From positions 1 through 30,416 of the forward strand of contig CALZJV010000169.1 in assembly GCA_945787595.1 (NCBI GenBank): a stretch of DNA of 30,416 nt. The letters run 5' to 3'. The notes beneath the pieces are model-generated. The model saw nothing but the letters and a program-made list of their open reading frames with translations, searched no databases and had not been told where the DNA came from. Position numbers and translations under genes: made by a program. Shown piece by piece: positions 1 through 30,416 of the stretch. Each line of letters opens with the position of its first letter. Within the stretch, counting starts at the first letter, position 1. This DNA comes from an uncultured Desulfobacterales bacterium (GTDB taxonomy: Bacteria > Desulfobacterota > Desulfobacteria > Desulfobacterales > JAFDCJ01).

Positions 1-920
1 ATGCCGGCAATTTTGTCTTCCGACAAAAGCCCTTTATCTACCAGGTATTTTTGAAACCGCAGAATAGGATCCCGCTTGCGCCACATATCGACCTCTTTTT
101 CGGTGCGATACCGTTTGGGGTCATCTGCCGTGGTATGCATCGCCATACGGTAGGTGACGCATTCGATCAGGGTGGGTCCCTGGCCGGAGCGTGCCCGGTC
201 AACGGCTTCCTTCGCTGCAGCGTAAACGGCCAGAATATCGTTACCATCCACCTGGATACCCGGCATACCGTAAGCCAGTGCTTTTTGGGCCAGAGTACTA
301 GAACGGGTCTGTTTGGCGACGGGAATTGAGATGGCCCATTGATTGTTCTGGCAGACGAATATCACCGGAGCCTGAAACACACCGGCAAAATTCAGGCCTT
401 CATGAAAATCTCCTTCGGATGTCGCCCCATCTCCGAAAAAAGTCATCGCTACATTGTCGGTTTGCCGGTATTTTGCCGCCCATCCCAGACCGACGGCATG
501 CAGGATCTGGGAACCCACCGGAACTGATATGGGCAGATTGTTCACGTCCGGCGGGATTTCTACGCCCTCGTTGTAGCCGTTGTTGTAAATAATAACGCTT
601 TCAAGCGATCGGCCCCGCCAGACTTCAGCAGCGGTCTCACGAAACGCCGGCACCATCCAATCCGATGGCCGCAATAGGGCGATAGCTCCCAGCTGGGCGG
701 CTTCCTGACCGGTAATGGGCGGAAACGTCCCGATCCTTCCCTGTCGTTGAAGGTTCAGCAAGCGTTCATCGAATCTTCGGCTTAAAAGTATGGCCCGATG
801 TAGTTTGAGGAGAAGTTCTTCTGGGATATCCGGCTCAAGGCTAGCATCCAGTTCTCCTTTATCATTTAAAATTGAAAGGTATTCTATTTTGTCAGGGATA
901 TTGATCGTATTCCTGGGCAT
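1..920 (-). CDS. pdhA: Pyruvate/2-oxoacid dehydrogenase E1 component, alpha subunit (3' end cut by window edge)
   Basis: Read on the minus strand, a frame opens at ATG 920 and runs off the window after about 306 codons; the family is usually 320-370 residues, so only the C-terminus is missing. E1 alpha is the thiamine-diphosphate-binding half of the E1 decarboxylase, which oxidatively decarboxylates pyruvate (or a branched-chain 2-oxoacid) and passes the acyl group to lipoyl-E2. The TPP signature is clear: GDGATSEGDFHEG followed by CQNN, the classical GDG...NN pattern. The frame also has the family's phosphorylation-loop-like RMAMHTTADDPKRY and the PITGQEAAQLGA stretch. The start is preceded by AAAGGAG seven bases upstream. 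E1 beta and E2 would be expected just outside the window. Substrate cannot be settled from this fragment; acetoin dehydrogenase alpha is the main alternative. Confidence 0.9.
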   Translation of the reverse strand, partial: MPRNTINIPDKIEYLSILNDKGELDASLEPDIPEELLLKLHRAILLSRRFDERLLNLQRQGRIGTFPPITGQEAAQLGAIALLRPSDWMVPAFRETAAEVWRGRSLESVIIYNNGYNEGVEIPPDVNNLPISVPVGSQILHAVGLGWAAKYRQTDNVAMTFFGDGATSEGDFHEGLNFAGVFQAPVIFVCQNNQWAISIPVAKQTRSSTLAQKALAYGMPGIQVDGNDILAVYAAAKEAVDRARSGQGPTLIECVTYRMAMHTTADDPKRYRTEKEVDMWRKRDPILRFQKYLVDKGLLSEDKIAG

Positions 921-1435
921 GATTTTTCTCCTTTGGTCGACTGGAGACTGAATTATTAGGTATAAAATTTCGTTAATTTGTTGCAGCCGATTCCAGCCTA
1001 TAGAAATATGTTACCAATTTTTACTTAGTCAAGGCTATAGGGAATCAACCCATTGATAGATTGTCACGTCGTAAATTCACTAAAATGATTATGAGAGGTA
1101 TAATCTCTCAATCTTGAGAGATCCACCATTCACAATTTGACATCAAGACAAGTGCTAGAGATTTCGAATACTCTGAATGGAAAATGCATCAGAATAGAAT
1201 GAATTGAAGATATAGGGGCAGGTAACCGGCCCGCCGGGAAACCCGGACAGTCAGTGAAAGAATTCCAATCCTGGTTCCCGATATTGCCGGAAAATCCTCA
1301 ACCGGTGGGCACTTGGAATTACTCCAATGCTGCATAAACAACATGGCAAGGGATCGCGCTAGACGATCCGCCGGAGGCGGACTTGACCCCTGACGCCTTG
1401 TCTCTGAAGCCCTCCGGCTTTTGCAAGGTTAGGGT
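921..1435. other. Intergenic region, no gene seen; contains a dyad around a TATAAT
   Basis: No convincing coding frame in 515 bases. It lies upstream of the E1 alpha gene and downstream of khpA, both on the minus strand. Positions 1093-1121 hold GAGAG, then TATAAT, then CTCTCAA and TTGAGAG, so CTCTC can pair with either flanking GAGAG. A short perfect hairpin, TCCGCC-GGA-GGCGGA, lies near 1367-1381. No tRNA-like fold was recognised. Confidence 0.5.
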
Positions 1436-1666
1436 TTATTCTACAATCTCAAGAACAACACGTCTTCGTTGCTTGGCTGAAGCCGCGCCTAAAATTGTCC
1501 GCAACGATCTGGCCGTGCGGCCCTGTTTCCCGATGATTTTACCCAGATCCTCTTTGGCTACCTTTAACTCCAGCACAGTTGCCTGGCTGCCCTCCAGTGC
1601 TGTTACCGCTACTTCTTCAGGCTTGTCCACCAGCGCACGGGCGATACGTTCGATCAGATCCTTCAT
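1436..1666 (-). CDS. khpA: KhpA-type KH-domain RNA-binding protein
   Basis: A 76-residue protein made of one KH domain, the usual size of KhpA. The RNA-contacting GxxG loop is visible as GKIIGKQGR, followed by the helix [13 protein letters not shown]. KhpA is a cytoplasmic RNA-binding protein that in other bacteria works with KhpB/Jag on small-RNA and mRNA binding and on cell-division or envelope control. Two ATG codons lie six bases apart (1672 and 1666). The upstream AAGGAG sits almost against the first but seven bases from the second, and the second gives the family's normal MKDLIE beginning, so 1666 is chosen. In many genomes khpA lies between rpsP and rimM; here neither neighbour is present and it appears to stand alone. 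Confidence 0.88.
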
Positions 1667-1948
1667 TGCCATTCTCCTTGGTTACCCGTTTAGAACCGAG
1701 ATATAAAGCAAGTTTCAGAGCTCCCAAAGTTCAGCTATACAGCGCAGGAAGAGCTGGAACTTATGGGCTGCGGTCAATTGGAATGTTGGTATGCAGGAAA
1801 ATTAGAATATTGGGTTTGGAGAAAATAGAGTGGTGCCTTATCGCTCCCGTTTGAGTAGGTTTAACAGAAAAGTTAATAATGACAATAAAATATCTTTTAA
1901 AAACCCTGCCTTCCACTATTCTCTCCCAGGCGCAGGCCGTAAAGGACC

Positions 1949-2239
1949 CTAGATTTTGATGACGTGGTCGAGTGTCCGAGATAACACTTTTGTTAGTCTA
2001 TTTTTTAATATAGATTTGTGAAACTTGTAAATAGGGTAAACAGTGTATTTTACAAAAAGAAATGCAGTAATAGTTAAGCCACAAAGGCCGAAGAAAAGTA
2101 ATATGATGTTTGAAATTCTGTCAAAAGGAGAGGAATTTTTAAGTGCTGAAATAATTGTAGATGCGGTATCAATAGAATTCAATAATAAACTTTGTGGCTT
2201 AGTCCATCGATTCGTAAATTCGATCACGAATTTACTCAC
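1949..2239 (-). CDS. Possible small membrane protein of unknown family
   Basis: An open frame of 96 codons that I do not recognise. Its middle, about residues 43-68, is a strongly hydrophobic stretch (IILLFFGLCGLTITAFLFV) followed by a Lys/Tyr/His-rich tail, as in a single-pass membrane protein. It is much richer in A+T than its neighbours. Its start codon and first 12 residues come from a hairpin repeat (2202-2317) also found near 22.8 kb, so the original 5' end may have been replaced by that element. No clear ribosome binding site is seen. It may be a decayed remnant or spurious. Confidence 0.25.
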   Translation of the reverse strand: MSKFVIEFTNRWTKPQSLLLNSIDTASTIISALKNSSPFDRISNIILLFFGLCGLTITAFLFVKYTVYPIYKFHKSILKNRLTKVLSRTLDHVIKI

Positions 2240-2317
2240 TCAGGACTAAGTGCTGAGTGAGCAATTAGATTTAATTAATCGAACAACATACGTTACTGTA
2301 TTTGCGAATCGAAGCAC
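2202..2317 (+). repeat. Hairpin-rich dispersed repeat B, copy 1 (116 bp)
   Basis: Matches 22782-22896 at both ends and in the centre. The ends are imperfect inverted repeats: GTCCATCGATTCG on the left and the complement of GTGCTTCGATTCG on the right. Inside are two perfect hairpins, GTAAATTCG-atca-CGAATTTAC and CTCACTCAG-9 nt-CTGAGTGAG. The remainder differs between copies. I found no target-site duplication. The structure is that of a small non-autonomous element or a structured RNA repeat; no transposase is present. Confidence 0.75.
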
Positions 2318-2423
2318 TTCGTGTCTTAGTGGCTGAATTATTACGATTGATATTGTTTTTGCCGGAATCTGATTTACTTTTATATTTTAAGGAAGATATC
2401 AGAAAAAGCGGGAGGAAATGAAT

Positions 2424-3575
2424 ATGGATTTTGCTATTCCAGCAGCGATTTCCCAAGAACTCAATCGGTTCAGGGACTTTGTTCGAACCCAACTAATGCC
2501 GGATCTTCCATCCTGGATGCCGAAGCAAAAAATACCGGCTACGTTTTTTCAACTTATGGGTGAAAGCGGCTGGTACGGTATTAAAATTAAAGGGGGGCGT
2601 CTGATCAGGGGTCCGGCATTAAGGGAAGCAATGATAGCAGAAGAGCTGGCGAAGGTGTCACCGGGCGTGGCGATCGTCGCGCTGGCGCATGTCGATTTGG
2701 GACTTATGGGGCTATTCCTGTTTGGCTCGCAGAGTCTCCATCAAACTTATGGGGCTTCCGCCGCGCAGGGGAAAACCGTGATGTGCCTGGGCAACACCGA
2801 AAATAAAGCAGGCAGCGACGTTGCCGGAATTTCCATGAGCGCTGTTAAAGTTGATGGCGGGTGGATGCTCAACGGAACCAAGGCGTATGTCACCAATGGT
2901 CTTATTGCCGATCTGGGTGTGATTACAGCAGTTTCGGACCCTCGGGCCACAAGGAACAAGCGCTTGTCCATGTATCTGGTGGATCTTAACACAGAAGGTG
3001 TTCACAAAAAAAAATTGAACAAGCAGGTGTGGATACCATCTGATTTGACCCGCTTACGGTTTAACAATGTTTTCGTGCCGGATTATCACCTTTTAGGGAC
3101 CCGGGGTCAAGGTCTGCAGCAGGTACTTGAGGTGTTTACCAACAGCAGAGTTCCCATCGCCGCCCTCACCCTGGGAACCGCGGTCGGAGCCTTTAACCTG
3201 GCGCATGAACATATGCAAAAGCGTACTGTTTTCGGCAAAAAAATCCTGAATTTTCAGGCCAAAGCTTTTGAATTATCCGATTTTTATGCAAAGATTGAGG
3301 CTGCCCGGCTTATGCTCCAGAAGGCCTGCTGGAAAATAGATCAGGGGGAAGATTTTCGCCAGGCAGCGTCATTGGCAAAATACCTGACCGTGAATGTCGC
3401 CCGGGAGGTGACCATCTGGGCAGCTGATATTTTTGGGGCCGCTTCCGTCATTTTTGAACATCCAATACATAAATATCCGCTGGACGTTTGGGCGGCATCT
3501 CTGGGTGAAGGTACCCAGGATATACAGAAGTTGATTATATTTCGGGAGCTTATGAATAATCATCCCGCCACTTAA
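2424..3575 (+). CDS. Acyl-CoA dehydrogenase family protein
   Basis: A 383-residue flavoprotein of the usual length for the family, which oxidises an acyl-CoA thioester at C2-C3 and passes electrons to electron-transfer flavoprotein. The order of motifs is typical: an N-terminal helical domain, the middle beta domain (VMCLGNTENKAGSDVAG, then VDGGWMLNGTKAYVTNG), and the C-terminal helices with RTVFGKKILNFQAKAFELSD. Near the end, GEGTQDIQKLIIFREL carries the glutamate that is the catalytic base in many members. ATG codons at 2418 and 2424 are both possible; GGAGG at 2411-2415 is eight bases from the second, so 2424 is used. It stands alone, with no etfAB or CoA ligase beside it, so the substrate (straight-chain, branched or aromatic acyl-CoA) is unknown. 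Confidence 0.9.
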   Translation: MDFAIPAAISQELNRFRDFVRTQLMPDLPSWMPKQKIPATFFQLMGESGWYGIKIKGGRLIRGPALREAMIAEELAKVSPGVAIVALAHVDLGLMGLFLFGSQSLHQTYGASAAQGKTVMCLGNTENKAGSDVAGISMSAVKVDGGWMLNGTKAYVTNGLIADLGVITAVSDPRATRNKRLSMYLVDLNTEGVHKKKLNKQVWIPSDLTRLRFNNVFVPDYHLLGTRGQGLQQVLEVFTNSRVPIAALTLGTAVGAFNLAHEHMQKRTVFGKKILNFQAKAFELSDFYAKIEAARLMLQKACWKIDQGEDFRQAASLAKYLTVNVAREVTIWAADIFGAASVIFEHPIHKYPLDVWAASLGEGTQDIQKLIIFRELMNNHPAT

Positions 3576-3599
3576 ATCGGTATGATAAAGCAGCAGGCG

Positions 3600-3755
3600 C
3601 TATTTTTTTAATATTTCCCGGTATTTTGCAACAATGTCCTTAATGGCCTCTTCTAAGAGATTGCCCAGCGACTTATCCGTATCAACCGCAAGGTGTTTCA
3701 ACTCCTTGATACGGTCAGAATCAATACTTGTTGAGAATACCTTTTTCTTGGCCAT
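3600..3755 (-). CDS. Small ribbon-helix-helix DNA-binding protein
   Basis: A 51-residue frame starting at ATG 3755 and ending at TAG 3600. The sequence is that of a CopG/Arc-like ribbon-helix-helix fold: the beta strand KKVFSTSI, helix A DSDRIKELKHLAVDTDK, the turn, and helix B SLGNLLEEAIKDIVAKYR. Such proteins bind DNA as dimers and often act as antitoxins or as small repressors. No toxin frame of the RelE, PIN or HEPN type was found on either side, so this may be an orphan or an autoregulator of another gene. It lies 24 bases past the stop of the convergent acyl-CoA dehydrogenase. Confidence 0.72.
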   Translation of the reverse strand: MAKKKVFSTSIDSDRIKELKHLAVDTDKSLGNLLEEAIKDIVAKYREILKK

Positions 3756-4026
3756 AATTTGTATATTACACCGTCATGAAACAAATTACAATAAAGATAA
3801 TCAATATGAATTAATTAAAGATAGCTATAATTATATAAAAAAAGAAATACACCACGGGCAGGCGGGCAGTAAACACCGAACAAAATCAAGCAAAATGTTT
3901 GGGATGATTTAAATAAATGGGTCTGGGCCGGGGATTTGCGATTTTTTCCAGGATAGGGCACACTGCGTAGGAATCTTGGCTGTAAAGTGGAAGCTGAAGG
4001 TCTAAGATAAATATGATAAAGTAGAA

Positions 4027-4990
4027 CTATGGTGTCAAAACAATTTTGCCGAATTGCTGACCCGCTTCCATCATCTGATAGGCCTGACGTCCTGCGCTCA
4101 GCGGCATGACTTGATGGATAACCGGTTTAAGCCTGCCGGACCACAATAATTTCATCACATCATGAAAATCCTGGTGTGATCCCATGGTACTGCCGATCAG
4201 ACTGATCTGCTTGCCGAAGATAAAGCGTATATCGATTGCGGCTTTGGGGCCGCTGGTGTTTCCCACGATGACAATTCGTCCGCCCCGGGCGACGGCTTGC
4301 ATGCTGGTGGTGATAGTGGCCTTACCCACATTATCCACCACTACATCGACACCCCGTTTCTCGGTAAGTTTATAAATCTCCTTGCCCCAATTGACCTGGG
4401 ATCGATCCAAGACCATATCGGCACCCAATTGCCGTGCCCGCTCGGATTTTTCCGGATTGGCAGCCACGACATAAACGGTGGCACCCGCCACCGGCGCGCA
4501 GGGCAGCACGATGCATCAACATGCGCCAGGCAGTTAGGGTCACTAGTATCGGTGCGGCAGCATCGACAAATTCAATCTTATCGGAAATGGCTGCCAGGTT
4601 GTCGATCGGAACCCTTAAATACTCGGCAGCACCGCCACGCATATGTTCCCCCAGAACGTGATAGTTGGGGCTGACGCTATCTTGACCGCGCCGGGCATAT
4701 TCGTCTTCAGACAGGTTTATGCCGGGATCAACCACGACCCGCTGCCCCACCTGCCAGCCCGACACATCGGGCCCGAGCCCGGCAATTTCACCGGCAACGT
4801 CGGCACCGCACCAGTGGGGCATCTCCAGATTAAGACCCGGCCAGCCTCTCCGGACCCAGATGTCCAGAAAATTGAGTGCGCAGGCGCGTACTCGAATCAG
4901 CACTTCCCCCGGCCCGGGTTCGGGATCGGGCACATCGCCATATCTTACGACATCCAATTCACCGTGTTGTTCGAAATAAAGCGCTTTCAT
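4027..4990 (-). pseudogene. Zinc-type (MDR) alcohol dehydrogenase/quinone oxidoreductase, broken by an internal deletion
   Basis: Two frames on the minus strand together make one medium-chain dehydrogenase. The first (from ATG 4990) has the GroES-like domain: FEQHGELDVVRYGDVPDP, RVRACALNFLDIWVRRG and the HWCGADVAGEI strand. The second (to TAA 4027) has the latter half of the Rossmann domain, from GATVYVVAANPEKS onward. The joint lies near 4484-4498 and the frame changes there. What should lie between ALRAG and GATVYVV, the beta-alpha unit with the glycine-rich GxGxxG nucleotide loop (about 20-25 residues), is absent. Without that loop and with the frame changed, an active NAD(P)H-binding enzyme is unlikely. 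Family members reduce or oxidise alcohols, aldehydes or quinones. It may be a true pseudogene or an assembly error. Confidence 0.82.
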
Positions 4991-5040
4991 AACAGGAAAC
5001 CTCTATAATTCGTCAATAATCAATCGCCATTCATCCTTGT

Positions 5041-5574
5041 CTATATTTTATCCGCATCAAACGCTTCCACCCAGGTTTCTATCAATTTATCCGTCCGATT
5101 TTTAAGACGGTTTGAAATAATGTTGCTCAATTTAGACATGATCATATACCCCAGAGAATGATCGTCTTCCATCATCGTCTTAAGCTCCACGGCCGGAATC
5201 GCAATCACACGGCTGGCCTCGGTACATTGTGCCGTTACGGTTCGAAGTCCGGGCCCGACCAGAGACGCCCATCCGAAAACCTGATCCGGATAAACCGTAT
5301 CGACGACGATCCACTTCTCTTCATCGACTAAACTGGCCTGAATGGATTCTTCATATTCGATTTCGGTCTTCAACACTCTGTCGGTAAAAACAATGCTCAG
5401 ATCGACTTCACCCTTTAGGAGAGCATAGAAATGCTCAGCGGGTTCTTTATAGTGAAAGACGACTTCTTCAGCTTCCAACTCAAGCACTTCTCCTTTCTGA
5501 GCAATCATTTCCAAGGCATCTGGTGCCACAGCGCTAAAAAATTTAAAACCGGCTAAAGGATTCTTTTCCGTCAC
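5041..5574 (-). CDS. Cyclic-nucleotide-binding-domain (Crp-like sensor) protein without DNA-binding domain
   Basis: A 177-residue protein consisting of a cNMP-binding beta-roll: NPLAGFKFFSAVAPDALEMIA at the start, then HYKEPAEHFYALLKGEVDLS, and DQVFGWASLVGPGLRTVTAQCTEASRVIAIPA, which matches the FGE-like phosphate-binding cassette region in position. The family's usual RxA is replaced by TVTA, so binding of cAMP or cGMP is doubtful. No helix-turn-helix follows; the C-terminus is helical (SKLSNIISNRLKNRTDKLIETW). The likely role is as a ligand-sensing module acting by protein contact. GTG 5574 is chosen because AAGGAGG lies five bases upstream. The broken dehydrogenase gene follows it on the same strand, 50 bases away. 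Confidence 0.8.
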   Translation of the reverse strand: MTEKNPLAGFKFFSAVAPDALEMIAQKGEVLELEAEEVVFHYKEPAEHFYALLKGEVDLSIVFTDRVLKTEIEYEESIQASLVDEEKWIVVDTVYPDQVFGWASLVGPGLRTVTAQCTEASRVIAIPAVELKTMMEDDHSLGYMIMSKLSNIISNRLKNRTDKLIETWVEAFDADKI

Positions 5575-6294
5575 AATAACCTCCTTGTTTTTTGCTGTTC
5601 CCGGTATGATCGAAGCAAATTTATCATAATTATTGTAGATCTCTGGGCAATCCGCCTGAGGCGGGATTTTCGGGTATTTTCAGTATCTTTAACTGATTGA
5701 ATATCTGAGGAAATTGATATTGCCCCGATGGCGGAACATACAATTGATGAGAGAGTTGTTGAGCATACAATATATAATTACCATTAATTAGAAGTAAAGG
5801 ATTATTACCTCGTCTTAAAAAATATAGCTAGTTTCCATCCATAAATGGTCTTTTTGCCCAATCTCGGCGTCAATCGGCGCGTTTGTTTGTGCGAGGTAGC
5901 CAGCTACGTCTCCGCACAAACGCTTGATTTCCTTGACATTGGACAAAAATCCGCATTTCTGGATTGGAAACACTATTTAGTGCCCAAACTGATTTTAACC
6001 GATTTATGGACGGGCACTAGCTAAATGATGCTTGACAAGAAGGGGTTAATTATTACATGTTATGCATATCAGCAGCTGACCGGATTTTTAGCAGCGGAGT
6101 GTATCGGGTATAACCTGAAGAGCGCGAATAACGTGAACCCGAATCCTGCGAAATCCCGGTTCATTTTATTCGATCCCCGTTCTAAAATCAGCGCTGCGGC
6201 CAAGCTGTCATATTCCGTCCAGGCGATGCGAACACCAGCGCTAATCTATTATATCTATACCTATCACGATTGCGATAATATCTAGCTGAGAAAA
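5575..6294. other. Intergenic region of 720 bases holding one MITE-like element
   Basis: No convincing gene. It contains the 187-bp element at 5831-6017. An 86-codon open frame at 6025-6285 has no ribosome binding site and no family resemblance and is not called. The stretch after 5640 is A+T-rich and may hold promoters for the divergent neighbours, but no clear -35/-10 pair was found. Confidence 0.5.
5831..6017 (+). mobile_element. MITE-like element A, copy 1 (187 bp, 6-bp target duplication TAGCTA)
   Basis: The element begins GTTTCCATCCATAAAT and ends with the complement of GTGCCCGTCCATAAAT, an imperfect terminal inverted repeat. It is flanked by TAGCTA at 5825-5830 and again at 6018-6023. 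A second copy of exactly the same length at 22229-22415 differs at about ten positions (roughly 95% identity) and has its own duplication, TACCTA. The centre (5879-5923) folds into a large imperfect hairpin (GCGTTTGTTTGTGCG facing CGCACAAACGC). It has no coding capacity and would need a transposase supplied in trans; none is in this window. Confidence 0.85.
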
Positions 6295-6744
6295 ATGTCA
6301 AATACCAGGCTTCCTACTTTTGCCGGGTCCCATAACCAATTCGCATTTGAAGAAATAGAGCATACTGCGGATCGGGCGTTACGCATCTACGGATCGAACT
6401 TAGAGGAACTCCTGCTCAATGCAGCGCGAGGCATGAACAGTCTTATGGTCACAAAGCATAGCCCTTGCTCTGATCTCCAGGAAAAATTCGTTGAGATCGA
6501 GGCGATGGATACTGAAAGTCTATTAGTGGACTGGTTGAGCGAACTGGCATACTGGGCGGAAATGGAAATGCTCATTTTTCAAGAATTCGAGATAGAGAGT
6601 GTGTCGCCGACCCATCTCAGGGCAAGAATGTACGGCAGCCGGATAACACAACTGGAAAAGCACATCAAGGCAGTCACTTACCACAAGCTGGATATTGTCC
6701 AAACGAAAATAGGATTGATTGCGACGGTGGTCTTTGATGTATGA
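6295..6744 (+). CDS. Archease, activator of RNA ligase RtcB
   Basis: A 149-residue protein. The archease signature opens at about residue 18, FEEIEHTADRALRIYG, followed by LEELLLNAARGMNSLM, and it closes with IKAVTYHKLDIVQTKIGLIATVVFDV. The acidic residues at the start and the terminal Asp of VFDV correspond to the metal-binding pocket of characterised archeases. Archease speeds guanylylation of RtcB and allows multiple turnovers. The rtcB gene follows 207 bases downstream on the same strand, which supports the pairing. The start at 6295 gives about 17 residues before the domain; the ribosome binding site is weak and no better start is available before the domain begins. Confidence 0.9.
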   Translation: MSNTRLPTFAGSHNQFAFEEIEHTADRALRIYGSNLEELLLNAARGMNSLMVTKHSPCSDLQEKFVEIEAMDTESLLVDWLSELAYWAEMEMLIFQEFEIESVSPTHLRARMYGSRITQLEKHIKAVTYHKLDIVQTKIGLIATVVFDV

Positions 6745-6829
6745 GGGAGGCTGAAAAAAAATAGCATCCCGCTGTCTGAACGGCAGGGTTTCGAAACTCA
6801 GCACGCTGGTAATTTAAGGTTGTTAGTTA

Positions 6830-6921
6830 CAGGTGTCAGGTTTCGGGTGTCAGGAAGGCGCGCTGCTAATACCTGAAACCTGAAAATGAAACCTAAGTAT
6901 CCGACAACGTGTTGTCAGATA
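6830..6921 (+). repeat. Composite phrase repeat ending in a 24-bp palindrome
   Basis: Left part: AGGTGTCAGG-type units (6831-6858). Right part: the facing arm ACCTGAAACCTGAAAATG (6871-6888), then AAGTA and a near-perfect palindrome at 6898-6921 (TATCCGACAACG against TGTTGTCAGATA). The same parts in the same order, on the opposite strand, are found at 25936-26165. It ends 31 bases before the rtcB start, so it lies in the rtcB leader or promoter region. Confidence 0.7.
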
Positions 6922-6951
6922 AAGGCTTCTAAGGGCCTAAGGAGGTGTCGC

Positions 6952-8419
6952 TTGGCCAACGTTCACGATTTCAAAAAAATTGATGAATACCTCTATGAGG
7001 TCCCGGCTTCTTTTCGTGAAGATATGCGGGTACCGAGATATGCGGGTACCGGCTCGATTTTATGCGGATGCAATCCTATTGGAAGGTGTCAAAAATGACC
7101 GCAGCCTGGAACAGCTGATCAATACCGCCACACTACCGGGTGCCGTCAAATACGCCCTTGCCATGCCGGATATCCACCAGGGATACGGATTTCCAATTGG
7201 CGGCGTGGTGGCCACCCAGTTACCGGACGGCGTAATTTCACCCGGTGGTGTCGGGTATGACATCAATTGCGGTGTACGTCTACTGGGGACCCGTCTGGAA
7301 CAAGACGAGATTAGCCCCTATCTGGACATTCTGGCCACGAGCATCTACGCCAATTGTCCCAGCGGTGTCGGAAAAGGCGGCAATATCAAACTCAAGTCCG
7401 GCGAATTGGATCGGGTAATCGAATTGGGCTCGACCTGGGCCTTGAAACGCGGCTTGGCGACCGAAGCCGACCTGGAACGTACCGAAGAAAACGGATGTTT
7501 GGCGGGAGCGGATGCAGGCAAGGTCAGCCCGCGGGCCAAAGATCGCGGTAAAGGACAGGTAGGAACCCTGGGAGCCGGTAATCACTTCATTGAAATCGAT
7601 GTGGTGGACAAGGTTATCGATGAAGCCGCTGCTAGACGTATGGGGCTTTTTGAAAAGCAGATTGCGGTTCAGATTCATTGCGGCTCGCGCGGACTCGGCC
7701 ACCAGGTATGCAGTGACTATGTCAAACGTTTCCAGAAATCGATTCGTCGTTACGGTTATAACCTACCGGACAGGGAGCTGGTTTGCGCACCGCTTTCCAG
7801 TTCGGAAGGTGGGGATTATCTGGCAGCTATGAAAGGGGCGGCCAATTACGCCTTTGCAAACCGTCAGGTACTAGCCAGTCATATTCGACGCAGTTTCGAA
7901 CAGACGCTGGCGGGTAAACTAAAAAATCACCATCTATACCAGATTTACGACATCGCTCACAACATGGCAAAAGTCGAAACCCATATCGTCGACGGCAGAC
8001 AGCTTAAGCTTTGTGTTCATCGCAAAGGCGCCACCCGCGCTTTCGGCCCCGGCTCAGCGGAACTGCCCGCCGTATATCGCGATATCGGGCAGCCGGTCCT
8101 GGTGCCCGGCTCAATGGGTACTGCCAGCTGGGTGTTAGTGGGTACGCAAAACTCAATGACACAGACCTTTGGTTCGACCTGCCACGGCGCCGGTCGAAGC
8201 ATGAGTCGAAAGAAAGCCAAAAAGTCGGTACATGGAGCAGGCTTACGAGATCAGCTCGAATCACGTGGCATCCACGTGCGTGCCGGCAGCATGTCAGGTC
8301 TGGCTGAAGAAGCACCGACGGCTTACAAGGACGTCAATCGGGTCGTCGATGTCGTGCACGGCGCCGGTATCGCCAGGAAGGTGGCACGATTGACGCCGGT
8401 AGCTGTTATCAAAGGATAG
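6952..8419 (+). CDS. rtcB: RNA-splicing ligase RtcB, 5' reading frame disrupted by a 16-bp tandem duplication
   Basis: RtcB joins RNA 2',3'-cyclic-phosphate or 3'-phosphate ends to 5'-OH ends using GTP and Mn(2+), in RNA repair or tRNA splicing. Visible active-site motifs are DINCGVR (metal Cys), [37 protein letters not shown] and [10 protein letters not shown], which has the histidine that is guanylylated in the family. The natural N-terminus begins at TTG 6952, six bases after AAGGAGG, and reads [15 protein letters not shown] up to MRVP, as in long (about 480-residue) homologues. A 16-bp repeat (7020-7035 and 7036-7051) then shifts the frame by one; removing one unit joins it exactly to [16 protein letters not shown]. 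As it stands, translation of the main frame would have to start inside, for example at ATG 7040, or use frameshifting. Archease lies upstream. Confidence 0.9.
7020..7051 (+). repeat. 16-bp tandem duplication inside rtcB
   Basis: AGATATGCGGGTACCG occurs twice in direct succession. Both copies encode the MRVP segment of RtcB, one in each frame. Because 16 is not a multiple of three, the duplication alone explains the break between the N-terminal and main reading frames. Confidence 0.9.
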
Positions 8420-8495
8420 AGAGTAAAAAAGAGGCCAAGGGTCTATGCTTGTCCCGAGACTGCGCTCGTGAAAGAGTGACCCCTGCGGGTCAGCG

Positions 8496-8705
8496 AATTT
8501 AATATTGAATATTGAAGATTGAAGATTTGTGGATGTCGCTCTCCGAGGCGTAGGCGCTACAACCCCTACGAGCCGGAGGCTTCGCTCTGCCTTTTTTATG
8601 ATCTTTTTTAATAATTGATCCCGCCGGCTTCCGGCTCGTAGAGCGCCTACAGCTCGGAGAGAGGCGGACCTTAAATATTCAATCTTCAATCGACAATCTT
8701 GAATC
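8496..8705. repeat. Nested inverted repeat (GAATATTGAAGATT arms outside, GC-rich arms inside)
   Basis: Outer arms: TTGAATATTGAAGATTGAAG (8504-8523) facing TATTCAATCTTCAATC (about 8675-8690). Inner arms: CTCTCCGAGGCGTAGGCGC onward (8539-8582) facing GGCTTCCGGCTCGTAGAGCG onward (8625-8665). The loop holds CTTTTTTATGATCTTTTTT. The inner GC arms and parts of the loop recur, on the opposite strand, at 24655-24822; the loop module and a GAATATTGAA arm recur at 17806-17880. This fills most of the rtcB-usp intergenic region. Confidence 0.75.
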
Positions 8706-8734
8706 ATGGTATTTGTGATTTGCTGAAACCTTCA

Positions 8735-8760
8735 TTTTCTTACAACATGTTGTCAGAAAA
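8735..8760. promoter_or_regulatory. 26-bp near-perfect palindrome upstream of usp
   Basis: TTTTCTTACAACA faces TGTTGTCAGAAAA with a single mismatch per arm. It ends 35 bases before the usp start codon. The same core is present at 6898-6921 and, more degenerate, at 25936-25957. It could be an operator, or one end of a repeat element; GCTGAAACCTT just to its left matches phrase units that adjoin the other two copies. Confidence 0.5.
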
Positions 8761-8795
8761 AATGGACTAAGCGCCTAGAAAGGAGGAACGGTATC

Positions 8796-9713
8796 ATGAG
8801 AGTACAATTTAAAAATATTTTATGTGCCACGGATTTTTCGGATTTCTCCAATCACACGATCAGCTTTGGTGTAGCACTGGCCAAAGAATTTGAGGCCAAG
8901 CTTTTTGTCAGTCACGTGATTGACCTATCCTCGGTTGCCATCTACGGGGAGTTTCAACTGGATCCTGTTGGACAGCAAAACCGGATTATGGAAGATGCCG
9001 ACGTGCAACTCAGAGAGTTGACCGGCGACCAGCCGATCTCATGGGAACCATTGATTACCGTAGGCAAACCTGCAGATGAGATTTCCCGAGCTGTCGAAGA
9101 AAGAGACATTGATCTGGTGATCACCGCAACCCGCGGCCGTTCAGGACTCAAACGTATCATCCTCGGCTCCGTCACCGAGCGCCTGATGCGAACCCTTACT
9201 TGTCCTTTGCTGGTGGTGAACAGTCCGGAGTATAAATTTATCAGCGCCGCAGACCAGGTAATCAAGATGGAAAAAATACTGGTGGGATGCGATTTCTCAC
9301 CGGACTCCGGCCAGGCACTCAAACACGCTCTGAGTCTGGCGCAGGAATTTGAGGCCGAATTGCATTTGGCCCATGTGATTGAACCCCCGACACAACCGGG
9401 TTTGTACAAGGAGGATATATCGGCTTCGGAAGAGATACAGCAAGGTTATCGAGATCTTCTCACCCAGAAGCTTAAGGAAATGGTTCCGGTAGAAGCTCGC
9501 TATTGGTGTACCCCGCAAACAGGGCTGCTGGAAGGCCAACCTTACGAAGAGATTGTCACCTACGCTGAATCAAATGACATCGACATGATAGTGCTGGGAG
9601 TAAGGGGGCACGGATTGGTCAAAACACTGTTATTGGGATCAACCACGGACCGAGTGGTGCGCAGGTCCCCATGCCCGGTTCTATCGGTAAGCTTAAAAGT
9701 GCAAAATGAGTAG
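8796..9713 (+). CDS. Tandem-domain universal stress protein (UspA family)
   Basis: A 305-residue cytoplasmic protein with two Usp domains, roughly residues 1-145 and 150-305. Each ends with the ATP-binding signature G-x2-G-x9-G-S/T: TRGRSGLKRIILGSVTERLM and VRGHGLVKTLLLGSTTDRVV. Each begins with a strand and an Asp that contacts adenine (ILCATDFSDFS and ILVGCDFSPDS). Proteins of this type bind ATP and are induced under starvation, oxidative or energy stress; the exact target is not known from sequence. GAAAGGAGG precedes ATG 8796. It is monocistronic, followed by a likely terminator. Confidence 0.93.
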   Translation: MRVQFKNILCATDFSDFSNHTISFGVALAKEFEAKLFVSHVIDLSSVAIYGEFQLDPVGQQNRIMEDADVQLRELTGDQPISWEPLITVGKPADEISRAVEERDIDLVITATRGRSGLKRIILGSVTERLMRTLTCPLLVVNSPEYKFISAADQVIKMEKILVGCDFSPDSGQALKHALSLAQEFEAELHLAHVIEPPTQPGLYKEDISASEEIQQGYRDLLTQKLKEMVPVEARYWCTPQTGLLEGQPYEEIVTYAESNDIDMIVLGVRGHGLVKTLLLGSTTDRVVRRSPCPVLSVSLKVQNE

Positions 9714-9762
9714 CCGGCAACTGGTCGCTGGTTACCGGCCGCATAAGCGATAAGTTTTTTTT
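9713..9762 (+). terminator. Probable rho-independent terminator of usp
   Basis: GCCGGCAAC (9713-9721) pairs with GTTACCGGC (9731-9739) with one bulge. A small CGCATAAGCG hairpin and a run of eight T (9755-9762) follow. Confidence 0.6.
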
Positions 9763-9955
9763 ACTCGACGTTGGACGTTCGATACCGAGGATGTTCAAAC
9801 TGTACTAGCCATCCACCAACAGGTTTCTGGCCTTTAGTGCCGAGGCTAAAACCACTTTAAAATATGTCTGACCGGTTTTTCCGTCACGTCCGGCGACGGG
9901 TACCCCATTTTTACGGCGAATCCCGCCGAAAAAAAGAATAATATGGCAGCCTTAA

Positions 9956-10732
9956 CTATCCACTGGACAAACTACCTGCCGCTGAGGCTCGATTTTGGTT
10001 GGGAAACGGTTCTTTTTTTCTTTCTTTTAATTGCCATTCATCCAAACTTCTTATGTTCGGATTATTTCCCACCAGCTTACCGTCAGAGACTCTCATGATG
10101 CGTTGAGCATAACCGCCACAATCCGGGCTGTGTGTCACCATGACGATGGTCATCCCCTTCTGGTTTAGGCGGCTGAGTAGTTCCATTATTTCGCGGCTGG
10201 TTTTGGTATCGAGATTGCCGGTGGGTTCATCGGCCAGCAGAATCGGCGGCTCGTTAACGATGGAGCGGGCAATGGCGACACGTTCTTTTTCACCTCCTGA
10301 AATTTGATTCGGCAGGCGGTGAGCCTTATCCAGCAGGCCAACCTGCCTCAAGGCTTCTTGCGCCATCTCCCGCTTTGTCTTTTTGGCGGCCTTCACGACG
10401 GCCAACGGTAGCATGGTATTTTCGATGACCGTCAGATAGGAGACCAGATGAAAGCTTTGGAAAATAAACCCCAGAAACTCCCGTCGAAAATCCGCCCTTT
10501 GTTCCTGGCCCAGCGTATAGATGTCAATATCGTCAACAATAAACCTGCCAGCAGTCGGTGCGTTCATGGCACCCATCATTCCCAGCAAGGTGGATTTGCC
10601 GGAACCGGATTCTCCCATGATTCCGATGAACTCTCCTTCCTCGATCTGGAAACTGATGCCGGCAACCGCTGCAACCGCCGCGTCGCCACTGCCGTATTGT
10701 TTAGTCAAACCTTCAGCTTTGATATAACTCAT
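9956..10732 (-). CDS. ABC transporter ATP-binding protein, LolD/MacB type
   Basis: A 258-residue ATPase with Walker A GESGSGKST, a Q-loop in FIFQSFHLV, the signature ISGGEKERVAIARS, Walker B ILLADEPTG and the switch histidine in MVTHSPD. Together with LVSYLTVIENTMLPL this is typical of ATPases that work with FtsX/MacB-type permeases, whose cycle moves periplasmic parts (mechanotransmission) rather than pulling substrate through the membrane. The last 30 or so residues are a polar extension. The partner permease lies directly upstream on the same strand, 118 bases away, and a DUF2318 protein before that. AGAGG precedes ATG 10732. No substrate can be named from the ATPase itself. Confidence 0.92.
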   Translation of the reverse strand: MSYIKAEGLTKQYGSGDAAVAAVAGISFQIEEGEFIGIMGESGSGKSTLLGMMGAMNAPTAGRFIVDDIDIYTLGQEQRADFRREFLGFIFQSFHLVSYLTVIENTMLPLAVVKAAKKTKREMAQEALRQVGLLDKAHRLPNQISGGEKERVAIARSIVNEPPILLADEPTGNLDTKTSREIMELLSRLNQKGMTIVMVTHSPDCGGYAQRIMRVSDGKLVGNNPNIRSLDEWQLKERKKEPFPNQNRASAAGSLSSG

Positions 10733-10850
10733 TTGCTACCTCTTTCGCAGTTTTGCCGTCTGCGCCCAGCCAAATTCGAATTTTTATACTCTGTTTTTGT
10801 TTTTAGCCCGTGCATAAAACAATCGGAAACCTTCGTCCATAAAAGCACCT

Positions 10851-12008
10851 TTAAAGTGCCCGCAGGGCTTCATTCGGATCCAGTCGGGCAGCCATAAACG
10901 CTGGATACGCACTTGAGATCAGGCCAACGGCCAGCGCAATCATCACCGCGCTGGCGGCCAGCTCTAAGCTAAAGGGAACATTTCCGGAATGACTCTGATT
11001 GAACACGGCAAGGGCGGCTTTGGTCGCCCCGAACCCCAGAAAATAACCGGTGATTCCCGCAATACCGGAAACGATGGCAGCTTCCATGAAAACAATTTTC
11101 ATAATGTGGCCCTTGCGATAGCCAATGGCTCGGAAGATGCCTATTTCATCGGTACGCTCCCTGACACTGCCCATCATCGTCACCAGCACAACCAGGCTGC
11201 CGATCAAAAGAATAACGCCCGAAATTCCGTAGGAAAATTTTTTAAACTGGGCCAATGTCTCCATCCGGCTCTTGACAACCTGCTGGATAGCCATCACCTT
11301 GGCGCCGGGAAGCGCATCGGAGATTTGCTTGACCATGGCTTCGATCGGACAATCTTTGCACAGGGCGGCCACTTCGGCCATGGAAACCCGCCCGCTTTTA
11401 CCAAAAATCGATTGGGCGGTGGAAAGTTGGGCAAATATCAGCTGATCGTCTTGGGAACCCGTGACCTGAAGTATTCCTGAGACCAGCAGTTTTTTGTCGC
11501 TCACTTTCAGGCTGTTTCCGACCTCCAGATTGAGTACGCGGGCAGCTTCGGCACCTAACATGACGCCGCCATCGCCCGGCAGAGCACCCTGAACATGCCA
11601 CCACGGTTTTAGAATTCCGGTTGATTTGAAATCAACGCCGGCCATGAGCACTTTATGTGAGTTCACACTGGCGACACCGAGGACCAGCGGTCCCAAGGCA
11701 GCTATATTATTCGAATTTTTTATGGTTTGGACCCGCTCCAAATCTTTCTCACGAATTTCCTCCATCTCAAAAGACACGCCGCCGAGAGAAATACCGCCAT
11801 AGGTCAGGTTAAGATTTTCGGTCTTGGGGACGATCAGGATGTTGGCGCCGTATTTTTCAAGTTTGTGATTGATGTCATTGGTCATGGCTTCAATATAACT
11901 AATAATCCCAACCACCGTGGATACCCCAAGGACCAGCCCGGCAAGCACGAAAGCCGCCTTTCCCTTACGTCGCAATAAATTTCTGAAAACAATAATTTTC
12001 AGGTTCAT
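10851..12008 (-). CDS. FtsX-like/MacB-type ABC permease
   Basis: A 385-residue membrane protein with four predicted helices in the MacB arrangement: one near residues 18-40 (AAFVLAGLVLGVSTVVGIISYI), a large periplasmic domain (about 45-255), then three helices near 262-285, 310-333 and 347-370. The cytoplasmic coupling segment RERTDEIGIFRAIGYRKGHI and the terminal YPAFMAARLDPNEALRAL are hallmarks of the family. The periplasmic domain contains CKDC, an unusual Cys pair that could bind metal or form a disulfide. It starts six bases after the stop of the DUF2318 gene, so the two are co-transcribed; the ATPase follows. Related systems export or extract lipoproteins, or move metal-related factors; which applies here is unknown. 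Confidence 0.9.
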   Translation of the reverse strand: MNLKIIVFRNLLRRKGKAAFVLAGLVLGVSTVVGIISYIEAMTNDINHKLEKYGANILIVPKTENLNLTYGGISLGGVSFEMEEIREKDLERVQTIKNSNNIAALGPLVLGVASVNSHKVLMAGVDFKSTGILKPWWHVQGALPGDGGVMLGAEAARVLNLEVGNSLKVSDKKLLVSGILQVTGSQDDQLIFAQLSTAQSIFGKSGRVSMAEVAALCKDCPIEAMVKQISDALPGAKVMAIQQVVKSRMETLAQFKKFSYGISGVILLIGSLVVLVTMMGSVRERTDEIGIFRAIGYRKGHIMKIVFMEAAIVSGIAGITGYFLGFGATKAALAVFNQSHSGNVPFSLELAASAVMIALAVGLISSAYPAFMAARLDPNEALRAL

Positions 12009-12014
12009 ATTGAG

Positions 12015-12575
12015 TTATACCTTTCCTTCAAAGTTAAAATATTGCCTGCCGTCGAGGATATCCTTTACCTGGATAACCAATTTACCATTTTCCAAATTCC
12101 TGTTTAAAGGCGCCGGATTACAACCGCCTTTGACCTCGTTTACCAGAACGGACGCAAACCGGCGTCCGCAGTTGCGGCAAACCATGTTATCGCCCTCCTG
12201 GTAATAACCCTTGCCGGCCGGCCAGCAAACATCACAGGCATCAAATGCGGCCCTGATGATGCCGTCCGAACTTTTGAGAATGAAATAGCGGATGGTATGC
12301 TTACCGTCCTTATGCTCAAAATGACGTGCTTTGCCGTCCGCGAACAGACTGGCAGGGAAGGAGACTGATGTGTTGCCGGCAGCCGCCGGAGCGGATGCAA
12401 TCGCCGACGGGCTTACGCTGCTTTGATTTAAGTAGACAACAGCCGCACCGGCAATAAGGATCGCACATATGATACCGACAAAAAGCGGCATTCGACTTCT
12501 TTTCTCGGTTCCAAGAACGACGGCTTTTTTGGCTGCAATTTTTTCCTGGTTACTTTTCTTACTTTTTTTAGACAT
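12015..12575 (-). CDS. Membrane-anchored DUF2318-domain protein
   Basis: 186 residues: a Lys-rich cytoplasmic start, one membrane helix near residues 30-47 (MPLFVGIICAILIAGAAVVYL), then an exported domain. The domain carries the DUF2318 pattern FKSS-like ILKSSDGIIRAAFDACDVCWPAGKGY, NMVCRNCGRRF and GGCNP, which gives CxxC, CxxC and a further Cys, as expected for a metal site. DUF2318 proteins are often found beside iron or copper transport genes, but a reaction has not been assigned. The start is placed at ATG 12575 because AAAGGA lies nine bases upstream; a TTG at 12593 lacks a site. First gene of the three-gene set DUF2318, FtsX-like permease, ATPase. Confidence 0.85.
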   Translation of the reverse strand: MSKKSKKSNQEKIAAKKAVVLGTEKRSRMPLFVGIICAILIAGAAVVYLNQSSVSPSAIASAPAAAGNTSVSFPASLFADGKARHFEHKDGKHTIRYFILKSSDGIIRAAFDACDVCWPAGKGYYQEGDNMVCRNCGRRFASVLVNEVKGGCNPAPLNRNLENGKLVIQVKDILDGRQYFNFEGKV

Positions 12576-12904
12576 AACAACAATTCCTTTCAAGTTGGTA
12601 TCAGTTCAGCTTTCTGGACACCGGGTCGCGATAATCAGCAATAACAAAGGTTTCTTTCGTGTCTGGGTGTCTCTGTAGCAATTTTTACAGTTTGTCCTGG
12701 TCAGGAAAGATGGATCCATTTCGTTCGTATCAGAATGTGGCTATTGCGCCGATTTGCTTCAGCAGCACATGCCGCTATTTGAATGCCGCCATGCAGGCTT
12801 TTACATTCAGTCGGACAATAGAATCGGCTGTCGGCAACATCGGTTGATAAGATGGATGACACATCATGGATAGGCTGCCGACAAAATCCGGCAGCGGGCG
12901 AGCA
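12576..12904. other. Intergenic region of 329 bases, no gene called
   Basis: It lies between two minus-strand genes. It contains TGTCGGCA (about 12830-12837) facing TGCCGACA (about 12872-12879), a perfect eight-base arm pair spaced by some 34 bases. A 62-codon plus-strand frame at 12659-12847 shows no family resemblance and no binding site and is not called. Confidence 0.4.
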
Positions 12905-13339
12905 TCAAATGAGAAAGGATACGTTTTGAAGATAGATGGGTGCAGACTGGAATTCCCCCTGCACAATTAGATAAGAGGCGTCGCTTCTAGGATTGGAGCA
13001 GTCGCTGAAGGAATCGGCTAGTATATCCACCGGACCGTCAGAATACGTCAGATTACCGCCGACTGAGCCCGGGATAAACTCCGGCAGCCCAGAAGATTGG
13101 CCGGCTTCTAAATCACAGGGGATCATGGGATCCCCGCTGCAGAAACCTGCTGATAATGGTATCGGCTTTCCTTTGGAATGATGCATGTCCATCGGGCTGC
13201 TGGGAGAACAGCATTTTTTACCGCAACCTGACTCCGCGAATGCGCCGGCGGCAAACAAACTGGCACCCAATATCAGGGTCAACGCAAGGCAGAATCCTTT
13301 CAACATCAGCAATCTAATTCCGGCGGCTTTCTTATTCAT
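12905..13339 (-). CDS. Exported Cys/Met/His-rich protein of unknown function
   Basis: 144 residues that I do not assign to a family. A signal peptide is clear: KK then the hydrophobic run LALTLILGASLFAAGAFA, with a likely signal peptidase I site after AFA. The mature protein opens with SGCGKKCCSPSSPMDMHHSKGK and later has FCSGDPMIPC and DCSNP, giving Cys, Met and His clusters suited to soft-metal binding such as copper. The C-terminus looks beta-stranded. It is upstream of, and on the same strand as, the DUF2318/ABC set, separated by 329 bases, so it may be a separate unit with a related job. Its promoter resembles that of the copper chaperone gene at 27282. Copper binding is inference. Confidence 0.7.
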   Translation of the reverse strand: MNKKAAGIRLLMLKGFCLALTLILGASLFAAGAFAESGCGKKCCSPSSPMDMHHSKGKPIPLSAGFCSGDPMIPCDLEAGQSSGLPEFIPGSVGGNLTYSDGPVDILADSFSDCSNPRSDASYLIVQGEFQSAPIYLQNVSFLI

Positions 13340-13658
13340 AGTGTTTTAGTATACATAATATCAATTTAGCATGTCAATAGAAATGATCGGAAATTTTAGT
13401 TTATTCCGGTAGAGGATTTAGGCCGAAAATTTATCGTAATTACAGATAAACCCTACAGGAAGGGATTTCGAATGGCTCTTTACAAGGCTTCGGATCGTAT
13501 ATATATTTACGATGAAATCGGATAAAGGGGAACCAATTCAGGCAGTCTGGACTGAGAGAGGAGTGACAGCGCGATCGGTCGCGAGCGCCTATTGACGGGG
13601 TCGGCAGCAAAGACAAAAACAGCATTAAATAAAATGAATAAAGAAGAAAGGATCAAAA
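13340..13658. other. Divergent intergenic region of 319 bases
   Basis: It separates the Cys-rich exported protein (minus) from the ferritin-like gene (plus). Apart from the minus-strand promoter near 13348-13377 and A+T-rich sequence near 13400-13510, nothing is recognised. The 61-codon minus-strand frame at 13440-13625 is not considered real. Confidence 0.4.
13348..13377 (-). promoter_or_regulatory. Putative sigma-70 promoter of the Cys-rich exported protein
   Basis: On the minus strand TTGACA (13377-13372) and TATACT (13353-13348) are separated by 18 bases, and the -10 ends nine bases before the start codon, so the transcript leader would be nearly absent. The -35 and next three bases, TTGACATGC, are the same as upstream of the copper chaperone. 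Confidence 0.5.
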
Positions 13659-14138
13659 ATGAGTTACGATTTCAATGCGGATGATGTACTGGCAATGGCC
13701 GAACAGCTGGAAACAAACGGAGGCAAATTTTATCGTACAGCCGCGGAGAGCACAAGTGATCCCGCCAACAAAGAATTCTTGCTGGAGCTGGCGGCAATGG
13801 AAGATCAACATGAAAAAACCTTTATAGCCATGCGAGCGGAATTGTCCGAAAAGGAAAAAGAATCCACCATTTTTGATCCTGAGGGTGAAGCCGGTATGTA
13901 CTTACGCGCGCTGGCTGACACCCGTGTCTTTTTTGAAAAAGAGATTGATGTCACCTCCATGAAAGCAATTCTCAAATCCGCCATCACAGCTGAAAAAGAC
14001 TCAATTGTTTTCTATCTAGGAATGAAAGAGGCGATTGCGGAAAGCCTCGGAAAGGGTCGCATAGATCTCATAATTAGAGAGGAAATGGGTCACATCAAGC
14101 TGCTCAGCGGGAAACTGGCAGCATTTAGAGAGTATTGA
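13659..14138 (+). CDS. Ferritin-like diiron protein (rubrerythrin-superfamily, single domain)
   Basis: A 159-residue four-helix-bundle protein. Four helices carry the expected carboxylate/histidine ligands: MAEQLETNGGKFYRTAAE, MEDQHEKTF (ExxH), ITAEKDSIVFY and REEMGHIKLL (ExxH). There is no rubredoxin domain. Members of this group are found in anaerobes and are thought to act in peroxide reduction or iron handling, but the precise substrate is unknown. AAAGGAT precedes ATG 13659 by a normal distance. It stands alone, facing the Crp/Fnr regulator gene, and belongs by theme with the oxygen-defence genes further on. Confidence 0.85.
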   Translation: MSYDFNADDVLAMAEQLETNGGKFYRTAAESTSDPANKEFLLELAAMEDQHEKTFIAMRAELSEKEKESTIFDPEGEAGMYLRALADTRVFFEKEIDVTSMKAILKSAITAEKDSIVFYLGMKEAIAESLGKGRIDLIIREEMGHIKLLSGKLAAFREY

Positions 14139-14469
14139 TATACTTCAGAAAATTTGCCTCTTCTGATAACAAACTGCAGCAAGCTGGGGGCTTCGCCCAA
14201 TTGGAATGATGGAATGCTGGAACAGTGGAATAATGGGCTCTGGAATAATGCAGTGTTGGGTTGATGGTAAAATTTGTGTTGGCGAAAAAGTAAAGAAGCC
14301 TGGCCCAGAGGACCAGGTTTCCAATGTTAGAATAAAAAATGGATATTTACCTTTAAAACTAACATTCCAGTATTCCAGTATTCCACTATTCCATGATCGG
14401 GGGATAGAACGCAGGCCTCAAAATATACCCCATATTTTCATTAAGTTGTAGAAATTCCGAGACGTAAAA
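14139..14469. other. Convergent intergenic region with an inverted phrase repeat
   Basis: The stretch lies between two convergent genes. Left arm 14201-14235 consists of TGGAATGATGGAATGCTGG-type units and the right arm 14360-14397 of their complement (CATTCCAGTATTCCAGTATT). Together they could form a hairpin of about 30 pairs with a loop of some 125 bases. The 81-codon frame that runs across it is repeat-derived and not called. Confidence 0.65.
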
Positions 14470-15159
14470 TTACTCCTTGTTCCCGCTGTATTCAGCCAGA
14501 TTTTCCAGTCCGCGGCGATCGAGCAAGGCAATCTTCTTGCCGTCGACGCTGATTAAATTTTGGCCGGAAAGCTTGGCAAACACGCGGGATAAGGTTTCCG
14601 GGATCGTACCCAGTATGCTGGCAAGTTGGCCCTTGGAAATTTTTAAGCTGACAGCGTTGTCATTGTTCTGTTCATCTGCAAGGAATATAAGATAGGATGC
14701 CAGCCTGGCCGGCATTTCTTTAAGAGATAGATTTTCGATTTGAATGGCAAACTGACGAAGTTTTTTAGACATGATTGCCAGCATGTTCAAGGCCAGCGAC
14801 GGGTTTGCCGAGATCAAATCCACAATTGAAGCTCTAGGTAAAAACAACACGCGTGTCTTGTCAATCGCCTGAGCGCTGGCCGGAAATCTCTGGCCGGTAA
14901 AAACCGGCACTTCACCGAACGGCTGGCCGGGTCCAAATATATGTAAAATCTGCTCTTTGCCTTCTGTGGAAACTTTAAAGACCTTTACGCGGCCCTCCGC
15001 AATGACAAAGAAGCCATTGCCTTCATCTCCCTCGGAAAAAATAATTTCACCCTTGTTGAATTGTTTCTCAACAGCGATTTTTTTAATGGCGAAAATTTGA
15101 TCCTCAGGAAGGCCGTTGAAAAGAGGAATGGTAGAAATAATGTTCACTACTTTATCCAT
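14470..15159 (-). CDS. Crp/Fnr-family transcriptional regulator
   Basis: 229 residues with an N-terminal effector-binding beta-roll (EGDEGNGFFVIAEGRVKVFKVS, then FGEVPVFTGQRFPASAQA), the long dimerisation helix, and a C-terminal winged helix whose recognition helix is ISKGQLASILGTIPETLSRVFAKL. It lacks the N-terminal cysteines of oxygen-sensing Fnr, so it is more like the HcpR or general Crp/Fnr groups of sulfate reducers, which respond to nitrosative or redox signals; the effector cannot be read from sequence. A dyad of the Fnr type, TTGATTTAAGTCAA, lies 24 bases upstream of its start, between it and the divergent HD/ferredoxin genes, consistent with autoregulation and control of those genes. 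Confidence 0.9.
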   Translation of the reverse strand: MDKVVNIISTIPLFNGLPEDQIFAIKKIAVEKQFNKGEIIFSEGDEGNGFFVIAEGRVKVFKVSTEGKEQILHIFGPGQPFGEVPVFTGQRFPASAQAIDKTRVLFLPRASIVDLISANPSLALNMLAIMSKKLRQFAIQIENLSLKEMPARLASYLIFLADEQNNDNAVSLKISKGQLASILGTIPETLSRVFAKLSGQNLISVDGKKIALLDRRGLENLAEYSGNKE

Positions 15160-15182
15160 AATGCTTTCTTTTTATTTAATTT

Positions 15183-15196
15183 TTGATTTAAGTCAA
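15183..15196. promoter_or_regulatory. Crp/Fnr-type operator dyad
   Basis: TTGATTTAAGTCAA, two seven-base half sites with one mismatch, matches the TTGAT-N4-ATCAA form bound by Crp/Fnr proteins. It lies in the 133-base gap between the divergent regulator gene and the HD-domain gene. The assignment is by motif and position only. Confidence 0.55.
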
Positions 15197-15292
15197 GGCA
15201 ATAAATGAATTAATCGGATAGACTCGAAGAAAATCAGGAAATTAAACAGCGATGCCATCGGCTTGAAATTTGACAGCGAAAGGATACCACCC

Positions 15293-16021
15293 ATGAAATG
15301 TCCCGGGCAAGACACTCAATACTGGCAGGCCGGCGCTATTTTTGATGCAAAATGTCCGAAATGCAATCATACAGTCGAATTTTTCAAAGACGATACTACC
15401 AGGAAATGCGCTAACTGCGGCCACCGGTTTATCAACCCGAATATGGATTTTGGATGTGCATCGTATTGCCAGTATGCCGAACAGTGCATCGGGGATTTGC
15501 CCCCCGAACTTCTGGCACAGAAGGAGGATCTTTTGAAAGATCGCGTGGCCATCGAAATGAAACGCTATTTCAGGGGCGATTTTAAAAGAATCGGTCACGC
15601 CACCCGGGTGGCACGGTATGCGGAGCGGATCGGAAAAAGTGAGGGCGGCAACCTGGCTGTGATTCTGTCAGCGGCCTACCTGCACGATATCGGAATTGTG
15701 GAAGCTGAAAAAAAATACCAGAGTACGGCAGCAAAATATCAGGAAATGGAGGGTCCCCCCATTGCCGAGTCGATTTTAATCAAGCTGGGGGCGAAAGAAG
15801 CGCTTATTGCAGAAGTTGGTGATATCGTCGGACATCACCATCACCCAAGATCCGATGAAACGATTAATTTTAAATCCGTATACGATGCCGATCTTATAGA
15901 AAACATGGACGAAAAACAGAAAGAATTTCCAGCGGATCCTGCAAAGCTGGCAGAGAAGATTGAAAAAATATTTTTGACACACAGCGGCCGCAAGGTCGCC
16001 AAAGAAGTTCTATTATCATAA
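15293..16021 (+). CDS. Zinc-ribbon plus HD-domain protein
   Basis: A 242-residue protein in two parts. The N-terminus is Cys-rich: C21xxC24 and C39xxC42 make a zinc ribbon, and C55, C59 and C65 follow in FGCASYCQYAEQC. From about residue 95 there is an HD metal-dependent phosphohydrolase fold: RIGHATRVARYAERIG, AAYLHDIGIV (the HD pair), DIVGHHHHP and YDADLIENM with the later conserved Asp. HD proteins hydrolyse phosphate bonds in nucleotides or cyclic dinucleotides; the substrate here is not known. Start ATG 15293 follows AAAGGAT. The polyferredoxin gene is 45 bases downstream, and the Crp/Fnr gene is divergent, which suggests a redox- or stress-controlled operon. Confidence 0.85.
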   Translation: MKCPGQDTQYWQAGAIFDAKCPKCNHTVEFFKDDTTRKCANCGHRFINPNMDFGCASYCQYAEQCIGDLPPELLAQKEDLLKDRVAIEMKRYFRGDFKRIGHATRVARYAERIGKSEGGNLAVILSAAYLHDIGIVEAEKKYQSTAAKYQEMEGPPIAESILIKLGAKEALIAEVGDIVGHHHHPRSDETINFKSVYDADLIENMDEKQKEFPADPAKLAEKIEKIFLTHSGRKVAKEVLLS

Positions 16022-16066
16022 CCTTTTTGGCCTAGTGCCTCAGCTATTACAAAATAAGGAGATATC

Positions 16067-16843
16067 ATGACAGTTCTGCGAAAAATCATAAAAATTGATG
16101 ACGATTTATGCGATGGTTGTGGCAATTGCATTCCGTCCTGCGCCGAAGGGGCATTGGAAATAGTAGATGGCAAAGCCCGAATGATAGCCGATTTTTATTG
16201 TGATGGTCTGGGCGCCTGCCTTGGCGAATGCCCTACCGGCGCTCTGAGTATCGTTGAACGCGAGGCGGCTGAATTCGACGAAAAAGCCGTGGAAGAACAT
16301 CTTGCAAAACATAAAGCTGAGGAGTCCGTGGCGATGCCCATGGTTTCAGGCGGATGTCCGTCTGCAAGACTTCAAACATTCTCTCCCCGGGAAGCGGGAC
16401 CGGCATCAAGCCCTTGCCAGGCGGCCAACCAGCCGGCTGCGTTTGAGCAATCCGAATCAGCTCTCTCCCATTGGCCGGTTCAGATCATGCTGGTACCGCC
16501 GACGGCCCCGTTTCTTAAAAATGCGGATTTACTGGTCGTTGCGGACTGTGTCCCGGTAACTTACCCTGACTTTCACAGAGATTTTCTGCAAGGAAAGGTC
16601 GTCATGATGGGTTGTCCAAAATTTGATGATGCCCAGCATTATATAGAAAAATTTTCACAGATTTGCAAAGTTTCCGGCATTAAAAGCATTACCAATGTGG
16701 TCATGGAAGTTCCATGCTGCTCGGCCCTTCCCATGATTGTCAAAAAGGGCATGGAACTGTCCGGCACCTCGATTCCCATGGAAGAGGTCGTCATCAGCAC
16801 CAGGGGCAAGGTCCTGGAGCGCCGTCAGATTCAGGCGGCATGA
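16067..16843 (+). CDS. 4Fe-4S dicluster ferredoxin-type protein with C-terminal domain of unknown function
   Basis: 258 residues. The first 60 form a bacterial-ferredoxin fold. Motif one is CDGCGNCIPSC (C15, C18, C21, C25). Motif two is CDGLGACLGEC (C45, C51, C55), where the second Cys is replaced by Leu48, so the second cluster has one Cys ligand fewer and may be 3Fe-4S or differently ligated. A linker with further cysteines (GGCPSAR, PCQAAN) follows, then a roughly 120-residue domain with ADCVPV, MGCPKFDD and VPCCSALP. Homologues of this layout are common in anaerobes, but I cannot name a function. AAGGAG precedes ATG 16067. It is probably transcribed with the HD-domain gene. Confidence 0.85.
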   Translation: MTVLRKIIKIDDDLCDGCGNCIPSCAEGALEIVDGKARMIADFYCDGLGACLGECPTGALSIVEREAAEFDEKAVEEHLAKHKAEESVAMPMVSGGCPSARLQTFSPREAGPASSPCQAANQPAAFEQSESALSHWPVQIMLVPPTAPFLKNADLLVVADCVPVTYPDFHRDFLQGKVVMMGCPKFDDAQHYIEKFSQICKVSGIKSITNVVMEVPCCSALPMIVKKGMELSGTSIPMEEVVISTRGKVLERRQIQAA

Positions 16844-17598
16844 TTCTCTTAGATGACAGAAGACAGATGACGGAAGACAGAATACGATGATCTGACGCTT
16901 CGAAGGCCGAGCCTGGGTTGAGCAGCGAACTGCGAAACAGCAAAATATCCTACCGCATCCCGAGACGCGCCCTTCGCTCGTGAGCTCAGGATGGAACGAC
17001 CAAGCCGAGTCGAATATCGAAGACCGGCAATTGCGCCATCTGTCTTTTGAATTCCTTAGTTCGACAATTTATATCCGATATGCATTATTCGATATTCGGC
17101 CGCTCCTGACCAAGATTGGTAATGCTGGTTGAGGATGGCCATCCGTCATCTGACTTCCACATTCCGCCTTCCAAAATCCGTCCTCCGTCATCTGTCTTCC
17201 GTCATCTGTCTTCTGATCTCCGTCCTCCGTCCTCCGCCATCTGCCCTCTGTCATCCGTCCTAAGAGACACATTTGTGCCAAAAAATAATCTGAGACTGTA
17301 TTGCAATGATTTTTTTATTATGATATTCAGCGATTACCTCTCAGTGAGTTGAATTTTCTTTTAATTCGTAATATTTTCATGTATCGCATATTTAATAGGT
17401 AATATCCTTTTCGCTGTTTTTTAAACATAGAGACCGGCCTGTAACAATCCGAAATTAGCTAACTACAAGTCTACGGCTATCACGCAGTCACATCTGGCAC
17501 AAATTTTGTATCTGAGGTGGAATAAATCAGATTCAATCCGGCTAACATGGCCCTGCCATCGTGCCCCGGACTTCAACCCAACCGGAGAGTGGAAGAGC
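16844..17598. other. Long intergenic region with phrase-like inverted repeats
   Basis: 755 bases without a convincing gene. GACAGAAGACAGATGACGG (about 16858-16876) faces an extended pyrimidine-rich array at 17146-17265 built from CCGTCATCTGTCTTCCGTCC-like units. Between them, TCGAATATCGAA (near 17009) faces TTCGATATTCGG (near 17088). After 17280 the sequence becomes A+T-rich up to the small gene at 17599. Short frames within the array are products of the repeat. Confidence 0.65.
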
Positions 17599-17805
17599 GT
17601 GAAACCTTGTAACTTGCACATTGCGAAAACGTTAGAACTCGTTCAAGATATGATCTGCTTGGCAGACCAGGGGGACACCGATCGGGAAGACAACGGATGC
17701 GGCATCCTTTACGGCATTTTACGGGATTCTGCTTACAAGCTGAAAAAATTGGCTGAAGAAGAAAAACAAAACATCAGAAAGGGCTGGTGGCCTGAAGTGG
17801 AATGA
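17599..17805 (+). CDS. Small conserved-looking protein of unknown function
   Basis: A 68-residue frame from GTG 17599 (after a GGAAG-type site); the frame is open further up to TTG 17506, but the upstream residues look random. I do not recognise a named family. The protein is largely alpha-helical: IAKTLELVQDMICLADQGDTDREDNGCGILYGILRDSAYKLKKLAEEE, ending in KGWW. The acidic loop and central NGCG suggest a folded domain. It lies about 190 bases upstream of the rubrerythrin gene on the same strand and may be part of the same oxygen-defence group. It could also be unrelated. Confidence 0.55.
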   Translation: MKPCNLHIAKTLELVQDMICLADQGDTDREDNGCGILYGILRDSAYKLKKLAEEEKQNIRKGWWPEVE

Positions 17806-17935
17806 ATATTGAAAAATGACGAATGAAGAATTATGGTATCGCTTCGCTCTCTCTTTTTTACTGAATAAAATGATCCGGACTTTGTAGCCGATATTTATCA
17901 TTTCATAATCGCTATTCATTTTCGGATTACCGCAA
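17806..17935. repeat. Inverted phrase repeat upstream of rubrerythrin
   Basis: GAATATTGAAAAATGACGAA (17812-17831) faces ATTTCATAATCGCTATTCAT (17901-17920). The module TATCGCTTCGCTCT-CTTTTTT (17836-17860) followed by AAATGATCCG matches the loops of the repeats at 8496-8705 and 24655-24822. It sits in the presumed rubrerythrin promoter region. Confidence 0.55.
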
Positions 17936-17995
17936 TACACAAAATAATTACATTTAACGAACTAATCAAATCAAACAAAGTTGGAGGGTAAACAG

Positions 17996-18511
17996 ATGCC
18001 AGATTTGAAAGGAACCCAAACCGAAAAGAATTTATTAACAGCATTTTCCGGCGAGTCTCAAGCGCGCAATCGTTACACCTATTTTGCCAGTCAGGCCAAA
18101 AAGGAGGGCTATGTCCAAATATCCGACATTTTCAGCGAAACTGCGAACCAGGAAAAAGAACACGCCAAAAGATTATTTAAGCTCCTTCAGGGCGGAGAGC
18201 TTGAGATAACCGGAGCATTCCCGGCCGGGACCATCGCGACGACCATGGAAAATTTGAAAGAAGCGGCTGCCGGAGAAAACTATGAGCACACTGAAATGTA
18301 TCCCGGTTTTGCCAAAATCGCAAAAGAAGAGGGATTTGGCAATATCGCAGACATCTTCTCCGCCATTGCGGTTGCTGAGAAGCAGCATGAAAAACGGTAT
18401 CTGGACTTGGCAGCCAATATCGATGCCGGCCGGGTATTCAAAAGAGAGGCGCCGGAGGTCATTTTGAGCTACTGGGTGAAAACTGGTAAATCGAGAGACA
18501 AACCGCATTGA
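17996..18511 (+). CDS. Rubrerythrin diiron domain; C-terminal rubredoxin domain deleted
   Basis: Rubrerythrin reduces hydrogen peroxide to water in the cytoplasm of anaerobes, using electrons from rubredoxin. The diiron four-helix domain is intact: [52 protein letters not shown] and [15 protein letters not shown] give the Glu and His ligands. After GRVFKREAP the normal protein continues with a Cys4 rubredoxin domain of about 35 residues; here it is replaced by 18 unrelated residues ending SRDKPH. A remnant of the true C-terminus, [13 protein letters not shown], is present in another frame at 18460-18489, so the domain was lost by an internal deletion. The product could still bind iron and might take electrons from the separate rubredoxins nearby. 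TGGAGGG precedes ATG 17996. Desulfoferrodoxin follows 31 bases later. Confidence 0.92.
18460..18489 (+). other. Frameshifted remnant of the rubrerythrin C-terminus
   Basis: Read from 18460, the codons give HFELLGENW and a TAA stop, which is the usual end of full-length rubrerythrin. It is out of frame with the gene above, and the rubredoxin domain that should precede it is missing. Confidence 0.75.
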
Positions 18512-18542
18512 ACGACTCAACTAAAATGAAAGGAGAATAAAA

Positions 18543-18917
18543 ATGGCGGAAAATTTGGAAATCTACAAATGTGAGGCCTGTGGCAACATCGTTGAGGTTA
18601 TCCATGGCGGCGGAGGCGAGCTCGTCTGCTGCGGAGAAGCCATGAAGAAAATGGTTGAAAATACCGTGGATGCTGCCAAAGAAAAACACGTTCCCGTGAT
18701 CGAAACAGTTGAAGGTGGTGTTAAGGTAAAAGTCGGTGATGTCGCCCATCCCATGGAGGAGAAACACTACATAGAATGGATCGAAATTATTGCAGAAGGC
18801 AAAGCCGACCGACAATTTTTATGCATCGGGGAAGCACCCGAAGCCGTTTTCAAGACCGATGCGCAAAATGTAACGGCCCGTGAATATTGCAATCTCCACG
18901 GACTATGGAAAGGATAA
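18543..18917 (+). CDS. dfx: Desulfoferrodoxin (superoxide reductase, 2Fe type)
   Basis: A 124-residue protein that reduces superoxide to hydrogen peroxide without making oxygen. The N-terminal desulforedoxin domain has YKCEACG and LVCCGEAM, the CxxC...CC pattern binding Fe(Cys)4 (center I). The second domain carries the square-pyramidal Fe(His)4Cys site: [22 protein letters not shown] and the terminal EYCNLHGLW with its Cys and His. The Glu and Lys of EKHVP, important for catalysis in the family, are present. AAAGGAG precedes ATG 18543. It lies between rubrerythrin and ferritin in what appears to be one transcript; peroxide made here would be removed by rubrerythrin and the iron kept safe by ferritin. 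Confidence 0.96.
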
Positions 18918-18922
18918 GCACC

Positions 18923-19438
18923 ATGATATCAGAAAAAATGCAGGAAGCAATCAATGGCCAGTTAAATGCGGAACTTTATTCTTCCTACCTGTACCTGTCG
19001 ATGAATGCCTATTTTAAATCCATCAATCTTGATGGTTTCGCCAATTGGATGCATTACCAGGCTCAGGAAGAATTAGCCCATGCTATGAAGTTATATGACT
19101 TCATCAACCAGCGGGGTGGCCGGGTCAACCTGTTGCAAATCGAAGCCCCTCCGTCCCAGTGGAATTCACCTCAGGCAGTATTTGAAGCTACCCTCGAACA
19201 CGAGCAGAAGGTAACCGGCCTGATCAATGATTTGGTGGAACTGGCTCTAACAGAGCATGATCATGCCTCCAATATCTTTCTTCAGTGGTTTGTATCGGAG
19301 CAGGTAGAGGAAGAAGAGAGTGTCACCGGTGTTTTGGAGCAGCTAAAACTTATGGGTGAGGCCAAGGGCGGTCTTTTCATGATCGACCGGGAGCTTGCCA
19401 AACGAAGCCCGGGTGGAGAATCTGTAGCAGCAGAATAA
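18923..19438 (+). CDS. ftn: Non-haem ferritin
   Basis: A 171-residue four-helix-bundle ferritin of the bacterial FtnA group, which oxidises Fe(2+) at a diiron ferroxidase site and stores it as ferric mineral in a 24-mer. Ligand motifs are visible in order: [30 protein letters not shown] (ExxH), [15 protein letters not shown] and [12 protein letters not shown]. There is no haem-binding Met as in bacterioferritin. ATG 18923 lies five bases after the desulfoferrodoxin stop, with AAAGGAT inside the end of that gene, indicating coupled expression. A strong hairpin at 19542-19579 probably ends the transcript. Confidence 0.95.
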
Positions 19439-19541
19439 AATGGTCCGTTGTCGGTTACAGCATTCATAATCATAGCCAAATACGGATTCAATGATTGCTT
19501 AAATAAAATCGGAATTATAACCCCAAAAAGGTAGAATCGAC

Positions 19542-19579
19542 GCCGGTGGATATTTGCAACGAAACATCCACCGGCTTTT
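19542..19579 (+). terminator. Probable terminator after ferritin
   Basis: GCCGGTGGAT (19542-19551) pairs perfectly with ATCCACCGGC (19566-19575), with further ATTT/AAA pairing inside, and is followed by TTTT. The T run is short, so it may be a partial terminator allowing read-through into the rubredoxin-like gene. Confidence 0.65.
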
Positions 19580-19651
19580 AGCGAGAGCCTTTGCTGTGGT
19601 TATAGAACCGAAAAATATCGGACAACTGACATTCTTTAAGGAGGTGATGTT

Positions 19652-19819
19652 ATGCCAAGCTGGAAATGTTCAAATTGCGGGTACACCTTTGAAGACGATG
19701 CCCACCCCAACGAGTGTCCATCATGCAAAGAAAAATGTGAATTTCTCGATAATACCTGCTATACGCCAGATTGTGCTTACGAAGGTACGGATAACAGAAT
19801 CGGTAAACCGAAAGCCTGA
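19652..19819 (+). CDS. Rubredoxin-like mini-protein with extra cysteines
   Basis: 55 residues. C6xxC9 and C22xxC25, in WKCSNCGYTFEDD and ECPSCKEKC, form a rubredoxin or zinc-ribbon knuckle similar to the C-terminal domain of rubrerythrins. Three more cysteines follow (C29, C36, C41) in CEFLDNTCYTPDC, which ordinary rubredoxins lack. It therefore binds at least one Fe or Zn, and perhaps a second metal. AAGGAGG lies about eight bases before ATG 19652. It sits between ferritin and flavodoxin, and electron transfer to the diiron proteins is the natural guess. Whether the metal is iron or zinc is not decidable from sequence. Confidence 0.8.
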   Translation: MPSWKCSNCGYTFEDDAHPNECPSCKEKCEFLDNTCYTPDCAYEGTDNRIGKPKA

Positions 19820-19838
19820 TATTGGCGTCGAACCTAAA

Positions 19839-19866
19839 TTGATTGACACCTTTAATTTTGTATAAT
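19839..19866 (+). promoter_or_regulatory. Putative sigma-70 promoter of flavodoxin
   Basis: TTGATT (19839-19844) and a perfect TATAAT (19861-19866) are separated by 16 bases; the flavodoxin start codon follows 29 bases after the -10. Confidence 0.55.
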
Positions 19867-19895
19867 GGCTTGACAACCATGTGGGAGAAAAATAT

Positions 19896-20333
19896 ATGGC
19901 CAAAGCGCTGATTGTATATGCTACCAGAACCGGTGAGACCCAGAATATCGCAGATCTCATTGCTGAAGGAGTTCGCTTTAGCGGTCATGCAGCAGATGTC
20001 GTCGGTGTTAAAGAAATTAAAAACGAAGCCGACCTTGACGGCTATGACGGGTACGTTTTTGGATCGTCCACCTATCATGGAGAAATGCTGCAGGGCATGA
20101 AAACCTTTCTGTTTCTGGCTGAAAAGGCAAATCTCGAAGGAAAGGTCGGGGGGGCATTCGGATCCTTTGGTTGGAGCGGCGAAGCCAACGATCGCATATT
20201 CGATACCATGAAGCATATTTTAAAAATGAACATGGTGGGCGATACACTGCGATTAAAGTCAAGTTCACTTGGTGGCGGACTTCAGATGGCCCAGGATTAC
20301 GGACGGGAAATCGCAAAAAAATTTGACGGATAG
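19896..20333 (+). CDS. Flavodoxin
   Basis: A 145-residue single-domain FMN protein that carries one or two electrons between redox enzymes in the cytoplasm. The phosphate-binding loop is YATRTGETQNIADLI; the two isoalloxazine loops are seen as GSSTYHGEML and GSFGWSGEANDRI. Length and motif spacing match the short-chain flavodoxins of Desulfovibrio and relatives. ATG 19896 gives the standard MAKALIVYATRTG beginning; the frame is open to 19881 but without need. It has its own likely promoter and sits among rubredoxin, cytochrome and oxygen-reductase genes, so it probably donates electrons in the same network. It also resembles the flavodoxin half of the oxygen reductase at 23165. Confidence 0.95.
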   Translation: MAKALIVYATRTGETQNIADLIAEGVRFSGHAADVVGVKEIKNEADLDGYDGYVFGSSTYHGEMLQGMKTFLFLAEKANLEGKVGGAFGSFGWSGEANDRIFDTMKHILKMNMVGDTLRLKSSSLGGGLQMAQDYGREIAKKFDG

Positions 20334-20407
20334 AAAGATGTCAAGGCACACAGCGTAACCCTTAAAGCCAATTTAATTTTAAGATTCTTAAAAATAAGGA
20401 GAATATT

Positions 20408-20623
20408 ATGGCTGTTAATGTTTCAACGCCCCAGCATTGTCCGGGGTATGCAGATTTTAAAAATCTTAAGGTAGTCACTTGCAAATGTACCAAGTGCGGT
20501 ATAGAAAAGGAGATATTTTCAGATGAATTTGATCGGGCTCACGCCTGCAGCGGATGCGGTGAACCGATTGACTTTGCCGAATGCACGGTTGAAGGTGAAG
20601 GCAAAAGTATATCGCCGCGCTAG
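20408..20623 (+). CDS. Small Cys4 (zinc-ribbon-like) protein of unknown function
   Basis: 71 residues. CKCTKCGIEKEIFSDEFDRAH followed by CSGCGEPIDF places CxxC and CxxC knuckles 19-20 residues apart, as in a zinc ribbon or a rubredoxin-like iron site; there is another Cys near each end (HCPGY and AECTV). I do not recognise a named family. AAGGAG lies eight bases before ATG 20408. It follows flavodoxin by 74 bases on the same strand and is probably co-transcribed. A metal-binding or redox role is inferred only from the cysteines and the location. Confidence 0.7.
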   Translation: MAVNVSTPQHCPGYADFKNLKVVTCKCTKCGIEKEIFSDEFDRAHACSGCGEPIDFAECTVEGEGKSISPR

Positions 20624-20847
20624 TGTTCCGGCATATATGCTTTGCAGCCCAAAATGAAGCTGCGGTTACTTCTCTGCGGGTAGAAATAACTATCCAGATA
20701 ACGGCGACCCAGTGCGGCAAAGTCTTTCGGTGGTTTACTCTCGCCTTCACCGAGCGTGCTGCTGTTTGGTGCGACTGCAATTTAAATCAAACAATACGTA
20801 CTTTAAGAATTGACGGTTAAATACGAAGGCCAAAGGGACAGGAATTT

Positions 20848-21210
20848 ATGAAGGCCAAACTTAGCGTGGTGTTGATATCAATGGCGGCCATCATCATCGC
20901 TTCACCGATCGCTTTTTCTGATAACGAGCAAAATAAAGGCGCTGAGAGCATTGAGATTGACGGTGGCATAAAAGGTAAAGTTCCGTTTCCCCATCGCCAG
21001 CACCAGGACAGACTCGTTGACTGCAAGATATGTCATTCCGTATTCCCGCAAAAACCAGGCAGCATCAAAGAACTTAAGGCACAGGGCAAGTTAAAAAAGA
21101 AATATGTTATGAACAAGCTGTGCACCAAGTGCCATAGGGAAAAGAAAAAGGCCGGCCGGAAGTCCGGCCCCACGAAGTGCTCGAAGTGCCACATCAAGGC
21201 AAAATCTTAA
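20848..21210 (+). CDS. Periplasmic triheme cytochrome c, class III (c3/c7-like)
   Basis: 120 residues with an N-terminal signal peptide (residues about 1-25, VVLISMAAIIIASPIAFS). The mature part has three haem-binding CxxCH motifs, CKICH, CTKCH and CSKCH, and the FPHRQHQ segment that supplies distal His ligands in this class. It is very Lys-rich, as are the electron-shuttle cytochromes of sulfate and metal reducers. Three haems rather than four make it more like cytochrome c7 than classical c3. It would shuttle electrons in the periplasm, for example from hydrogenase to a membrane complex. It is set among cytoplasmic redox genes, so a shared response rather than direct partnership is likely. 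Confidence 0.85.
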   Translation: MKAKLSVVLISMAAIIIASPIAFSDNEQNKGAESIEIDGGIKGKVPFPHRQHQDRLVDCKICHSVFPQKPGSIKELKAQGKLKKKYVMNKLCTKCHREKKKAGRKSGPTKCSKCHIKAKS

Positions 21211-21257
21211 TCGTTATTTACTTTTAATCTAATCTATATGACCGGAAAAAGATAACC

Positions 21258-22229
21258 ATGCTGGTTCTCGGTTTACAAGGCAGTCCCAGAAAGAAGGGAA
21301 ATACGAATTTCCTGCTGCAAGCGTTTATGAAATCGGCAGGGAATATGGGTGCACGCACCCATATTATTGATGTCACCCGAAAAAATATTATTCCCTGCAA
21401 GGAATTCGTCGTTTGTGAAAAAAAAGGCTATTGTCCGATTGATGATGACGTCCGAGATGAAATATATCCTCTGTTGCGACAGGCGGAAGTTGTGGTCATC
21501 GCCACCCCCATATTTTTCTACAACATGACGGCCCAGCTTAAGGCCGTCATCGATCGTTGCCAAACGTTCTGGGCCAGAAAATATAAGCTCAGACTGAAAG
21601 ACCCCGGCGCGAATATGCGACGTGGATTTCTACTCGCAGTGGGTGCGACCAAAGGAAAGAACTTATTTGAAGGTCTCAATCTGACAAGCCAGTATTTTTT
21701 TGATGCCATTGGGGCCAAATTTGAAGGCAGCCTGACATATCGGGGAATTGAAGGCCCCAAGGATATGGCCGGGCATCCGTCGGTTCAGGATGATGTCGAA
21801 AAAGCGGTGCAAGGCATTTTAGAGCCGTTTAACGGCAGGAAAAAAGTGCTGTTTGCCTGTCGCGAGAACGCCTGTCGCAGCCAAATGGCCAGTGCATTTG
21901 CTCAATCTCTGGCCGGTGATAAACTGGAAGTGCTCAATGCCGGAAGCGAACCCGCCGACAAGGTTCACCCGGAAATGGTCACGGTCATGCATGAAAAAGG
22001 TATCGACATGGGATTTCGGACCCCTAGAACGATTGATGAAGTACTTTTATACGATACTCCCGAAATAATCATCACCATGGGCTGTGCCGAACAGTGCCCC
22101 TTTGTGCCGGGTGCTCGCAAGCTGGATTGGGATCTGCCGGATCCTGCCGGAAAATCCATAGAATTCATGCGCGATGTTCGCGATGAAATTGAAAAAAGAG
22201 TGCAAGATTTGATCCGTGAGATTACCTAG
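21258..22229 (+). CDS. Fusion of NADPH-dependent FMN reductase-type flavodoxin fold and arsenate reductase (LMW phosphatase type)
   Basis: 323 residues in two domains. Residues 1-190 form an iron-sulfur-flavoprotein/FMN-reductase domain: GLQGSPRKKGNTNFLL binds the FMN phosphate, TPIFFYNMTAQLKAVIDR is the second signature, and C47, C53 and C59 (CKEFVVCEKKGYC) are in place for a cluster or disulfide. Residues 195-323 are an ArsC of the low-molecular-weight phosphatase fold: P-loop CRENACR (C201, R207), second cysteines C276 and C280 in GCAEQC, and acid DWDLPDP. The second domain would reduce arsenate to arsenite; the flavin domain might recycle it. No arsR, arsB or acr3 gene is nearby. The stop codon TAG is completed by the first base of the downstream 187-bp element. 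Confidence 0.9.
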   Translation: MLVLGLQGSPRKKGNTNFLLQAFMKSAGNMGARTHIIDVTRKNIIPCKEFVVCEKKGYCPIDDDVRDEIYPLLRQAEVVVIATPIFFYNMTAQLKAVIDRCQTFWARKYKLRLKDPGANMRRGFLLAVGATKGKNLFEGLNLTSQYFFDAIGAKFEGSLTYRGIEGPKDMAGHPSVQDDVEKAVQGILEPFNGRKKVLFACRENACRSQMASAFAQSLAGDKLEVLNAGSEPADKVHPEMVTVMHEKGIDMGFRTPRTIDEVLLYDTPEIIITMGCAEQCPFVPGARKLDWDLPDPAGKSIEFMRDVRDEIEKRVQDLIREIT

Positions 22230-22415
22230 TTTCCATCCACAAATGGTCTTTTTGCCCAATCTCGGCGTCAATCGGCGCGTTTGATTGTGCGACGTAGCCA
22301 GCTACGTCTCCGCACAACCGCTTGATTTCCTTGACCTTGGACAAAAATCCGAATTTCTGGATTGAAAACACTATTGAGTGACCAAACTGATTTTAACCGA
22401 TTTATGGATGGGCAC
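22229..22415 (+). mobile_element. MITE-like element A, copy 2 (187 bp, 6-bp target duplication TACCTA)
   Basis: Same length and orientation as 5831-6017, with about ten substitutions and no gaps. Ends are GTTTCCATCCACAAAT and the complement of GTGCCCATCCATAAAT. TACCTA flanks it at 22223-22228 and 22416-22421. The left junction lies inside the stop codon of the fusion gene; without the element the sequence would read ACC-TAA, so the encoded protein would end at the same residue. Confidence 0.85.
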
Positions 22416-22593
22416 TACCTAATGAGATGTTCAAGCTTATTGCCGGATCCGGGTCCGTAAAAGAGACGCAGAAATAGTCTTGCAAAACGCGGCTGATTTG
22501 TTATTAAGGAATGCGCATGGCCATCGAATAAATCAATCAACTTCGACAATTCGGCCCCAAGGGCTAAAACAATCAAATAAAAGGAGGAAAAGA

Positions 22594-22752
22594 ATGGACA
22601 GATACGTATGCCTAATTTGCGGTTATGTGTACGATCCGGAACAAGGCGATCCGGACAATGGTGTAGCAGCCGGTACCAAATGGGAAGATGTACCTGATGA
22701 CTGGGAATGTCCGGTGTGCGGAGCAGGCAAGGACGATTTCGAAAAGGAATAA
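22594..22752 (+). CDS. rub: Rubredoxin
   Basis: A 52-residue rubredoxin with one Fe(Cys)4 center: [20 protein letters not shown], then [14 protein letters not shown]. Both CxxCG-type knuckles and the aromatic core (Tyr, Trp) are intact, and the length is standard. It is a small cytoplasmic one-electron carrier and in sulfate reducers is the direct donor to rubredoxin:oxygen oxidoreductase and to rubrerythrin. AAAGGAGGAAAAGA precedes ATG 22594. The flavodiiron oxygen reductase gene lies 412 bases downstream, separated by a hairpin repeat and a terminator-like structure, so the two are neighbours but perhaps not always one transcript. Confidence 0.97.
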
Positions 22753-22781
22753 AAGCAGCCTTAGTTCTTGTGTGAAACTTA

Positions 22782-22896
22782 GTCCATCGATTCGTAGATA
22801 CGGTGACGTATGCACCCACTCAGGACTTAGTGCTGAGTAAGCCATTGGCAAGATTGGCCAATCATTAAATGTCAATGAAATTGCGAATCGAAGCAC
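22782..22896 (+). repeat. Hairpin-rich dispersed repeat B, copy 2 (115 bp)
   Basis: Matches 2202-2317 at the ends and the central CACTCAGGACT-AGTGCTGAGT hairpin. The first hairpin differs in sequence but keeps most pairing: GTAGATACG-gtga-CGTATGCAC, with one paired position changed from T-A to A-T. It starts 29 bases after the rubredoxin stop. Confidence 0.75.
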
Positions 22897-22915
22897 TTAG
22901 CTAAACTTATAATTT

Positions 22916-22970
22916 GATGCCCTTTTCTGACAGAAATTCAATTTTCTGGCTAAAAAGGGCATCTATTTTT
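22916..22970 (+). terminator. Strong hairpin followed by T-rich tail
   Basis: GATGCCCTTTT (22916-22926) pairs perfectly with AAAAGGGCATC (22953-22963), with inner CAGAAA/TTTCTG pairing, and TATTTTT follows. It is a likely terminator for the rubredoxin transcript, or an attenuator before the oxygen reductase gene. Confidence 0.65.
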
Positions 22971-23164
22971 GGGAGCATATTGTGTTTGAGGAAAATCGGG
23001 CTTCCGCCGGTATATGTTGAATCTTGCCTTAAAATGAATCATGTTTATATTTATTCCCTGAATCAATGTGGGTTGGCCTTCAGTATCCAAACGGTCAACC
23101 TGACCTCTGATTTGTAAAAATGTCCATATCCGTTAACCCGAATAATCTGATGTGAGGATTGAAA

Positions 23165-24349
23165 ATGGAACCGATACAACTTGCTGACGGTGTCTATGAT
23201 GTTGGTGTCATCGATTGGAATGTCAGGGACTTTCACGGTTATTCCACCGATCTTGGTACAACTTACAATTCCTTTTTAATAGTGGATGAAAAGACAGTCC
23301 TGATAGACACGGTGAGGAAAGAATTTTCAGATCAATTAATAGACAATATCGCCCTTGTTGTAGATCCTAAAAAGATCGATTATGTGATCAGCAACCATAC
23401 TGAATTGGATCACTCCGGAGGCCTGGCCCGGGTGATGCATAAAATAGGCGAAGACAAGCCTGTTTATGCTTCTAAAATGGGCCATAAAAATCTTCCCAAG
23501 CATTTCCGGCAAAACCTCAATTATCATGCCGTCGCCAGCGGAGAAGTGCTGAGTCTTGGCAAACGAACTTTGACATTTCTCGAAACCCGCATGATACACT
23601 GGCCCGACAGCATGTTTACCTATCTCAACGAGGACAAAATTTTATTTTCCAGTGACGGATTTGGCCAGCATTATGCCGGGCCCGAAAAATTTGATGATGA
23701 AGTCGGCGATAGGATTATGGTGCATGCCAAAAAATATTTTGCGAATATCCTGCTGCTTTACGCCACCCATATTCAAAAATTGTTGGATAATGTCCTGGGG
23801 CTCGGGCTGGAGTTCAATATGATATGCCCGGATCACGGTATCATTTGGCGTAAAGATCCGACCAAAATTGTTGATGCGTATGTCCGTTGGTGTCGACAGG
23901 AGCCTCAGAAAAAGGCGGTGGTGGTTTATGATACCATGTGGCACAGCACCGAAAAGATGGCGAATGCTGTTGTCTCGGGTATCAACAAAGAAGGGGTTCC
24001 GGCAAAACCGTTTCATTTGAGAAAGACCCACCGAAGTGAGATTATGCTGGAAATTTTTGATGCCGGGGCAGTGGTCATCGGATCGCCGACCTTGAACAAT
24101 CAGCTGTTTCCTACCTTAGCTGACTTCCTGACCTACATGAAAGGTCTGAAGCCGTTAAATAAAATTGGGGCGGCTTTTGGATCATACGGCTGGAGCGGCG
24201 AAGCCGTCAAGAAAGTCAACCAAGAGCTCGAGGCCATGAAATTTGACATTGTCGATCCGGGTCTGAGAGTTCAGTATGTACCGGACAGGGAGGCACTGGA
24301 GGCTTGCTATGAGCTTGGACGTAAAATTGGGAAGGCGGTAATGGAATGA
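23165..24349 (+). CDS. roo: Flavodiiron protein, rubredoxin:oxygen oxidoreductase (FprA/ROO)
   Basis: 394 residues in the two-domain form. Residues about 1-250 are the beta-lactamase-like diiron domain: NHTELDHSGG (HxExDH ligands), THMIH-like TRMIHWPDS, SSDGFGQHYA (bridging Asp) and CPDHGIIW (last His). Residues about 255-394 are a flavodoxin domain: YDTMWHSTEKMANAV binds the FMN phosphate, and GSPTLNNQLFP and GSYGWSGEAVK line the flavin. These enzymes reduce oxygen to water, or NO to N2O, with electrons from rubredoxin. The start is placed at ATG 23165, after TGAGGATTG. The stop overlaps the ATG of the following ferredoxin gene (ATGA), so translation is coupled. The rubredoxin gene lies just upstream. 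Confidence 0.95.
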   Translation: MEPIQLADGVYDVGVIDWNVRDFHGYSTDLGTTYNSFLIVDEKTVLIDTVRKEFSDQLIDNIALVVDPKKIDYVISNHTELDHSGGLARVMHKIGEDKPVYASKMGHKNLPKHFRQNLNYHAVASGEVLSLGKRTLTFLETRMIHWPDSMFTYLNEDKILFSSDGFGQHYAGPEKFDDEVGDRIMVHAKKYFANILLLYATHIQKLLDNVLGLGLEFNMICPDHGIIWRKDPTKIVDAYVRWCRQEPQKKAVVVYDTMWHSTEKMANAVVSGINKEGVPAKPFHLRKTHRSEIMLEIFDAGAVVIGSPTLNNQLFPTLADFLTYMKGLKPLNKIGAAFGSYGWSGEAVKKVNQELEAMKFDIVDPGLRVQYVPDREALEACYELGRKIGKAVME

Positions 24350-24537
24350 GAAGTCCGGTGGTTGACCTTAGTTCGTGTATTCAATGCGGCATATGCTATG
24401 ATTTATGCCCGCAAGTATTCAGGATAAATGATGCCGGCTATGTCGAAGTCACTGAATCAGCAGATTATCCGGAATTCGATGTAAATGATTGTATAAAGTG
24501 TTGTCCGACGGACTGCATCTACTGGGAAGAGGAGTAA
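24346..24537 (+). CDS. Ferredoxin [4Fe-4S]
   Basis: 63 residues. CIQCGICYDLCP gives C-x2-C-x2-C-x3-CP, and the C-terminal half has DCIKCCPTDCIYW, whose distal Cys completes the cluster as in single-cluster ferredoxins of Desulfovibrio. The extra cysteines in the second half could allow a disulfide or a second, incomplete site. The gene overlaps the stop of the oxygen reductase by four bases, so the two proteins are made in proportion; the ferredoxin may serve as a donor for the flavin domain or for rubredoxin reduction. The pairing is uncommon enough to note. Confidence 0.88.
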   Translation: MRSPVVDLSSCIQCGICYDLCPQVFRINDAGYVEVTESADYPEFDVNDCIKCCPTDCIYWEEE

Positions 24538-24871
24538 GCGGGCGGTGGGTCGAACCGTGGTTGGTTAAAACCTGCTTTCTATTGCATTATTACTTTTAAA
24601 AGGTGATCCCACTTTTATTCCTCTTAAATTTTGCATTTTAGAATTTGGAATTAAGGTCCGCCTCTCTCCGAGCTGCAGGCGAGCCGGAAGCCGGCGGATC
24701 GATTTAATAAAAAATGATAAAGCAAAGCGATAGAACAAATCCGCAATCCCTCCGGGGCGTAGGCCCCTATGGCCCCTCCGGCTTCCGGCTCGTAGAGCCT
24801 ACAGCTCGGAGAGGCCGGAGGCCAAGATCTTAAACCTAAAATTTCCTCTAAAAACTGATTAAGAGGCTGTC
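24538..24871. other. Intergenic region of 334 bases with GC-rich inverted repeat
   Basis: Arm GGTCCGCCTCTCTCCGAGCT (24655-24674), continuing to 24699, faces CCGGCTTCCGGCTCGTAGAG (about 24778-24797), continuing to 24822. The loop has AATAAAAAATGATAAAGCAA. This is the opposite-strand counterpart of the repeat at 8496-8705. No gene is seen. Confidence 0.65.
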
Positions 24872-25219
24872 ATGAAAAAAATCGCTCTTTTTGTATTTAA
24901 CGGCGATCCCATGTGTTTCATACACGTCCTGCTGAATGCGCTTGATATGAATGAAAAAGGGTATGAGGCCAAAATTATTATTGAAGGCGAGGCCACTAAA
25001 TTAATTTCCGAGTTGGAAAAGAAGGGAAATCCGTTGCATCAGCTCTGGCAAAGGGCCAGGGCCAAAGGATTAGTGGAAGGGATCTGCAAGGCCTGTGCCA
25101 ATAAAATGGAAACGATCGTGGAAGCCAAAACCCTGGGATTGCCTCTTTTGGAGGACATGCTGGGTCATCCGGGCATGGCCCGGTACCGAGATGCGGGTTT
25201 TGAAATCATTACCTTTTAA
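24872..25219 (+). CDS. DsrE-like small cytoplasmic protein
   Basis: 115 residues. The beginning KKIALFVFNGDPMCFIHVLLNALDMNEKGYEAKIIIEGEATKL has the strand-loop-helix pattern of the DsrE/DsrF-like fold, and CKACANK near residue 75 corresponds to the position where such proteins often carry a reactive Cys. Members take part in sulfur transfer or are of unknown role; no Dsr or Tus partner genes are adjacent apart from the siroheme-type protein two genes on. AAGAGG precedes ATG 24872. Its end overlaps the next gene by about 29 bases, so the two are likely coupled. The fold assignment is by pattern, not by close similarity. Confidence 0.65.
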   Translation: MKKIALFVFNGDPMCFIHVLLNALDMNEKGYEAKIIIEGEATKLISELEKKGNPLHQLWQRARAKGLVEGICKACANKMETIVEAKTLGLPLLEDMLGHPGMARYRDAGFEIITF

Positions 25220-25919
25220 AAAAGATAAACTAAGCGGCCGCCAACTCAAGAAAAAGATGCTGCAACTTCTTCGGGCTGAGAATTTTAAAATTGGGCTGGC
25301 TGAAATTGGTCGATTCCCGGCCAGACAGGCTGTCGGGCCACTTTTTTCTTGTTTGTGTAGTCTGGACGAGCTGGTCAAATGGCGAGCAGTGACGGCCATG
25401 GGGAAGGTTATTTCGGATCTGGCCGCATCTGATCTGGAGTCGGCCAGAGTTGTCATGCGCCGCTTTATCTGGAATCTGAACGATGAATCCGGCGGAATCG
25501 GCTGGGGTTGCCCGGAATCCATGGCAGAGGTGATGGCCCAAAATGAAAAGCTGGCCGAAGAATACGGGTGCATCCTTCTATCCTACATCCAGCCGGAAGG
25601 AAACTATCTTGAACACGAAGGTTTGCAGCGGGGCGTGCTTTGGGGCATCGGCCGGTTGGCACATACCCGGACGCAGTGTATGCAAACTGCTGCCGGGTTT
25701 CTTCTGCCATATATGAAATCCAAAGATCCAAACCTTAGAGGGATTGCCGCCTGGGCAGTCGGGCCGGTTTTAAATCCAGAAGTGATTCAGCCGGTGAAAG
25801 AACTTACCCGAGACCCAGCCCGGCTAATGCTATACTATGGTGGGCGGCTCGCTGAATATTCAGTTGGCCGATTGGCCCGGGAAGCACTGGCACAGTTTGA
25901 GCAGCCGGCGAAAGTTTAG
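25191..25919 (+). CDS. HEAT/PBS-lyase-like repeat protein
   Basis: About 242 residues, reading MRVLKSLPFKKDKLSGRQLK from ATG 25191. The frame is open to 25095, but that part is the out-of-frame image of the DsrE-like gene. Helical repeat units can be seen: FPARQAVGPLFSCLCSLDELVKWRAVTAMGKV, VLWGIGRLAHTRTQCM and LRGIAAWAVGPVLNPEVIQPV, which resemble HEAT or PBS-lyase repeats used in protein binding. A Trp/Gly-rich stretch (GGIGWGCPESMAEVM) lies between. No catalytic residues are evident. I recall proteins of this kind in sulfate reducers without assigned function. The start overlaps the preceding gene; a start at a GTG or TTG further in is possible. Confidence 0.68.
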   Translation: MRVLKSLPFKKDKLSGRQLKKKMLQLLRAENFKIGLAEIGRFPARQAVGPLFSCLCSLDELVKWRAVTAMGKVISDLAASDLESARVVMRRFIWNLNDESGGIGWGCPESMAEVMAQNEKLAEEYGCILLSYIQPEGNYLEHEGLQRGVLWGIGRLAHTRTQCMQTAAGFLLPYMKSKDPNLRGIAAWAVGPVLNPEVIQPVKELTRDPARLMLYYGGRLAEYSVGRLAREALAQFEQPAKV

Positions 25920-25935
25920 GCTCTTATCGGATTAC

Positions 25936-26165
25936 ATCTGACAGCATGTAGTCAGATACTTAAGGTTTCAGGTTTCAGTGTTCAGGTGTCAGCCCCGCCG
26001 CTGGCCTGAAAAGCGGCCAGTTTAATCGAATAAAAAACTTAACGAAATACAATTTTATTTTTCTGACAGGATTAACTGGATGGACAGTTAATCCTGTTAA
26101 TCCTGTCTAAATGAATGAAGTTTCATAAGAGGATTTAGCGACTCGCCTTCCTGACACCTGACACC
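25936..26165. repeat. Composite phrase repeat (opposite-strand counterpart of 6830-6921) with inserted hairpins
   Basis: Begins with a degenerate palindrome (25936-25957, ATCTGACAGCA facing TGTAGTCAGAT), then AGGTTTCAGGTTTCAG, and ends with CGCCTTCCTGACACCTGACA (26143-26162). Inside are CTGGCC facing GGCCAG, and CAGGATTAAC (26067-26076) facing GTTAATCCTG (26087-26096), followed by a second TTAATCCTGT. It fills the gap before the siroheme-protein gene. Confidence 0.7.
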
Positions 26166-26207
26166 TATAATTAGCGATATTCACAAATCCACCGGAGTAT
26201 TGCCATC

Positions 26208-27008
26208 ATGGAGTGGACCAAGGAAGCTTCCGAAAGCATCCAAAAAGTTCCTTTTTTTGTGCGCAAGCGAGTAAGGGCACGGGTTGAAACCGAAGCAAAA
26301 AACGCCGGTAAAAAATTGATCTCACTGGCGGACGTCAGAGCGACCCAGGCCCGTTATTTGTCCGGAATGGCTTCTGAAATCAAGGGCTATCAAATCGACA
26401 CCTGTTTCGGGCCCAGCGGCTGCCCGAACCGGGCGGCCGTCAGCGATCAACTCCTGCAAAAAATCGAATCCCTGGTCGAAGGAAAAGATTTGCTCGGGTT
26501 TCTTAGAAAACGGGTTGAAGGGGACCTGAAATTTCACCACGAGTTCAGGATTACACTGGCTGACTGCCCCAACGCCTGTTCCCAGCCCCAGATAAAAGAT
26601 ATCGGTATCATCGGTGCCTGCACACCACGGATAACTGGGGAGTCCTGCACCCTATGTGATGCATGCGTCCAGACCTGCAAGGAAAATGCGATAACTTTGA
26701 TTCCAGAGAAAGAATGCCCGGATATCGATTTCGACCGATGTCTGCATTGTGGAAAGTGCATGCAAGTCTGCCCCAGCGGTACGATCGTAGAGGGCACCAA
26801 AGGATTCCGAGTGCAACTGGGAGGCAAACTTGGTCGGCATCCACAGCTGGCAAAAGAGCTGCCGGGAATTTACAGTGAAGATCAAGTCCTGCAAATTGTC
26901 AAAACCTGCCTGGACTTCTACCAGCAAAACAGCAAACATGGCGAACGATTTAGTCAAATTTTAACATCTGCCGATTTTGAAAAAATAGCAGCGCGTTATT
27001 TGCGATAA
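26208..27008 (+). CDS. Small siroheme/4Fe-4S sulfite- or nitrite-reductase-like protein with N-terminal PCP_red-type domain and two-cluster ferredoxin domain
   Basis: 266 residues. Residues 1-45 (MEWTKEASESIQKVPFFVR onward) resemble the PCP_red module known at the C-terminus of light-independent protochlorophyllide reductase and in some sulfite-reductase-like proteins. Next, CFGPSGC and later DCPNACSQPQIKDIGIIG supply the C-x5-C...C-x3-C motif binding the siroheme-coupled 4Fe-4S cluster. A ferredoxin insert with CTLCDACVQTC and CLHCGKCMQVC holds two more clusters. It is much shorter than DsrA/DsrB or assimilatory enzymes and lacks a duplicated half, like the small low-spin sulfite reductases of sulfate reducers and AsrC-like proteins. 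A sulfite or nitrite substrate is inference. GGAG precedes ATG 26208. Confidence 0.8.
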   Translation: MEWTKEASESIQKVPFFVRKRVRARVETEAKNAGKKLISLADVRATQARYLSGMASEIKGYQIDTCFGPSGCPNRAAVSDQLLQKIESLVEGKDLLGFLRKRVEGDLKFHHEFRITLADCPNACSQPQIKDIGIIGACTPRITGESCTLCDACVQTCKENAITLIPEKECPDIDFDRCLHCGKCMQVCPSGTIVEGTKGFRVQLGGKLGRHPQLAKELPGIYSEDQVLQIVKTCLDFYQQNSKHGERFSQILTSADFEKIAARYLR

Positions 27009-27190
27009 TGGTAAAAGGTAAGAGTTCAGCGCAAAAATCACGGAACAAGTTGGCCCCTCAAACTCAAGAGCTCATTCGATTCTATAAAAACCCCTGGTGA
27101 ACGATGACTAAATCCCAAATTGCTTCGAATTAAGTTGGATCCTTCAATACCTGAGAGGCCATTCCCTGCCGTCGGCTGCGCTATCTGCAA

Positions 27191-27223
27191 TTGACATGCC
27201 TCAATTCCATACTATATTAGTAT
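27191..27223 (+). promoter_or_regulatory. Putative promoter with overlapping dyad upstream of the copper chaperone gene
   Basis: TTGACA (27191-27196), a 16-base spacer and TATATT (27213-27218). The dyad ATACTA-TAT-TAGTAT (27209-27223) covers the -10, as expected for a repressor operator. No repressor gene (CsoR, ArsR or MerR type) is in the window. Confidence 0.55.
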
Positions 27224-27281
27224 ACAAATATAAATCTGCTGAAACACTCTTAAAAACGTAACGGCAAGGAGAAAAAACGAT

Positions 27282-27485
27282 ATGGAAAAAAAGACCTTTT
27301 CAATTCCGAACATTACCTGTGGACACTGTGTTATGGCCATCCAAAATGAACTAAATGAATTAGATGGCATCAAATTGGTGGAGGGTAATCCGGAGGCCAA
27401 AAGCATCGACGTCGGATGGGAAGCACCGGTCACCGAAGAAAAGATCAAGGAGACGCTGAAGGAAATCAATTATCCGGCCGCCTAA
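27282..27485 (+). CDS. copZ: Heavy-metal-associated (HMA) domain protein, probable copper chaperone
   Basis: 67 residues with the ferredoxin-like beta-alpha-beta-beta-alpha-beta fold of Atx1/CopZ. The metal loop is NITCGHCVMAI (CxxC, here with His between the two cysteines). CopZ proteins bind Cu(+) in the cytosol and deliver it to the HMA domains or membrane entry site of CopA. The CopA-type ATPase gene follows 203 bases downstream, supporting copper as the metal; mercury or zinc would be alternatives. AAGGAG precedes ATG 27282, and a likely regulated promoter lies 60-90 bases upstream. Confidence 0.88.
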   Translation: MEKKTFSIPNITCGHCVMAIQNELNELDGIKLVEGNPEAKSIDVGWEAPVTEEKIKETLKEINYPAA

Positions 27486-27518
27486 AATATATCGGAATTC
27501 CTGCAGTTTACAGATATC

Positions 27519-27676
27519 GTTGATTGGTTGACTAGTTGATTGGTTAAGTGGTTGTAAATATGGATCTATCCCAAATTTGCAAAATAATTGGTCGCTTCAT
27601 GTTTTAACTATCGTAACATTCTAAAATTATGACTATAATTTACCTAATAAACCATTCAACCAGTAAACTATTCAAC
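27519..27676. repeat. Inverted phrase repeat between copZ and copA
   Basis: GTTGATTGGTTGACTAGTTG (27519-27538), continuing to 27553, faces ACCATTCAACCAGTAAACTA (27651-27670), with about 90 A+T-rich bases between. The right arm ends a few bases before the copA start codon, so the hairpin could affect copA expression. Confidence 0.65.
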
Positions 27677-27688
27677 AAGGTCTGATTT

Positions 27689-30139
<2,451 letters not shown>

Positions 30140-30416
30140 AATTCAGGTAATAGTTCAGCGCCCCGATGAAATAAGTGCAACAGAGATTCTATTAGCAATT
30201 CCGACTTGCCCTTCGATTATATTCAAGTACAAATCAAGAGAAACTAATTATTATTTTTTGCTTTTAAGCAAAAATAGTTTGACCATTTTGCTATCAAGTT
30301 GTTAAGTCAAATGGGGCCGACAGGTTCATGAAAGGAGTGAGAATTGTTTCAGCCAACCGGTTTCTTGCAGGTTTGATATAGCGTCCAAGCGTTTTTTCTT
30401 TGCCGAGTGCCATCTT

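What the first reader, a model, noticed from the sequence alone, without database searches (positions are those of the whole stretch)
5825..6023. Two-copy 187-bp MITE-like element with clean 6-bp target duplications
Seen: 5831-6017 and 22229-22415 have identical length, roughly 95% identity with no gaps, imperfect terminal inverted repeats and a central hairpin. Each is bordered by its own 6-bp direct repeat, TAGCTA in one and TACCTA in the other. The borders differ between copies but agree within each copy, which is what transposition predicts. Inference: a young non-autonomous DNA transposon mobilised in trans by a transposase elsewhere in the genome. The targets share the form TA-S-CTA, suggesting sequence preference.
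Basis: partly seen in the sequence, partly recalled or inferred. Interest (0 to 1): 0.7.

Follow-up and report, generated by a model that had tools for sequence, protein, structure and literature searches.

The report
Order-wide bacterial miniature transposon family
The 187-bp repeat is a real miniature jumping element that probably hitch-hikes on a known kind of bacterial transposase; relatives of it are scattered through many genomes of sulfate-reducing Desulfobacterales, and one of the two insertions is missing, with the target site intact, in a related genome.

Summary
Copies 5831-6017 and 22229-22415 match at 177 of 187 positions without gaps and carry private 6-bp duplications, TAGCTA and TACCTA. 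A relative (G005) has the copy-1 locus without the insert and with a single TAGCTA: a clean empty site. Copy 2 is absent from the same locus in G171. The family is far larger than two copies: 135 of 389 genomes from one order match (0 of 200 in an unrelated order). Of 57 copies with both ends recognised, 25 have perfect 6/6 duplications and 42 at least 5/6 (shuffled mean for perfect ones 1.2), consensus TANCTA. I found the likely parent: a 1.67-kb insertion sequence with like ends and 6-7 bp duplications, encoding an ISNCY-family transposase (485 bits, cut-off 325; ISDol1 subgroup by recall). Its end in G005 matches the window element's right end at 23 of 27 bases. Not foreseen: the element's interior keeps its self-complementarity through many two-sided changes, around a nearly invariant unpaired TCC. 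Transposition in trans is inferred, not shown; the window's own genome is not held.

The parts
5831..6017 (+). Copy 1 of the 187-bp MITE, GTTTCC...GGGCAC
   Evidence: empty site in G005
5825..5830 (+). Left target duplication of copy 1, TAGCTA
   Evidence: single TAGCTA at the empty site in G005
6018..6023 (+). Right target duplication of copy 1, TAGCTA
22229..22415 (+). Copy 2 of the MITE, 177 of 187 identical to copy 1
   Evidence: no insert at this locus in G171
22223..22228 (+). Left target duplication of copy 2, TACCTA; its last TA plus the element's first G form the TAG stop codon of the ORF 21258-22229
22416..22421 (+). Right target duplication of copy 2, TACCTA
5831..5971 (+). A-unit of copy 1: long near-palindrome GTTTCC...GGAAAC; its inner end was followed by a duplication (5/6 or better) in 0 of 81 places
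5880..5922 (+). Central hairpin of copy 1 with two-sided pair changes across copies and an unpaired TCC at 5911-5913
5980..6017 (+). B-unit of copy 1: GTGCCC...GGGCAC hairpin that supplies the working right end; its last 27 bases match the IS end in G005 at 23 of 27
22278..22320 (+). Central hairpin of copy 2 (same columns as in copy 1)
22378..22415 (+). B-unit of copy 2

Best explanation
The 187-bp repeat is a MITE of Desulfobacterales mobilised in trans by the DDE transposase of an ISNCY-family insertion sequence of the ISDol1 type. The transposase (inferred step) recognises the outer ends GTTTCC/GTGCCC-ATCCATAAAT and joins the element to a 6-bp (sometimes 7-bp) staggered cut at TANCTA-like sites, which gives the duplications (duplications shown, enzyme inferred). 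The element is nested: an A-unit with two end-like termini of which the inner one is no longer used, plus a short B-unit that carries the right end now used (end use shown by the duplications; origin by an added or captured end inferred). Insertions sit mostly between genes by my crude gene calls; because the target ends in TA and the element starts with G, an insertion in a stop codon rebuilds the stop as TAG, as copy 2 did.
For: Empty site for copy 1 in G005: two match blocks of contig C847 (bases 1025-2731 and 1-1030) meet window 5830 and 6018 and overlap by exactly 6 bases, one TAGCTA left. Copy-2 locus in G171 has no insert. Duplications: 25 of 57 copies perfect, 42 of 57 with at least 5/6; re-pairing the real flanks at random gives a mean of 1.24 and a maximum of 6 perfect ones in 2000 trials. 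Consensus TANCTA in the 25 perfect ones. Parent: in G074, six identical 1671-bp copies with different flanks, ends GTGTCCATCC, duplications TAGGTA, TAAATA, TAGCTA, TAGTTA, TAGTTA and a 7-bp TAGTACC. Its 450-aa protein scores 484.9 bits for NCBIfam's ISNCY transposase (cut-off 325) and hits Pfam DDE_Tnp_1 and DUF772. Of 30 related transposase loci fetched, 16 gave an end pair 1.60-1.71 kb apart; of the 15 of these with both flanks present, 10 have a perfect duplication. BLAST of two MITEs against these 16 loci gave 9 matches, in 6 of the 16 loci; all 9 lie at MITE ends and carry the letters of the IS ends. G005 carries a C-terminal transposase piece, 78% identical, at a contig end, and the end downstream of it matches the window MITE's right end at 23 of 27. 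Genomes with a close transposase match (E<=1e-40, threshold set after seeing the list) carry the MITE more often: 20 of 31 against 115 of 358, Fisher p 0.0006 (kinship not corrected).
Against: G002, with at least 40 copies, and G171 gave no transposase match at E<=1e-10, so there the parent is lost, unassembled or different. Similarity found between MITE and IS is limited to about 20 bp at the ends. 15 of 57 copies have fewer than 5 of 6 matching border bases, and 29 of 86 distinct complete A-units have no recognisable right end. 11 of 31 genomes with a close transposase match show no MITE match. Of the 30 transposase loci, 14 gave no plausible end pair; most are fragments, but L227 and L229, near full-length matches at 38 and 36% identity, are among them, so more distant members have other ends. 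No transposition was observed, and the window's own genome is not held. The copy-2 locus in G171 differs right after the stop-codon region, so it shows absence, not a base-for-base empty site.
Confidence: 0.91

Rival explanations
1. The repeat is a conserved structured RNA or cis-regulatory element that happens to be repeated, and not a transposon.
For: Strong fold; two-sided pair changes across 32 aligned A-units, 12 pairs, 71 cells, 0 of 500 shuffles as high.
Against: Private duplications and an empty site in a relative. No Rfam match at gathering level in the window; the permissive search of 5780-6070 gave one hit, to a viral 3'UTR family, E 0.012 but 16.5 bits against a cut-off of 174.8, which I take as chance. 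A MITE may still carry a functional fold.
Confidence: 0.04
2. A MITE, but moved by another transposase family, the end similarity to the ISNCY/ISDol1-type elements being coincidental.
For: Two genomes with many close copies (G002, G171) show no such transposase.
Against: Like ends, same duplication length (6, sometimes 7) and same TANNTA-like target in both; 9 of 9 BLAST matches at the ends. The nine DDE_Tnp_1 loci of G002, G005 and G001 returned by the family search show no such ends. Other transposase families of these genomes were not searched.
Confidence: 0.06
3. A REP/BIME-like hairpin repeat spread by a single-strand (RAYT/TnpA-REP) transposase.
For: The B-unit resembles a REP hairpin and also occurs without an A-unit.
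Against: REP transposition leaves no target duplication (recalled); most copies with two ends here have one. RAYT genes were not searched for.
Confidence: 0.02
4. On the fold only: the two-sided pair changes come from template-switch correction of imperfect palindromes, not from selection.
For: Such correction of quasi-palindromes is known in bacteria (recalled) and would act on any long inverted repeat; changes on both sides also occur in the outer helices, not only in the hairpin.
Against: The unpaired TCC, which faces no partner, stays nearly invariant (T 32, C 29, C 31 of 32), while unchecked correction should erase such asymmetry. It is a soft argument: neighbouring paired columns are nearly invariant too.
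Confidence: 0.55

Closest known systems
ISNCY family, ISDol1-type insertion sequences (subgroup name by recall from ISfinder; family by NCBIfam NF033593)
   Same: Ends GTGTCCATCC..., 6-7 bp duplications, mostly TANNTA
   Different: The window element is 187 bp, has no transposase gene, and shares only about 20 bp at the ends with the IS
Bacterial MITEs in general, e.g. the 187-nt MITE of Microcystis tied to ISL3 (PMC11448079, passages seen)
   Same: Small, inverted ends, duplications, hairpin, ends shared with a full IS; the equal length is a coincidence
   Different: Other parent family (ISL3, 8-nt duplications) and other host phylum
Hairpin MITEs of Thiomargarita (PMC4853749, passages seen)
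   Same: Many copies, hairpin-forming, direct repeats
   Different: That paper reports no candidate parent in ISfinder for its two MITE families and proposes a PD-(D/E)XK (Yhg-A) element for one of them; here a DDE parent family is proposed
REP/BIME elements
   Same: Short hairpin units; B-unit alone in places
   Different: Target duplications present here

Membership tests
MITE (non-autonomous DNA transposon) | Short, no transposase gene | tested here: met
   187 bp, room for at most 62 codons; longest ORF reading through copy 1 is 59 aa (5845-6024) and is not kept in copy 2
MITE (non-autonomous DNA transposon) | Terminal inverted repeats | tested here: met
   imperfect, 15 of 22 outer bases in copy 1
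MITE (non-autonomous DNA transposon) | Target-site duplication | tested here: met
   both window copies; 42 of 57 copies with at least 5/6, 15 of 57 without; empty site
MITE (non-autonomous DNA transposon) | Multiple dispersed copies | tested here: met
   G002: 155 candidates, 40 scored, 40 matched; 135 of 389 genomes, at most two or so candidates scored per genome
MITE (non-autonomous DNA transposon) | Ends shared with an autonomous element | tested here: met
MITE (non-autonomous DNA transposon) | Mobilised in trans by that element's transposase | not testable with these tools
   needs a transposition assay
ISNCY, ISDol1 type (for the parent IS) | Transposase of the family | tested here: met
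   NF033593 484.9 bits, cut-off 325
ISNCY, ISDol1 type (for the parent IS) | About 1.6-1.9 kb, 6-7 bp duplications (values recalled) | tested here: met
   1671 bp with 6 or 7 bp duplications in G074; 1.60-1.71 kb for 16 of 30 loci
ISNCY, ISDol1 type (for the parent IS) | Identity with ISfinder's ISDol1 entry itself | not testable with these tools
   ISfinder is not on hand; one paper naming ISDol1 was found, which gives no ends
REP/BIME | No target duplication (recalled) | tested here: not met
   duplications present
REP/BIME | RAYT transposase in the genome | not tested
   not searched
Known structured RNA (Rfam) | Match at the family cut-off | tested here: not met
   0 matches in the window

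The most novel reading that the evidence does not exclude
The interior of this MITE family is not passive filler: a hairpin with a nearly invariant unpaired TCC is kept by compensating changes across many genomes of the order, so the folded strand itself (DNA cruciform or transcript) is used, either by the transposition complex or as a regulatory or protective RNA at the host genes; a sister family keeps the arms while exchanging the central hairpin.
Probability: 0.28. Interest if true: 0.65.

Novelty: new member of a known kind. Interest (0 to 1): 0.42.

Why it matters
It names the likely driver of an abundant repeat in Desulfobacterales, ties it to a little-studied transposase group, and gives a natural marker (insertions with empty sites) for these mostly uncultured bacteria. 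The compensating changes inside the element and its tolerance of stop codons make two questions testable: whether MITE interiors are selected as folds, and whether the element's first base spares host genes by rebuilding stop codons.

Tried and rejected
Core 19-mer in viral contigs: 0 hits. Element against plasmids and phages: no match. Own genome: not held. Core pattern in genome contigs: 7 stretches, of which L003 and L004 (a Clostridia and a Burkholderiaceae MAG) were judged chance, as their genomes gave no element match. DDE_Tnp_1 loci in G002, G005 and G001 as parent: none of the nine has matching ends. A strict end-pair scan of 1.53 Mb of G002, these nine loci and the window returned five elements, all of 187 bp, and no IS. 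Inner A-end as a working end: 0 of 81 places have at least 5/6 there (one search had counted 0 of 94, with some places read twice). B-units without an A-unit: those looked at in G002 and G005 show no clear duplications, so I take them as remnants.

Recount: one search listed 95 complete A-units; because the A-unit is nearly palindromic, 9 of these were the same place read on the other strand, so 86 are distinct; the 57 with both ends and their duplication counts are unchanged.

Stop-codon preference: of 42 insertions with at least 5/6 duplications, 33 had enough flank; 10 lie at the stop of a frame open for at least 100 codons, 22 between called ORFs and 1 inside one. Two of the 10 (L143, L156) also lie inside ORFs of 392 and 404 codons on the other strand. 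A cruder call counting any ORF of 100 aa or more put 12 of 34 insertions inside an ORF. Control TANCTA sites in G002: 17 of 315 at a stop by the same definition, 209 of 315 inside called ORFs; an earlier count over 333 sites gave 18, against 10 of 34 insertions, binomial p 8e-6. Part of the contrast is simply fewer insertions in genes. Against the non-genic control sites (10 at a called stop, 96 intergenic; definition slightly different from that used for the insertions) Fisher p is 0.004; with the same-definition 17 it would be weaker. I call it suggestive only.

Sister family (141 bp in 8 of 9 copies): 8 of 9 copies have at least 5/6, but shuffled pairs reach 8 too because the targets are alike, so this small set is weak by itself.

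Alignment for the fold: 37 A-units were picked from the 95 by a similarity filter; six were left out of the alignment (three other-strand readings, two of the sister family, and L188:705-849, left out by oversight) and window copy 2 was added, giving 32, from the window and 18 genomes.

Literature: 'ISDol1' 1 paper (one passage seen); 'ISNCY' with 'miniature inverted-repeat' 2 papers and with 'MITEs' 5; Desulfo- terms with MITE terms (5, 2, 0, 0 and 5 papers). Passages were seen of PMC8147514, PMC11448079, PMC4853749 and PMC9208149; of the others only listings. No ISNCY-derived MITE of this order appeared there. Subscription journals and ISfinder were not searched.

Full report
OBSERVATION. 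Copy 1 with its borders folds far better than shuffled sequence. The longest ORF reading through copy 1 has 59 aa and is not kept in copy 2. There is no Rfam match at gathering level.

MOBILITY. The strongest evidence is an empty site. In G005, the genome of locus L005 (record title: uncultured Desulfobacterales bacterium FCS_M_Desulfobacterota_02), contig C847 matches window 4002-5830 and 6018-7029 at 86%; the two blocks overlap by exactly 6 bases in G005, and the alignment to the window with the insert and one duplication left out runs without a gap through a single TAGCTA. The copy-2 locus in G171 (86% over window 21258-22227) has no insert after the same gene end, although the sequence downstream differs.

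FAMILY. In G002 (record title: Desulfobacterales bacterium MAG8) 155 candidates were seen, 40 scored, and all 40 matched. In the order of the unrelated genome G004 it is 0 of 200; base composition there may differ. From the loci in hand I extracted 86 distinct complete A-units (95 readings); 57 had a recognisable right end. Of these 57, 25 have a perfect 6-bp duplication, 17 have 5/6, and 15 fewer. One of the 15, L028, has a 7-bp duplication TAGCCTA. The 25 perfect ones give T 18, A 22, any, C 19, T 23, A 22.

PARENT. A pattern search for the end in four genomes showed convergent end pairs 1671 bp apart in G074. The six copies are identical over 1671 bp and differ outside; duplications are TAGGTA, TAAATA, TAGCTA, TAGTTA, TAGTTA and TAGTACC, two copies being in tandem and sharing one. 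The 450-aa product is an ISNCY transposase by NCBIfam (484.9 bits, cut-off 325), with DDE_Tnp_1 and DUF772 in Pfam. By recall, the 3,944,167-bp chromosome is that of Desulfosudis (Desulfococcus) oleovorans Hxd3 and the group is ISfinder's ISDol1. The protein matches in 67 of 389 genomes at E<=1e-10. Of 30 loci fetched, 16 (L204-L219) gave an end pair at 1.60-1.71 kb. Of the 15 with both flanks present, 10 have a perfect duplication, L210 has 5/6, L208 and L215 4/6, and L218 and L219 three matching bases (where several pairs were possible the duplication score chose). Of the other 14, L228 and L231 gave implausible pairs and 12 none; the 12 include L227 and L229, distant near full-length matches (38 and 36%), so such ends are not general for the wider family. 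A BLAST of two MITEs against the 16 loci is free of that choice: 9 matches in 6 of the 16 loci, all at MITE ends and with the letters of the IS ends. In G005 a transposase piece sits at a contig end, and the end downstream of it matches the window MITE's right end at 23 of 27 bases (0 of 20000 letter shuffles).

ANATOMY. The element is nested. The A-unit (5831-5971) is nearly palindromic, GTTTCC...GGAAAC; its inner end was followed by a duplication in 0 of 81 places. A short B-unit (5980-6017) supplies the right end that the duplications mark. A sister family, 141 bp in 8 of 9 copies with both ends, keeps the A-unit's arms, has a different centre, and uses both A-type ends directly. I infer that the 187-bp form arose when an A-type element gained a second right end.

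FOLD. On 32 A-units from the window and 18 genomes (7 of them from G002, 6 from G074), a structure of 33 pairs is formed in 91.9% of cells, with 12 pairs and 71 cells changed on both sides; 0 of 500 shuffles reach these values, and sliding the partners by 1-3 columns drops pairing to 32-45%. The structure was derived from these sequences, which favours it in the slide control, and related sequences can exceed the shuffles without structure. On a tree built without the tested columns, the 12 pairs need 45 changes among standard pair types (short sequences, uncertain tree, one-sided changes included). Three columns left unpaired between helices, TCC, are nearly invariant (T 32, C 29, C 31 of 32). 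An alternative outer helix shares columns with the one counted. Selection on a fold and palindrome correction by template switching both remain possible.

CONTEXT. Copy 1 lies between divergent ORFs (5041-5574 minus, 6295-6744 plus). Copy 2 lies between the FMN-reductase/arsenate-reductase ORF and a rubredoxin gene; TA of the duplication and the element's first G form the stop codon. Of 33 insertions scored, 10 lie at stops of long open frames, 22 between called ORFs, 1 inside; a cruder ORF definition put 12 of 34 inside an ORF. Stop-site enrichment is suggestive only (see Tried and rejected).

VERDICT. An ordinary kind of thing, well supported: a MITE. What is new, as far as the searches named in Tried and rejected show, is its spread through an order, its ISNCY/ISDol1-type parent and the conserved fold.

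Noticed in passing
window 2198-2319 and 22778-22898: A second dispersed repeat pair (69 nt at 84%, then 28 nt at 86%) starting CTTAGTCCATCGATTCGTA, nature unknown.
   Followed up: no
window 8604-8697 and 24628-24714: Inverted repeat pairs of 67 and 35 nt with a CCGCCGGCTTCCGGCTCG-like motif, and related direct repeats at 24774-24813.
   Followed up: no
window 16851-16886 and 17142-17260: Degenerate short repeats of the form TCCGTCATCTGTCTTC in both orientations.
   Followed up: no
window 4027-4990, minus strand: A quinone-oxidoreductase-like gene appears split over two overlapping frames (4370-4990 and 4027-4509), a possible frameshift; only the first frame was scanned for families.
   Followed up: no
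L168, sister-family copy: The flanks are an inverted repeat of at least 14 bases (ATCATTTTTATCTA ... TAGATAAAAATGAT) rather than a direct duplication.
   Followed up: no
L023 and L162: The element's last three bases are replaced by target sequence, giving 12-base direct repeats that begin with GGG, as if joined at a short homology.
   Followed up: no
G074:C1:2207811-2211158 (L187): Two parent IS copies in tandem, sharing one 6-bp target duplication.
   Followed up: partly
window 21258-22229: ORF joining an NADPH-dependent FMN reductase-like part with an arsenate reductase-like part; similar DNA in many genomes of the order.
   Followed up: partly
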